From Vulgatibacter incomptus (GTDB lineage Bacteria; Myxococcota; Myxococcia; Myxococcales; Vulgatibacteraceae), in contig NZ_CP012332.1 of NCBI RefSeq assembly GCF_001263175.1, positions 3,740,220 to 3,804,219 of the forward strand: a stretch of DNA of 64,000 nt, written 5' to 3'. How positions within the stretch are numbered: position 1 is the first letter of the stretch; the number at the start of each line of letters is the position of its first letter. Under the pieces are notes generated by a model. The model searched no databases and had not been told where the DNA came from. It was given only the letters and a program-made list of their open reading frames with translations. The position numbers were made by a program, and so were the translations under genes. Below, piece after piece: positions 1 through 64,000 of this stretch.

Positions 1-390
1 CCACTCGATCGGCGTGCCGTTCGCGTAGCTCTCCCGCACCAGCGCGAGCTTGGGCGAGTCGTGCTTCACCACGGTGTGGCAGTTCATGCAGATGTCGGCG
101 GACGGGACCGAGGCCTTGGGGCCCTTCTCCACCGCGACGTGGCAGTAGCGGCAGTCGATCCCGAGGTCACCCGCGTGCAGCTTGTGGCTGTACGCCACCG
201 GCTGGGTCGGCGCGTAGCCGACCTCCGTGTGCTTCGGGGAGAACCAGAACCAGATGACGAAGATCGCCACGCCGGCGACGATCGCGGTCGCCACGGGAAG
301 GACCTTCGGAACCAGATCCGCCCAGGGCGGAAAGACGTATGGGACCGGCGAGTCGTCGCGTTCGTCCGGTCGATGTCCGGGAGCATCCAC
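1..390 (-). CDS. actA: Alternative complex III multiheme cytochrome c subunit ActA, N-terminal part (cut by window start)
   Basis: The 130 visible codons read as a short cytoplasmic N-terminus, one transmembrane helix (about residues 30-48, rich in A/V/I/F/W), and then a periplasmic part with two heme-binding motifs, CRYCH and CMNCH. The sequence before the first motif (SHKLHAGDLGIDC) is typical of the pentaheme-type cytochrome c subunit of alternative complex III, which oxidises quinol and passes electrons to cytochrome oxidase at the inner membrane. Start: GTG at 390, preceded by AAGGTAGG. An in-frame TAA lies a few codons upstream with no other start between, so the start is fixed. The C-terminus and the rest of the act operon lie outside the window. 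A different cytochrome c3/NrfH-like multiheme protein is the alternative reading. Confidence 0.8.
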   Translation of the reverse strand, partial: MDAPGHRPDERDDSPVPYVFPPWADLVPKVLPVATAIVAGVAIFVIWFWFSPKHTEVGYAPTQPVAYSHKLHAGDLGIDCRYCHVAVEKGPKASVPSADICMNCHTVVKHDSPKLALVRESYANGTPIEW

Positions 391-777
391 TGAAGTCGCC
401 CTACCTTATGAAGAAGCCACGCGGCCGATCGCGTAGACCGACGGCGCGGAACCAGGTTCGACTGGCTGAATCGACCGGCCTTTGGCAAGTCTCATGCCGA
501 TTGCCTCAAAGTCGACCAAGCACACTCTCTCTCGCTCGACATCCGAGCCACTGCGGCGATCTGCCGCGGCACCTTGCCGCACCCGTCCGCTCTGCCACAC
601 ACCGCCGGCACCGCCGGTCGCTACAAGGGGTGTACAGGGGGTGAGCGATTCCGCCTGCGAGATCGCAAAGCTCGCTGGCGAGATCGTCCGTTCCCACGTA
701 CAAGTCCGTGCGCGTGCCGGAGTCGGATGGACGGCCGCGGACTTCTAGCCCATGGCCGGACCGTAAGGAAGCATTTT
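391..777. other. Gene-free divergent intergenic region
   Basis: About 390 bases separate the leftward actA start from the rightward start at 778. No reading frame here has convincing codon usage, and no RNA gene or strong hairpin was recognised. It must hold the promoter for actA and probably one for the 778 gene, but no clear -35/-10 pair stands out. Confidence 0.5.
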
Positions 778-1386
778 TTGCGTATCAGACATTGGCTGGC
801 GATCGGCGGCTTGATCGCTTTGGTGACCGTCGCCGGAGCCGTCTTCATCGTGAAATACGGCGCCGAAAACGTGATCGGCTCGGGGCAGGCCTTCGTGGAG
901 AAGACGGCCGTCTCGACCCTGCGGACCCTGCACTGGGCACAGGGTCTCTTCCGCGAGCGCGCGTGGCTCGATCAGGACGGAAACGGCGTCGCCGAGTTCG
1001 GGACGATGGGCCAGCTCGCCGGCAGGGATCGCCTCCCGAGCGGAGAGGTCCTGCCGAACTCCCTGGTCCCCTCCGCGGGTACGCGGGTGACCGGCGAGAT
1101 CCTCGAGGCCGGCGGGTATTGCTTCCGCTACGACCTCCCGGACTCCACCCACGATCGGGAGCGACGCTTCATCGCGTACGCCTGGCCGCGGCTCCTCGAC
1201 GCAGGCCGGAAGATCTATTGCATCGACCAGGACGAGCAGATCTACGAGACGAAGAACCCCGAGGGGATCTTCGGCTGCGACGGGCCGGGGCCCGCCGTGG
1301 GGAGCTGCCCCACGGGTGATCCGCCCGCCGGCTGGATCCGCTGGAAGAACAAGACCAACAAGCTCTCGGTGGGCGCAGCGCCCTAG
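778..1386 (+). CDS. Membrane-anchored pseudopilin-like protein of unknown function
   Basis: 202 residues. A basic N-terminus (RIRHW) is followed by one hydrophobic helix at about residues 8-25 and then an extracytoplasmic domain. The early part of that domain (TLRTLHWAQ, then DQDGNGVAEFG) resembles pilin-like myxobacterial proteins in which a helix is followed by a calcium-loop-like DxDGNG segment. Four Cys residues in the C-terminal half could pair as disulfides. I choose TTG at 778 because AAGGAA at 765-770 sits at ideal spacing and the membrane helix then starts directly; an ATG at 727 is in frame but has no ribosome binding site. It ends 4 bases before hrpB. The family is not certain and no function is claimed. 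Confidence 0.6.
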   Translation: MRIRHWLAIGGLIALVTVAGAVFIVKYGAENVIGSGQAFVEKTAVSTLRTLHWAQGLFRERAWLDQDGNGVAEFGTMGQLAGRDRLPSGEVLPNSLVPSAGTRVTGEILEAGGYCFRYDLPDSTHDRERRFIAYAWPRLLDAGRKIYCIDQDEQIYETKNPEGIFGCDGPGPAVGSCPTGDPPAGWIRWKNKTNKLSVGAAP

Positions 1387-1390
1387 GCAT

Positions 1391-3970
1391 ATGGACCGCC
1401 GCCCTCCCCTCCCGATCGACCCGCTCCTTCCCGGGATCGTCGACGCCCTCGCCCAGGCGGGATCCGTGGTGATCGAGGCGCCGCCGGGTGCCGGAAAGAC
1501 CACGAGGGTCCCTCTCGCGCTCCTCGAGTCCGGCCGCTTCGGCAGCGGCGAGATCCTGGTGCTCCAGCCCCGGCGCCTGCCGACCCGGCTCGCCGCGCAG
1601 CGGGTGGCAGAGGAGCTCGGCGAGGACATCGGGAGGCGCGTCGGTTACTCGGTGCGCTTCGAGGAGGTGGGTGGCCCCGAGACCCGGCTGCGCTTCGTCA
1701 CCGAGGGGATCCTCACGCGCCGCCTCCTCGCCGATCCGACGCTGCGCGGCGTCTTGGCGGTGGTCCTCGACGAGTTCCACGAGCGGCACCTCGCGGGCGA
1801 TCTGGGCCTGGCCCTCCTCCGCCGGCTCCAGCGCGGCGCTCGCCCGGACCTCAAGCTCGTCGTCATGTCCGCCACTCTCGCCGCCGAGCCAGTGGCCGAC
1901 TACCTCGGCGGCGCCCCGCGGATCCGCAGCGAGGGCCGGCGCTTCGAGGTGGAGCTCCAGCACCTCGAGAGGCCGGATGAGCGGCCCCTCGCCGAGCAGG
2001 TCGCGGGCGCCGTGAAGCGGATGCTGCAGGCGGGCCTCGACGGCCACCTCCTCATCTTCCTCCCGGGCGCCGGCGAGATCCGCCGGGCCGCCGAGGCCCT
2101 CGCGCCGGTGGCGGAGGCACAGGATCTCCTCGTCCTCCCGCTGCACGGCGATCTACCCCCCGCCGAGCAGGATCGCGCGGTGCGCCCCAGCTCGCGCCGC
2201 AAGGTGATCCTCTCCACCAACGTGGCCGAGACCTCGGTGACGATCGACGGGATCGCCGCTGTGATCGACGCCGGCCTCGCCCGGATGGCGGGGCACTCGC
2301 CGTGGAGCGGCCTGCCCACGCTGCAGATCGCCAAGGTGAGCCAGGCCTCAGCGATCCAGCGCGCCGGCCGCGCGGGCCGCACCCGGGCCGGCAAGGTGCT
2401 CCGGCTCTACACCCGCCACGACTTCGACGGGCGGCCCGAGCGCGACGCGCCCGAGATCCACCGCCTCGACCTCGCCGAGCTCCTCCTCTCGCTCCACGGC
2501 GCCGGCGTGAAGGATCCGCGATCCTTCGAGTGGTTCGAGCCGCCGCTGCCTGCCGCCCTCGACGCGGCGGAGTCGCTCCTCGTCCGCCTCGGCGCCCTCG
2601 ACGACGCCGGCGCGCTCACCGAGGTGGGAAAGCGCCTTCTCGCGTTCCCCATCCACCCGCGCCTCGGCCGGATGGTCGTCGAGGGCGAGGGCCGCGGCGT
2701 CGGTCCGGACGCGTGTGTGCTCGCCGCTCTCACAGCGGAGCGGGATCTCCGCCAGGACGCCCGCGTCGACTTCGGCGGCGGCAGGGGCCGGGCGGCGGCG
2801 GCCGGCTCCTCGGATCTCCTCGAGCTCCTCTCGCGCTTTCGTGAGGCGGAGGCCGCCCGCTTCGCGCCGCAGCGCATGCGGGCGATTGGACTCGATCATC
2901 GCGCGACGGAGGCCGTGGATCGATCGCGACGACAGCTCCAGCGGCTCCTGGGCGGCAAGGCGCCCGAAGCACCGCGGACGGCCGCGGCCCGGGAGGAGGC
3001 CCTCCTCCATGCGGTGCTCGCCGGCTTCCCGGACCGGGTCGCCAGGCGCCGGACTCCCACGGGCCGGGAGCTGGTGCTCTCTGGCGGCGGCTCGGCCAGG
3101 CTCGCGGACTCGAGCGTGGTCCACGACGCGCCCTTCGTCGTTGCGGTCGCCGCCGAGGAGCACGCGGCCCGGCCCGGCGCCGCGAGGAGCGGCCTGATCC
3201 GCCTGGCCTCCGCGATCGAGCCAGAGTGGCTCCTCGAGCTCTTCCCCGACGAAGTGGCCGAGCGCGACGAGTGGATCTGGGATTCCACCGCCGAGCGGGT
3301 CGAGAGGGTGAGCCAGCTCCGTTACGGCGCCGTGGTCCTCGACGAGAGCCGGGGACCGGCGCAGCCCTCCGAGGAGACCGCCCGCGTCCTCGCCAAGGCT
3401 GCCCTCGCCCGAGGGATCTCTGCCTTCGCGGCGGAGGGCGAGATCGAGGGGCTCCTCTCGCGGCTGCGCCTCGCGGCGGCGGAGCTCCCGGAGGCCGGAT
3501 GGCCCGCCATCTCCGACGAGGCGATGGAGGACGCACTCACCGCGGCCTGCGAGGGCCTGCGGAGCTTCGCCGAGCTGCGCGAGGTTCCGCTGGCCGACCG
3601 GCTCCTTTTCTTGCTCACCCCCGAGCAGCAGCGCCTCCTCGCCAGGGAGCTGCCGGAGCGCGTCGCGCTGCCCGGCGGCAAGGGCGTGAAGATCCACTAC
3701 GAGGAAGGTCGGCCGCCGTGGATCGAGTCGCGGCTCCAGGACTTCTTCGGGATGACCAAGGGTCCGGCGATCTGCAAGGGGCGCGTCTTCCTCACGCTCC
3801 ATCTCCTCGCGCCGAACCAGCGGGCCGTGCAGGTCACGCGGGATCTGGAGGGGTTCTGGGAGCGGCACTACCCCGCGATCCGCAAGGAGCTCTCGCGACG
3901 GTATCCGCGGCACTCGTGGCCGGAGGATGGCCGCACCGCGTCGCCTCCGGCGGGCGGGCGAATCCGGTAG
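1391..3970 (+). CDS. hrpB: ATP-dependent RNA helicase HrpB
   Basis: 859 residues, near the usual 820-850 of HrpB. Visible motifs in order: Walker A PPGAGKTT at about residues 31-38, the DEAH-box variant DEFHERH near residue 127, SATL near 160, the helicase C-terminal segment with STNVAETSVTIDG and QRAGRAGR, then a long HrpB-specific C-terminus ending in a short Arg/Pro tail. DEFH in place of DEAH and the HrpB C-terminal block (WIESRLQDFFGM) separate it from HrpA and eukaryotic-type DEAH helicases. It is cytoplasmic; its RNA substrate is poorly known across bacteria. The ATG at 1391 begins 4 bases after the preceding gene, suggesting a two-gene unit. Confidence 0.93.
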   Translation: MDRRPPLPIDPLLPGIVDALAQAGSVVIEAPPGAGKTTRVPLALLESGRFGSGEILVLQPRRLPTRLAAQRVAEELGEDIGRRVGYSVRFEEVGGPETRLRFVTEGILTRRLLADPTLRGVLAVVLDEFHERHLAGDLGLALLRRLQRGARPDLKLVVMSATLAAEPVADYLGGAPRIRSEGRRFEVELQHLERPDERPLAEQVAGAVKRMLQAGLDGHLLIFLPGAGEIRRAAEALAPVAEAQDLLVLPLHGDLPPAEQDRAVRPSSRRKVILSTNVAETSVTIDGIAAVIDAGLARMAGHSPWSGLPTLQIAKVSQASAIQRAGRAGRTRAGKVLRLYTRHDFDGRPERDAPEIHRLDLAELLLSLHGAGVKDPRSFEWFEPPLPAALDAAESLLVRLGALDDAGALTEVGKRLLAFPIHPRLGRMVVEGEGRGVGPDACVLAALTAERDLRQDARVDFGGGRGRAAAAGSSDLLELLSRFREAEAARFAPQRMRAIGLDHRATEAVDRSRRQLQRLLGGKAPEAPRTAAAREEALLHAVLAGFPDRVARRRTPTGRELVLSGGGSARLADSSVVHDAPFVVAVAAEEHAARPGAARSGLIRLASAIEPEWLLELFPDEVAERDEWIWDSTAERVERVSQLRYGAVVLDESRGPAQPSEETARVLAKAALARGISAFAAEGEIEGLLSRLRLAAAELPEAGWPAISDEAMEDALTAACEGLRSFAELREVPLADRLLFLLTPEQQRLLARELPERVALPGGKGVKIHYEEGRPPWIESRLQDFFGMTKGPAICKGRVFLTLHLLAPNQRAVQVTRDLEGFWERHYPAIRKELSRRYPRHSWPEDGRTASPPAGGRIR

Positions 3971-4121
3971 CGCCCGGCCGCGTTTTCGCCAGGGCAGGAG
4001 CCGCTACGGTGCCGCCGAAACGCACACGGCCGGTGCGGCGATCTCGCATCCGAGACGCCGACCGGCCGCGGTCGGAGCGAACGGCCGCGCAGCGTGCGCG
4101 ACCGTCTCACCCTGGGTGAAA

Positions 4122-4643
4122 CTACTCCGCCTTGCCGAAGCCGCGGATCTTCTGGACGAGCGCCTCGACGACGGCCGGCTTGTCCTTGAGGTTCGGGTTC
4201 GCCGGCATCAGCGGGCTCTTGCCCACCGCGGGTCCGCCGTCGACGATCGCCTTCGCGATCTCCTCGTTCGAGACCGACTTCTGGAACTCGGGGCTGTGGA
4301 AGTTCGCCGGCTTCGTCGGGAAGGAAGCGGACGCGGGGCCGTTACCGTCGCCGTTGGCGCCGTGGCAGGTGGAGCAGAGCGAGGCGAAGAGCTCGTCGCC
4401 CTCCTTCTTGGCCTCCGGCGTCACCTCGACCGCGCTGGGAGCCTCGCCGCCCTCGGGGGCCGCGGGAGCCTCCTCGCTCGGAGCCGGGGCCTTCGGCGCG
4501 GGAGCCGTGGGGGCCGGAGCGGGCTGGGCCGGGGGCTTCGGGTTGGAGGGCTGGGTCTCGGTGCCGCCCTTGCAGGCAACGCCGCCGAGAATCAGGAGCG
4601 ACGCGATGGTAGAGGTGACGACGAGACGAGCGCTACGGGTCAT
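4122..4643 (-). CDS. Lipoprotein c-type cytochrome, single heme
   Basis: 173 residues. A signal peptide with a lipobox (LILGGVAC, Cys at about 24) is followed by a Pro/Ala-rich linker to about residue 70 and a cytochrome c domain with CSTCHG near residue 92. MPANPNLKD near the C-terminus offers a candidate axial Met (SPLMPANP). This is a membrane-tethered periplasmic electron carrier of the cytochrome c class I type, likely shuttling electrons to a terminal oxidase or a similar partner. The long Ala-Pro linker would let the heme domain swing away from the membrane. It stands alone, convergent with hrpB. The partner is not visible here, so its pathway is unassigned. Confidence 0.85.
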   Translation of the reverse strand: MTRSARLVVTSTIASLLILGGVACKGGTETQPSNPKPPAQPAPAPTAPAPKAPAPSEEAPAAPEGGEAPSAVEVTPEAKKEGDELFASLCSTCHGANGDGNGPASASFPTKPANFHSPEFQKSVSNEEIAKAIVDGGPAVGKSPLMPANPNLKDKPAVVEALVQKIRGFGKAE

Positions 4644-4748
4644 GACGAATCTCCTTCAGTGGGCCAGTTCACCCACGAATGGGCCCTCGCATTGCACCTG
4701 TCGGGCCAACTCGTCAAGTCGGGTCGCGTGATCGAAAGAGGTCGTCCT

Positions 4749-5702
4749 GTGGCAGAACCGTCCGAGAAGTCGTCTCCCTTTGCGAACCGCCTGCGCAAGG
4801 TCGCTCCCCAGCGGATGCGCCAGGCCGCGCGCCAGGGCCTCACCGCGTTCCGCCTTTACGACTCGGACATCCCCGAATACCGCTTCATGGTCGACTGGTA
4901 CGGCGGCCACGTGCACGTGGTCGAGCTCGCCGGCGGAGGCTTCACCCCCGCCGCTCAGCGCGAGGCCCGTGCGGGCGAGGTGCGCGACGCGATACGCGAC
5001 GAGCTGGGCGTGCCGCCCGAGCGGATCCACTGGAAGACCAAGGCGCCCAAGGTCTGGGGCCAGCAGCAGTACGAGAAGCTGGGAAGCGGAGGCGAGCGCG
5101 TGGTCGTCGAGGAGGGCGGCCTGCGCTTCTGGGTGAACCTGGACGACTACATCGACACCGGCCTCTTCCTCGACCACCGCCTCACCCGCGCGCGGGTAGG
5201 CGACGAGGCCCGGGGAAAGCGCTTCCTCAACCTCTTCTGCTACACGGGCTCGTTCACCGTGTACGCGGCGGCGGGCGGCGCCAGCGAGACCACCTCGGTG
5301 GATCTCTCCAACACCTACCTCGACTGGACCCAGGAAAACCTCGAGCTCAACGGCCTCTGGGGTCCCCGGCACGAGCTCATCCGCTCCGACGTCACCCGGT
5401 GGTGCGCCCAGGAGCGGGGCCGTCTCTACGACCTCATCGTCCTCGATCCTCCGTCCTTCTCCGCCTCCAAGAAGATGGCCGAGACCTTCGACATCCAGCG
5501 CGACCACGTGCGCCTGCTCGACGACGTCCTCGCCCTTCTCGCTCCGGGCGGCGCCCTCTACTTCTCCACCAACTTCACGGGCTTCCAGCTCGACGACCGC
5601 GCCCTCCCCGCCTTCCGCTTCGCCGAGATCACGCCCGCCTCGATCCCCGACGACATCCGGAACCGCAAGGTCCACCGCTGCTGGCGGATCACCCGGCGCT
5701 AG
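4749..5702 (+). CDS. rlmK: 23S rRNA guanine-N7 methyltransferase, RlmK type (stand-alone)
   Basis: 317 residues that follow the C-terminal (RlmK) half of E. coli RlmKL almost block by block: ANRLRK at the N-terminus, FRLYDSDIPEYRF, WVNLDDYIDTGLFLDHR, SAM motif I NLFCYTGSF near residue 160, motif IV LDPPSFS near 232, then FDIQRDHVRLL and the HRCWRIT end. In E. coli this domain makes m7G2069 in 23S rRNA and is fused to the THUMP-bearing RlmL half that makes m2G2445. Here only the RlmK part exists. The GTG at 4749 is preceded by AAAGAGG at good spacing; another GTG at 4728 is in frame but less well placed. The last 14 bases overlap a convergent gene. Confidence 0.88.
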   Translation: MAEPSEKSSPFANRLRKVAPQRMRQAARQGLTAFRLYDSDIPEYRFMVDWYGGHVHVVELAGGGFTPAAQREARAGEVRDAIRDELGVPPERIHWKTKAPKVWGQQQYEKLGSGGERVVVEEGGLRFWVNLDDYIDTGLFLDHRLTRARVGDEARGKRFLNLFCYTGSFTVYAAAGGASETTSVDLSNTYLDWTQENLELNGLWGPRHELIRSDVTRWCAQERGRLYDLIVLDPPSFSASKKMAETFDIQRDHVRLLDDVLALLAPGGALYFSTNFTGFQLDDRALPAFRFAEITPASIPDDIRNRKVHRCWRITRR

Positions 5703-6066
5703 GCGCACAGTCCTTCGCGAGACGCTCGATCCATCGCCGGGCGCCTTCGTTAGTAAGGACGCCTTCAAGGACAGGATTGGCCAGAAAGAAAACTACTTCT
5801 TTCAGCGTGTCGCGGCACTCGGCATCCAGACCGATGTCGTCTCGGCCCTCGATGGAGTCCGCCCAGCGTTCGACCTCGCCGGCCGACAGGCTTCCGATAC
5901 TGAACCTCTCAAGGGTCCGAACTACATGCCGTGGAAGCAACGTCACGACCTCTTCGTCGCAGTCCCACGGCAGCGCGGCCAAGACGTACAACACTTCGCC
6001 CAGCGGGCCGTCCAATTCTAGAAGGGACCGCAATACCCGCTGCCGCTCGCCTTCGATCTGACTCAC
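5689..6066 (-). CDS. Hypothetical acidic protein, 125 residues
   Basis: A compact, acidic, mostly helical protein with no signal peptide or membrane helix, starting with GTG at 6066. Features include the segment DGPLGEVLYVLAALPWD, a stretch of charged helices, and the C-terminal ANPVLEGVLTNEGARRWI. I do not recognise the family. Third codon positions are less G/C-biased than in neighbouring genes, which hints at horizontal acquisition. Small acidic orphan proteins like this are often immunity or antitoxin-type proteins, but no partner gene is adjacent and none is claimed. It overlaps the 3' end of rlmK by 14 bases, tail to tail. Confidence 0.55.
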   Translation of the reverse strand: MSQIEGERQRVLRSLLELDGPLGEVLYVLAALPWDCDEEVVTLLPRHVVRTLERFSIGSLSAGEVERWADSIEGRDDIGLDAECRDTLKEVVFFLANPVLEGVLTNEGARRWIERLAKDCAPSAG

Positions 6067-6390
6067 GGCGACACCACCGTTCCGATCGCACTTCGTCCGG
6101 GCGTCCGCCCGCCCATGGCCTACTGAGCGAACTCTAGCGTGTCACGAGCGCCGTTCGAACGTAGGAAGTGTCGAGCCTCCGACCGGCGAGCGTCGCCGTG
6201 GCCGCAAGCGTCCTACCTGTCCACTTCCTCGCGGGGTAGGCCCTCGGAACGGAGTCGGGAGCGCAGCATTGGCCCGACCAGACCGCCGGTTGCAGCGGCC
6301 GGCGACGAAGGGATGTCCGCAGCAGGTTGTCGGGGCGTCGCGGCGGCTTTACCGTCTTCGGCGGAAAGCGGTACAAACCAGGCCATCGCC
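6067..6390. other. Gene-free intergenic region before hrcA
   Basis: About 320 bases between a leftward orphan gene and rightward hrcA. No convincing gene, RNA or inverted repeat was found, and the CIRCE operator that HrcA binds (TTAGCACTC-N9-GAGTGCTAA) is absent. Open frames that cross it show no codon bias. Confidence 0.5.
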
Positions 6391-7440
6391 ATGTCGCCCC
6401 CTCCACGCGAAGAAGAGCTGCCCAGGCGCGAACGAGAGATCCTCAAGGCGATCGTCGAGGAGTTCATCTCCACCGGCGAGCCCGTCGGCTCCAACGTCAT
6501 CGCTCCCCGCTACGAGCTCTCCTCCGCCACCGTGCGCAGCGCGATGGCCGACCTCGAGGCGCTGGGCTACCTGGGCAAGCCCCACACCTCTGCGGGGCGG
6601 ATCCCCACCGACAAGGGCTTCCGCCTCTACGTGGACGGCCTCGTCCGTGTACGCACCCCCGGCGCGAGGGATCGGGGCCGGATCGAGCGGAGCGTCCAGC
6701 CGGCGCCGCTTGCGGACCTCATGGCCGGCGCGGGCAAGCTCCTCCACCAGCTCACCCGGCACGCCTCGGTGGTGGTCGCGCCCGCGCTGGAGCAGGCGAT
6801 CTTCCGGCGGATCGAGTTCGTGCGCCTGCGCGAGGACCGGGTGCTGGCGATCTTCGTCACCCAGGCGGGGCTGGTGCACAACCGCCTGATCACGGTCGAC
6901 TTCCCGCTCCTCCCCGGCGAGCTCGAGCACGCGACCAACCTGCTGAACGAGCTCCTGCGCGAGCTAAGCCTCGACCAGATCCAGCAGCGGATCCGCGCGG
7001 AGAAGATGGCCGAGCAGGCGCTCTACGACGAGCTCCACCGCAAGACCCTCACGCTGGCCGACAGGGCCTTCGACGACCCGGGCCTGCCCCGGCCGCCCCC
7101 CGTGCTGGTGGAGGGCGAGGCGAGCTTCCTCGACGAGCCCTCCTTCGCCGAGGACGTAGAGAAGATGCGGAACCTCTTCGCGTCCCTCGCGCAGAAGGAT
7201 CGCCTCCTCGTCGTGCTCCAGCGCGCGCTCGAGGGCCGAGAGATCAAGATCTTCATCGGCGCGGAGAGCGAGCTCTCCGGTCTGGCCGACGTGTCGCTCG
7301 TGGCGGCGCCGTACACCCAGGGCGACCAGATCCTCGGCGCGCTGGCCGTGATCGGCCCCACGCGGATGAACTACGCCCACGTGATCCCGGTGGTCGACTA
7401 CACCGCCCGCGCGATCTCGCGGACGCTCGGCGCCGTCTAG
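6391..7440 (+). CDS. hrcA: Heat-inducible transcription repressor HrcA
   Basis: 349 residues, the normal length. The N-terminal winged helix is clear: REREILKAIVEEFISTGEPVGS, then the recognition region LSSATVRSAMADLEALGYL and the wing SAGRIPTDKGFRLYVD, all signatures of HrcA. A GAF-like and dimerisation core follows, ending with the conserved IGPTRMNYAHVIPVVDYTA block. HrcA represses groESL and dnaK-type operons at CIRCE sites and is kept active by GroEL. Here it is not beside grpE-dnaK-dnaJ, and no CIRCE is found in this window, so its targets must be elsewhere. The ATG at 6391 lacks a strong ribosome binding site, but the conserved N-terminus begins within ten residues. Confidence 0.93.
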   Translation: MSPPPREEELPRREREILKAIVEEFISTGEPVGSNVIAPRYELSSATVRSAMADLEALGYLGKPHTSAGRIPTDKGFRLYVDGLVRVRTPGARDRGRIERSVQPAPLADLMAGAGKLLHQLTRHASVVVAPALEQAIFRRIEFVRLREDRVLAIFVTQAGLVHNRLITVDFPLLPGELEHATNLLNELLRELSLDQIQQRIRAEKMAEQALYDELHRKTLTLADRAFDDPGLPRPPPVLVEGEASFLDEPSFAEDVEKMRNLFASLAQKDRLLVVLQRALEGREIKIFIGAESELSGLADVSLVAAPYTQGDQILGALAVIGPTRMNYAHVIPVVDYTARAISRTLGAV

Positions 7441-7532
7441 ACGGAGGCGCGCTCCGGTCGGGCTGCCATCGGCCACCTGACCGATGGCCCCGGACGCCCG
7501 CCCGACCACGCCGCCATCCCTATCCTCCGAAA

Positions 7533-9416
7533 ATGTCGCTCCGGGCATGGGTCTTCGGTCGACGCCTGGCCACCGCCGAGGAGGCCGCCGAGGAGATCGG
7601 CCCTCGAGAAGGGGTGCCCGCGCTGGGGCTCGACGCCCTCTCCTCCGCGGCCTACGGGCCGGAGGCGGCGCTCACGGTGCTGCTGGTGCTGGGCGCGGTC
7701 GGCGTGGGCTACCTGCCTACGTTCATCCTGGCGATCGTCGCCCTGCTGCTCATCGTCTACTTCTCCTACCGGCAGACGATCGCGGCGTATCCGAACGGCG
7801 GCGGCTCCTACATCGTCGCGCACGCCAACCTCGGCCCCACCGCCGGGATCGTCGCCGCGGCGTCGCTCTCGATCGACTACATCCTCAACGTGGCCGTGGG
7901 CATCTCCGCCGGTGTGGGCGCGGTGGTTTCGGTGTTTCCCGTGCTGCAGCCGCACCTGACGGAGTGCTGCCTCGTGATCCTGGCGTTCCTGACGCTGGTG
8001 AACCTGCGCGGCATCCGCGAGGCGGGGCTCGTGTTCATGGCGCCGACCTACCTGTTCTGCGCCTCCGTCGGCCTCGCCCTCGCCCTCGGCGTCTGGCACA
8101 CGCTGATCCAGGGTGGGCACCCGCGGGCGATCACACCGAGCGCGCCGCTACCGCAGGCGGTCGAGCCGGTGGGCCTCTGGCTGATGCTGCGGGCGTTCGC
8201 CAACGGCTGTACCGCGCTCACCGGAGTGGAGGCGGTGAGCAACGCGGTTCCCGCGTTCCGCGAGCCGAGGACGCGCCTCGCCCAGCGGACGCTGGGCATC
8301 ATCATCGGCTTCCTGGCCCTCATGCTCCTGGGCATCGGCTGGCTCTGCAAGGCCTATGGCGTCGGCGCCACGGAGCCAGGCCAGCCCGGCTACCAGAGCG
8401 TCCTCTCCCAGCTCGTCGGCGCCATCGCCGGCCGCGGCGTGCTCTACTTCGTGGTGCAGGCCAGCACCTTCACCGTGCTCTGCCTCTCGGCGAACACGAG
8501 CTTCTCCGACTTTCCCCGGGTGTCGCGCCTGCTCGCCATGGACGGCTACCTGCCGAACGTCTTCACGCACCGGGGGCGCCGGCTCGCCTTCTCCGGGGGC
8601 ATCATCGTGCTGGCGGTGCTGGCCGGCATGCTGCTCATCCTCTTCAGGGGGGTGACGAACTCGCTCATCCCCCTCTTCGCGGTCGGCGCCTTCGGCGCAT
8701 TCACCATGTCGCAGGCCGGCATGGTGAAGCACTGGTGGGATCGGCGGCGCGAAGGCGGATTCCCGGTGCGCCGATCGATGGCGATGAACGCGGTGGGGGC
8801 GGTCGCCACCGGCACCACCCTCGCCGTGATCATCGCCTCGAAGTTCACCGAGGGTGCCTGGATCTCGCTCCTGCTGATCGCGGCGCTCTTCCTCCTCTAC
8901 TCCAGCGTCCACCGCTACTACGTCCAGACGCGGAGGGCGCTCGAGCGAAGCGAGGCCATCGACCTCTCGTCGCTCGCGCCGGTGCGAGCGGTGGTTCCCC
9001 TCAAGTACTGGAACAAGGCTTCCCAGCGCTCGCTGGCCCTGGCGCTCCGGATCTCGAAGAGCGTGCAGGTGGTCCAGGTGATGACCGGGGACGACCCTCC
9101 CGATCGCCTGAGGCGCAACTGGCACGACTGGGTCGTCGAACCCGCCCGAGCCGCCGGCCTCGGCGAGCCGGAGCTCGTGGAGGTGCCCTCGAATTACCGG
9201 CAGTTCGTGGCGCCGCTCGTGGCCCACGTGAGGGACCTGCAGCGACGCCATCCAGGGTGCGAGGTCGTGGTGATCCTGTCGGCGATCCACGGACGCCACT
9301 GGTATCACCAGCTCCTGCACAACCACCGAGCGGAAGTGCTCGAGGCGCGGTTCCTCCTGCGGGAGAAACCCGCGGTCACGGTGATCGTGACGCCGTGGCG
9401 CCTGGACGAAGATTAG
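7533..9416 (+). CDS. APC-superfamily amino acid permease with C-terminal cytoplasmic domain
   Basis: 627 residues. After a short cytoplasmic start ([16 protein letters not shown]), helix 1 carries [13 protein letters not shown], the GxG-like unwound substrate site of amino acid-polyamine-organocation transporters. About twelve membrane helices follow, with [11 protein letters not shown] as the second APC hallmark. From about residue 460 a soluble region of about 165 residues has alternating beta/alpha character ([27 protein letters not shown]) like a universal-stress-protein fold, as in several APC permeases. The substrate is not predictable; members move amino acids or potassium. The ATG at 7533 is followed at once by the conserved N-terminus. 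The gene ends with a 4-base convergent overlap with purT. Confidence 0.82.
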
Positions 9417-10594
9417 AGCTCGACCTCGACTCCCTCGGCGAGGCGGGCGGCCTTGGCGCGAGCCTGGCCGAGCGTGTCACCCAGCGCGAGGGCGACGCCC
9501 ATGCGGCGGTGGCCCTTGATCTCGGGCTTGCCGAAGAGTCGAAGGGCCGTGTCGGGATCGCGGAGGACCTCGTTGCCGAGGTGGAAGGAGGGACCCTTCG
9601 ACTCGCCGTGGACGAGGATCACGTGGGAGGCGGCGGGGCCCTGCTGCCGGACGATAGGGATCGGCAGGCCGAGGATCGCGCGGACGTGGAGGGCGAACTC
9701 GGAGAGGTCCTGCGAGATGAGCGTGACCATCCCGGTGTCGTGGGGACGCGGCGAGACCTCGGAGAACCAGACCTGGTCCCCCTTCACGAAGAGCTCGACG
9801 CCGAAGACGCCGCGCCCGCCCAGCTCGTCGGTGATCGCGAGGGCGATCCGCTTCGCCTCCTCGTGGGCCAGGGCGTTCATCGGCTGCGGCTGCCAGGACT
9901 CGACGTAGTCGCCCTTCACCTGCCTGTGGCCGATGGGCTCGCAGAAGGTGGTCCCGCCTTCGTGCCGCACGGTGAGCAAGGTGATCTCGTACTCGAAGTC
10001 GACGAAGCCCTCGACGATCACCTTTCCCTTGCCCGCGCGGCCTCCCTCCTGCGCCCAGGTCCACGCCCGGGCGATGTCCGCCTCTTCGTGGACGACGGAC
10101 TGGCCGTGGCCGGAGGAGCTCATCACCGGCTTCACCACGCACGGCAGGCCGATCTCGCGCACCGCAGCGACGTACTCGTCCTCGGTTGCGGCGAAGCGGT
10201 AGCGCGAGGTGGGCAGGCCCAGCTTCTCCGCGGCGAGGCGGCGGATCCCCTCGCGGTCCATGGTGAGCCGGGCGGCCCGCGCCGTCGGGATCACGGTGTA
10301 GCCCTCGCCCTCGAGCTCGAGCAGCGTCTCGGTGGCGATGGCCTCGATCTCGGGGACGATGAAGTCGGGGTCCTCGAGCTCCACCACGCGGCGCACCTCG
10401 GCGCCGTCGAGCATGGAGATCACGTGCGAGGCGTGCGCCACCTGCATGGCGGGCGCGTCGGGGTAGCGGTCGACCGCGACCACGTGAACGCCGAGGCGCT
10501 GGGCCTCGATGGCGACCTCCTTGCCCAGCTCACCGGAGCCGAGGAGGAGGATCTTGGTTGCGCCGAAGGATCGGGGCGTGCCGAGCCGAATCAT
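9413..10594 (-). CDS. purT: Formate-dependent phosphoribosylglycinamide formyltransferase PurT
   Basis: 393 residues, the usual length. It is an ATP-grasp enzyme that makes formyl-GAR from GAR, formate and ATP in purine synthesis, independent of folate. Family marks: N-terminal [37 protein letters not shown], then the ATP-grasp core [16 protein letters not shown] and the metal site [25 protein letters not shown]; the C-terminal [13 protein letters not shown] is also typical. The close relative PurK is excluded by the SSSGHGQS loop and length. It lies 23 bases after the DUF1634 gene and may be the last gene of the leftward ileS cluster. Confidence 0.95.
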
Positions 10595-10617
10595 GACTTC
10601 CTCTCGAACGTAGATGC

Positions 10618-11058
10618 TCAGCCTTCCACCGCGCCGAGCAGGATCGAAACGGCCAATAGCACGAGGACGCCGAGGCCGATCAGGGCCTGTGACCTCTCGC
10701 CTGCCTTGGCGAAGACGGGGATCGAGAGCGCGACGCGCGCCACGGGCGTTGCGCCCATGATCAAGAGCCCGACGAGAGCGAGGGCGTCCAGGCCCCGGGA
10801 CTCGCCGCTGAAGATCCGGCCGAGGCTCACACCCTCCTGGGAGAGGGGCGTGCCGAAGACCAGCGAGCCGACGAGGGCGGCGGCGAGGAGGAGCGCGGCC
10901 AGAACGACTCCGCCCCGCAGAAGGAGCGCGATGGCCAGCTCTCCCTGGAGCCCGGGATCGGCGGCCTGGCTCGCGGCGAGCGTCGCGTCGCGCCCGGAAA
11001 CACTCCCGACCGCCTCCGAATCCGCCCTCGCAGAGGCCCGATCGTCGATCCGGCTCAC
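10618..11058 (-). CDS. DUF1634 membrane protein, partner of TauE-type exporter
   Basis: 146 residues. After a cytoplasmic N-terminus of about 40 residues come three hydrophobic helices: [42 protein letters not shown], and the C-terminal [19 protein letters not shown]. The GVVLAA, ATPVARV and spacing match DUF1634, a family found next to TauE/SafE permeases and probably an accessory subunit. The start GTG overlaps the tauE stop by 4 bases (GTGA), so translation is coupled to that gene, which supports the pairing. Biochemical function is unknown. Confidence 0.8.
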
Positions 11059-11837
11059 AGCATCCTCCAGAGATCGAAGTCGAGGCCCTTGGAGATCATC
11101 TCGGCGCCGAGGAGGACGAGCAACACCGAGTACACCTGCTTGAGCCGCCGGGTGGGCACGTGCGGCATGAGCCGAGCACCCACGGTGGCACCGAGAATCA
11201 CACCGAGGACAGTGGGGGCCGCCATGCCGACGTCGAGCATCCCCCGCGCGTAGTAGACGAAGACGCTTGCCGCCGCCGTGACCCCGATCATGAAGTTGCT
11301 GGTGGCGGTGGCGACCTTGAACGGCACCCCCATCAGGAGGTTCATCGCCGGCACCTTGATCGGCCCGCCTCCGATGCCCAGGAGCGCCGAGAGGCTGCCC
11401 GCCGCGAAGGAGACGCCGCAGCCCAGGGGCAGGTTCCGGACCGGGACCGACTGCCCGTCGAAGCTGGCGGCGCCGTCGGACGGCGCCTTGCGCAGCAGGG
11501 ACCAGGTCACCGGGACGATCATCAGCCCGAAGAGGATCTGGAGCGCAGAGCGGGGCATGAAGGGCGCGACGAAGGCGCCGGCCAGCGCGCCCGCGACGGT
11601 GAAGATCTCGAGCTTCATGCCGAGACGCACGTCGCAGCGGTGGTCCTTTACGTAGGTGGCCGCGGCGCCGCTGGAGGTGGCGATCACGCAGGCCAGGGCG
11701 ATGGCCACCGCGTGGCCCAGGGGAAGGCCGAAGCCGAAGTTGAGGAGCGGGACGAGGATGATGCCGCCGCCGATCCCGAGGAGGGCGCCGAACGCGCCCG
11801 CCCCGAGGCCGGAGGCGAAGAGGAGTATCGGAATCAA
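11055..11837 (-). CDS. TauE/SafE-family (TSUP) anion exporter
   Basis: 260 residues, seven or eight membrane helices in two repeated halves. Each half has the family hallmark glycine motif: [16 protein letters not shown] at about residues 18-33 and [18 protein letters not shown] near 150. TSUP proteins export sulfite, sulfoacetate or related organosulfur or carboxylate anions across the inner membrane. The exact substrate cannot be read from sequence. It is 13 bases downstream of lgt and overlaps the DUF1634 gene, its usual partner, so these two act together. Confidence 0.88.
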
Positions 11838-11850
11838 CGAACGGGCTTCC

Positions 11851-13029
11851 TCATGCGGCGGCAGCCGTCGGCTCGCCCGCCCCCGCGGGCGCGGCGACCT
11901 TCGGCCTCCAGGTGAAATAAAGGATCGCTCCGAGGGCGAACATCCCGACGCCGACCACCTGCGAAGTGGAGAGGAGGAGCGGATCGGTCTCCGGCCAGCG
12001 GAGGAGCATCCCGCGGCCGAAGTCGCCGCGGAAGGTCTCGATCGACAGGCGCAGCAGCGCGTAGAGCATGAGCCAGAGCGAGAGGATCTGGCCCTGGAAG
12101 CGCTTGCCGCGGCGCAGATGGATCAGGAGGAGGAAGAGCCCGAGCTCGCCCAGTCCCTCGTAGAGCTGGGTGGGATGGAGCGCCGGCGTGTGGCCGTGCT
12201 CGACGACGTAGCTGCGGAACTCCGGCGCGCCGATCATCTCGTCATACACGAGGGAGCCTTCGGGGAAGTGCGCACCGAAGAGGAAAGACGGATCGTCGCA
12301 GACCTTTCCCCAGCAGCAGCCCGCCGCCATGCAGCCCATGCGCCCGAAGAAGTGACCGAGCGCCACCGTGGGCGCCGCGATGTCGGCGAGGCCGCGGAAG
12401 TCGATCCGATGCTTCCGTGCGTAGACCACCGAGGCGAGGGCGGCGCCGATGAAGCCGCCGTAGAAGACGAGCCCGCCTGTCCAGATCTCGAAGATGCGAC
12501 CCGGGTGGGCGCCGTAGCCATCGGGCCCGCTCCAGTTGACGACGATGAAGAGCGCGCGGGCGCCAGCCATGGCCCCCGCGAGGACCCAGAAGGCGAGATC
12601 GAGGACGTTATCCTTCGCCCTACGCCCGGAGACGGCGCCGGCGTCGCCGCCCTTCGCTGCCGCCTCCCGCGCCGCGGCGAGGGCCGGGGCGCCGGGGAGG
12701 TAGAACGCGCGCCCGTCGACCGAGGCGTACGCTTCTGCGGACCGCGCGGAGAGGTGGATCGCCGAGATGAAGCCCAGGGCGATCATCAGGCCGTAGGTGT
12801 GGAGCGGGAGCGGCTGGGGGGTGACGCCCTGGAGCCTGGTGGCCACCAGGAAGGCGCCGACCGCCGTCGCCACCGCGAAGACGACCACGGCCTTGCCGAC
12901 GTTCGGCTTGCCGCCGTTTCGGACGGCCATGAACCACGCGAGGAACGCCGCTGCTGCGACGACGCCCACGTAGGCGAAGATCTGGAGGGTCTGCCCCGAG
13001 AACGTCCACGGAATGAGATACGGGTGCAT
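11851..13029 (-). CDS. lgt: Prolipoprotein diacylglyceryl transferase Lgt
   Basis: 392 residues, longer than the usual 260-300. Lgt transfers diacylglycerol from phosphatidylglycerol to the lipobox Cys of prolipoproteins in the inner membrane. The central signature GHFFGRMGCMAAGCCWG (near residue 225-245) and the later HPTQLYEGLGELG are diagnostic. The extra length is an N-terminal pair of membrane helices and a soluble insert at about residues 105-145 (Ala/Arg-rich, FYLPGAPALAAAREAAAK) before the conserved core, an arrangement seen in some delta-type Lgt proteins. It follows lspA directly, so two successive steps of lipoprotein maturation share a transcript. The window encodes several lipoproteins for them to act on. 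Confidence 0.94.
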   Translation of the reverse strand: MHPYLIPWTFSGQTLQIFAYVGVVAAAAFLAWFMAVRNGGKPNVGKAVVVFAVATAVGAFLVATRLQGVTPQPLPLHTYGLMIALGFISAIHLSARSAEAYASVDGRAFYLPGAPALAAAREAAAKGGDAGAVSGRRAKDNVLDLAFWVLAGAMAGARALFIVVNWSGPDGYGAHPGRIFEIWTGGLVFYGGFIGAALASVVYARKHRIDFRGLADIAAPTVALGHFFGRMGCMAAGCCWGKVCDDPSFLFGAHFPEGSLVYDEMIGAPEFRSYVVEHGHTPALHPTQLYEGLGELGLFLLLIHLRRGKRFQGQILSLWLMLYALLRLSIETFRGDFGRGMLLRWPETDPLLLSTSQVVGVGMFALGAILYFTWRPKVAAPAGAGEPTAAAA

Positions 13030-13048
13030 GCGCGCTGCTCCCTACCGT

Positions 13049-13723
13049 CTAAAGAGGTTCCGGGCAGTCCCCGGGCACCGGGTCCTCGACTGCCGGCGTG
13101 GCCGCATCCTCGCGCGGCGGGGCCTCGAGCGAAAGTCCCGAGATCGGCTCCGTCGCCTCGGACGAGCGCCTGAAGCCGAGGAGGACGTCGAGCACCAGGC
13201 ACGCCAGGCCCACGCTGATCGCGATGTCGGCCACGTTGAAGGTCGGCCAGTGGTACCGATTCCTCCAATGCCAGTCGATGAAGTCGATGACGTAGCCCCT
13301 GGCGAGCCGGCACGCGAAGTTGCCGAGGGCCCCGCCCACGATCAGCCCGAGAGCGGCGAGGAGTAGACGCCGCCCTTCGCGCACCCGCGAGTAGAACCAG
13401 GCGAGCAGGCCGATCGACACCGCCGAGATGGCGTGGAAGAAGGGGATCCGCACGGGCTCCGGCAGGCTCCCGAACAGGCCCCATGCGGCGCCGGGATTCT
13501 CCAGGTACTTGAAGTTGAAGAAATCCGGATGGACGACGACCGGGGGCGTCCGCTGGCGCTCGAGCTTCGTCTTGGTGAAGAAGAGCCGGACCTGCTCCGG
13601 GAGCGCCGCAGCCTGCTCTTGCTCGAAGGCGCGCGTGAGCGTACGCGCCGCCCACAGCTTGCTCGCCTGATCGGCGAGGAGCAGCGAAGACGAGAGCGCG
13701 AGCAGGATCCACCAGCGAGCCAA
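13049..13723 (-). CDS. lspA: Lipoprotein signal peptidase LspA (signal peptidase II)
   Basis: 224 residues from a TTG at 13723, which begins 3 bases after the ileS stop; an in-frame ATG at 13819 would bury 32 codons in ileS, so the TTG is preferred. It cleaves the signal peptide of diacylated prolipoproteins. Four membrane helices are visible, with LLLADQASKLWA in helix 1, YLENPGAAWGLF, GGALGNFACRLARGYVIDFID and FNVADIAISVG. The catalytic aspartates are the D of VIDF and the D of NVAD. Two oddities: an insert of about 35 residues in the first periplasmic loop, and Cys in place of the usual Asp before the conserved Arg (ACR for IDR). The C-terminal 40 residues are an acidic Pro-rich tail. Together with ileS and lgt it forms a common cluster. 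Confidence 0.9.
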   Translation of the reverse strand: MARWWILLALSSSLLLADQASKLWAARTLTRAFEQEQAAALPEQVRLFFTKTKLERQRTPPVVVHPDFFNFKYLENPGAAWGLFGSLPEPVRIPFFHAISAVSIGLLAWFYSRVREGRRLLLAALGLIVGGALGNFACRLARGYVIDFIDWHWRNRYHWPTFNVADIAISVGLACLVLDVLLGFRRSSEATEPISGLSLEAPPREDAATPAVEDPVPGDCPEPL

Positions 13724-13725
13724 CT

Positions 13726-16539
13726 CTAACCGCCTACCGCCGCAGTGCAGCGCGGGCAGAGCTGCGGATGCCGCGGATCCGTTCCGAGGTCCTCGCTGAA
13801 GGTCCAGCAGCGCACACACTTCTCGCCGCGGGCCGGCTCCACCGCCACCGTGAGGCCCGGGACCTCCTCGGCGGCCGCGCCTTCCCCGCCTTCGATCACC
13901 TCGAGCTGGGAGACGATCAGGAAGGCCAGGAGCTCGTCCTTCTCCCGGCGGAGGAAGTCGAGGAGCTCACCGCTGGCGCCGAGCACCACGCGGGCGTCGA
14001 GGCTCTTGCCGATCTTCTTGTCGCGCCTGGCGAGCTCGAGCTGCCGCGAGGCGGCGGAGCGGATCGCCAGGAGCCTCTCGAAGCGCAGGTCCAGGGCGGG
14101 ATCCCGCGCGACCTTCGCCTCCGGGAGCCCGGCCAGGAAGACCGAGTCCGCCCGATCGCCGGGCAGGAAGCCCCATGCCTCTTCTGCGGTGAAGGAGAGC
14201 ACCGGCGCGAGGATCCTGCAGAGATCGCGCACAACGGCGTGGAGCAGGGTCTGGGTGGCCCGCCGCTCGGGGGAGCCCTTGCCGTTGCAGTAGAGGAGGT
14301 CCTTGCGGACGTCGAGGTAGAGGGAGGAGAGCTCGGCGCAGAAGTCGAGGGCCGCCTTGCAGACCAGGTGGAACTCGTAGTCGTCGTAGGCCTTGCGCGC
14401 CTTCTCCGTGAAGGTCGACAGCCGCGACATCGCCCAGGCGTCGAGGCCTTCGAGGTCGGCGAGCGCCACGGCGTCCGCAGCGGGATCGAAGTCCACGATG
14501 TTTCCGAGGCAGTAACGCAGGGTGTTGCGGATCCGGAAGTAGCCGTCGCCGAGCTGCTGGAAGAGGGCCTCCGAGGTGTGGAGGTCGCCGCGGTAGTCCT
14601 CGGACGCGACCCACAGCCGCATCAGCTCGGCGCCGTAGCGCGCGATGAGCTTGGCGGGATCCACGTAGTTGCCGAGCTTCTTGCTGATCTTCCGGCCCTG
14701 GGCGTCGACCAGGAAGCCGTGGGTGAGCACGGCCTTGTAGGGCGCCTCGTCGCGGACGCCCACGGAGCAGAGCAGCGAAGAGTGGAACCAGCCGCGGTGC
14801 TGATCGGAGCCCTCGAGGTAGAGGTCCGCCGGCACGCCGAGCTGCTCCCTGCCCTCGAGGACCGCCGCCCACGACGTGCCGGAGTCGAACCACACGTCGA
14901 GGATGTCGGTCTCCTTGCGGAAGACCGTGCTGCCGCAGCCGCAGGTGTGGCCCGGCGCGACGAAGTCGGACGCGGGCCTCTCGTACCAGGCGTTTCCGCC
15001 CTCCTCCTCGATGAAGGCCGCCGCCCGCTCCATCACCGCCGGCTCGACCAGCGCGGCGTCGCAGGACTCGCAGTAGAGCACCGGGATCGGCGTGCCCCAC
15101 GTGCGCTGCCGGGAGACGCACCAATCCGGCCGGTTCTCGAGCATCCCGTGGATCCGCTCACGGCCCCACTTGGGGATCCACCGCACCCGATCGACCTCCG
15201 CGAGGGCCTTCGCGCGGAGCTGGTTGGTCTCCATCGAGATGAACCACTGGTCGGTGGCGCGGAAGACCACCGGATTCATGCAGCGCCAGCAGTGCGGGTA
15301 GGAGTGCTGCACGCTCGAGGCGGCGAGGAGGTGTCCGGAATCCCGGAGCATCTGGACGATCGCCGGGTTCGCGTCCCAGATCCGCTGGCCCGCGAGGGCC
15401 GCGCCGGCCGCATCGGTGAGGAAGCCCGCGTCGTCGACGGGGTTCAGCACCTCCAGGCCGTAGCGGAGGCCGACCTGGTAGTCCTCCTGGCCGTGGCCGG
15501 GAGCGGTGTGGACGAGGCCCGTGCCCTGCTCGAGGGTGACGTGCTCGCCCAGGATCACGGGCGACTCCCTGGAGAGGAAGGGATGCCGGTAGCGGATCCC
15601 CTCGAGATCCTTGCCCTCGGCGCTCCCAACCACGCGCGTCGGATCCGCCAGCTCGCCGTCCTTCAGCTCGCCCGGCGCGACCGCCGCGAGGAAGGAGACC
15701 AGGAGATCCTTCGCCACGAGAACGAGCTCGTCACCGAGGCGGTAGAGGACGTAGGTGAAGTCGGGGTGCACCGCCACCGCGAGGTTGGCCGGCAGCGTCC
15801 AGGGCGTCGTGGTCCAGATCGCCACCCGGCCCCGACGTCCCGCGGCTGCGGCGAAGCGCTCGTCCAGCCCCGCCACCACGTCGAAGGCCACGTAGATCGA
15901 GGGCGAGGTGTGCTCGGCGTACTCGACCTCGGCCTCCGCCAGCGCGGTGCGGTCGTTGATGCACCAGTAGACGGGCTTCTTTCCCCGGTAGAGGCTCCCC
16001 CTCTCGGCGAAGCGCGCGAGCTGCCGCACCGTCGCTGCCTCGAAGTCGAAGCTCATCGAGAGATAGGGATGATCCCAATCGGCGAAGACGCCGAGGCGCT
16101 TGAACTCCTCGCGCTGGACGTCGATCCACTCCTGGGCGTAGGCGCGGCAGGCGTCCCGGATCTGGCTCCTGGACATCTCCCGCTTCTTGGCGCCGAGCTT
16201 CTTGTCGACCTGGAGCTCGATGGGGAGGCCGTGGCAATCCCAGCCCGGCACGAAGCGGACGACCCGCCCCTCCATGGAGCGGAACTTCACCACCATGTCC
16301 TTCAGGATCTTGTTCAGCATGTGACCCTGGTGGATGTGGTTGTTCGCGTACGGCGGCCCGTCGTGGAAGACGAAGGGCTCGCCGCCCGCGGCGGCGTTCT
16401 CCTCGATCAGCCGCTCGTAGATCGCCTCGTCCGTCCAGCGCTGCAGGATCGCGGGCTCGCGAACCGGCAGGTTCGCCTTCATGGGGAAGTCGGTGACGGG
16501 GAGATTGACGGTCTGCTTGTAGTCGGGGGCATCCGCCAT
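13726..16539 (-). CDS. ileS: Isoleucyl-tRNA synthetase
   Basis: 937 residues, normal for bacterial IleS. Class I catalytic motifs: PPYANNHIHQGH (HIGH region) near residue 70 and KISKKLGN (KMSKS region) near 615. The editing domain (WTTTPWTLPAN) and the W-rich core are present, and the C-terminal zinc ribbon has CVRCW and CPRC at about 905-930. It charges tRNA-Ile and hydrolyses Val-tRNA. The start is ATG 16539 (MADAPDYKQT); an upstream in-frame ATG adds 33 codons with no family similarity. It is the first gene of the leftward cluster ileS-lspA-lgt-tauE-DUF1634-purT. No T-box leader was recognised upstream. Confidence 0.97.
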   Translation of the reverse strand: MADAPDYKQTVNLPVTDFPMKANLPVREPAILQRWTDEAIYERLIEENAAAGGEPFVFHDGPPYANNHIHQGHMLNKILKDMVVKFRSMEGRVVRFVPGWDCHGLPIELQVDKKLGAKKREMSRSQIRDACRAYAQEWIDVQREEFKRLGVFADWDHPYLSMSFDFEAATVRQLARFAERGSLYRGKKPVYWCINDRTALAEAEVEYAEHTSPSIYVAFDVVAGLDERFAAAAGRRGRVAIWTTTPWTLPANLAVAVHPDFTYVLYRLGDELVLVAKDLLVSFLAAVAPGELKDGELADPTRVVGSAEGKDLEGIRYRHPFLSRESPVILGEHVTLEQGTGLVHTAPGHGQEDYQVGLRYGLEVLNPVDDAGFLTDAAGAALAGQRIWDANPAIVQMLRDSGHLLAASSVQHSYPHCWRCMNPVVFRATDQWFISMETNQLRAKALAEVDRVRWIPKWGRERIHGMLENRPDWCVSRQRTWGTPIPVLYCESCDAALVEPAVMERAAAFIEEEGGNAWYERPASDFVAPGHTCGCGSTVFRKETDILDVWFDSGTSWAAVLEGREQLGVPADLYLEGSDQHRGWFHSSLLCSVGVRDEAPYKAVLTHGFLVDAQGRKISKKLGNYVDPAKLIARYGAELMRLWVASEDYRGDLHTSEALFQQLGDGYFRIRNTLRYCLGNIVDFDPAADAVALADLEGLDAWAMSRLSTFTEKARKAYDDYEFHLVCKAALDFCAELSSLYLDVRKDLLYCNGKGSPERRATQTLLHAVVRDLCRILAPVLSFTAEEAWGFLPGDRADSVFLAGLPEAKVARDPALDLRFERLLAIRSAASRQLELARRDKKIGKSLDARVVLGASGELLDFLRREKDELLAFLIVSQLEVIEGGEGAAAEEVPGLTVAVEPARGEKCVRCWTFSEDLGTDPRHPQLCPRCTAAVGG

Positions 16540-16757
16540 GGCGTTCCTTCGGCCTCTTGCGACGCGCGAAAAGAGTACCTTCGTTACCCGCCACCAGCAC
16601 GCTGGGTCAAGCGAGCACCGGGGCGGTTTTGCTGGCATTCGAGCGAAGCGCGGAAAGGCGCTCCCGAGGGATGGCCGAGCAGGCGTGCCCGTGCCGCTGG
16701 CCTCGCGGCGCGACCCGCGTGTAGAGTCCGCGCCGCCTTCTTCCTACACGGCAAGCC

Positions 16758-17753
16758 ATGACCTCGCGCCGCCGCGCGCCCGAACCGACAGACCCGCCCC
16801 TGCGCCCGGTGAAGACCCGACGGAGGCGTCCGCCCGCCGAGCGCCTCCGCGTCGCGATCCTCTCGCGCAAGGAGCGCCTCTACTCCACGCGGCGCCTGGT
16901 GGAGGCCACCCGTGCCTTCGGCCACGAGCCGGTGGTCCTCGACACCCTCCGCTGCGACCTCCTCGTGGAGCAGGGCAAGCCGAGCATCTTCTACGAGGGC
17001 CGCGCGCTCGAGGGGATCTCCGTGGCGATCCCGCGGATCGGCGCGTCGATCACCCGGTACGGGATCGCGGTGGTGAACCAGCTCGAGGCCATGGGCATCC
17101 CCGTGGTCGCGAGCTCCGGCGCGATCGCGCGCTCGCGGGACAAGCTCCGCTGCCTGCAGGTCCTCGCCTCGTCGCGGATCGACGTCCCCCGGACGGTGAT
17201 GATGCGCGAGAGGGAACACCTGGAGCTGGCGGTAGAGCAGCTCGGCGGCCTTCCCGTGATCGTGAAGCTCCTCCAGGGCACGCAGGGCGTCGGCGTGATG
17301 CTCGCGCACTCCCTCGACGAGCTCGAGTCGACCCTCGACACCATGTGGAACCTCGAGCAGGAGATCCTCCTGCAGGAGTTCGTCGCGGAGTCGCGCGGCA
17401 AGGACGTGCGCGCGCTGGTCGTCGGGGATCGCGTCGTGGGCGCCATGCGCCGCGTGGCCAAGGTCGAGGGGGAGTTCCGCTCCAACATCCACCGGGGCGG
17501 CAGCGGCGAGCCGATCGAGCTCCCGGCCTCGTGGGCCGAGGAGGCGATCCGCGCGGCCCGCGCCTGCGGCCTCGACGTGGCGGGGGTCGATCTCCTCGAG
17601 TCCTCCGCCGGCCCCCGGATCACCGAGATCAACTCCAGCCCCGGGATCGAGGGGCTCGAGCGCGCGACCGGCAAGGACATCGCCGCCGAGATCATCGCAC
17701 ACGCCGTATCGCTCGCCCGAGGGGCCGAGCGGGTAGAAGGCCGAGAGTCATGA
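16758..17753 (+). CDS. RimK-family ATP-grasp alpha-L-glutamate ligase
   Basis: 331 residues: a basic N-terminal extension of about 30 residues and then the RimK fold. Marks are RVAILSRKERLYSTRRLVEA, IPRIGASITRYGIAVVNQLE, the ATP-binding GLPVIVKLLQGTQGVGVMLA, DVRALVVGDRVVGAMRR and the metal site VDLLES...ITEINSSPGIEGLE. RimK-type ligases add glutamate residues to a protein or small-molecule carboxylate; in E. coli the substrate is ribosomal protein S6. The target here is not knowable. The stop overlaps the start of the next gene (ATGA), so expression is coupled with a DsbA-like protein. Confidence 0.88.
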   Translation: MTSRRRAPEPTDPPLRPVKTRRRRPPAERLRVAILSRKERLYSTRRLVEATRAFGHEPVVLDTLRCDLLVEQGKPSIFYEGRALEGISVAIPRIGASITRYGIAVVNQLEAMGIPVVASSGAIARSRDKLRCLQVLASSRIDVPRTVMMREREHLELAVEQLGGLPVIVKLLQGTQGVGVMLAHSLDELESTLDTMWNLEQEILLQEFVAESRGKDVRALVVGDRVVGAMRRVAKVEGEFRSNIHRGGSGEPIELPASWAEEAIRAARACGLDVAGVDLLESSAGPRITEINSSPGIEGLERATGKDIAAEIIAHAVSLARGAERVEGRES

Positions 17754-18409
17754 GCAAGCTGCTGGAACCCATCGAGCTCGTCCTCCACCACGACGTCCTC
17801 TGCGGCTGGAGCCTGATCGCCGACGCCCGCCTGCGCCATCTGAAGGAGGAAATGGGCGACGCGCTGCGGATCGAGCTCCGTCCCTTCCCGATCCGCCTCG
17901 ACGAGCGCGTCCCTTCGCGCCGGGAGATCCAGGCGGAGACGAGCGCGCTGCGGAAGGTCGCAAAGGAGAAGGAGGGCAAGGGCATCGTCGCGGACCTCTG
18001 GCGATCGAACGATCCACCCCGCTCGTCTCTTCCCCCGCTCGTCGCCCTGGAGGCCGCGAGGATCATCGGCGGCGAGGCTGCCCAGGAGAGGTTGCTCCGC
18101 GCCCTTCGGCGGGCGGCCTTCCATCACGGCGTCAACGTCACCCGGGACGACGTGCTCCTCGAGCTCGCGGAGCGATGCGGGATCGAGACCGCGCGCTTCG
18201 CCACCGCGCTTCGCGCCCAAGGCACCCGCCGCCTCGTCACCGACGCACAGGACGAAGCGCTCTTCCACGGGATCGACTCGGTACCGTCGCTGGTGATCGG
18301 CGGCGAGTGGCTGGTCGCCGGGGTACGGTCCGTCGACGAGTACCGCGACACGATCCGCCGCTTCGGCGAGCAGAACGGCCTCTTCGTTCCCGAGCGGATG
18401 GTGCACTGA
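17750..18409 (+). CDS. DsbA-family (FrnE-like) thioredoxin-fold oxidoreductase
   Basis: 219 residues without a signal peptide, so cytoplasmic. The order fits the FrnE/2-hydroxychromene isomerase branch of the DsbA family: LVLHHDVLCGWSLIADARL at the N-terminus, helical insert, then SVPSLVIGGEWLVAG with the cis-Pro (VPS) loop near residue 183 and YRDTIRRF at the end. The CxxC of true oxidoreductases is reduced to a single Cys (LCGWS), which argues for glutathione-S-transferase-like or isomerase-like chemistry rather than disulfide exchange. It is translationally coupled to the RimK-like gene, so the two may modify one substrate, which is inference. Confidence 0.78.
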   Translation: MSKLLEPIELVLHHDVLCGWSLIADARLRHLKEEMGDALRIELRPFPIRLDERVPSRREIQAETSALRKVAKEKEGKGIVADLWRSNDPPRSSLPPLVALEAARIIGGEAAQERLLRALRRAAFHHGVNVTRDDVLLELAERCGIETARFATALRAQGTRRLVTDAQDEALFHGIDSVPSLVIGGEWLVAGVRSVDEYRDTIRRFGEQNGLFVPERMVH

Positions 18410-18616
18410 GCGCGGACGGGCCCAAAGGCCCCGATTTCGCACAACGTGAGGGGAGGTACCCCCGACCGGGGAGTGGCGCTCCCAGCCGAGCGGCCGCTTC
18501 CTTGACCCTCCGGCGTCGATCGTCCTATGTCTGGAGATCGCCTTGCGAAGTACTCAGGGTACCTCGCGCAAATACCGTCGGCGTCGAGCACCCGACGCCC
18601 GAAGGAGATCGAGTCG

Positions 18617-19591
18617 ATGAGGAAGATGACGAAACTCTGGGTTCTCTCGATTGCATGCCTGTCGCTCTCGGCATTCGCGATCGGTTGCAGCAAGGAAGAG
18701 GAAGGTCCTTCGGGGACCGGCGGCACGGGTGGCACGGGCGGTAGCGCCGGCCACGCGGGCACCGGCGGCAGCGGAGGCACGGCGGGCTCCGGTGGCACCG
18801 GTGGCACGGCGGGCTCCGGCGGCACCGGAGGTACGGCGGGCTCCGGCGGTACCGGCGGTACCGGCGGAACCGCGGGCACCGGTGGCACGGGCGGCCAGGA
18901 GGAGAAGCTCGTCGACATCAGCGGCGCTGCGATGGTGAATCCCCTCGCCGCCGCCGTCCTCGGCCCCGCCGGCGTCCCTTCGCTCGAGGGTCTCGAGGTC
19001 CGCTTGACGGACGCGGCCAAGGCGCTCGCAGGCGCCCCGGACGCGTTGATCGCGAGCACGATCACCGACAGCGAGGGCAAGTTCTCCTTCGTGGACGCCG
19101 ACTTCACCGAGGTGACCCTCGGCGTGGTGATCACGGTGCTCGGCGATGACTTCGCGATGTCGACCCTCGGCCTCTGCGATCCGTCGTCCACGGATCCTTC
19201 GCTCGCCTGTGGCGATCGGGTCGACGTGAAGGCCTTCGCCGTTCCGATGTCGTTCATCAACATCCTCCAGGCCAGGCTGGGCGACAACTCGCTCCTCTCG
19301 GGCGGCTTCGTCCTCGGCCAGACGGTCGGTGCGAACCTCTCGCCCCTCCCGGAGACGGTGATCCGCGCCCCCGGCAACACGGTCATCTACCTCGCGCCCG
19401 ATCTGACCGCGTCGTCCCAGACGTCGACCACCGAGGTCGGCGCCTTCGTGGTGAAGCCCAACGGCCTCGCCACCCTCGTGCCCGAGAAGGCCGACTTCGT
19501 CTTCACCCCGCCGCACCAGAGCGTGGGTCGGACTGCCGACGTCGTCTTCCAGGCCTTCTTCGTGGGCGCGGAGATCAACCCCGCGGACTGA
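18617..19591 (+). CDS. Lipoprotein with Gly-Thr-rich repeat linker
   Basis: 324 residues. AAGGAG at 18602-18607 precedes the ATG at 18617. The signal peptide ends in a lipobox (AFAIGC, Cys at about 22). Residues about 32-95 consist almost wholly of GGTGG, GTGG and AGSGG units, a flexible linker common in myxobacterial surface lipoproteins. The C-terminal domain of about 220 residues starts at VDISGAAMVNPLAAAVLG and looks like a carboxypeptidase-regulatory-like beta-sandwich: LEGLEVRLTDAAKALAG, then SEGKFSFVDADFTEVTLGVVI. A putative adhesive or structural role at the envelope is inferred. The gene is flanked downstream by a strong terminator, so it is likely monocistronic. Confidence 0.8.
   Translation: MRKMTKLWVLSIACLSLSAFAIGCSKEEEGPSGTGGTGGTGGSAGHAGTGGSGGTAGSGGTGGTAGSGGTGGTAGSGGTGGTGGTAGTGGTGGQEEKLVDISGAAMVNPLAAAVLGPAGVPSLEGLEVRLTDAAKALAGAPDALIASTITDSEGKFSFVDADFTEVTLGVVITVLGDDFAMSTLGLCDPSSTDPSLACGDRVDVKAFAVPMSFINILQARLGDNSLLSGGFVLGQTVGANLSPLPETVIRAPGNTVIYLAPDLTASSQTSTTEVGAFVVKPNGLATLVPEKADFVFTPPHQSVGRTADVVFQAFFVGAEINPAD
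18713..18897 (+). repeat. Short tandem Gly-codon repeat (minisatellite-like) inside the lipoprotein gene
   Basis: About 185 bases are built from variants of ggcacCGGtGGc, ggcggtaCCGGcGGt and ggctccGGcGGc, mainly in 9-, 12- and 15-base multiples, so length changes would keep frame. Units differ at synonymous positions, so it is not a recent pure expansion. It encodes the Gly-rich linker. Confidence 0.8.
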
Positions 19592-19625
19592 TCAGCAGTT
19601 TCACGGGACATCGCGCTCCGAAGAG

Positions 19626-19658
19626 ACGGGATCGGCACGGCCGGTCCCGTTTCTTTTT
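19626..19658 (+). terminator. Rho-independent terminator after the Gly-rich lipoprotein gene
   Basis: Stem 19626-19635 (ACGGGATCGG) pairs with 19641-19650 (CCGGTCCCGT) over ten positions including one T-G wobble, with a five-base loop and TTCTTTTT directly after. It is the best intrinsic terminator in the window. Confidence 0.9.
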
Positions 19659-19817
19659 GCCCTGGGGCTCCCTTTCCGTGTAGGCGCTCGCCTGCTCGCC
19701 CCCGCTTCGCGGCTTGCGCTGCGAGGCCGAGGTCGATAGTTTGCGCCACGCGCCCAAGTGTCCGAGATCGCTGGAGAGTTCGGATCCGAGCGGGCCGCTT
19801 TTCGAGGAGCTTCCCCC

Positions 19818-21869
19818 ATGCATGCCCCGATCGATCTGACCGCGCTCATCGTGCTGTGCATGATCCTCGCCGCCCTCGGGATCTTCGCGACGACGATGAT
19901 CCCCCGCCTCGCGATCCTGACGAAGCTGCAGCACGAGCCGTCCCGGATGCGCGAGCCGGGCGAGCGGATGAAGCGCCTGATCCGGTTCGGCCTGGGCCAG
20001 CGGCGCATGGTGAACCCCGAGGAGTTCAAGCCGGGCCTCGCCCACGTGCTGATCTTCGGCGCCTTCATGGTGCTGTCGCTGCGGACGATCACCCTCTTCG
20101 GCATGGCCTTCGCGGGCTGGGACTTCCACCTCCCCTTCCTCGGCGCGAACACCGTCACGGGCCAGGGCTACCTCTTCGTGAAGGACCTGGTGGCCCTCCT
20201 CGCCCTCCTCGGCGTGGGCTACTTCTTCTACCTGCGGCTCCTGGTGAAGCCGGACCGCATGACCCGCTCCGGCGAGGCCGTGTTCATCCTCGGGATGATC
20301 GCCGGCCTGATGATCACGGAGATCCTCTTCGACGCCGGTCACCTCCTCGCCTTCGAGAAGGGTGAGAGCCACTGGTACAACCCGGCGGGCTTCCTCGGCC
20401 TGGCCCTCTACAAGGCCGTGGGCGCCTCCCCCGAGAGCGCCTGGAGCGTCGGCCAGGTCGCCTGGTGGGCCCACATCACCCAGGTGCTCGTCTTCCTGAA
20501 CTTCCTGCCGCTCGGGAAGCACTTCCACGTGATCACGGGGCTCCCCGACGTCTTCTTCCAGCGGCTGGAGCCCCAGTACCGCCCGGCGAAGATGGACCTC
20601 GAGAACTCCGAGACCTTCGGCATCCAGAAGGCCGACGAGCTCTCCTGGAAGATGGCCCTCGACGTCTACTCCTGCACCGAGTGCGGCCGCTGCCAGACCC
20701 ACTGCCCTACGTACGTCACCAACAAGCCGCTCTCGGTGAAGGCGCTGAACACCACCATCCGCCACCACCTCATGGACGAGGCGGAGACCCTCTCCGCCGG
20801 CCCGGCGATGCGCGAGCAGCTCCCGGATCTGGTGGGGATGGTGGTGAACCCGGAGACCGTCTGGGCCTGCACCACCTGCGGCTGGTGCGAGACCGCCTGC
20901 CCCGTCTTCATCGAGAACATCCCCCGGATCGTGGAGATGCGGCGCCACGAGGTGCTGGTGAAGAGCGAGTTCCCGCCCGAGGCGACCCGCGTCTTCAAGG
21001 GGATGGAGAACCAAGGCAACCCCTGGGGCCTCGGCGCGACCTCCCGCGCGGACTGGGCCGAGGGCCACAACGTCCCCACCGTCGAGGAGAACCCCGAGTT
21101 CGAGTACCTCTGGTTCGTGGGCTGCGCCGGCTCCTTCGACGAGCGGCAGAAGAAGGTCTCCCAGGCCCTCGCCAAGGTGCTGAACGCCGCCGGCGTGAAC
21201 TACGCCATCCTCGGAAACGCCGAGACCTGCAACGGCGACAGCGCCCGGCGCATGGGCAACGAGTATCTCTTCCAGATGCTCGCCGAGCAGAACATCGAGA
21301 CGTTCAAGGCGCACAACGTGAAGAAGGTGTTTTCACAGTGTGCTCACTGCTTCAACGTGATCAAGAACGAGTACCCGCAGCTCGGCGGCGAGTACCAGGT
21401 CCTCCATCACAGCCAGCTCATCGAGCAGCTCCTCGAGGACAAGCGGATCCAGCCCACCGAGAGCTTCGACCAGCTCGTCACCTACCACGACGCCTGCTAC
21501 CTCGGCCGCCACAACCAGGAGTACAAGGCCCCGCGCAAGGCGCTGAAGAGCGTGCCCGGCCTCAAGGTCGTGGAGATGGCGCGCAGCGAGCGGCAGAGCT
21601 TCTGCTGCGGCGCCGGCGGCGGGCGGATGTGGATGGAGGAGCACCTCGGCACCCGCATCAACCAGAACCGCGCCCAGGAGGCGATCGGAACCGGCGCCAA
21701 GGTCATCGCCGCCAACTGCCCCTTCTGCATCACCATGCTCAAGGACGGCGTGAACGAGCTCGGCGTCGAGGGCGTCGAGGTGAAGGACATCGCCGAGATC
21801 GTCGCCTCCTCGCTCAAGCTGCCCGTGGTCACCGGCGCACCCCTCGCCGCCCGCGACGAGACCGCGTAG
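19818..21869 (+). CDS. Membrane-bound Fe-S oxidoreductase of the FadF/EtfD type
   Basis: 683 residues. The N-terminal 240 residues hold about five or six membrane helices resembling the heme-b-binding NarI/HdrE type. Two ferredoxin-type motifs follow, CTECGRCQTHCP near residue 285 and CTTCGWCETACP near 350. Two cysteine-rich CCG-type domains come next: CAGS...ETCNGD...CAHC (a degenerate first copy) and DACYLGRH...FCCGAGGGRMW...CPFC. This order matches proteins proposed to pass electrons from electron transfer flavoprotein to menaquinone during beta-oxidation (EtfD/FadF). I choose ATG 19818 with GAGGAG at 19803-19808. A neighbouring etfAB is not seen. Downstream, 21900-21927 carries a GC-rich hairpin (CCGGCC...GGCCGG). 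Confidence 0.85.
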   Translation: MHAPIDLTALIVLCMILAALGIFATTMIPRLAILTKLQHEPSRMREPGERMKRLIRFGLGQRRMVNPEEFKPGLAHVLIFGAFMVLSLRTITLFGMAFAGWDFHLPFLGANTVTGQGYLFVKDLVALLALLGVGYFFYLRLLVKPDRMTRSGEAVFILGMIAGLMITEILFDAGHLLAFEKGESHWYNPAGFLGLALYKAVGASPESAWSVGQVAWWAHITQVLVFLNFLPLGKHFHVITGLPDVFFQRLEPQYRPAKMDLENSETFGIQKADELSWKMALDVYSCTECGRCQTHCPTYVTNKPLSVKALNTTIRHHLMDEAETLSAGPAMREQLPDLVGMVVNPETVWACTTCGWCETACPVFIENIPRIVEMRRHEVLVKSEFPPEATRVFKGMENQGNPWGLGATSRADWAEGHNVPTVEENPEFEYLWFVGCAGSFDERQKKVSQALAKVLNAAGVNYAILGNAETCNGDSARRMGNEYLFQMLAEQNIETFKAHNVKKVFSQCAHCFNVIKNEYPQLGGEYQVLHHSQLIEQLLEDKRIQPTESFDQLVTYHDACYLGRHNQEYKAPRKALKSVPGLKVVEMARSERQSFCCGAGGGRMWMEEHLGTRINQNRAQEAIGTGAKVIAANCPFCITMLKDGVNELGVEGVEVKDIAEIVASSLKLPVVTGAPLAARDETA

Positions 21870-22107
21870 CGCCCCGGCAAGGTCAGCCCTTCCTTCACGA
21901 GCCGGCCGCCCGGGCGGTGGCCGGTTCCGAGCCCGCCCAGCGTCCTGGGCTCGAGGAACCGGGAGCGTCTCGAACGAACGAGCGCTCTGCCAGGTCGCGG
22001 TTCCGAGGAAGGTCCCCGTGCTTCCCTTCTCGGCCTTGCGTCAGCTCGGGCGCGCGCGTCCGGGCTCAGGTGCGTCGCGCCCCACGTCCAACCGGACGAA
22101 GGGACGA

Positions 22108-22689
22108 ATGGCCTCGGCTCTTGGGCGCCTGCTCGCGGTCCTATCGGCCGCCATCTCGCTTCCCGCCGCAGCCGACGAGGCGCCCTCCGAGCCTCCCCCG
22201 CCCGGGCGTCTCACCCTCACCCTAGACGGCTCCGGCGCAGGGACCCTGTTCGCCGTCGGAGCCGGCAGCCGTCTCCGTCTCGAAGCCGCCGTCGCCCGCT
22301 CCCTCTCGGTATGGGCCGGACCACAGCTTCGACTGATCGCGTCCGGATTCCTCCACTCCGAGAGCGTGATCACGCCGGAGATCGCGATCGGTGCCCGTTG
22401 GTTCCCGGACGGGAGCGCCCCCGAGGGCTTCAACGTCGGGCTCCACGGATCGGCGGGCCAGGGGTCCTATCACTACGAAAACAAGCCCCTGTTCTTCGGC
22501 GAGACCACCCAGGAAGATGGCTCCGGGTTCACGTGGTCCGCCGGAGCGAGCGCGGGCTACGAGTGGATCTCGAAGGGCGGGTTCTGCTTCGGTCTCCGTC
22601 TCGAGGTCACCCACGGCACGATTTCGCTCCGAGACCACGAGAACGACGTCCTCGTCGGGCTCGGCTATTCGATCGGCGGCGTCCTCTAG
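22108..22689 (+). CDS. Probable outer-membrane beta-barrel protein (intact copy of a duplicated pair)
   Basis: 193 residues. A signal peptide (LLAVLSAAISLPAAA, cleavage near residue 21) is followed by a Pro-rich spacer (EAPSEPPPPG) and alternating hydrophobic strands: RLTLTLDGSGAG, SVWAGPQLRLIASG, IAIGARWFPDG, FNVGLHGSAG, FTWSAGASAGYEW, GFCFGLRLEVTHG, ending VLVGLGYSIGGVL. The pattern and the aromatic belts suggest an eight-stranded barrel; the family is not recognised. GAAGGGA lies upstream of the ATG. A decayed paralogue sits 2 kb downstream with matching flanks, so this is the functional parent copy. Expression context: it follows the Fe-S oxidoreductase by 238 bases. Confidence 0.7.
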   Translation: MASALGRLLAVLSAAISLPAAADEAPSEPPPPGRLTLTLDGSGAGTLFAVGAGSRLRLEAAVARSLSVWAGPQLRLIASGFLHSESVITPEIAIGARWFPDGSAPEGFNVGLHGSAGQGSYHYENKPLFFGETTQEDGSGFTWSAGASAGYEWISKGGFCFGLRLEVTHGTISLRDHENDVLVGLGYSIGGVL

Positions 22690-22832
22690 CCTCCTCGCCG
22701 AGGTGCCCAGCGGACGCGCGCGCTTGTCTGCGGCCTCGCCCCGAACCAGCTTCCCGATTGGAGGGTCGTTTTTCCGTGCCGAGCGCCGGACCCGGCAGTC
22801 GCGTGGGCGGCGAGCGGCTGGAGGAGGAGCCG

Positions 22833-23921
22833 ATGAAGGCCGTGGCGTTCACGCCGCGCGAGAAGGGAAGCCTCCGCATCGTCGAGATGGACGCTCCCAA
22901 GGCTTCCGCCGGCATGGTCGGGGTCGCGCCGATCCGGGTGGGCGTCTGCGGCACCGACCAGGACATCCTCTCGGGCAAGTACGGCGAATCCCCCAAGGGC
23001 TCGAGCTTTCTCGTCCTCGGGCACGAGAGCATCGGCGAAGTGGAGACCGTCGGCACCGGGGTGTCGGGCTTCTCCGTCGGGGATCTCGTGGTCGCAATGG
23101 TCCGCCGTCCGGACGACTGCCCCAACTGCCGGGCCGGCGAGCCCGATATGTGTATCAAGGGCGATTACAAGGAGCGCGGGATCAAGGGCCTCCACGGCTA
23201 CCTCTGCGAGCACTACGTGGAGGCGCCCGAATACCTGGTGAAGCTCCCGCCCGCCTTGCGCGAGGCCGGCGTCCTCCTCGAGCCGCTAACGGTCGTGGCC
23301 AAGGGGATCCGCCACGCCTGGTCGATCCAGAAGCGGATGAAGGTCTGGGAGCCGAGGAAGGCGCTGGTCCTCGGCGCCGGCCCCGTGGGCCAGCTCGCGA
23401 CCCTCCTCCTGCGCCAGCGCGGCCTCGAGACCACCGTCGTCGCGCGCCATCCCAGCGAGGACACCGCCTCCCGCATGGAGGCGATCGGCGCCGAGTTCAT
23501 CGCCGAGCTCGAGAAGAGCGGCGAGCAGAGCGTCCACCTCAAAGACCTCCCGAAGATGCGCGGCCCCTTCGACTTCGTCTTCGAAGCCACGGGCGCCGCC
23601 TCCGTCGCAATGGGCGCCATGCGGATCATCGGCACCAACGGCGTCGTCTGCCTCTCGTCCGTCACCGGCGGCGAGTCGGAGATGGAGATCTGCCCCTCCT
23701 GCCTCAACCTCGAGCTCGTCCTCGGCAACCGAACGGTCTTCGGCACCGTCAACGCCAACCGCGTCGACTTCGAGGACGGCGTCCGCAGCCTGAGCGAAGC
23801 CAACAAGAGATGGCCGGGGTGGCTCGAGGGCATGATCAGCCGCCACGTCCCGCTCGACCACTTCCAGGACGCGTACGACGACCGCAAGCCCGGCGAGATC
23901 AAGCTCGTGATCGACCTGTAG
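22833..23921 (+). CDS. Zinc-dependent medium-chain dehydrogenase, glucose 1-dehydrogenase type
   Basis: 362 residues behind a strong GGAGGAGG. It has the alcohol-dehydrogenase fold: catalytic zinc ligands in GVCGTDQDIL and LGHESIGEV, a structural-zinc-like Cys set (CPNCRAGEPDMC), and the Rossmann motif VLGAGPVGQLA near residue 185. The layout (GTDxDIL, long C-terminal dimer region, CPSCLNLELVLGNRTVFGTVNAN) is that of archaeal-type glucose 1-dehydrogenases, which oxidise aldoses with NAD(P). The true substrate could be another sugar or polyol. It lies inside the duplicated segment; a remnant of a second copy's 3' end survives near 24,815-24,865. Confidence 0.83.
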   Translation: MKAVAFTPREKGSLRIVEMDAPKASAGMVGVAPIRVGVCGTDQDILSGKYGESPKGSSFLVLGHESIGEVETVGTGVSGFSVGDLVVAMVRRPDDCPNCRAGEPDMCIKGDYKERGIKGLHGYLCEHYVEAPEYLVKLPPALREAGVLLEPLTVVAKGIRHAWSIQKRMKVWEPRKALVLGAGPVGQLATLLLRQRGLETTVVARHPSEDTASRMEAIGAEFIAELEKSGEQSVHLKDLPKMRGPFDFVFEATGAASVAMGAMRIIGTNGVVCLSSVTGGESEMEICPSCLNLELVLGNRTVFGTVNANRVDFEDGVRSLSEANKRWPGWLEGMISRHVPLDHFQDAYDDRKPGEIKLVIDL

Positions 23922-23936
23922 CGGTCGACTTGGAGC

Positions 23937-24865
23937 GGCGCCCGTTGCCGCCGGCGACAAGACCGCGTAAGCAGCCCTTCCATGGGCCGGCCGCCCGGGG
24001 TGTGGCCGATTCCGAGCCGATCGAGCGTCTTGGGTTCAAGGAACCGAGAGCGTCTCGAACGAACGTGCGCTCGACCAGATCGCGGTTCCGTGAAAGGCGC
24101 CCTTGCTCCCCTACTTCGCGTGGCGACGGCTCGGGCGCCCGAGCTCTTCGCCTGGCCGGACGAAGGGACGAAAGCCCTCGGGCGTTGGACCCCTGCTCGC
24201 GGACCTCTCCGCCGCCATCTCGCTTCCTGCAGCTGCGGAAGAGGCGCCCTCCGAGCCTCCGCACCCGGGCGTCTAATCCTCGCGTTGGACGGATCCGGCT
24301 CCATAGACGCGGCCGTCGCGGGTTACGGCCGTTTCCGCCTCGAAGCGGCCATCACCCCTACCCTCATGATCTGGGCCGGACCGCAGCTTCGACTGATCTT
24401 CTCCGGATTTCTCGAATCCGAGGACGTCATCACGCCAGAGATCGGGGTCGGCGCCCGTTGGTTTCTGAGTGGAACGGCCTCCAACGGATACAATGTCGGG
24501 CTCCATGGATCGGCAGGCCGCGGGTCCTTTTCTACGAAGAAAGGCTCCTGTTCTTCGGCCCCACCACCGAGGAGGACGGCTCCGGGTCAACCTGGTCCGC
24601 AGGAGTGAGCGCCGGCTACCAGTGGATCTCGGAGGGCGGCTTCTGCTTCGGCATCAACTTCGAAGCCAGCCAGGGAACGATCTCGCTTCGAAACCACGAG
24701 AACGGCTTGCTCGTCGGAATCTCCTATTCCTTCGGCGGCGTGCTCTAGCCTCCCCGCGGATTTGCCCAGCGAACGCGCGCGCTTGTCCGCGGCATCGCGC
24801 CCGGAACCAGTTCCCTCCACGACGCATTCGAGCGTAAGCCCGGCAAGGTCAGACTCGTGATCGAG
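23937..24865 (+). repeat. Decayed second copy of a segmental tandem duplication
   Basis: The stretch from 23937 aligns by eye with 21835 onward in the same order. At 23937-23970 there is a remnant of the 3' end of the Fe-S oxidoreductase gene (GACAAGACCGCGTA against GACGAGACCGCGTA). The intergenic leader and a degenerate barrel gene follow. At about 24,815-24,865 there is a remnant of the dehydrogenase 3' end (AAGCCCGGCAAGGTCAGACT against AAGCCCGGCGAGATCAAGCT). The ancestral unit was therefore [oxidoreductase tail + barrel gene + dehydrogenase], and most of the second dehydrogenase is deleted. Divergence is substantial, so the event is not recent. Confidence 0.8.
24172..24748 (+). pseudogene. 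Broken paralogue of the outer-membrane barrel gene
   Basis: Compared with the intact gene at 22108, the ATG is replaced by AAG at 24172-24174. A single base is missing near 24255-24270, so the signal-peptide frame runs into TAA after EAPSEPPHPGV. A second single base is missing near 24517-24530, where the frame holding GARWF and NVGLHGSAG leaves and the frame holding FFGPTTEEDGSG and ISYSFGGVL takes over. The three frame segments together cover the whole parent protein. No single reading frame restores it, so a functional product is unlikely. Confidence 0.85.
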
Positions 24866-24969
24866 CGAAAACGACGAAAGAGTCCGAGCCCTAGATCGCG
24901 GAACGAGATCCGCATGAAGTTGACCCTCAGGCCCGAGCAAGATAGGCCGGCCAAAGGAGGTGGGCGGTC

Positions 24970-25242
24970 ATGCGCAAGATCCTGTACGGGTTGTTGTTAC
25001 TCGCAGCGTCTGGTTGTGTTTCGGCCAGATCCGATCTCGTGAACCCAACGACGTCCCGCTACCGGGTCATCACCAAAGGGCCGACGGGGAGCGAAGACGC
25101 GCAGATCAAGGCGTTCTACAAGGAGGCAAAGCGGATCTGCCCCAGCGGGTTTCGTACTTCCAAGCTGAAATTCATCGGGCAGGGCGAATCCGTTGGGTAC
25201 GTCGTGTGTAACGAGAACCTTTTCAATGAAGGCCCGCTATGA
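24970..25242 (+). CDS. Small lipoprotein of unknown function
   Basis: 90 residues. AAAGGAGGTG, an unusually complete Shine-Dalgarno sequence, lies just upstream. The signal peptide MRKILYGLLLLAASGC ends in a lipobox with Cys at 16. The mature part of about 75 residues has two further Cys (RICPSG, VVCNEN) that could pair, and the segment SRYRVITKGPTGSEDAQIKAF. No family recognised. Its stop overlaps the start of the next lipoprotein gene by four bases (ATGA), so the two are coupled and probably act together. Confidence 0.7.
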   Translation: MRKILYGLLLLAASGCVSARSDLVNPTTSRYRVITKGPTGSEDAQIKAFYKEAKRICPSGFRTSKLKFIGQGESVGYVVCNENLFNEGPL

Positions 25243-25748
25243 CGACTAAGAGCGCGATGCTGATGCTGGCATTGCTTGCTGCCGTCGCGTGCGGCGAAGG
25301 CGGGAGCGAGCTAGCGGACGGCGATTTCGAGTGGCCCGACTGCCCGGAGTGGTACGGCTTCGGCGACAAGCCGCAGTGCTACATCGACCGCTACGAGCGG
25401 GGGTTTTGGGACGGGAAGTGTTGGCAGCCGCCCGATCGGCTTTTCAAGCGCATTACCGCGCGCGACGAGCACGGGAAGACGATCTGCTTGCCGCGGCCCG
25501 ATTCGATCCCGGAGGCTGGAGTGAATCCCAGCGCTGGGTACTTCTGCACGACCGACTTCTCGGGTCGCGGACACGCCGAGATCGAGGATCGAGCGAAAAT
25601 GTGGTGCGCGCAGCAGCCACACGATTGCCCGTGCGGACCTGATGCCGTCATCCCTAGAATCTGCTTCGCGCCCCGCTTCGTCGCCGATGCGGACGGCAGC
25701 AACGAGCAGCTCGAGTGGCTCTTCGTTTTCGACGAGGTCTGCACCTAG
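25239..25748 (+). CDS. Cys-rich lipoprotein of unknown function
   Basis: 169 residues, coupled to the preceding small lipoprotein by an ATGA overlap. The signal peptide (MLALLAAVACGEG) has a lipobox Cys at about 18. The mature protein holds many Cys residues spaced through the chain (WPDCPEWY, PQCYID, GKCWQPP, TICLPR, YFCTTD, MWCAQQ, DCPCGPD, RICFAP, and a Cys next to the C-terminus), likely forming several disulfides in an extracytoplasmic domain. I do not recognise the family. The aromatic and Cys density suggests a compact secreted or outer-membrane-attached fold. Confidence 0.7.
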   Translation: MTTKSAMLMLALLAAVACGEGGSELADGDFEWPDCPEWYGFGDKPQCYIDRYERGFWDGKCWQPPDRLFKRITARDEHGKTICLPRPDSIPEAGVNPSAGYFCTTDFSGRGHAEIEDRAKMWCAQQPHDCPCGPDAVIPRICFAPRFVADADGSNEQLEWLFVFDEVCT

Positions 25749-25813
25749 GTGATCACCCATGCTGGCGCGCCGTCCGACAGCCAACCAGTGCCCCGTTCTC
25801 CGCGCGGATAGAG

Positions 25814-26623
25814 TCAGGCCAATCGAACGGCGCCGGCGAGGGCGAGGATCTTCTCGCGCACGAGGGCGCGGGCGCTCTCGAGCTCCCGGTGGGTCGGCGG
25901 CGCGTACCCGAGGCAGAGGACGACGTCGTCCTCTGGCGCGGCGGACGCGCCCAGGGCCTCATATTCGATGGCGCGGGGGATGGGCTCGCCCATGTCGTCG
26001 CGGGCGAAGCGGCCGAAGACCGGTGCGTCGGCGGGACGGCCGAGCGCGGTCTCCTTGAGGCGCAGGAGCTCGCGCGCCGCTTCCAGGGCGGACGGGCTCG
26101 CCACGATCGCGTCGAGGTCGGCGGGGCCGCCGAGCTCGGCCTCCAGGAGCTTCACACTGCCGCGCACCAGCTCCACGTCCGTGATCACGAGGCCGTAGAG
26201 GTACCAATCGGGGCAGGCCGCGCGCACCAGGCGTGCCTGCGGCGCGTTCAGCCAGAGGAACGACGGGCACTCGAAGCTCGAGCAGGTCTTCGAGTCGTAG
26301 GCGCCGCAGTCGCGCAAGTCGACGCCGCCGGTGACGAGCGGATGGGCCATGCAGCCGACCCTCTTCTCCTCGTCGTCGAGGAAGCCGAGGAGGGGACAGA
26401 GCCGAACCGGATCGAAGAAGGGATCCTTGTCCCACCGCCGCAGGGATCGGGCGGCGTTCCGGTAGGCCTCCGCCTCCTTCGGCAGCGCGCGGATGGTCTC
26501 GGTGCGACGCCGGAGCGCCCGGGTCAGGGCGCCACGGGAGTGATCGCGAAAGTTGTAGAGGCCGCAACAGGCGCCACAGGACGCGCCGCCCCCGGGCTGG
26601 CAGAGGTGGAACGGGAGCGCCAC
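25814..26623 (-). CDS. Cysteine-cluster protein, YkgJ-like
   Basis: 269 residues starting with GTG at 26623, whose first base is the last base of the upstream archaemetzincin stop (TAGTG), so translation is coupled. Cys residues include FHLCQPGGGASCGACCG near residues 8-20, VRLCPLLG, VGCMAHP, DCGAYDSKTCSSFECPSF, arranged like a metal- or Fe-S-binding Cys cluster of the CxxCxxCC zinc-or-iron chelating families. The C-terminal half lacks Cys and looks helical. The role is unknown. Co-expression with an archaemetzincin homologue is the only functional hint. Confidence 0.65.
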   Translation of the reverse strand: MALPFHLCQPGGGASCGACCGLYNFRDHSRGALTRALRRRTETIRALPKEAEAYRNAARSLRRWDKDPFFDPVRLCPLLGFLDDEEKRVGCMAHPLVTGGVDLRDCGAYDSKTCSSFECPSFLWLNAPQARLVRAACPDWYLYGLVITDVELVRGSVKLLEAELGGPADLDAIVASPSALEAARELLRLKETALGRPADAPVFGRFARDDMGEPIPRAIEYEALGASAAPEDDVVLCLGYAPPTHRELESARALVREKILALAGAVRLA

Positions 26624-27201
26624 TAGATCTTGCCGCCCGCCGCCTGGAGGAGCTGGCACGGGCTGCAGAGCGCCGGATGCCGATGCTCGAGCTCGTCCGC
26701 GGAGCGGATCCCGGCCATCGCGCACCGGGTGTCGTCGCAGCTCCGGAGGCCAAGGGAGAGGCCGACCGCCCAGGCGGAGAGGGCGGACACCCGGCGTAGC
26801 AGGCGTCCCTCGTCGGCTACCCGCAGGCGGACGAGGCTGATCACGGCGGAGCGGAAGTCCCGATCGCCGTCGCCGAAGATGAAGTCCGCTTCCGGCTCGA
26901 AGAGATCCTGGTTGCCGATGGCGAGGAGCAGGTCTCGGCCGCGAACCGTCTGCCCCTGCCAGAGCTTGCGGAGGATCGAGGCGGCGTGGTGCTGGTTTCG
27001 GGAGGGGTTGAGGGCGTACTTCGGGCTCGCCAGCGCCGGGGCGATCGCGGTCGAGAAGCCGAAGGTCGCGCGGACCCCCGACGCCGCGGCGTCTAGGATC
27101 TTCCGGTGGACGTCGCCCAGGGCGACGATCCCGACCCGGGTGGAGACGGTGGGCTCGGGAGCAGGGCGGGCGGAGCCGATCAGCTCCGCCGCCCCGCCCA
27201 A
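26623..27201 (-). CDS. Archaemetzincin-family protein lacking the catalytic zinc site
   Basis: 192 residues if read from TTG 27201, the only start in frame after tRNA-Gln. The fold matches archaemetzincin (zinc metalloprotease): VGIVALGDV at the N-terminus, FGFSTAIAPALASPKYALNPSRNQ, and DLFEPEADFIFGDGD. The active site normally reads HExxHxxGxxHC. Here the aligned segment is WAVGLSLGLRSC, so all three zinc-binding His and the Glu are replaced. The four Cys of the second, structural zinc are kept: RSCDDTRCAM and LCSPCQ. The protein therefore looks like a pseudoenzyme. It is directly followed by a coupled Cys-cluster gene. Confidence 0.72.
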   Translation of the reverse strand: MGGAAELIGSARPAPEPTVSTRVGIVALGDVHRKILDAAASGVRATFGFSTAIAPALASPKYALNPSRNQHHAASILRKLWQGQTVRGRDLLLAIGNQDLFEPEADFIFGDGDRDFRSAVISLVRLRVADEGRLLRRVSALSAWAVGLSLGLRSCDDTRCAMAGIRSADELEHRHPALCSPCQLLQAAGGKI

Positions 27202-27206
27202 ATTGA

Positions 27207-27277
27207 CTGCGGTGGATGGATTCGAACCATCATTAAGAGATTCAAAGTCTCTTGTCCTACCCTTGGACGACACCGCA
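27207..27277 (-). tRNA. tRNA-Gln (anticodon TTG)
   Basis: The minus strand folds as a standard cloverleaf of 71 bases: acceptor stem TGCGGTG with CACCGCA, D stem GTCC/GGAC, anticodon stem AGAGA/TCTCT with loop CTTTGAA (anticodon TTG), and T stem GATGG/CCATC with loop TTCGAAT. The discriminator is G, as in tRNA-Gln. CCA is not encoded. It lies immediately upstream of the archaemetzincin homologue on the same strand. Confidence 0.95.
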
Positions 27278-27479
27278 ACAAGCCTCGCGATCTCGGCCAC
27301 GAGCCGCTCCCTCCGAACGACGACGGTGGCCGAAAGAGGCGGGTAGCTTGACCTGAGGGCGGTCCTCGGCGCAACCCCCAACCGCTCCCTTCCCCGGTCT
27401 TTCGAACGATCGATCGCGGAGGAGGAGGCGCCGGAGGCCGCACATTCGCGGCCCCCGGATGGTGCGCGCCCCAGAGCCG

Positions 27480-29975
<2,496 letters not shown>

Positions 29976-30099
29976 CTAGGATTTTGCGTGGATTCCCGCA
30001 AAAAGGATCGCCTCGGAGGGCGACCCGCTTTCATACCATGCGAAAAGCGGGCTCCACAAGCTTCGATTCAACCCCGAAGATCCCGATTTTCTTCCGTTT

Positions 30100-31212
30100 T
30101 CAGCTCGCTCGGTCGAGGGGCGCGAAGGTGCCTTCGCGAACGGCGTAGAAACGCGCGTCGGGGCCCGCCGCACCGCCCAGGAGCTCCGGATCGGTGGTGG
30201 TCAAAAGCACCTGTCCGTCGAGGGAGGCGAGGTAGGAGCAGAGCTGCTCGTTGCGCTCCCGATCGAGCTCGGAGGAGACGTCGTCGAGAAGTAGCAGGGG
30301 CTGATAGCCCAGGCTCTCGCGCAGGTTCTCGATCTCGCCGATCTTCAGGGCGAGGACGAGGGCGCGCTGCTGGCCCTGGGAGGCATAGGCCCTCGCCGGA
30401 CGGCCGGCCAGCTTGATCCCCAGGGTGTCGGCGTGGGGGCCGACGCTGGTGTAGCCCCGCTCCCGATCGCGGGGGAGGCGGGTCGAGAGCTCCTCCAGGA
30501 GCCGGGCCGCGATCTCCTCCTCCCCCACCCCGCCCTCGGCGACCTTCGGCGCGTAGCGCAGGGCCCCCTCGAGCTGGCCACGGCTCAGGCCCGCGAGCAC
30601 CGTCTCGAAACGCGGCGCGAGCTCGTCGACGAGGCGGAGCCTGCGGGCCACCAGGCGGGCGCCCTGGCGCGCGAGGGGGGCGTCGAAGGCCTCCACCAGC
30701 TCGAGCCTCGCGCCTTCGCGCAGGAGACGATTTCGGGACTTCAGGGCGCGGGCGTAGTCGCGGCTCTCGCCGAGGTAGCCGGGGAAGCGGTTGAAGACCG
30801 CGCGATCGAGGAAGCGTCGGCGCAGCTCCGGCCCGCCTTTCACCAGGGCGAGGTCGTCCGGCGTGAAGGCCACCACCGAGACGCCGCCGAAGTAGTCCTC
30901 GAGCTCCCGGACCTTCTTGCCGTCGACGAAGGCCTGGCGGCTGCCGTCTGCGACCTCGACCCCGAAGACGCGAGTCGTCGCGCCGAGCTCGAAGCTGCCC
31001 TCCACCTTGCAGCCCTTCGCGCCGAAGCGCGGGAGCTCCGAGAGCCGGCTCGTCCGCAGGGGCTTCAGGGTGGCGAGGAAGTAGACCGCCTCGAGGAGGT
31101 TGGTCTTTCCCTGGCCGTTGGGGCCGACGACTACCGTGGCCCGGGGCCCGAGGTCGACCCGCGCCGCCTCGATGTTGCGGAAGTCCCGCAGACGGAGATC
31201 GAGGAGGCGCAA
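30100..31212 (-). CDS. recF: DNA replication and repair protein RecF
   Basis: 370 residues, typical. It is an SMC-like ATPase that loads RecA at gaps with RecOR. Marks: RLLDLRLRDFRNIEAARVDL, Walker A VGPNGQGKTNLLEA near residue 30-43, YTSVGPHADTL, SQGQQRALVLALKIGEI (signature), and Walker B LLLLDDVSSELD near residue 305. It lies 16 bases after dnaN and 139 bases before gyrB in the conserved order. Confidence 0.96.
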   Translation of the reverse strand: MRLLDLRLRDFRNIEAARVDLGPRATVVVGPNGQGKTNLLEAVYFLATLKPLRTSRLSELPRFGAKGCKVEGSFELGATTRVFGVEVADGSRQAFVDGKKVRELEDYFGGVSVVAFTPDDLALVKGGPELRRRFLDRAVFNRFPGYLGESRDYARALKSRNRLLREGARLELVEAFDAPLARQGARLVARRLRLVDELAPRFETVLAGLSRGQLEGALRYAPKVAEGGVGEEEIAARLLEELSTRLPRDRERGYTSVGPHADTLGIKLAGRPARAYASQGQQRALVLALKIGEIENLRESLGYQPLLLLDDVSSELDRERNEQLCSYLASLDGQVLLTTTDPELLGGAAGPDARFYAVREGTFAPLDRAS

Positions 31213-31228
31213 CGGTCCGGACCCCGCG

Positions 31229-32338
31229 TCAGATCCGGACCGGCATCACCACCGCGGTGTACGTCTTGTCGCCTGCCGGATGGATCACGCCGGGCGAGAG
31301 ATCGTCGGTGAGCTCGAGGGCCACATCCTCGTCGGGCAGCGCCGTGAGGACGTCGATCAGGTAGCGGGCGTTGAAGCCGATCTGGAGGTTCGCGCCGGTG
31401 CCGTCGATCGCGAGCTCCTCGTGGGCCTCGCCGAGGTCCGGGTTCTGGCTCGACACGCGCAGCACCGCTTCGCCCACCTCGAGCTTCACGGTGCGGACCT
31501 GATCCTGCGAGAGGAGCGAGACCCGCTTCAGCGTCTCGAGGAAGCGCACCCGGTTCACCTGGACCGTCCGGGCGCTCTCCTTCGGGATCACCTGGGCGTA
31601 CTCGGGGAACTGGCCGTTCACGAGCTGCATGATCATCGAGAGACCGGGGCGACGGAGCATCGCGGCGTTGCCGGCGAAGCCGAGCTCCACCTCTTCGGTG
31701 CCGGCCTCCGCGAGCAGCCTCTTGAGCTCGTGCATGCCCTTGCGAGGCACGATCACGCCGCGGGCCAACCCGAAGTCGCCCTCGACCGGCCTCTCGACCA
31801 GGGAGAGGCGGTGGCCGTCCGTGGCGACCATGCGGGCGCCGCCGCCGTTGGCCACCGGCTCGAAGAAGACGCCGTTCAGGTTGAAACGGGTGTCGTCGGT
31901 GGAGATCGCGAAGGAGGTCCGCTCGATCATCTCCAGGAGCTGGCGGGCCCGCACGGTGACGAAGGGCACCTTGGTCTGGAGCGGGAGGTCGGGGAAGTCG
32001 TCGGCCGGGCTCCCCACGATCCGGAAGTGCGAGGCGCCGCAGCGAATCTCCAGATAGTGGTTCTGGCCCTGCTTGAGGACCACCATCGGCTCCGGGAGCA
32101 TCTTCGCGATGTCATAGAGGTGGCGGGCCGAGACGGTGGTCCGTCCCTCCTTGAGCACCTCGGCGCGGTGCTCGCTGACCACGCCGACCTCCATGTCGAA
32201 GGCCGTGACCTTGAGCGAGCCGGAGGCCGCCTCGAGGAGCACGTTCGAGAGGATCGGCATCGCCGCCTTCTTCTCGACGATTCCCTGGGCCCGGTAGAGC
32301 GCCTTCGTCAGCTCCTCAACCGCGATCTGCAGCTCCAT
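31229..32338 (-). CDS. dnaN: DNA polymerase III beta subunit (sliding clamp)
   Basis: 369 residues, three repeated clamp domains. Begins MELQIAVEELTKALYRAQGIVEKKAAMPILSN, with ARHLYDIAKMLP and the clamp-specific LLEMIERTSFAISTDDTRFNLNGV and later LNARYLIDVL-like block (FNARYLIDVLTAL), ending MPVRI. The ring tethers polymerase III and other proteins to DNA. It follows dnaA on the same strand with the oriC candidate between them. Confidence 0.97.
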   Translation of the reverse strand: MELQIAVEELTKALYRAQGIVEKKAAMPILSNVLLEAASGSLKVTAFDMEVGVVSEHRAEVLKEGRTTVSARHLYDIAKMLPEPMVVLKQGQNHYLEIRCGASHFRIVGSPADDFPDLPLQTKVPFVTVRARQLLEMIERTSFAISTDDTRFNLNGVFFEPVANGGGARMVATDGHRLSLVERPVEGDFGLARGVIVPRKGMHELKRLLAEAGTEEVELGFAGNAAMLRRPGLSMIMQLVNGQFPEYAQVIPKESARTVQVNRVRFLETLKRVSLLSQDQVRTVKLEVGEAVLRVSSQNPDLGEAHEELAIDGTGANLQIGFNARYLIDVLTALPDEDVALELTDDLSPGVIHPAGDKTYTAVVMPVRI

Positions 32339-32924
32339 CGGTTCTCCTCCTCCGTCAACGCCCGAATAAGGCTCAATAGAGATCAGAAAGGGATCAAGAT
32401 CGTAGCAGATCGTAGGGGTTGTGAACTTGTGAACAATCCGCGACTCCAGCGGAATCGCTTCGAGTTTTTCCCACGTCCCCTTGGGAGCGCCTGCGGATCT
32501 CCACGGCGCGGCCTGTGTAGCATCGGGCTTCGAGGACTGTCAACGCGGGGATCCCGCAATGGATCCTCTGCGATCCACAGGCTGATCCGAGCGAAGATCC
32601 ACAAGTTTTCCAGAGATCGGTCCAGGCATCGGTAGAGGGGGATCCGTTCACGAAAGGTAGCTGTGGATTGATCTTCGGGTAATAGGCAAACGAAGGCCCC
32701 GGCCCTGAGATATCCACAGGCCTTTCGCAGCGCGGATCGGACGCCGGCGCGAGGGGAGCTCGTGCGCTCCTCATCAGAAATTTCAGTGATTTCGATAGCT
32801 TGCTGGACAGAGCCGGGCAGCTGCGCCCAGGCGCAGCCCGGCCCGTCGACAGAGTTATCGACAGGCTGTGGAAATCGTGTGGAGATTTTGGGCTTGCGCG
32901 GCAGGAGGCGCTGCCGCGGGCAGG
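32339..32924. other. Probable chromosomal origin of replication (oriC)
   Basis: 586 non-coding bases between dnaA and dnaN. DnaA-box-like 9-mers against TTATCCACA: CGATCCACA 32571-32579, AGATCCACA 32595-32603, TGTGGATTG 32662-32670, ATATCCACA 32710-32718, TTATCGACA 32855-32863, TGTGGAAAT 32867-32875 and TGTGGAGAT 32878-32886. An A/T-rich patch at 32771-32806 (ATCAGAAATTTCAGTGATTT) is a candidate unwinding element. GATC is dense: four copies between 32381 and 32412, and GATCC at 32562, 32572, 32584 and 32596, spaced 10-12 bases. Position and boxes support oriC; activity is inferred. Confidence 0.82.
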
Positions 32925-34355
32925 CTAGGCACCGGTGATCTGGCGCTCGAGCTCCTCCAACTCCCGGGCGAAGGGCGAGCCCTCCACCCGCTTCTCGGCG
33001 ACCCGCTCCACCGCGGCCATGACCGTCGTGTGGTGCTTGTTGCCGAAGGCGCCGCCGATGGTCGGGAACGAGTCGCCGATCAGCTTGCGGCAGAAGTACA
33101 TGGCGACCGAACGCGCGTTGGCGATGGGCCGGAGCCTCTTCTCGCCCCGCAGGTCGTCGGTGGTCAGGCCGTAGTAGCGGGCGACCACCTTCTGCACGTG
33201 ATCGCTGGAGAGGGCCTGCCGCTGCGGCAGGAGGTCGCGGAGGATCTCCTGGGCGTAGGCGGGCGAGAGCGGCCGCCCCGTGAGGTTTGCGTGGGCCGCG
33301 AGGCGGGTCAGCGCGCCCTCGAGGTCGCGGACGCTCCGCGAGATCTTCGAGGCGACGAACTGCGCCACGTCGTCCGGGAGGTTGACCCTCTCGAACTCCG
33401 CCTTCCGCTTGATGATCGCGATCCGGACCTCGAAGGGAGGCTCGTAGACGTCGGCGGTCAGGCCCGACGTGAAGCGGGTGCGCAGCCGGGACTCGATGTT
33501 CGGCAGCTCGTTCGGGTTGATGTCCGACGTGAGGATGATCGCCTTGCCGGCGTCGTGCAGGTCGTTGAACGTATGGAAGAACTCGTTCTGCGTCTCCTGC
33601 GCCTTCTTGAGGACCTGGATGTCGTCCATCATCAGGACGTCCACGCCCTGCCGGAACCGGCGGCGGAACTCCTCCATCTGGCCCTTCTTCACGAGGGTGA
33701 CGAACTCGTTCAAGAAGTGCTCGGCCGAGATGTAGACCACGCGCATCTTCGGATCGCGCTCGAGGATCCGGTTGCCGATCGCGTGGAGCAGGTGGGTCTT
33801 GCCGAGGCCGGTGCCGCCGTAGATGAAGAGCGGGTTGTACTGCTTGCCCGGGTTCTCGGCGACCGCCGCCGCAGCAGCAGCCGCGAGCTGGTTCGACGGC
33901 CCGACGACGAAGTTCTCGAAGGTGAAGCGCTCGGAGAGCTTGGGCCGCGGGCGGGCGACCTCGATCTCGCCGATCACCACCTCGTCGCTCTGCCGGACGG
34001 GTTCTCTCGCGACGGGCTGGGCGCCGGCCTTCCGCGCCTCGTCGATCACGAACTCGATCTCGAGCGGCTCACCCGCCGCGGAGTGGACCGCCTTGCGGAC
34101 CAGGTCGACGTAGTGGGTCACGATCCAGTCGCGAACGAAGAGGCTGGGCACGCCGAGCGTGAGGGTCCTCTCGTCCCTCGAGACCTCGGTGATCTGCGAG
34201 ATCCAGTTCTCGTAGAGGTAGTCGGTCGTCGAGTGCCGCAGCTTCTCGAGCGCTCTCTCCCACACCGATGTTCCCTTGGGTTCCAGCGTCTCGCTCCTCG
34301 CGTATGCGGCCACGCCTGGCAGAGTTCCGTCGTCCGGGCTCTCGATTCGATCCAT
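32925..34355 (-). CDS. dnaA: Chromosomal replication initiator DnaA
   Basis: 476 residues from the ATG at 34355, which has GGGAGGGAAG upstream; in-frame codons upstream of it have no similarity. Domain I (WERALEKLRHSTTDYLYENWIS, with LFVRDWI) is followed by a linker, then the AAA+ domain starting FTFENFVVGPSNQLA with Walker A GGTGLGKTH near residue 179 and Walker B VLMMDDIQ. Domain IV binds DNA at the end: LRGEKRLRPIANARSVAMYF and GNKHHTTVMAAVERV. It initiates replication at the adjacent oriC and probably autoregulates through boxes nearby. Confidence 0.97.
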   Translation of the reverse strand: MDRIESPDDGTLPGVAAYARSETLEPKGTSVWERALEKLRHSTTDYLYENWISQITEVSRDERTLTLGVPSLFVRDWIVTHYVDLVRKAVHSAAGEPLEIEFVIDEARKAGAQPVAREPVRQSDEVVIGEIEVARPRPKLSERFTFENFVVGPSNQLAAAAAAAVAENPGKQYNPLFIYGGTGLGKTHLLHAIGNRILERDPKMRVVYISAEHFLNEFVTLVKKGQMEEFRRRFRQGVDVLMMDDIQVLKKAQETQNEFFHTFNDLHDAGKAIILTSDINPNELPNIESRLRTRFTSGLTADVYEPPFEVRIAIIKRKAEFERVNLPDDVAQFVASKISRSVRDLEGALTRLAAHANLTGRPLSPAYAQEILRDLLPQRQALSSDHVQKVVARYYGLTTDDLRGEKRLRPIANARSVAMYFCRKLIGDSFPTIGGAFGNKHHTTVMAAVERVAEKRVEGSPFARELEELERQITGA

Positions 34356-34798
34356 GTGCCGCTTCCCTCCCCCTGGGACGCGGAGCTTCGATCCGCCGCC
34401 ACCCCGTCCCGAAGGATCCGCACGGGACCACCATCGGTTCGCCCTACCGCTGAGGCGGCGGGAGATCGATTGGCGGTCGTCTGGCGGGCGGGGAGACGGG
34501 CAGATGATCGCCCGGTCGTAACGTTGCGTGGCTTGCATAGCGAAAACGGATCGCAGGCGTCAACGGGTTCGCTGGAACCTGCTGAAAGATCGAGGGTTCC
34601 GCGATCCGTGCGATCACGAATCCTCCGATCGGATCACGATCTCGGACGATCCGATCGCGCTATGGTGATCGCTCGTGTGGACGGCCGGGGCGTTTTGGTC
34701 TTGACAGCAGGCCGCCCCATGAGCTTGATCCCCGCTTTCTTACGCCCACCCGCGCTTCGCATCGGCGCGCGAACCCGGGGCGACAGAGGGAACACGCC
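34356..34798. promoter_or_regulatory. Divergent dnaA-rpmH control region with a dense GATC cluster
   Basis: 443 bases with no gene. GATC occurs at 34588, 34603, 34612, 34627, 34632, 34638, 34648, 34653 and 34667, nine copies in 84 bases. The region must contain the leftward dnaA promoter and the rightward rpmH promoter. No consensus DnaA box was seen here, in contrast to the dnaA-dnaN gap. Confidence 0.65.
34701..34729 (+). promoter_or_regulatory. Candidate promoter of the rpmH operon
   Basis: A perfect -35 TTGACA at 34701-34706 is followed after 17 bases by CTTGAT at 34724-34729, a weak -10 (three of six matches). It lies about 70 bases before the rpmH start. The -35 is convincing; the -10 is tentative. 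Confidence 0.5.
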
Positions 34799-34948
34799 GT
34801 GAAGCGTACCTACCAGCCGAAGAAGATCCGCCGCAACCGTACCCACGGCTTCCGCAAGCGCAACGCCACCAAGGCGGGTCGCGACGTGCTCAAGCGCCGC
34901 CGCGCGAAGGGCCGCAAGCGGCTCACCACCTCTGCGCCCAAGAAGTAG
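34799..34948 (+). CDS. rpmH: 50S ribosomal protein L34
   Basis: 49 residues from a GTG at 34799 (GAGGGAA upstream). The sequence begins [20 protein letters not shown] and continues with [21 protein letters not shown], the invariant L34 pattern, plus a short C-terminal tail TTSAPKK. It is a small basic protein of the large ribosomal subunit, followed 19 bases later by rnpA, the universal neighbour. Confidence 0.97.
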
Positions 34949-34967
34949 CCGTACCTCCGCCCGGGCC

Positions 34968-35375
34968 ATGCCGGAACCGACCAGCGGCGCGACGGGGGCT
35001 TCGTTCCCGAAGGACCAGCGTCTCCTCTCGCGCGGGGACTTCCTCCGCGCGAAGGCGCGTGGCCGCAAGGTCCACACCGAGCATCTCCTAGCGCTCGCGC
35101 TTCCCCCTCCGGCATCCGCCAGGGGGCGGCGCGTTGGCCTCACCGTTTCCGGCAAGGTCGGGAACTCGGTGGAGCGCAACCGGGTGAAGCGCTGGCTGCG
35201 GCAGATCTTCCGCACCGAGCGCGACGCCCTGCCCGACCGGGTCGATCTCGTCCTGATCGCCAAGCAGGGAGCGCCGGACGCTGACGAGGCCCGGCTCCGC
35301 GCCGAGTTCCTCGAGGTGGCCCGGAAGCTTCGTCAGCCCCCCTCGTCGGCCGCCGGCAAGAAGGAGGGCCGATGA
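34968..35375 (+). CDS. rnpA: Ribonuclease P protein component
   Basis: 135 residues. It binds the RNase P RNA and aids 5' maturation of tRNA precursors. Marks: [46 protein letters not shown] (the RNR motif is diagnostic). The N-terminal 15 residues and basic C-terminus vary. The stop overlaps the yidD start (ATGA), so the two are coupled. Confidence 0.93.
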
Positions 35376-35626
35376 TCGCCCTCCTGCTGAGCCTCCCGAT
35401 CCGGGCGTATCGCGCGCTGATCTCCCCCTTCCTCCCAGCGCGCTGCCGTTTCCATCCGAGCTGCTCCGTCTACGCGATCGAGGCCCTTGAGGGCCATGGC
35501 GCGCTGAAGGGGCTCTGGCTCATCCTGCGCCGGCTCGGCCGGTGTCATCCCTTCCATCCGGGTGGCCTGGATCCGGTGCCACCGACCGGCAAGGCGCCGC
35601 ACCGTCTCTCGCGTCGAGCGAGCTGA
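35372..35626 (+). CDS. yidD: Membrane protein insertion efficiency factor YidD
   Basis: 84 residues. Family signature: [30 protein letters not shown] then [24 protein letters not shown], with three conserved Cys. YidD is a small amphipathic inner-membrane-associated protein that helps YidC-dependent insertion. It is coupled to rnpA and lies 34 bases before yidC. Confidence 0.95.
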
Positions 35627-35660
35627 CGCGGCTCCGCGATCCGAGAGAGGTTTCGAAGCA

Positions 35661-37436
35661 GTGGACAGCAACAAGAGGCTGATCCTCACCGTTGGCATCT
35701 CGCTCGCCATCTTCCTGGGCTACCAGTGGACGATGACGACGTTCTTCCCTGCCCCCGCTCCGCATCCGACGGCTTCCACGGAGATCAAGGAAGCGCCCGG
35801 CTCGGGCGACGTCGTGCCCGCCCTTCACGAGCGGTCCGCCGACGAGGCGGGGAACGAAGGCGACGCCGTCCCTGCTGGCGATGAGGGGACCGTGGTCGCC
35901 GCCGCCCTCCCCCAGCGGGAGGTGACCCTCCGCACGGACGATCTCCTGCTCGGCTTCTCCAGCCACGGCGCGGGCCTGTTCAAGGCCGAGCTCCTGGGCC
36001 GGAAGGGCCAGCGACAGGGCGGCACCGACGCGCCCCAGGTGGACCTCGCCGGCGCGCTGCAGCCGAGCGATCCGCTCCTCTTCGAGGCGACCACGGGCGA
36101 GGGGCTGCCGGTGCTGGGCAATCGCGCGCCCTGCAGCGTCGCTGGCAGCGACGAGCGCTCCGTCACCTTCCTCTGCGATGCCCCGGGCCTCCAGCTCGAG
36201 AAGAAGTTCACCGTCACGGGCGCGCGGACCCTCGACCTCCAGATGGTGCTGCACAACCGCGGCGCCGTGCCCCTCGCCGGCACCCTCGGCCTGCTGATGC
36301 CCGCCCGCGTCGATCCGGCCCGCCAGGTGTCCTCCCGCGGCTGCGCCGGCTTCGGCGGCGCTCCCCCGCAGCCCACGCAGAACATCTGCCGCGCCGACGA
36401 CAAGATCAGCCGTTCCCTGTATCACGCGGATAAACCCTCCGTGACACCCGAGGGCCGCGCGTGGTTCGCCGGCATCGAGGAGCGCTACTTCCTCGCGGTG
36501 GCCGTCCCCGATCAGGCCTCTGCCTGCGAGCTCGTCGCCGAGACCCCCGAGTTCCTCACCACCCACCTGAACACCAAGGTCGCCACGATCGCGCCGGGTG
36601 CCTCCCAGACGGTGCGCTACCAGCTCGTGATCGGGCCGAAGGACATCGGCCTCCTGCAGGACGCGAGCGCCTCCATCGCCTCGAGCACCGGCCTGCCGAA
36701 CCCCAAGCTCGACGAGACCGTCGACCTCGGCTTCTGGGCGGTGATCGCCCGGATCCTGCTCTGGCTGCTCCGCGCCGCCCACCACGTGATCGCCAACTGG
36801 GGCGTCGCGATCATCCTCCTCACCGTGGCGGTGAAGCTCCTCACCCTTCCCCTCGCGTGGAAGTCGATGAAGTCGATGGAGGAGATGCGGAAGCTCGCGC
36901 CCGAGATCGCAAAGCTCAAGGAGAAGTTCGGCAGCGATCGCGAGAAGCTCAACCTCGAGACGATGAAGCTCTACCAGCAGCACAAGGTGAACCCCTTGGG
37001 CGGCTGCCTGCCGATGCTGATCCAGATGCCGATCTGGCTCGCGCTCTACGCCACGCTGCAGACCTCGGTGGAGCTCTACAACGAGCCCTTCATCGCCGGC
37101 TGGATCTCGGATCTGACCTCGAAGGATCCGTACTACGCGCTGCCGCTGGCGATGGGCGTGACCATGTACATCACCCAGAAGATGCAGCCGATGCAGATGG
37201 AGGCGGCGCAGCAGAAGGTGATGCTCTACTTCATGCCGATCTTCTTCACCTTCATCATGCTGCAGCTCCCCGCCGGCCTCACGCTCTACATCTTCACGAA
37301 CAACCTCCTCTCGATCGGCCAGCAGATGGCGCTGCGCAAGAGCATGGGGATTCCGGCGATCGGTGCGCCGCCCCCTGCCGCATCCTCGGCGACCATCGAG
37401 GTCGCGCCCGCGAAGAAGCCGGGAAAGAAGAAGTAG
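35661..37436 (+). CDS. yidC: Membrane protein insertase YidC
   Basis: 591 residues from a GTG at 35661. An N-terminal helix (RLILTVGISLAIFLGYQW) anchors a large periplasmic beta domain (about residues 60-350) with a helical link. The conserved insertase core follows: helix with VAIILLTVAVKLLTLPLAWKSMKSMEEM, then KVNPLGGCLPMLIQMPIWLALY, and ending PAGLTLYIFTNNLLSIGQQM. The C-terminus is basic (KKPGKKK). It inserts proteins such as F0 subunits into the inner membrane alone or with SecYEG. The ATG-less start and the position after yidD are typical of this block. Confidence 0.96.
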   Translation: MDSNKRLILTVGISLAIFLGYQWTMTTFFPAPAPHPTASTEIKEAPGSGDVVPALHERSADEAGNEGDAVPAGDEGTVVAAALPQREVTLRTDDLLLGFSSHGAGLFKAELLGRKGQRQGGTDAPQVDLAGALQPSDPLLFEATTGEGLPVLGNRAPCSVAGSDERSVTFLCDAPGLQLEKKFTVTGARTLDLQMVLHNRGAVPLAGTLGLLMPARVDPARQVSSRGCAGFGGAPPQPTQNICRADDKISRSLYHADKPSVTPEGRAWFAGIEERYFLAVAVPDQASACELVAETPEFLTTHLNTKVATIAPGASQTVRYQLVIGPKDIGLLQDASASIASSTGLPNPKLDETVDLGFWAVIARILLWLLRAAHHVIANWGVAIILLTVAVKLLTLPLAWKSMKSMEEMRKLAPEIAKLKEKFGSDREKLNLETMKLYQQHKVNPLGGCLPMLIQMPIWLALYATLQTSVELYNEPFIAGWISDLTSKDPYYALPLAMGVTMYITQKMQPMQMEAAQQKVMLYFMPIFFTFIMLQLPAGLTLYIFTNNLLSIGQQMALRKSMGIPAIGAPPPAASSATIEVAPAKKPGKKK

Positions 37437-37449
37437 GAGATCTCCGACC

Positions 37450-38109
37450 ATGAGCGATCCGCACCGCCCAGAGGACGAAGCGCGCGACATCGAGGCCGAG
37501 AAGGCCTCGCCCCACCCGACCCCGGAGGCCGAGAGCGCCGGGGCCGAAGCCCGCGGCGGCGCGGAGGCGTCGGCGGAGGACGAGGCAGGGATGCCCGAGG
37601 GCGGTGGCGAGGGAGAGCCCGGCGTCGGCGGCGCCGCGACCGCGCCGGAGAAGCTCCTTCGGACCAAGGAGGTGATCGAGGGGATCCTCGAGCGCCTCGG
37701 CGCCGAGGCCCAGGTCTCGGTGCGGGACACCGCCGAGTCGGTGAACGGCGAGCTCCGCTTCGCCAAAGGGGCCGAGGTCCTCGACCTGGCGCCTCGCGGC
37801 CAGATGCTGGAGGTGGTGCAGTACCTCGTGAACCGGATCGTCAACCGCGACGCCGAGGGACGGAAGCGGATCGTCCTGACGCTCGCCGGATCGGTCACCG
37901 AGGAGGGGGACGAGGCCATGTCGGCCATGGCCCAGCGCCTTGCTCTTGCGGCCAGGAGAATGGGAAGGAGCCTCACGTTGGTTCCCATCCACGCGCGGGA
38001 CCGCAAGGCGATCCACGTGGCCCTCGCGCAGGCCGAAGGGATCCAGACCCGAAGCGAAGGCGAGGGCAACCTGCGGCGCCTCGTGGTCGAGCCCAAGGCG
38101 TCCAGCTAG
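37450..38109 (+). CDS. jag: RNA-binding protein Jag/KhpB (KH and R3H domains)
   Basis: 219 residues. An acidic, Ala/Glu-rich low-complexity N-terminus of about 70 residues replaces the usual Jag_N domain. A KH-like segment follows (EVIEGILERLGAEAQVSVRD ... AEVLDLAPRGQMLEVVQYLVNRIVNR), then the R3H domain (AQRLALAARRMGRSLTLVPIHARDRKAIHVALA). It binds RNA in the cytoplasm and in Gram-positives pairs with KhpA. It starts 13 bases after yidC. No mnmE or mnmG follows, unlike in many genomes. Confidence 0.87.
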   Translation: MSDPHRPEDEARDIEAEKASPHPTPEAESAGAEARGGAEASAEDEAGMPEGGGEGEPGVGGAATAPEKLLRTKEVIEGILERLGAEAQVSVRDTAESVNGELRFAKGAEVLDLAPRGQMLEVVQYLVNRIVNRDAEGRKRIVLTLAGSVTEEGDEAMSAMAQRLALAARRMGRSLTLVPIHARDRKAIHVALAQAEGIQTRSEGEGNLRRLVVEPKASS

Positions 38110-38247
38110 TATCCCTTCTCGTCCAAGGCCCCGCCGGGCCCGGTCCGGAGGGGACGAAGCGCCCGGGCGGCCGACGAAAGGAACGAAGACGCCGACGATC
38201 GGCGGCTCCCGAAGGGGCGCCGATCGCCGGCGGCGAGGGAGTCGAAG

Positions 38248-39728
<1,481 letters not shown>

Positions 39729-39796
39729 AGGCGCCTGATTCTCCGGGCGATGTGCCCTTCCCTACCCGGTTCGATTCGCGACTCCAGGAGGACTCC

Positions 39797-40648
39797 ATGA
39801 GCGAGCGCCCCACCCTGGTCTCCAGCAGCAAGACCTTCGGCGGATCGCAGCTGCGGCTCCGCCACCGATCGCAGGTCCTCCACTGCGAGATGACCTATTC
39901 CGTCTTTCTCCCTCCGCAGTCGCTGGCCGGCGCCCGGGTCCCGGCTCTCTATTGGCTCTCCGGTCTCTCCAGCACGGATGAGAACTTCATGCAGAAGGCG
40001 GGTGCACAGCGCGTAGCCGCCGAGCTCGGAATCGCCATCGTGGCCTCCGACACCAGCCCGCGCGGTGATGGGGTCCCGAGCGATCCGGGCGGCGGCTGGG
40101 ATCTCGGCCTCGGCGCTGGATTCTACGTGAACGCCACCCGGGAGCCCTGGGCGCGCAATTACCGGATGTACGACTACGTCGTGGACGAGCTCCCGGCGCT
40201 CGTGGAGGAGGAGCACTCCCTCTCCGACAGCCGCGGAATCTCGGGTCATTCGATGGGCGGGCACGGAGCCCTCGTCTGCGCGCTGCGAAACCCCGGCCGT
40301 TACCGCTCCCTGTCGGCGTTCTCGCCCATCTCCAATCCGATGCGCTGCCCGTGGGGCGAGAAGGCCTTCAGCCACTACCTCGGCTCCGACCGGAAAGACT
40401 GGCACGAGTGGGACGCCTCCGAGCTCCTGTCCGGCGCGTCCGAGAGGCTGCCGATCCTCGTCGATCAGGGCGGCGCCGATCCCTTCCTCGAGACCCAGCT
40501 CCACCCGGAGGCGCTCCGCGCTGCAGCCGAGCGGGCCGGCCATCCGCTGACGTTGCGGATGCAGCCCGGCTACGACCACAGCTACTTCTTCATCGCCACC
40601 TTCATCGAGGACCACCTCCGGCACCACGCCAAGGCGTTGGTGCGCTGA
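39797..40648 (+). CDS. fghA: S-formylglutathione hydrolase
   Basis: 283 residues behind AGGAGGA. It is an esterase-D-type alpha/beta hydrolase that splits S-formylglutathione into formate and glutathione. Marks: TYSVFLPPQSL, VPALYWLSGLSSTDENFMQKAG, DTSPRGDGVPSDPGGGWDLGLGAGFYVNAT, the nucleophile GHSMGGHGAL, acid VDQGGADPF and His of YDHSYFFIATFIEDH. It lies 68 bases after frmA; together they detoxify formaldehyde. Confidence 0.96.
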   Translation: MSERPTLVSSSKTFGGSQLRLRHRSQVLHCEMTYSVFLPPQSLAGARVPALYWLSGLSSTDENFMQKAGAQRVAAELGIAIVASDTSPRGDGVPSDPGGGWDLGLGAGFYVNATREPWARNYRMYDYVVDELPALVEEEHSLSDSRGISGHSMGGHGALVCALRNPGRYRSLSAFSPISNPMRCPWGEKAFSHYLGSDRKDWHEWDASELLSGASERLPILVDQGGADPFLETQLHPEALRAAAERAGHPLTLRMQPGYDHSYFFIATFIEDHLRHHAKALVR

Positions 40649-40744
40649 GCTCCCGACCTACGAGGCGGGATTCTCGTGCGAGCCCCGACGATCGATCGGC
40701 AGCTGCGGCAGCGCCTCGGTCGGTTGCGGGCGGCGGCGCGGCGA

Positions 40745-41092
40745 TCAGTCGAGGACCTCGAGCAAGGTCTCCGCGGGCCGGCAGAGCCGGGCTCCCTTCG
40801 GCGTCACCACCACGGGCCGCTCCATCAGGATCGGGTGCTCCGCGATGAAGGCGATCAGCTCGGCGTCGCTCCACTTCGGATCATCAACGCCGAGCTCCGC
40901 GTAGAGCGACTCCTTCCGGCGGAGGAGCGCGCGAACCGGGATTCCCAGCGCTGCGATCAGCTCCGAGAGCTCCTCCCGGCTCGGTGGCGTCTTCAGGTAC
41001 TCGATCACCGTCGGCTCGATGCCGCGCTCGCGCAGCAGGGCCAGCGTCTTGCGCGAGGTGCCGCAGTTCGGGTTGTGGAAGATCATCGTCAT
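40745..41092 (-). CDS. arsC: ArsC-family arsenate reductase (glutaredoxin-dependent type)
   Basis: 115 residues, a thioredoxin-like fold. The catalytic loop HNPNCGTSRKT sits at residues 6-16, with Arg in LLRRKE and in ERPVVVTPKGARLCRP, the usual second arsenate-contacting region. It would reduce arsenate to arsenite using glutathione and glutaredoxin. No arsenite exporter or arsR is adjacent, so it could also be the YffB/Spx-like branch of unknown substrate; the CGTSRKT loop favours ArsC. It is convergent with fghA. Confidence 0.87.
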   Translation of the reverse strand: MTMIFHNPNCGTSRKTLALLRERGIEPTVIEYLKTPPSREELSELIAALGIPVRALLRRKESLYAELGVDDPKWSDAELIAFIAEHPILMERPVVVTPKGARLCRPAETLLEVLD

Positions 41093-41179
41093 CCGCCGAG
41101 TATGGCCCGGATTCCCGCGATTCGATCGACGGATGCTGGCGGGATCTGGGCCGGATGAGGAGGGTCCCGTCGAGAACCT

Positions 41180-41725
41180 CTACGGGCTCTTCGTCGGCGG
41201 AGCGAGGGAGGAGAAGGCCGCCCAGATCGAGTCCGCGCCGCTGGACTGGACCCCGCCGTGGAACGAGGCGAGGACGCGGCCGGAGGGGTCGAGCGCGAGC
41301 ACGAAGGGCAGGGGGCTCTCCTCCATCCCGAGCGCTTTGGCCATGGCGCCGTCGCGATCGAGGAGACTGTCGTGCCAGTAGCGCTCGGGGATCCGGTTGC
41401 GCGCCTTGCCTTGGGCCGTCTTCAACGAGACGAAGAAGGGCAGGTCGAAGGAGAGGATCGATAGCCGGCGCACGGACTCGGGCATCCGCCGGTCGGCGGT
41501 CTCGTACCACGCTTGCATCGCGTCGCCGCCGTGCCGGTCGGTGATCGCCACCACCAGCGTGCCGTGGCCCAGGAAGCTCGCGCTCTGCTGCTTCTGCCCC
41601 GTGACGTCGGCGGCCGTGAAGGACGGGAAGGTCTCCCCGGCCCGAGGAAGAGCGGCGGCGGTCCACGCCACCGCCCACGCCAAGGCCCCCAAAGAGAGCA
41701 AGGCCGCGACTCGTGTGCCGATCAT
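41180..41725 (-). CDS. Thioredoxin-fold (redoxin-like) exported protein
   Basis: 181 residues from ATG 41725. The N-terminus is a signal peptide or anchor (VAALLSLGALAWAVAWTAAALP), then a domain that looks peroxiredoxin-like in layout: GETFPSFTAADVTGQKQQSASFLGHGTLVVAITD, then VLALDPSGRVLASFHGG near the end. No CxxC or peroxidatic Cys is visible, so a redox role is doubtful. The reading frame runs open into the upstream tnpB remnant, but the signal peptide and internal start mark the true gene. Confidence 0.62.
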   Translation of the reverse strand: MIGTRVAALLSLGALAWAVAWTAAALPRAGETFPSFTAADVTGQKQQSASFLGHGTLVVAITDRHGGDAMQAWYETADRRMPESVRRLSILSFDLPFFVSLKTAQGKARNRIPERYWHDSLLDRDGAMAKALGMEESPLPFVLALDPSGRVLASFHGGVQSSGADSIWAAFSSLAPPTKSP

Positions 41726-41833
41726 GCGTGCGCGTCCTCTGCCTGGCGTCTCGCGGCGGGGAGAGCTTGGGGGTGATCCAGCGGTCTGACAAGGGGAGGG
41801 CGTTCTCGAGAGTCGACCGCGCCAACGGCGCCC

Positions 41834-42555
41834 GAAGGTCCTCGCCGCATCTGCGCGTGCGGCGTTGTCGGCCAGGGAGCGCGCGAGGCGGGTCCGCATC
41901 AGCCCGGCCGTGCTCAGCGTCTCGAGGACCAGGTGGCCGTGGGTCTGGGCCAGCCGGCTGGATGCACGGTGCACGAAATCTCGACGGACATCGCCGATGC
42001 GTTTGTGAAGCTTGGCAAGACACAGCCGCGCACGGTGGCGGTTGCGCGAACCCTTCTTCTTGCGGGTGACGGCTCTGCCGAACCGGCGCAGCTTGGGGAG
42101 CGATTGACGAAGCGGGCTAGGAGCGTCAATGCGCTCGAGCTCGCGTCCGGGCGCGTCCGCGAGAACGGCGAAGGTGCGCAGCCCGCGATCGATGCCGACC
42201 GGCTCCGCCACCGCGCTGGTTGGATGGCGTGCCGCCGGGTGGAACGAGGCCGCCTCGAGGCACCGTCGCCGCGTGCCTGGTTGCGGATCCGGAACGACTG
42301 CCGCGAATCGGAGCGTGTCTTGAACGTCGGAAAGCCCGCCGGCCTGCCCCTGGTCTTTCGACCCGAGGAGAAGGCCGCGAGCGCGCGTCCGAGGTCGACG
42401 GCTGCTTCTTCGAACACCTGCTGCAAGACCTCGCCGCGCCACGCGAGCCCCACGCTTCCGTCTTCGTGCACCCCGGCGCCGGCGTGCCGCCACAGCGCCT
42501 GCTCCTGCGCGGCGGTCGGCTGGAGGGTGAAGCAGAAGGAGGTGTGGCGGCTCAT
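41834..42555 (-). pseudogene. Remnant of TnpB (IS200/IS605-type RNA-guided nuclease)
   Basis: The N-terminus is in one frame: MSRHTSFCFTLQPTAAQEQAL, then FEEAAVDLGRALAAF and GRPAGFPTFKTRSDSRQSFRIRNQ (ending near 42277). A second frame resumes with FHPAARHP and VGIDRGLRTFAVLA (RuvC-I Asp, near 42190), then AKLHKRIGDVRRDFVHRASSRL and LVLETLSTAGLM (RuvC-II Glu), ending with ARSLADNAARADA near 41836. About 50 residues are missing between the two parts, and the zinc ribbon and RuvC-III Asp are lost at the end. It is dead by deletion, frameshift and truncation. Its ATG overlaps the stop of the IS5 transposase. Confidence 0.85.
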
Positions 42556-43324
42556 GCCTCCCACCCCGAAAGCAACACGAGGGACGAAGCCAGCGCCAGA
42601 AACGACCCGTACGACGCCGCGGTCTTGTCGTATCGGGTGGCGATCCGCCGGAAGACCTTCAGCCGCCCGAACAGCCTTTCGATGACGTTGCGAGCCCAGT
42701 ACGTGGCGGCGTCGAGAGGGCGGGCCGCCTTCCGATTCGAGCGTGAAGGGCTCACCGCTGCCATCCCCTGCGCCTCGATTCGCGCCAACAGCGCGTCGCT
42801 GTCGTAGGCCTTGTCGCCCACGACGGCTCGCCCAGAGAGACCCCTCAAAAGCTCAATGGCCTGCGTGACGTGGTTCACTTCGCCCCCCGTCAGAACGTGG
42901 CGGACCAGCGTTCCTCTCTCGGATTCGATCGCATGGACCTTCGTCATGAGGCCGCCGCGTGAAGGTCCGAAGGCTTCGCGCCCGTTTCGCCCACTTTTCC
43001 CCGCGCACCGGCCGCCTGCGGGTGTGCCTTCACGATCGTGCTGTCGATCAGCAACAGCTCCGCGAGTCCGTGATCGGGCGCAAGCGCCTGCCGGAGAGCG
43101 TCCCATCGTCCGGCAACGGCCCACCCGCGAAAGCGCTGATTCGCCGTGCTCCAGTTGCCAAAAGCCTTCGGCAGTTCGCGCCAGGGAGCACCGGTTCGCA
43201 AAACCCAGGCGACCGCTTCGACGACACGACGGTCGTCTCTGCCGCGAGGCCCACGGCGATTTGCGCCTGACACCAGAGGCGCCAGCCTTGCCCGCTGTTC
43301 GTTTGTAAGGGTCCCCCGCTTCAT
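42552..43324 (-). CDS. IS5-family transposase made by -1 ribosomal frameshifting
   Basis: The first frame starts at ATG 43324 (or 43336) with MKRGTLTNEQRARLAPLV and contains VVEAVAWVLRTGAPWRELP, NQRFRGWAVAGRWDAL and the first catalytic Asp in LLLIDSTIVKAHP. It would stop after about 125 codons near 42944. The second frame, at -1, carries the rest: GLMTKVHAIESERG, the second Asp in VVGDKAYDSD, the Glu in RNVIERLFGRLK and a C-terminus ending GWEA. The switch occurs at 42995-43001. The product would be a normal-length DDE transposase of about 257 residues. Confidence 0.85.
42995..43001 (-). other. Slippery heptamer for -1 frameshift in the IS5 transposase
   Basis: On the minus strand the bases read G GGA AAA in the first frame, the X XXY YYZ form for tandem -1 slippage; after slipping the codons are GGG AAA. 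The second frame opens exactly from this point. Confidence 0.8.
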
Positions 43325-43406
43325 GAGGAACAGCATGACGAGCAGCTGAACGGCTGTCCCGTGGGGCGCTTTGGACAGAACTGTCGACACGCTCTAGGCT
43401 CGCGCA

Positions 43407-44246
43407 ATGGAACGCGTGATCGCCGCTGCCGTCCAGCTCACCTCCACCGAGGACCGTGCCCGGAACCTGCGGGAAGCGATGCGGTGGATCGACGAGGCCC
43501 ATCGTCGCGGGGCCGGCTTCGTCGCGTTGCCCGAGAACGTCGACCTAATGGGCTCCGAGGAGGCGAAGATCGCGGGCGCCGAAGCTGTCGATGGGCCGAC
43601 CTTCCAGGCGTTCGCGGCGCGCGCGAAGGCGCTCGGAATCTGGGTGCTGGCTGGCACGCTCGCGGAGCGGGCCTCACCCGGGCGAATCTTCAACACCAGC
43701 GTGCTCTACGATCCGGAGGGCGCCGCCGCTGCCGTCTACCGGAAGGTCCACCTCTTCGACGTCGACCTGGCCGACGGCGTCCGCTATCGCGAGAGCCGGG
43801 TGGTCGAGTCGGGCAGGGAGCTCGTCGTCGCCGAGGCGGGATTCGGCAGGGTGGGGCTGTCGATCTGCTACGACCTGCGCTTTCCCGAGCTGTTCCGGGC
43901 GCTTGCGCAAAAAGGGGCCGAGATTCTCGCCGTCCCGTCGGCCTTCACGCTCCACACCGGCAAGGACCACTGGGAGGTCCTTCTCCGCGCCCGAGCCATC
44001 GAGAACACTGCCTATGTGATTGCGCCGGCGCAGGTAGGTCGCCACGGAGCCGGCCGCACCACCTACGGAAACGCGATGATCGTGGATCCGTGGGGGGCGG
44101 TGATCGCCCGTTGCTCCGATGGCCCGGGCATCTGCCTCGCCGAGCTGTCCCCAGAGGTCCTCCTCAGGGTGCGGCGCGAGCTCCCGAGCCTCGGCCATCG
44201 GCGTGTCGGAGTCTCCGGCTCGTTCTCCGACACCGATCGCGGTTGA
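43407..44246 (+). CDS. Nitrilase-superfamily carbon-nitrogen hydrolase (Nit-type amidase)
   Basis: 279 residues. Catalytic triad of the superfamily: Glu in FVALPENVDLMG near residue 43, Lys in YRKVHLFDV near 115, Cys in GLSICYDLRFPELFRAL near 155. The HLFDVDLADG and YDLRFPELFR context is that of Nit1/Nit2-like enzymes that deaminate glutathione-derived or 2-oxo-amides (deaminated glutathione amidase, omega-amidase). The substrate is therefore likely a small amide, cytoplasmic. The ATG lies only 12 bases from the end of the IS5 element, which has probably displaced the native promoter. No good ribosome binding site is visible. Confidence 0.88.
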   Translation: MERVIAAAVQLTSTEDRARNLREAMRWIDEAHRRGAGFVALPENVDLMGSEEAKIAGAEAVDGPTFQAFAARAKALGIWVLAGTLAERASPGRIFNTSVLYDPEGAAAAVYRKVHLFDVDLADGVRYRESRVVESGRELVVAEAGFGRVGLSICYDLRFPELFRALAQKGAEILAVPSAFTLHTGKDHWEVLLRARAIENTAYVIAPAQVGRHGAGRTTYGNAMIVDPWGAVIARCSDGPGICLAELSPEVLLRVRRELPSLGHRRVGVSGSFSDTDRG

Positions 44247-44416
44247 CTTCGAGCTGAGGTGGGAGGTCTGACCACCTTTCGGCCTACCAGACGGGTCCGA
44301 ATTTCGGCGCGGGTGGAGCGATCCGGCGTCTCGATTTCTGCGCACTCGAGAACGTAAGTTGCACGCCTTGTCAAAGGAAAACGTGCTTTCTTGACCCGAG
44401 GCACCTATTCCTGGCC

Positions 44417-44425
44417 TGTGGATAA
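44417..44425 (-). promoter_or_regulatory. Isolated perfect DnaA box
   Basis: TGTGGATAA on the plus strand is the exact complement of the TTATCCACA consensus. It is about 11.5 kb from oriC, upstream of the low-GC islet. A single box could titrate DnaA or regulate a gene; it may also be chance. Confidence 0.4.
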
Positions 44426-44458
44426 CCTGGAATTTGGTCGACGTCCCACTGAAGCGCT

Positions 44459-44743
44459 CTAGCCGGGCGCAAGATCGACGATCGCAGTGCCCGCGGCGGC
44501 CCTATGTCCTATCACTCGTTCATCGATCTGGGGCCATTCTGGAGAGCCGAAATAATTCACATATCGTAGGGTATGGTCATCACTATTTCCTTGACGCCGC
44601 CAATTGCAATCGAAAACGGCATCGAACTCGCCGTCTCGAGCCCGGGATGCCCCGGTCAGTTTGTCTGCGATGCAAATGTCAAGTGTTTCGATAGAGCTTG
44701 TTAGATTGGTGTTTCTTGGGTCAGCTACTGCGTCTGCTGTCAA
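44459..44743 (-). CDS. Short orphan reading frame in the low-GC islet
   Basis: 94 codons from a TTG at 44743. The product has a natural-looking composition (TSSIETLDICIADKL, RYVNYFGSPEWPQ) and lacks the Arg/Pro bias of shadow frames. There is no ribosome binding site, no family is recognised and the third positions are not G/C-rich. It may be a fragment of a laterally acquired gene. Treat as tentative. Confidence 0.3.
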   Translation of the reverse strand: MTADAVADPRNTNLTSSIETLDICIADKLTGASRARDGEFDAVFDCNWRRQGNSDDHTLRYVNYFGSPEWPQIDERVIGHRAAAGTAIVDLAPG

Positions 44744-45317
44744 TAGATTTTGGCGTTTTGCGTCGTTTCTTTATCCGGCCACCGGCCTGATCTGAGGTTG
44801 CCCGCCGCTTGAAACGAGCGCCACGGCGACAGCCGCCGCCGCCGAAGGGCCCAGATCGACGCGAAGGAGGGCAGGGCGATCGGGCCATGGAGCTCGCAGT
44901 CGTCTCACTCCCGGCCGAGAGTTCCGACGGGGGCCTCGCATGCAGCCCGGTGGAGCTCGGTCTCCCGGGGCGCCCGCGCGTCGCGCCGTACCGCATCTCC
45001 CGAGCACGAAGCTCACACGTTTCACGCTCCCCGCGGTGCGGCGCGATCCCGGTGATCGACCGGTTCACATGCGCGCCGGCGGGCCGGGAGTAGGGGCTCG
45101 GGGGCCGTGATCTGCGGCGCGGCCCGAGCCCGGGGCTCAGGGGGCGTCCACTCGAAGTCGCGGTACCGGCGATTGAATCCCCTAGCGGCGTCCTCGACCT
45201 CGCGGCAAGGGCGTGGCCGACGCCGGTCGGGACGAGTCCGGCTCGAGATCTCGACCGGGTAGACGGTGGCAAGCTGCCGGCTCCTCCCGGTGCTCGAAAC
45301 CCATGCCCCGCGGTGGT

Positions 45318-45350
45318 CGGCCGATCCCTGCGATTCAGCGGGATCGGCCG
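45318..45350 (-). terminator. Strong hairpin just after rsmG
   Basis: CGGCCGATCCC (45318-45328) and GGGATCGGCCG (45340-45350) form a perfect 11-base stem with an 11-base loop, 10 bases past the rsmG stop. There is no T-run, so it may act as a Rho-aided terminator or mRNA 3' stabiliser. Confidence 0.6.
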
Positions 45351-45360
45351 CGCACGAGCT

Positions 45361-46020
45361 TCAACCCTCGCGCATCAGGAGTAGGGCTCGTCGAGCACCC
45401 GACGGGAGCCGGTAGCGCTCCATGGCGATGGCCCCGGGACTGACGCCAAGGTCGGCTTCGAGCTCGGAAATCGCCGGCTCTTCCGAGCCCAGCATCGCAA
45501 TGGCCAGACCGCCGGGGCGAACGTAGGGCTTGGCCAGCGCGAGCCACTCCCCGGGCGCCGCAAACGCCCGCGAAACCACGACGTCCGACGGTGCGATTCC
45601 CTCGCTCGCGGGATCGCCCTCGATCCGCAGATGGGCTGCTCGCGCATTCCGGAGGCCCAATCGCGCGATGACCGTCTTCAAGAAGAGCACCTTCTTCTCG
45701 GTGCGGTCGACCAGGAGGCACTCGACGTCCGGCCGGACGATGGCCAGCGGAATTCCGGGGAAACCGCCTCCCGTCCCGACGTCCAGCAGCTTGGCTCCAT
45801 CGGGGACGTGGCGGCCGATGGCCAACGAGTCCAGGACGTGCAGCTCGGCAACCGCTGCGGGATCCTCGATCGCGGTCAGGTTGATCTTGCGGTTCCACTT
45901 GAGGAGCTCGGTGACGAAGGCCGCCAGCTTGTCCAAGGCCTCCGGGCCGACCTCCACTCCGAAGCTTCGACGAGCCTCGTCCACCACGGCTTTCAGGGCG
46001 ATCTCCACAGGCTCCTCCAC
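45361..46020 (-). CDS. rsmG: 16S rRNA (guanine-527-N7)-methyltransferase RsmG
   Basis: 219 residues from GTG 46020, preceded by GGAG at good spacing; longer in-frame upstream sequence has no family likeness. Marks: LLKWNRKINLTAI, HVLDSLAIGRHVPDGAKLLDVGTGGGFPGIPLAIVRPD (SAM motif I), and VDRTEKKVLFLKTVI, all diagnostic of RsmG/GidB. It methylates G527 of 16S rRNA in the 30S decoding region. In many genomes it follows mnmG and precedes parA; here mnmG is absent and the gene is transcribed away from parA across a 3.2-kb gap. Confidence 0.94.
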   Translation of the reverse strand: MEEPVEIALKAVVDEARRSFGVEVGPEALDKLAAFVTELLKWNRKINLTAIEDPAAVAELHVLDSLAIGRHVPDGAKLLDVGTGGGFPGIPLAIVRPDVECLLVDRTEKKVLFLKTVIARLGLRNARAAHLRIEGDPASEGIAPSDVVVSRAFAAPGEWLALAKPYVRPGGLAIAMLGSEEPAISELEADLGVSPGAIAMERYRLPSGARRALLLMREG

Positions 46021-47769
46021 GGGACGGATCTCCAACCCACGTGTTTCATTGGCGAATCGGCAACGCACGGACGAAACCACAGATCTTCCACAGTTTGGGG
46101 AAAACGCCGCGTCGGTCGCCGTGAGGAGGTGCTTGCCACAGCTTGGCGTCGAGTTCCAGGGGAAGCCGGGAGCGTTTGTGCCCGGCGGGTCTCGGCCAGC
46201 TGGCTGGGCGGTTGTTCGCCCCGGAACTGGGCGGCACCGGCCCGGCATGTGTTCCTCGCCAACGCCTCGCGCGACTCCGTCGCAGCAGTCCCCCTCGCTT
46301 CCGCCGTTGGAGTCGTCCGTGGAGTACGCCCGCTTTCGCCGCGCGGCTCGTAGTCCCTCGAGGGTCCGCTCCCGACGGCGGGACCAGCAGTGCTGACGAC
46401 TCGGGGTGACGTCGACGAGCTCCGCGTCTGACTCGAGGTGGCGCGCGGATACGTGGCCGTTGGCTGGCTCGCGCGGGGATGGCGAGCGCATAAATGCCGG
46501 TCGCGCTGCGCCCGCAAGGTCTGGCGTCGGGCAAGTTGGTTCAAAGGCACCCGGGTCGAACGCAAGAGCTTGAGGTTCGGGGTTGGCGGCAACCGAACTC
46601 CCGGTCCAGTCCAGACCCAGCTCGAGTCGACTTGGAGAGACCCCCTCCCGGCTGGAGCGTGGTGGAACCCGATTCGGGAGGCGCTGGAAGATCGGGGAGT
46701 CGCGTTCAAGGGACGGAGTTTGGCGAATCGCGCAACCCGTGAGCGCCGCTCGAGTCCGGGTGAGCTTTCCTCGGCCTCGCGCGGCGGGCTGCTGGAGGGG
46801 GAGGTTTGAAAGGTGATCGGACAGCCACGGCTGCCATTCTGCAGGGTGGACCGACGTCGAGCGGGATCGTGCAGGGTGGGGGAACCCGTCGCGGCAGGGT
46901 CACGGCTCTCGGATCGACAATTGCGTCGGTCCAGCGGGAGCCCCGACTCCCCGCGGATCGACCTGAGTGGAGCGCTCGGATTGACTCGACACCTACGGGC
47001 CGCGCTTGGACCGAGGCTGAACGGCAACGGAGCCCCTCAGATTCGCCCCCGCCGCCGGTCCGGAATGTCTCGGCGTTCGTTCGCCTGGGCAGTACGAGAC
47101 CTCGAAGATCGGCGGGTTTGAGCGGGCCTCGCGTCGCGAACCCGGAGGTGCGTCGACATGCCCTCATCTCGGTAGAGCGAGACCCAAAGCTCTCCGCTAC
47201 GGAGCGGAGTGGATGCTGGAGCAGGCCCGGAGTGCCCGAAACCGGCAGGGTCGGGAGAGCCCTGGTGCTGGGTGAAGCGGTGGTGTCACTTCGGCCCCAG
47301 GCCCGGAGCTGCGTCGACACCCGTCGGCCCTGGCCAGGTGGAGGCCAGAGGGCTCGACCGGTGGCCAATCCGACTCGTAGCGAGGTTGGACGGGCTCGCG
47401 TGGACCCGAGCGTTCGCATCGGGAGCTCGAAGCATGCGCCGGCGGTCACGATTGGCGTTCGATTCGAGCCGCGAGACTCGAATCGGATCGGGTTGCCTTC
47501 CAGGGCGGAGGACCCGGATTCGTAGCCCGCATTTCGGTATCCGGCGGGGCTCAATGGCGGCCAATTCGTGCTGGCCGGGTCGGTCCGGGTGGAGATCTGG
47601 GGTCCCTCAAACCACGGACATGGTGCCGGCAGGTCCTGCCGCTCTGAGTTCGAGCTCAAACTGGACCTGTCCTGCTCTGTCGAGGAGGGCGGGGTGGGGC
47701 TCTTCGAAGGGATGGCTTCACGGGAGCGCGCTCTTGGATTCCGAGAGCCCATTCGCTCGCTCGGCGAGC

Positions 47770-47783
47770 GTTCCACGTGAAAC
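47770..47783. promoter_or_regulatory. parS site 1
   Basis: GTTCCACGTGAAAC matches the core of the bacterial parS palindrome, with one half in each of its two known forms (GTTCCAC and GTGAAAC). ParB would nucleate here. It lies 1.5 kb upstream of parA. Confidence 0.85.
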
Positions 47784-49042
47784 CCTCCGACGGAGGGGTC
47801 GTCGAACGCGTTGGCGGGTGACCGGCTCTGCGAACGCGGCCCACGAGATCGCGCCAGAGTTGGGAGCGCTAGCTCAACGGGGCGTCGCCCCCCGCACCTG
47901 GGATTGGTCGAGTCGCTGTGCCGATCGTCGGGCGAGGAGGTGTCCGAGACCGGTCGTTCAGATTGCCCTTCGAATCTCCGCCGGCTCGCGCCTAGGGGTA
48001 CCGTGTCGCCTAGAGAATCGGGCCGCAATAGCGGGTCCCGACGAAGTCCGAGCGCTCTCAAACATCCAGCTGATCGACGGGCTGGAGGTCTCCGAGATGT
48101 GGCTGCGCGGCCGGAGAGGTTCCCGCTTCCAAGCGGGGCGGGCACCTTCGGATCCAGGCGCGACGGCTCGACTGGGCCTTGATGCGGGTTTCGCGCCGAA
48201 TGCTGAAACCCTGCGCTCGGCCTTCCCGCCACATCCGAGAAGGCAGTTCCCAGTCCCCGGGGCTGAAGGGGACCGACTGGTCGGACTCCCTCGCCGAGTG
48301 ATGCCGTCGGAGTGGGGCATCGGGGACAGTGGGCCCGATTGAGCGCCGACGATCTCCCAGGTGCGGCAGGGTCTGGGGTGTAGCCGGGATTGCCAGGGAA
48401 GCGGAGGGCAAGAGGGCGAGCGAAGGGGAGACTCGGCCCTCTCCGCTTGAGGGAGCGGCGAAGCCGAGATCCCCGGCGGCCGACGCTGCCGCCCGCCGAG
48501 GAAGGGACGGAGTCCGGCACGGCTCTTTGAAGCACTGGGTGCGGCCCGGAGGTCCGGCCGCCCGGAGCCAGGTCCGGGCCGGTAGAGGGCTCCCGGCGAT
48601 CCCATCTGCGCAAACCGCCACGGCGCGGCGCAGGGAGGGCCGGCCGCATTCGCCTCCGACGCTCCCTCAGGGCCCGCCACGGTCGCGGCAAGAGGACCTC
48701 GGCATCCACCGCCAACGAGCGAGCTGATCGCGCTCCTTTGCCCAGGGGGAGGCCACCTGCTCCCCTTGTGGCCTCGTGGAAGCAGTGCGTTTGGAGCCTC
48801 GGCGCGACCAGAGCGATCCGCCCCGGCTCCCGCGCAGTGAGAGACTCCTTTTGCCAGGGGAACCCGATGAGCGGTCCGGAAGAGCGCGTCTCCCTCGGAG
48901 GGTTTGGGCTCTCCGAGACCGGTGGTGCCGGGAGAAGGAACCCAGCCCGTCGACGTTCGATGGTCCGATCGAGCGGCACACGAAAGCCGCCAACACGGCC
49001 CGACTCCTCCAGTTTCCCGGAGGCGAATCGCCTGGCTCCTAC

Positions 49043-49056
49043 GTTCCACGTGGAAC
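49043..49056. promoter_or_regulatory. parS site 2
   Basis: GTTCCACGTGGAAC is a perfect 14-base palindrome and the exact core of the parS consensus used in myxobacteria and other phyla. It lies 190 bases upstream of the parA start and may also influence parA expression. Confidence 0.92.
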
Positions 49057-49246
49057 GAAGTGGCAATGTCGGGGGGATCCGCTATCGTAGGCCGGACGTG
49101 ACATTAGGTGCATCGTCACGCTCCCAGGGATCCAACGAACGGCCCTTTGGCGTTGCCGGCTTCGTTGAACGCGTGGTACCAGACAGCTTCAGCGTCGGCC
49201 CCCACCGGTTCGTCAGACCGCCCAGCTGTAGGAAAGCGAGTAGCCC

Positions 49247-50044
49247 GTGACTCGAATCCTCTCGATTTCCAATCAGAAGGGTGGCGTCGGCAAGACCACG
49301 ACGGCGGTGAACCTGGCAGCGTCGCTGGCCTCTGCGGAGCGCCGAACGCTGCTCGTCGACCTCGATCCCCAGGGGAACGCTGGCTCCGGCCTTGGCATCG
49401 CCCGCGACCAGGTCGAGCTCTCCATCTATGACGCCCTGGTCGGCGAGCGGCGCATCGACGAGGTCGTCCGACCGACCGAGTTTGGCTACCTGGACGTGGC
49501 GCCGGCGAGCCGGGACCTGGTGGGCGCCGAGCTCGAGCTCGTCAACGCGGACCGGCGCGAGTTCCGACTGCGGGACGCTCTTGCAGGGGTGCAGGGCTAC
49601 GACTTCGTGATCGTCGACTGCCCCCCGAGCCTCGGTCTCCTCACCCTGAATTCCTTGACGGCGTCGACCTCCGTCCTGGTCCCCTTGCAGTGCGAGTACT
49701 ACGCAATGGAAGGGCTCTCGGCGCTCATGTCGACGATCAATCTGGTCCGCCAGGGCCTGAATCCCGCCCTCGAGATCGAGGGGATCCTCCTCACGATGTT
49801 CGATCGCCGCACGACTCTGTCGGCGCAGGTCGTGAACGAGGTGCGGGGCTTCTTCGGCGACCAGGTCTTCCAGAGCGTGATTCCGAGGAACGTCCGACTC
49901 TCCGAGTCGCCGAGCTTCGGCAAGCCGATCCTGCTCTACGACATCGAGTCCGCTGGCGCTCAGGGCTACCTCGCTCTTGCGCAGGAGCTGCTGGCGAAGA
50001 GCGACGCTCCTTCGGGCGAGCCGAAGTCGGCGGCGGTGGGCTGA
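49247..50044 (+). CDS. parA: Chromosome partitioning ATPase ParA
   Basis: 265 residues from GTG 49247 with TAGGAAAG upstream. Deviant Walker A KGGVGKTTTAVNLAAS at residues 11-26, VDLDPQGNAGSGLG, Walker B-like DFVIVDCPPSLGLLTLNSL and ASTSVLVPLQCEYYAMEGLSAL identify chromosomal ParA/Soj. It binds DNA non-specifically with ATP and moves ParB-parS complexes. Together with parB and two parS sites it forms a complete ParABS system. Confidence 0.96.
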   Translation: MTRILSISNQKGGVGKTTTAVNLAASLASAERRTLLVDLDPQGNAGSGLGIARDQVELSIYDALVGERRIDEVVRPTEFGYLDVAPASRDLVGAELELVNADRREFRLRDALAGVQGYDFVIVDCPPSLGLLTLNSLTASTSVLVPLQCEYYAMEGLSALMSTINLVRQGLNPALEIEGILLTMFDRRTTLSAQVVNEVRGFFGDQVFQSVIPRNVRLSESPSFGKPILLYDIESAGAQGYLALAQELLAKSDAPSGEPKSAAVG

Positions 50045-50128
50045 GCGAGGGGGCTTCGACCCAAGGCGCATCGCGCTCGCGCGCCTGGATCTTCAGCGAG
50101 CCAACTTTGAGGAGGGCGGTCTCGAGCA

Positions 50129-51028
50129 ATGGAAATCGCGCGCGACAAGGCGAGTCGACTGGGCCGGGGATTCTCGGCGCTCCTTCCGAATGCAGGGCCC
50201 CAGGTGCCGGGCACTGAGCCGGCACGGCCGGCGAGCGGCGTGGTGAACCTCGCCATCGAGGAGATCGCGCCGGACAAGAGCCAGCCCCGACGCCGCTTCG
50301 AGGAAGCGAAGATCGAGGAGCTCGCCGCCTCGATCCGGACCAAGGGTGTGATCCAGCCGATCCTGGTTCGGCGGGATGGTGACCAGTACCGGATCATCGC
50401 CGGCGAGCGGCGTTGGCGCGCCTCGCAGCGGGCGGGGATGAAGTTCGTCCCCGCGCTGGTGAAGGAGGTCACCGAGCGTCAGGCCTTCGAGCTCGCGCTC
50501 ATCGAGAACATCCAGCGCGAAGACCTTAACGCGGTGGAGGAGGCCGAGGCCTACCGACGGCTGATCGACGAGCACGGGCTCACGCAGGAAGGCTGCGCGG
50601 AGCGGGTGGGGAAGGATCGCTCCTCGATCGCCAACTCCCTCCGCCTCCTTCGGCTGCCGGACGACATCAAGGAGGCCCTGACCGAGGGCGAGCTCAACAT
50701 GGGGCACGCCCGTGCCCTACTGGGTCTGGCAGACGAAGCCGCTATGAAGCGGGCCGCGAAAGAGGTGGCGTCGAAGAGCCTCTCGGTGCGGCAGACCGAG
50801 CAGCTCGTCCGCAAGCAGAAGGAGTCCGGCGGCGAGTCCAAGGCGGGTGAACCCGTTGTGAAGCCGGATAACACTGCGCAGGTCCGCTCGGTCGAAGAGA
50901 GGCTGCAGCGTGCGCTGGGTACGAAGGTCCGGCTGACGGACAAGGGCAAGGGTCGCGGCCGACTCGAGATCGAGTTCTTCTCCTACGAGGAGCTCGACCG
51001 GTTGCTCGCGGTGATGATGGGGCAGTGA
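50129..51028 (+). CDS. parB: Chromosome partitioning protein ParB
   Basis: 299 residues. An N-terminal ParA-interaction stretch (RLGRGFSALLP) is followed by the CTPase/ParB-nuclease-like fold with SQPRRRFEEAKIEELAASI, GVIQPILVRR and GERRWRASQRAG near residue 92 (CTP-binding motif) and LIENIQREDLNAVEEAEAY. The helix-turn-helix has LTQEGCAERVGKDRSSIANSLRLLRLP, then MGHARALLGL. The C-terminus dimerises. It loads at parS and slides as a CTP clamp. Confidence 0.95.
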   Translation: MEIARDKASRLGRGFSALLPNAGPQVPGTEPARPASGVVNLAIEEIAPDKSQPRRRFEEAKIEELAASIRTKGVIQPILVRRDGDQYRIIAGERRWRASQRAGMKFVPALVKEVTERQAFELALIENIQREDLNAVEEAEAYRRLIDEHGLTQEGCAERVGKDRSSIANSLRLLRLPDDIKEALTEGELNMGHARALLGLADEAAMKRAAKEVASKSLSVRQTEQLVRKQKESGGESKAGEPVVKPDNTAQVRSVEERLQRALGTKVRLTDKGKGRGRLEIEFFSYEELDRLLAVMMGQ

Positions 51029-51104
51029 TACCCGGGTCGGACCCGGCCCGGTCGGTCCGATGTTCCGGACCGTTCGGCGTCGGGGTCTCCTGGAGGCGAG
51101 GTAG

Positions 51105-51506
51105 ATGGCGATGTCGCGGCGAGAAGAAACGTCGAATCCTGGCTCGATCAACGCAGTCCTCGGGCGGGGCAGCTCGTTCGAGGGGAAGCTCAACTTCGAA
51201 GGAACGGTCCGGATCGAAGGCAAGTTCGGCGGCGAGATCCACACGTCGGACACCCTGGTGATCGGCGAGGGTGCCGAGGTGAAGGCCGAGATCTTCGCTG
51301 GCACCGTGATCGTTTCCGGCGGGAGGGTCACCGGGAACATTCGGGCGAAGACGTTGATCGAGCTCGAGAAGGAGGCCCGGGTGTACGGCAGCCTCGAGAG
51401 CCCGGCCGTCAAGATCGACCGAGGCGTGATCTTCGAGGGCACGTGCAAGATGGAGAAGCTCGACGAGCCCAAGCTGAAGCCGGTCGCTTCGGTGGAGAAG
51501 GCCTAG
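51105..51506 (+). CDS. Bactofilin
   Basis: 133 residues with GGAGG upstream. The core is a beta-helix with short repeated rungs: LGRGSSFEGKLNFEGTVRIEGKFGGEIHTSDTLVIGEGAEVKAEI and GTVIVSGGRVTGNIRAKTLIELEKEARVYGSLESPAVKIDRGVIFEG, flanked by short unstructured tails. Bactofilins polymerise into cytoskeletal filaments. In Myxococcus, bactofilins next to parAB organise ParB-parS complexes near the poles, and the same adjacency here supports that role. Confidence 0.93.
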   Translation: MAMSRREETSNPGSINAVLGRGSSFEGKLNFEGTVRIEGKFGGEIHTSDTLVIGEGAEVKAEIFAGTVIVSGGRVTGNIRAKTLIELEKEARVYGSLESPAVKIDRGVIFEGTCKMEKLDEPKLKPVASVEKA

Positions 51507-51849
51507 GCGGCCGGGCAGGCGAGGCCCCGAGCGCGCCCATATGAAGAAGTCAGGTGAGCGAGCTTCGACAGGCTCGTTCGCCGGCACGGTCCAGCCGGGG
51601 GAAGAAGCCCGAGGCCGGGGCCGTTCTCGGCGTCAGGCATGCACACCTGTTTCGGGCGGATTTACGAGGCCCGGGGGCGGACCTGGGCGGTCGGGTCTTG
51701 GAAGTGGACCAGGGGTCTACGTTCCTCCCGCGGCCTGCCTCGCCTCCCAGATCGGTCTTTTCCGGCCGGCGCCGGCTCGATCGGTCGAACCGGGTCCAAC
51801 CCGGCGTGCAGACGAAGCTTTTTGGAAATCCGGCCGTAGGGGTTCGTCC
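51507..51849. other. Gene-free region between bactofilin and the ATP synthase operon
   Basis: About 340 bases without codon bias in any frame. A GC-rich self-complementary stretch lies at about 51762-51776 (GCCGGCGCCGGC). No RNA gene recognised. Confidence 0.5.
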
Positions 51850-51879
51850 TTGACCGAACATCCGTCTCCGTGCTATGTG
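51850..51879 (+). promoter_or_regulatory. Probable promoter of the atpHAGDC operon
   Basis: TTGACC at 51850-51855 is followed 18 bases on by TATGTG (51874-51879), a plausible sigma-70-type pair. Transcription would begin near 51886, leaving a leader of about 60 bases before the atpH start. Confidence 0.6.
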
Positions 51880-51944
51880 CCGCGTCCTTTTTCCGGGCGT
51901 TCGCCGCGCGGAAACCGTCGCGCAACGTCGCCCTGGAGGAATCC

Positions 51945-52484
51945 TTGATTGAGTCGTCGATCGCTCGGCGGTACGCACGGGCCCTGTTCGAATCGGTAGG
52001 CGCCGAGTTCGCCCGCGTAGGCAGCGAGCTCGAGAGCGTCGCGCGCAGCTTCAAGGATCAGCCCGAGCTGACGGCGTTTCTCTCCGATCCCAGCGCATCG
52101 CGTGAGAGCCGCCGGACCTTCCTCGACGCGGTGATCTCGAAGACGGGCCTCCATCCCATGGCGGGGAACCTGCTTCGGCTCCTCGACGATCGCGGTCGCC
52201 TCCTCGACCTGCCCGCCATCGCCGCTGCCTACAGCGGGATGGTGGACGAGCACGAGGGCCGGGTGCGAGCCGAGGTCACGACCGTCGACGGGCTCGGCTC
52301 GGAGCTGGCGGAGCAGCTGAAGAAGGCGCTCAGCTCCGCGACCGGCAAGCAGGTCGAGCTGTCGACGCACAGCGATCCGGGGATCCTCGGCGGCATGATC
52401 GCCCGGGTTGGAAACACCGTCTTCGACGGCAGCCTTCGCAGCCAGCTCGAGCGCATGAAGCGCGAGCTGGTGGGCCAGCCGTAA
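51945..52484 (+). CDS. atpH: ATP synthase F1 delta subunit
   Basis: 179 residues if it starts at TTG 51945, four bases after GGAGGA. Marks: SSIARRYARALFESVG, FLSDPSASRESRRTFLDAV, NLLRLLDDRGRLLDLPAI, and the C-terminal SDPGILGGMIARVGNTVFDGSLRSQLERMKREL. Delta links F1 to the peripheral stalk. It opens the F1 gene run; atpB, atpE and atpF (F0) are not upstream, so they must be elsewhere. An upstream in-frame ATG (51870) lies over the promoter and is not favoured. Confidence 0.92.
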   Translation: MIESSIARRYARALFESVGAEFARVGSELESVARSFKDQPELTAFLSDPSASRESRRTFLDAVISKTGLHPMAGNLLRLLDDRGRLLDLPAIAAAYSGMVDEHEGRVRAEVTTVDGLGSELAEQLKKALSSATGKQVELSTHSDPGILGGMIARVGNTVFDGSLRSQLERMKRELVGQP

Positions 52485-52541
52485 CGAACCTTCTTTCGTG
52501 ATTCGTCGCGCCGCCCCGAGCGGTGCGAGTGGAGAGACAGC

Positions 52542-54068
<1,527 letters not shown>

Positions 54069-54134
54069 AGCAAGGGAATCGGGTTCGGGGAGCGGCCAAG
54101 GGCGGCTCCCCGGACCGTCATGTAGGAGCAAGGC

Positions 54135-56526
<2,392 letters not shown>

Positions 56527-56535
56527 GGGAACCCC

Positions 56536-56936
56536 ATGGCGATTCAGCTCGACATCGTCACCCCGAGCGTCAGCTGCTGTCGCTCGAGGTGGACTCCGTC
56601 AAGGCGCCCGGCGCGGACGGGAGCTTCGGCGTGCTGCCTGGCCACACGCCGTTCCTCACGGTGATGCAGCCGGGGGAGCTCTCCTACACGGTGGGTAATA
56701 AGGAAGAGCACTACTTCGTCGGAGGCGGCTTCGTGGAGGTCGCCGAGGGCAAGGTCATCGTCCTCGCGGAGAGCGCCGAGCCGGTCTCGGAGATCGATGT
56801 GGATCGGGCGAAGGCCGCCCTTGCCCAGGCGCAGGAGCGGCTCAAGGCCCTGCGCCAGGAAGAGGAAGCCGCCGCGATCGAGCGGGCCCGCGTGAAGCGC
56901 GCCGCTGCCCGGATCACGGTCGCCGGCCGACGGTAG
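56536..56936 (+). CDS. atpC: ATP synthase F1 epsilon subunit, with an apparent one-base frameshift near the start
   Basis: From the natural start ATG 56536 (TAAGGGA upstream) the sequence reads MAIQLDIVTP and then leaves frame at a run of four C at 56571-56574. The remaining protein, ERQLLSLEVDSVKAPGADG onward, including FGVLPGHTPFLTVM, GGGFVEVAEGKVIVLAESAE and the helical end, continues in another frame to 56936. One extra C would restore a normal epsilon of about 134 residues. Epsilon couples and inhibits F1 rotation. A real mutation, a frameshifting signal or a sequencing or assembly error at the C-run are all possible. Confidence 0.88.
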
Positions 56937-56963
56937 GCGTCTCGAAACCCGGTAGTTCGAAGT

Positions 56964-56991
56964 GGCCCGCGCGGAACGACCTGCGCGGGCC
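56964..56991 (+). terminator. Hairpin after the atp operon
   Basis: GGCCCGCGC (56964-56972) pairs perfectly with GCGCGGGCC (56983-56991) across a ten-base loop, followed by GCTTCCGTT. The U-run is weak, but the position just after atpC supports termination. Confidence 0.65.
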
Positions 56992-57062
56992 GCTTCCGTT
57001 CTGGGCACATGGCTCTGCGGCGTCGTCGTGCGGGGCGTCTCGGTCTGGTAGAGTCTCCCCCG

Positions 57063-57809
57063 ATGGCTGGGATGTCGAAGAACACCGGCGGCGGAGGGGA
57101 CGAGGCCCTTCGGCGCGTGGCCGAGCTGGAGGCCGCGACCGAGGCGCTGAAGGTCCGTTATGAGCAGTTCTTCCAGGGCACGGCGCGAATGCCTCCTGCC
57201 GAAGATCACGCCCAGCTCCGCAGTGCGTTGCTGAAGCTGAAGGCCTCTGCGCCGCGTGGCGCGGCCGTACGGTTTCGCCTGGACGCCCTGTACAACCGCT
57301 TTCTTTCGTACGAGCGCATGTGGAGCCGCGTCGTTCGCGAGAGGGAGGAGGGCACCTACGCGCCGGACCTCGCGCGAGCCCGCCTCCGCCGCTCGCGTGA
57401 AGCGGGGGCCGGCGTTTCCGCGACTGCTCGGGCCGCGAGCGCCGCCGGAGCCGGAGTGGCCGCCGAGGCTGGTGGTGTCTCCGACTCGCGGGTCGCTGCC
57501 TCGTCGCCGGACCCGCGCGAAGCCGCGACAACTCAGGCTCCTGCGGTTCGCAAGGAATCGCCGGCTGGCCCTCGGGTGCCGCCCGCCTCCGGCTCGATCT
57601 CGGACGCACGGCTCCGTGCGATTTACGACTCCTACGTGCTCGCGAAGCGCCGGTGCGGCGAGAGCGCCGATGGCGTGAGCTTCGAGCGTCTCGCCGCGAA
57701 ACTTCGGGGCCAGGTTCCGGGGCTCCTGGAGAAGCACAAGACTTCGAACATCGACTTCAAGGTCGTGATCCACGACGGCAAGGCGATGCTGAAGGTGGTC
57801 CCCGGATAG
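57063..57809 (+). CDS. Protein with a MXAN_5187-type C-terminal domain
   Basis: 248 residues. An N-terminal charged coiled-coil-like segment (EALRRVAELEAATEALKVRYEQFFQGTARMPP) is followed by an Arg-rich region (YNRFLSYERMWSRVVREREEG), an Ala/Pro/Ser-rich low-complexity linker (residues about 115-180), and a C-terminal domain of about 70 residues: LRAIYDSYVLAKRRCGES ... SFERLAAKLRGQVPGLLEKH, then DFKVVIHDGKAMLKVVP. That end resembles a domain known from myxobacterial proteins, named after MXAN_5187, of unknown function. ATG 57063 is preferred to one at 57009. Confidence 0.72.
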   Translation: MAGMSKNTGGGGDEALRRVAELEAATEALKVRYEQFFQGTARMPPAEDHAQLRSALLKLKASAPRGAAVRFRLDALYNRFLSYERMWSRVVREREEGTYAPDLARARLRRSREAGAGVSATARAASAAGAGVAAEAGGVSDSRVAASSPDPREAATTQAPAVRKESPAGPRVPPASGSISDARLRAIYDSYVLAKRRCGESADGVSFERLAAKLRGQVPGLLEKHKTSNIDFKVVIHDGKAMLKVVPG

Positions 57810-58205
57810 GTGCCGGGACTCTGGTGCGTCTGCTCTCGTAGCGGATGCCGCCATCGAGCCGGGCCCCTAGCTGAACGATCAATCGGTCCAGTCCTTTGAC
57901 CTGTCGATTCCTCCGGACGGGGCGGTCTGTCGATCGGGCGGGCCGAGCGCCGTCCACCGGCCACGGCGGGTCGCCCGGAACCTCCCTGGGGCTGCCGCCT
58001 CCCGGTCTCCATCCACGATCCGACGCACGGCGCCCCGGGGGAGGTTCCTCCGGTGCACGGGTCGCGATAGGTGGGCAACTTGGTTGCACCGGGCAGGGGC
58101 GATGGCGAGTTTCACCCCTCTCGGCGGCCGTGTTCGGGGCCCGCCGTTCGGGGGCGGGGCGGGGGCTCCGCTCTCTAGGGCTCGATGGGCGCGCAGGAGG
58201 GGAGC
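57810..58205. other. Gene-free intergenic stretch
   Basis: About 400 GC-rich bases. No frame with true codon bias, no RNA or clear repeat. GGCGGGGCGGGGGC near 58150-58166 is a G-rich tract that could form a quadruplex. Confidence 0.45.
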
Positions 58206-58601
58206 GTGGACCTGGAACGCAAGCAGCGGTTCTGCATGGTCATTGGCGTAGCGGTGCTCGCCGGCGCCGGTTGCAAGGCGAGCGCTCGTCTCGAGGAACA
58301 GCGAGCGGCCCTCGATCGCGAGCAGGTCGAGCGGATGAACGAGCTCGAGAGATTGGAGGCCAGGCTCCTGGAGACCCAGGCCCGGACACGGAGCTGGGAG
58401 GAGCTGGGAGAACGCCACCACAGCGTGGTCGCGATCGCGTGCGAGAACGCGGCCTCCCACGTGGAAGGCATGGAGCGGAACGCGGCCCGCCAGGCGGAGA
58501 AGCGGCTGCTCCAGAGGCACCAGCTTGCCGAGGCTTCACCGACGCTCCAGGAGCCGCCCCCGCGGACGGGTGAGACGTCCAACGCGTCCATCCAAAACTG
58601 A
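58206..58601 (+). CDS. Lipoprotein with coiled-coil domain
   Basis: 131 residues from a GTG at 58206 with AGGAGG four bases upstream. A signal peptide (QRFCMVIGVAVLAGAGC) ends in a lipobox with Cys near 23. A helical, charged segment follows, EEQRAALDREQVERMNELERLEARLLETQARTR, which should form a coiled coil, then a shorter helix (CENAASHVEGMERNAARQAEKRLL). The C-terminus is Pro/Thr-rich. No family assigned. It is likely an envelope scaffold or peptidoglycan-proximal protein, which is inference. Confidence 0.62.
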   Translation: MDLERKQRFCMVIGVAVLAGAGCKASARLEEQRAALDREQVERMNELERLEARLLETQARTRSWEELGERHHSVVAIACENAASHVEGMERNAARQAEKRLLQRHQLAEASPTLQEPPPRTGETSNASIQN

Positions 58602-58707
58602 GGCCCGCAGAACCAGCCGATTCCAGACTCTCTCGAGATGGACTTCGGCCTCGAGCTCGCCCTCGAAGCCGCTGCGCGGGCCACCTGATTGTGCGATACC
58701 CAGCGGT

Positions 58708-60081
58708 ATGGAGATCCTCCTTCCGGATTTCGTCTACGTCGACGGCTCGCTCCGCGGCGGGCTTGCCGTTCATATCGGCGACGACGGCACCATCGCCAAG
58801 GTCGCGCCGCCTGCGCCGGGCGCGACCCTCACGCGGCTCGCCGGGAGGGCGCTCCTTCCGGGCTTCGTGAACGGCCACAGCCACGCCTTCCAGCGCGCGA
58901 TCCGAGGCCGGTCGGAGTATCGCCAGAAGGGCAGGGCGACCGACGACTTCTGGACCTGGCGCGAGCAGATGTACGCCGCCGCCATGCGGGTCGACCCCGA
59001 CCAGCTCGAGGCGATCTCCCGAATGGCCTTCGTGGAGATGGCCCTCGCCGGGATCACCTCCGTGGGGGAGTTCCACTATCTGCACCACCCCGCGGAGGGC
59101 GGCCGCTACGACGACCCGGACGAGCTTGCGGTGCGGGTGGCGAAGGCCGCCTCCGACGCCGGCGTCGAGCTGGTGCTGCTGCGGGTCGGCTACGCGCGGG
59201 CCGGTTTCGGGCGCGAGCCGAATCCGCGCCAGATCCGCTTCATCGATCGGTCCGCAGACGAGACCCTCGGCGCGGTGCAGCGGCTTCGGGGCCGCGGAAT
59301 GCGGACCGGCGTCGCGCCCCACAGCGTCCGGGCTCTCCCGCTCGAGTGGCTGCGCGCGCTCGCCGACTACGCGCAGGCGCACCGGCTCCCCCTCCACATG
59401 CACCTCTCCGAGCAGCCGCGGGAGATCGACGAATCGGTCGCCGAACATGGGCTCCGCCCCGGAGCGCTGGCGCTGCGCGAGGGATGGGTGGACGAGCGCT
59501 TCACGGGTGTCCATGGCGTTCACTTGGAGCAAGGCGAGATCGACGGCCTCGGATCCCGCGGTGCGACCATCTGCGCCTGCCCGACCACCGAGCGGAACCT
59601 CGGCGACGGGATCGTGCGTGCGAAGGAGCTCCTCGCCGCCGGGGCGCGGATCTGCTTCGGCACCGACTCGCAGATCGAGATCGCGCCTCTCCAGGATGCG
59701 CGCGCCCTCGAGTACCACCTCCGGCTGCAGAAGCTCGAGCGGGCCATCCTGGGCAGCGACGAGGGCGACGATCGCCCCGACCGCCTGGCGGCGCGCCTCC
59801 TCGACTGCGCCACCCGGTCCGGCGCCCGCGCGCTGGGGCTTCCGTCGGGTCGGATCGAGGAGGGCCTCTCCGCGGATCTCGTCGCCGTCGACCTGGACGA
59901 TCCCTCGATCTGCGGCGCCGCCGGTCCGGCCCTGCTTCCGACGATGGTCTTCTCGGCGGAGCGAACCGCCGTGCGGGAGGTCTGGGCGCGCGGCGTGAAG
60001 ATCGTCTCCGAGGGCCGCCACATCCAGCAGGAACGCGCCGTGCGCGACTTCGCCCGGGTGATGGCCGAGCTCTGGAGCTGA
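58708..60081 (+). CDS. hutF: Formimidoylglutamate deiminase HutF
   Basis: 457 residues of the amidohydrolase fold. Metal site HSHAF near residue 56 (GFVNGHSHAFQRAIRGR), GEFHYLHHP, later HMHLSEQ and FGTDSQ, and conserved ALLPGFVNGH. The segments ITSVGEFHYLHHP and RTGVAPHSVRALPLEWL are typical of HutF, which deaminates N-formimidoyl-L-glutamate in histidine degradation to formylglutamate and ammonia. No other hut gene is in the window, so the pathway is not confirmed by context; guanine-deaminase-like relatives are the alternative. Confidence 0.88.
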   Translation: MEILLPDFVYVDGSLRGGLAVHIGDDGTIAKVAPPAPGATLTRLAGRALLPGFVNGHSHAFQRAIRGRSEYRQKGRATDDFWTWREQMYAAAMRVDPDQLEAISRMAFVEMALAGITSVGEFHYLHHPAEGGRYDDPDELAVRVAKAASDAGVELVLLRVGYARAGFGREPNPRQIRFIDRSADETLGAVQRLRGRGMRTGVAPHSVRALPLEWLRALADYAQAHRLPLHMHLSEQPREIDESVAEHGLRPGALALREGWVDERFTGVHGVHLEQGEIDGLGSRGATICACPTTERNLGDGIVRAKELLAAGARICFGTDSQIEIAPLQDARALEYHLRLQKLERAILGSDEGDDRPDRLAARLLDCATRSGARALGLPSGRIEEGLSADLVAVDLDDPSICGAAGPALLPTMVFSAERTAVREVWARGVKIVSEGRHIQQERAVRDFARVMAELWS

Positions 60082-60123
60082 AGACTCGCCTCGCGCCCGA
60101 GTTGCGGCCCTCGAGAGACAGCG

Positions 60124-61143
60124 TCAGACGGTGAGCACGACCTTGCCGAAGTTGTGCCGCTCCTGGAGCCGGTCGTGGGCCTTCCCGGCCTCCTCGAGTG
60201 GGAAGGTCGAGTCGATGTGCGGATCGATCGCGCCGGAGGACCAGCGGCGGACTAGCTCGTCCAGCATCTCCCGCATCTTGGCCGACTCGCCCCAGAGGTG
60301 GCCGAGGTTGATCCCGAACACCCCCTTGTTGTCGTTCATCAGCTTGATCGGGTGGTAGATCGGGGTCTGGGCCAGCGCCTTGGCGGCGGTGGCGAGGCTG
60401 CGCTTCTTTCCGCCGGCGCTGCTCGCCGACAGGCCGTAGAGGAAGAGGCGGCCGAGGGGCGCAAGGGAGCGGTAGCTCTTCTTCGCGCTCTCTCCCCCGA
60501 TCGGGTCCAGCACCACGTCGACGCCTCGACCCTGGGTGAGATCGCGAATCTCCGCCTCGAAGTCGCGTGAGCGGTAGTCGATGGCGTGGTCGAGGCCGAG
60601 CGCCCGAAGCCGCTCGTGCTTCTCCGCGCTGGCCGTGCCGAAGGTCTCGGCGCCCAGCGCCTTCGCGAGCTGGAGGGCGGCGAGGCCCACGCCGCCGCCG
60701 GCGCCGTGGATTAGGATCCGATCGCCGGGCCGGACGGCCGCGAACCGATCGATCATGAGGAACGCGGTGAGGTAGTTGACCGGGAGCGCCGCCGCCTGGA
60801 CGAAGTCCTTCCCCTCGGGGATCGGCAGCACCTGGCGGGAGGCGACCACCGCGGCTTCCGCGTAGCCGCCGAAGCGGGTCAGGGCGAAGACCCGATCGCC
60901 CGCCTGGATCCCTTCGACGTCCGCGCCGACCGCGTCGACCTCGCCGGCGACCTCGTAGCCGACCACCGTGGGCGGAGGTGGAGCGTCCGGGTAGAGGCCC
61001 ATTCGGGCCAAAACGTCGGCGAAATTGACGCCCGAGGCTCGGACGCGGATTCGGACCTCCCCGGGACCTGGAACTGGATCAGGGGCTTCCTGGAGCTCGA
61101 GGGCCTCCGGCCCTCCGTGGCGGGCGATCGCTACCTGACGCAT
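60124..61143 (-). CDS. Quinone-oxidoreductase-type medium-chain dehydrogenase (VAT1-like)
   Basis: 339 residues. Marks: VAIARHGGPEALELQEAPDP, GVNFADVLARMGLYP, PPTVVGYEVAGEVDAVG, AAALPVNYLTAFLMI, Rossmann GAGGGVGLAALQLAKALGAE, and VLDPIGGESAKKSYRSLAPLGRL. No zinc ligands, so it is of the NADPH:quinone reductase branch, and the C-terminal IYHPIKLMNDNKGVFGINLGHLWGE is VAT1-like. It would reduce quinones or enones with NADPH; the substrate is unknown. It is convergent with hutF. Confidence 0.86.
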   Translation of the reverse strand: MRQVAIARHGGPEALELQEAPDPVPGPGEVRIRVRASGVNFADVLARMGLYPDAPPPPTVVGYEVAGEVDAVGADVEGIQAGDRVFALTRFGGYAEAAVVASRQVLPIPEGKDFVQAAALPVNYLTAFLMIDRFAAVRPGDRILIHGAGGGVGLAALQLAKALGAETFGTASAEKHERLRALGLDHAIDYRSRDFEAEIRDLTQGRGVDVVLDPIGGESAKKSYRSLAPLGRLFLYGLSASSAGGKKRSLATAAKALAQTPIYHPIKLMNDNKGVFGINLGHLWGESAKMREMLDELVRRWSSGAIDPHIDSTFPLEEAGKAHDRLQERHNFGKVVLTV

Positions 61144-61315
61144 CGGCGTGACTCCCGCCGCGGCCGCCCGACCAGCCGAGCCCTCGCCGCACCCGCGAAA
61201 ATAGTCACGATCGCCATCGCTTCAAGTGTTCGATCGAGGACCGTTAAAACGAACGGCGCCGGTCCAAGGTTCGGTCGTGACCGAACCGGACGCGGCGCCG
61301 CCGGATGAATGCGTG

Positions 61316-62254
61316 CTAGTGAACTTCGGCTGGCTGCTGGAGCCACTCGCGAAGGCGCTCGGCGCGATCGCTGTCGGGGAAGCTGGCGAAGAACTCGTCA
61401 CCGAGGGCCCTGGCCTTGTCGGCGTGTCCGAGCCGGGCCTCCACGAGGCAGAGGTGGTAGAGGGCTTCTTCCCCGAGGATCCCGCCGGGGTTCGCCGAGC
61501 GGAACCGAGAGAGGAGGCCCGCCGCCTTCTCGAGCTCATTGCCGCTGGAGACCAGGACCAGCGCCTCGCGCAGGAGCCCTTCGGCCTCCGTCCCCTTGCG
61601 ATCGCCGCAGAACCGATGCTCCCCGCCAGCGGACAGGAAGCGCTGTACACCCTGGGCATCGGTGATCCGCACCCGGCCCTCGTCGACCGCGACCACGCTG
61701 CACGTGCCCGCCGACGACACCGAGAACCGCGTCCCGACCACCTCGACCAGGACCTGCTCGGTGCGGACGAGGAAGCGCTGTCCGGTCGAGAGATGCTCCA
61801 CGTCGAAGTGCGCCCGCCCCTGCTCCACGCGTAGCTCGGTGGCGTTGGGCTCCGCGAGCTCGACCCGCAGCCTCCCGCCGGGCTCGATCGCGATCCGGTG
61901 CGGGCCCACCCCGAAGCGGGTCTCCGACTCGCTGGCCTCCTGAACGCTGCCCTTCTCCGGGAACCGGAGGTCGGCCTTGGCGGCGGCCATGTGGCGGCCC
62001 TGCTCCCCGAGGCCCTCCGGCTGCCGGTCGGACTGGGCACCCACCACTGCCACCACGGCGACGGCCGCCGCGGCGAAAGCCGGGACCATCCACTTGCCGA
62101 AGAGGGGCGACGAAGGGGCACGCGATTCGCCCATCTTGGAGGCGCGGAGCGCGCCCTCCACGATTCGCCGGGTCGCCGCGTCGGTCGGCCGGGCATCGGC
62201 CAGCGCGCGGAGCGATTCGATTGGAAGCTCGTCGATGGAATCCATGTGTGTCAT
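61316..62254 (-). CDS. FecR-domain anti-sigma-type membrane protein
   Basis: 312 residues, start ATG 62254 overlapping the ECF sigma stop by four bases (ATGA). A short cytoplasmic part of about 50 residues is followed by one transmembrane helix (WMVPAFAAAAVAVVAVVGA) and a FecR domain: GPHRIAIEPGGRLRVEL, VEQGRAHFDVEHLSTGQRFLVRTEQVLVEVVGTRFSVS and VVAVDEGRVRITDA. The C-terminal 100 residues are helical with TPR-like spacing (ALVLVSSGNELEKAAGLLSRFRSANPGGILGEEALYHLCLVEARLGHADKARAL). It likely holds the coupled sigma factor inactive until an envelope signal. Confidence 0.85.
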   Translation of the reverse strand: MTHMDSIDELPIESLRALADARPTDAATRRIVEGALRASKMGESRAPSSPLFGKWMVPAFAAAAVAVVAVVGAQSDRQPEGLGEQGRHMAAAKADLRFPEKGSVQEASESETRFGVGPHRIAIEPGGRLRVELAEPNATELRVEQGRAHFDVEHLSTGQRFLVRTEQVLVEVVGTRFSVSSAGTCSVVAVDEGRVRITDAQGVQRFLSAGGEHRFCGDRKGTEAEGLLREALVLVSSGNELEKAAGLLSRFRSANPGGILGEEALYHLCLVEARLGHADKARALGDEFFASFPDSDRAERLREWLQQPAEVH

Positions 62255-62796
62255 CGCTTCCCCCACGAGAGCCCCGCTTCCTCTGGTTCGGAGCTCTCCT
62301 CCCAGGCCTTTCGGAAGGCCTCCCGGGCCAGCCGAACCCGGCTCGCTACCGTCCCGGGCGGAATCCCCAGGGCCTCCGCGATCTCCTCGCGGGTGAGGCC
62401 GTCTACCTCGAGGAGCACCAGCGCCTCCACCTGTGCCTTCGGAAGTTTGGCGAGGCACTGGCGGACCGCGAGCTCCTGCGAGAGGTTCACCGGATCCTGC
62501 CGGTCGAAAGCGGGTTCGGTCGGCCGGTCGCCGAACAGGCTCCGCTTGAACCACGAGCTCCGTCGGACGTTTCCGACGACCCGGCGGGTGATCTGGAAGA
62601 GCCAGGAGGTCATCGCCTCCTCAGCTCTGCAAGTCTCGATCCGTCGGGTTGCGATCATGAAAACTTCCTGTGCTGCATCCTCGGCCTCGGATGGCTGCAG
62701 GCCGAGAAGAATGGCCCAGCGGTAGATCTGGGCGCTCCTCTTTCGAAACAACTGCTCCCACGCCGCGGGATCTCCCGCCTTGCATGCCTGGAGCAT
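62251..62796 (-). CDS. ECF-type RNA polymerase sigma factor
   Basis: 181 residues if read from ATG 62796, which has AAGGGTGGG upstream; an ATG at 62850 lacks a ribosome binding site. Region 2: AGDPAAWEQLFRKRSAQIYRWAILLGLQPSEAEDAAQEVFMIA (DAAQEVF is the usual DxxQExF site), with RAEEAMTSWLFQITRRVVGN. Region 4: LPKAQVEALVLLEVDGLTREEIAEALGIPPGTVASRVRLAREAFRKA. It directs polymerase to a small regulon, with the FecR-domain protein as regulator. Target promoters are unknown. Confidence 0.9.
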   Translation of the reverse strand: MLQACKAGDPAAWEQLFRKRSAQIYRWAILLGLQPSEAEDAAQEVFMIATRRIETCRAEEAMTSWLFQITRRVVGNVRRSSWFKRSLFGDRPTEPAFDRQDPVNLSQELAVRQCLAKLPKAQVEALVLLEVDGLTREEIAEALGIPPGTVASRVRLAREAFRKAWEESSEPEEAGLSWGKR

Positions 62797-62875
62797 CAAC
62801 CCACCCTTGTCGACGCTGGGGCCTGCCGGGTGCCGACCCCATCGTCCCATTCATGTCGCGTGCCGCTCATCTGGA

Positions 62876-64000
62876 TCACCCCTCCCAGCCGATTGACCAG
62901 AATACACGGCCGGAGGCGGCGGCGAGCGCTCCCGAGGGCCCTTCCGGAAGCTGAATCGTCCGGGCGGTGGGGGTCCATTGCGCTTCCAGCCCGAGCCGGC
63001 TCGAGAAGCCGCCGTGGCGGAAGCCGAACGCCGATCCGGCCGAGGGGCCCAGGTCCCAGTAGGCGGTGGCCGCCGGGTCGTCGGAGTCGCGGCGGCGGAC
63101 GCCCACCCGGTCGACGGCGACGCCCAGGGCGCCATCGAGGCTCCAGGCGCCCCGGCGGAGCAGGTCGGACTTCCACCCCGCGCTGAACGAGAGGGCCGTG
63201 ACGTCGATCGGGACTCCGAGGTTCCACGTCGCGGTGCGCTGGAGGCCCGCGCGGAAGTAGGTCGGCCCGAAGGAGAGGGTCGCGCCTGCCCCGGGGGCGA
63301 AGAGTCCCGGGCTCATCCATCTGACGCCGGCGTCCGCCTCGGCCCGCAACGGCCAATCCGGCCACCAGCTCTCCGGCACCTTTCCGAAGTCCTCGACGGT
63401 CTCGGGGTCGGGAGGCGGGGGGAGCGGGTGCCCGAAGTCCTCGGCGTTGCCGCCACGGACGTCGAAGACGCGATGGGCGGAAGCAGGCGGCTCGACTCCC
63501 CCGGACAGCCGGTCCGGCGGGTCCCTGCTATCGACGGGCGATCTCAAAGGGCCGGAGGACGGCTGGCCGGCTCCCGCCTGTGCGAGAGGGTCGGTAGACT
63601 GCGGCGAGCCGTCGCGGGCGTCGTCCGGAGAGACGGCGGGCTCGTCGGGATCCTTTCCTTTCGGCTCGGTGCTGGCGGTTCCGGTGGGCGGGAGCGGAGC
63701 CTTGGGGCCGGGCTTGGATCCGGGCTGCGACTTCCCACCGGGTACCTTCGCTCGACCCTTTCCCGAGGAGGGAGGAGCCGCCCGTGGTGCGTTCCGGCCC
63801 GATCCCGCGCCCGCTCGATCGGCGGATGGACTCTTGGTTGGCCCGGACCGGCCAGTCGCGACGGGGGCAATAGGCGTTGGTCCGGAGGGATCTTCGCGTC
63901 CCGGCGCTTGGACGCCAGCAACGGCTTCTTCCACCGCAGCTTCGGCGGCGATCGGGTTGAGCGTGAGGGCGACGCGATCCTCGGCGAGCAACGACTCGAG
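62876..64000 (-). CDS. Beta-barrel-like protein with Pro-rich linker, truncated by the window edge
   Basis: At least 375 residues; the frame stays open past 64000, so the N-terminus is missing. About residues 25-190 of the visible part are low-complexity, rich in Pro, Gly, Ser, Lys and Asp. Its C-terminal 180 residues alternate polar and hydrophobic residues with aromatics: WWPDWPLRAEADAGVRWM, TYFRAGLQRTATWNLGVPIDVTALSFSAGWKSDLLRRGAWSLDGALGVAVDRVGV, and RVFWSIGWEG as the last strand. This suits an outer-membrane beta-barrel. The gene lies just upstream of the ECF/FecR pair on the same strand and may be part of the same operon. Confidence 0.62.
   Translation of the reverse strand, partial: LESLLAEDRVALTLNPIAAEAAVEEAVAGVQAPGREDPSGPTPIAPVATGRSGPTKSPSADRAGAGSGRNAPRAAPPSSGKGRAKVPGGKSQPGSKPGPKAPLPPTGTASTEPKGKDPDEPAVSPDDARDGSPQSTDPLAQAGAGQPSSGPLRSPVDSRDPPDRLSGGVEPPASAHRVFDVRGGNAEDFGHPLPPPPDPETVEDFGKVPESWWPDWPLRAEADAGVRWMSPGLFAPGAGATLSFGPTYFRAGLQRTATWNLGVPIDVTALSFSAGWKSDLLRRGAWSLDGALGVAVDRVGVRRRDSDDPAATAYWDLGPSAGSAFGFRHGGFSSRLGLEAQWTPTARTIQLPEGPSGALAAASGRVFWSIGWEG

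Follow-up and report, generated by a model that had tools for sequence, protein, structure and literature searches.

A non-proteolytic archaemetzincin-like protein of Vulgatibacter incomptus and its apparent link to tRNA-Gln(UUG)

Results and Discussion

Analysis of a 64,000-nucleotide stretch of the Vulgatibacter incomptus genome (positions 3,740,220 to 3,804,219 of NZ_CP012332.1, from here on the window) led to a minus-strand gene that, judging from alignments and a predicted structure, derives by orthologous descent from an archaemetzincin protease but is no longer proteolytic, with the fold and the Cys4 site kept and the catalytic zinc site gone. Taken as a whole, the explanation that we consider probable is that this descendant is a protein-binding adaptor, as we infer, and that its production is coupled to tRNA-Gln(UUG) through apparent translational read-through of the tRNA gene.

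An archaemetzincin fold without the catalytic residues

The archaemetzincin-fold domain is encoded at 26623-27201 of the minus strand, where the initial annotation had placed the whole gene. The open reading frame is present there, with WAVGLSLGLRSCDDTRCAM and LCSPCQ in its translation, but its true start was probably missed and would be the GTG at 27300, before the tRNA gene discussed below. The proposed fold is borne out by profile, sequence and structure comparisons. HMM searches match the protein to NCBIfam NF033824 (E=6.5e-32) and NF033823 (E=1.1e-26), and to Pfam M54 (PF07998) at E=1.2e-4 and 22.5 bits, just below the gathering cut-off of 24.4, while phmmer matches 2x7m (E=1.9e-11), aligning WAVGLSLGLRSC onto HELGHTFGLGHC of the active enzyme. 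The AlphaFold model of the 26623-27201 protein (pLDDT 90.4, pTM 0.84) places archaemetzincin crystal structures first when this predicted structure is used as a Foldseek query (2x7m, 3zvs, 3lmc and 4axq), with 2x7m as the top match (E=1.6e-14, TM 0.76/0.81).

The M54 archaemetzincin peptidases (AmzA, 2x7m, 3zvs) have the fold and the Cys4 site in common with the window protein, but carry HExxHxxGxxHC, a motif that the window protein is entirely without. In its place, at 26737-26772 (minus strand), translation and alignments give the degenerate WAVGLSLGLRSC, and all three catalytic His and the Glu are absent, as had been claimed. The structural cysteines (26656-26739, minus strand) follow the pattern CX4CXM...CXXC, and the alignment shows C156, C161, C180 and C183 (numbering of P0001), together with Met163, to be not only retained, as first reported, but invariant among relatives; zinc binding at this site is predicted. 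Metal-binding histidines elsewhere in the fold, the alternative raised at the outset, did not emerge, and a substitute zinc site was rejected: none of the five histidines (33, 72, 73, 175 and 177) lies within the motif, the sole conserved one, His73, is likewise conserved in relatives whose motif is intact, and the alignment shows no conserved new His. The suggested loss of peptidase activity is supported as far as sequence can tell.

Stepwise loss of the active site in an ortholog group

Relatives of the gene are widespread, with a match in 79 of the 99 nearest genomes. The order holds several archaemetzincin-derived groups: group A, which contains the window gene and forms one clade in the tree, group B, which is CarG, and a third group with intact motifs. 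All 20 group A members tested match NF033824 (Myxo_non_zincin; best E=3.8e-99). The window protein scores 110.7 bits against this model, below the curated cut-off of 250 bits, and, although an ortholog, is thus not classed as a member by the model's own threshold. Its orthology with the Myxococcaceae NF033824 proteins is supported by the tree and by the gyrB and tRNA-Gln neighbourhood. These proteins share with it the fold, the tRNA-Gln neighbour and the loss of catalytic residues, but they keep the first two His, whereas the window protein lost all three and the Glu, and the tRNA read-through proposed for the window locus was not seen in them.

The novelty implied by the initial annotation does not hold, given that NCBI already uses the name “non-proteolytic archaemetzincin-like protein” (NF033824) for the Myxococcaceae orthologs and that CarG has been studied too. 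Non-proteolytic archaemetzincin homologues are therefore already known, and what the window protein adds is the complete loss of the His and Glu residues. The open-access literature on pseudoenzyme archaemetzincins and on the Anaeromyxobacter archaemetzincin yielded no direct precedent. A Myxococcus-like locus, with tRNA-Gln and HQAGHLLGLSYC, also turned up in a database entry labelled Comamonas sp. KCTC 72670 (L212), probably through contamination or mislabelling.

The alignment of homologues around HExxH, a check proposed with the original claim, shows graded losses across group A. The motif is intact in some members (HELGHLLGLSHC, HEVGHLLGLSHC), only the Glu is lost in several lineages of the Anaeromyxobacter-like family f6 (HATGH, HGVGH, HAAGH, HQLGH), and the Glu and third His are lost in Myxococcaceae, including M. 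xanthus (HQAGHLLGLSYC). Family f2 reads DAVGQLLGLSHC, and the window's family, with VAVGKALGLREC and WAVGLSLGLRSC, has lost all catalytic residues. In a tree that excluded the motif columns but included outgroups, among them clade f17, the Glu changed at least seven times, the third His four times and the first two His four times; by this reconstruction the catalytic residues have been lost repeatedly within the clade. The result is a graded natural series in which one orthologous gene is kept while its active site is dismantled in a different order per lineage, so that the transition from enzyme to adaptor becomes testable.

The f17 clade belongs to another Myxococcota family (L083, L094, L124, L125 and L169) and reads HQLGLIRGLAHC, with Glu replaced by Gln and the second His by Leu. 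Judged by this motif, it is a further independent non-enzymatic archaemetzincin lineage.

Selection after catalytic loss, and the relation to CarG

Codon substitution rates, which had been suggested as a check, reveal constraint. Pairwise codon models give omega values of 0.055-0.13 in f6 pairs where both members lack the Glu and 0.055-0.083 in two Myxococcaceae pairs, compared with 0.055 in a pair with intact motifs. dS is saturated in some pairs, among them that of the window gene and the copy of its sister genome G001, for which omega=1 is rejected (LRT 77.6). The identity of these two copies by codon position is 0.58, 0.63 and 0.44, the first two positions lying above the third, and neither copy has an internal stop. 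Purifying selection continued after catalytic loss and the gene is maintained; its retention as a non-enzymatic protein, as first proposed, is supported by this selection and by the conserved relatives.

CarG, the paralogous precedent, is an archaemetzincin homologue without proteolytic activity and serves as a transcription cofactor that binds CarD (PMC4374960, PMC9304148, PMC3427221); its published motif is HQx2Hx2Ex2HC (PMC8156234), matched by the HQLGHLWELHHC of Myxococcaceae group B members, and CarD-CarG has already been reported in V. incomptus (PMC9304148). Like the window protein, CarG of the Myxococcus xanthus CarD-CarG complex is archaemetzincin-derived, non-proteolytic and in possession of the Cys4 site (PMC8156234, PMC4374960, PMC3427221). 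It differs in belonging to a clade distant from group A, in lying beside carD, in keeping the His residues and in binding two zincs, and it acts by protein binding, a property that the window protein may share by analogy. The CarG gene of the window genome itself follows, after 9 bases, a carD gene encoding the CarD_TRCF_RID and CarD_C domains. The window gene has no adjoining carD, falls outside the CarG clade and is without the HQxxHxxExxHC motif, and its identification as CarG was rejected by gene position and tree.

Two alternatives to a maintained adaptor with a role of its own bear on these data. Were the enzyme dispensable, the window copy could be a decaying pseudogene heading for loss, a reading that would suit the long branches of the window's family in the tree and the loss of zinc ligands from both archaemetzincin homologues of the window genome. 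We regard it as very improbable and reject it on the selection tests and the intact frames: the two family members have remained open at 42% amino-acid identity with the Cys4 and fold residues invariant, omega=1 is rejected, codon positions 1 and 2 are better conserved than position 3, and a complete fold is predicted at high confidence by AlphaFold. The outcome thus went against the decay without conservation in relatives that the initial annotation had held up as its counter-case. It is also improbable, though less so, that the window protein is strictly CarG-like, binding CarD or the related CdnL and acting at RNA polymerase. The status of CarG as a paralogous non-proteolytic archaemetzincin speaks for this, and the joint loss of zinc ligands from both paralogs in the window's family would fit a shared partner or constraint, but the real CarG is a separate gene of a distant clade beside carD, which the window gene does not adjoin.

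Some CarG sequences are themselves unusual. CarG keeps its three His in most other families, but that of the window's family has lost zinc ligands, reading HEMGALWELHSC in the window genome (L239 2957-3496; C1:2669956-2670492) and REIGRTWDLRSC in the sister genome (L238). By sequence, this is a parallel loss of zinc ligands in two archaemetzincin paralogs of the lineage. The CarG orthologs of L227 and L230, in turn, retain a Glu along with all three His (HEVGHLLGLRHC, HEVGHLWDLHHC) and could represent enzymes that are active or have reverted.

Linkage to tRNA-Gln(UUG)

The initial annotation, besides omitting the order-wide stepwise loss and the second homologue, CarG, with its damaged zinc site, passed over the linkage and overlap of the gene with a tRNA. 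This is tRNA-Gln(UUG), at 27205-27278 of the minus strand (ARAGORN; Rfam tRNA, 66.2 bits at 27207-27277), nested in the coding sequence that we propose. It is the sole UUG glutamine tRNA found in the window genome, the other tRNA-Gln being CUG. Of 91 group A loci from f6, the Myxococcaceae-like families and the window's family, 90 have a tRNA-Gln(UUG) immediately before the gene on its strand. No CarG locus and no canonical or other archaemetzincin locus has one there, and the linkage is absent in f2 and f3. It persists where gyrB no longer adjoins.

In the window, gyrB occupies 27480-29960 (minus strand), with recF, dnaN and dnaA upstream, and the order dnaA-dnaN-recF-gyrB-tRNA-Gln/archaemetzincin-like gene-cysteine protein is conserved in the window's family and f6. 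The last of these genes, at 25814-26623 (minus strand), encodes a cysteine-cluster protein (C..GGGASCGACC) without a match in Pfam or NCBIfam; its GTG start shares bases with the pseudoenzyme's stop codon (TAGTG), and it is a conserved neighbour in f6. A sigma-70 promoter scan found no promoter.

A proposed reading frame through the tRNA gene

The proposed full coding sequence, for a non-proteolytic archaemetzincin-like protein of 225 amino acids, runs from an inferred GTG start through tRNA-Gln(UUG) (26623-27300, minus strand), as indicated by the open frame, a Shine-Dalgarno sequence and the frame used in f6. The GTG (27298-27300) and the Shine-Dalgarno sequence GGAGGGAG (27307-27314) together span 27298-27314 of the minus strand, and the pairing energy (dG -9.7) is the best among 260 upstream positions. 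The window frame has the same position relative to the tRNA as that of f6, and its translation begins MAEIARLVAVSSKGRTRDFESLNDGSNPSTAVNLGG.

All 18 distinct f6 loci are in one frame relative to the tRNA, the distance taking seven values (91-115) that are all multiples of three apart, whereas in the control set of Myxococcaceae-like loci the frames are split 20/28/16. Between -60 and -4 relative to the tRNA, f6 has 30 start codons in this frame, while the other two frames have 4 and 5. In 14 of the 18 loci a start codon stands at exactly -17 (background 3.8%), with ATG, GTG and TTG interchanging; in three of the remaining four an in-frame start is placed at -14, -29 or -32, and in L006 no start is found close before the tRNA. 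That the -17 start codon is a general tRNA leader motif was rejected, since it occurs at 0 of 48 other f6 tRNAs. Conservation of the f6 spacer is at the level of codons (in-frame BLOSUM 2.19 versus a permuted mean of 1.26; 0 of 2000 permutations), part of the conserved block falling behind possible downstream starts in some members, and f6 ribosome sites are stronger than background, with a mean Shine-Dalgarno rank of 0.14, i.e. within the best 14% on average. Variation within the tRNA is biased to third positions, hardly above the bias of the control family, and the segment from start to tRNA comprises only about six codons. These comparative tests support translation through the tRNA in f6, and we infer the same for the window's species, in a family sampled by two genomes (the window's and its sister).

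The alternative is a conventional start, with the pseudoenzyme translated from the TTG at about 27201, or from another weak start, on a joint tRNA-mRNA transcript, and with the common frame of f6 reflecting coincidence or shared ancestry. Transcripts of this kind are known from E. coli, where the tRNA genes of thrU-tyrU-glyT-thrT-tufB are co-transcribed with a protein gene; as in the window, a tRNA gene lies directly upstream of the protein gene on one strand, but tufB starts after the tRNA, while the window frame appears to cross it. The Myxococcaceae genes have a conventional ATG start after the tRNA and that of the sister genome, outside the read-through frame, has a normal ATG there, so the read-through arrangement is not universal; in several f6 members, too, an ATG or GTG that could be the start follows the tRNA. 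Against this, the TTG at about 27201 has no ribosome site in front of it, in several f6 genomes (L005, L007, L008 and L011) the stretch from the tRNA to the domain's first strand contains no ATG, GTG or TTG, and the frame, start-codon and codon-conservation tests in f6 all point the other way. We hold the conventional start to be rather unlikely.

We lean slightly towards read-through: ribosomes in f6 and the window's species would follow the frame across a single-copy tRNA-Gln(UUG) gene that is itself intact. Translation would start upstream of the tRNA, and each transcript would either be processed to tRNA-Gln or be translated into a pseudoprotease carrying an N-terminal segment of some 24 tRNA-encoded residues. 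Since processing would remove the ribosome site, the level of the protein would be inverse to tRNA processing, rising when processing lags. The product may be a small adaptor that binds proteins through the former substrate groove and surface, much as the paralogous CarG binds CarD; of the binding or regulatory role first suggested, the non-enzymatic retention is supported and the binding remains an argument by analogy.

As the frame seems to start before tRNA-Gln(UUG) and to cross it, one stretch of DNA may serve as both tRNA and protein, and, if this is correct, the locus is a dual-use gene, its open reading frame enclosing a tRNA, and possibly a direct readout of tRNA maturation. Genome annotation as a rule avoids coding sequences over tRNA genes, and it could then miss starts that lie before them. 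The open-access literature searched held no direct precedent for open reading frames through tRNA genes.

In L066 and L068 the proposed start codon and the stop codon of the gene before it share bases, as TGATG. The upstream gene, which we take to be fabH from its C-terminus (GFTWGAALARW), may in these loci be followed by coupled translation, as the overlap suggests, into the tRNA-spanning reading frame.
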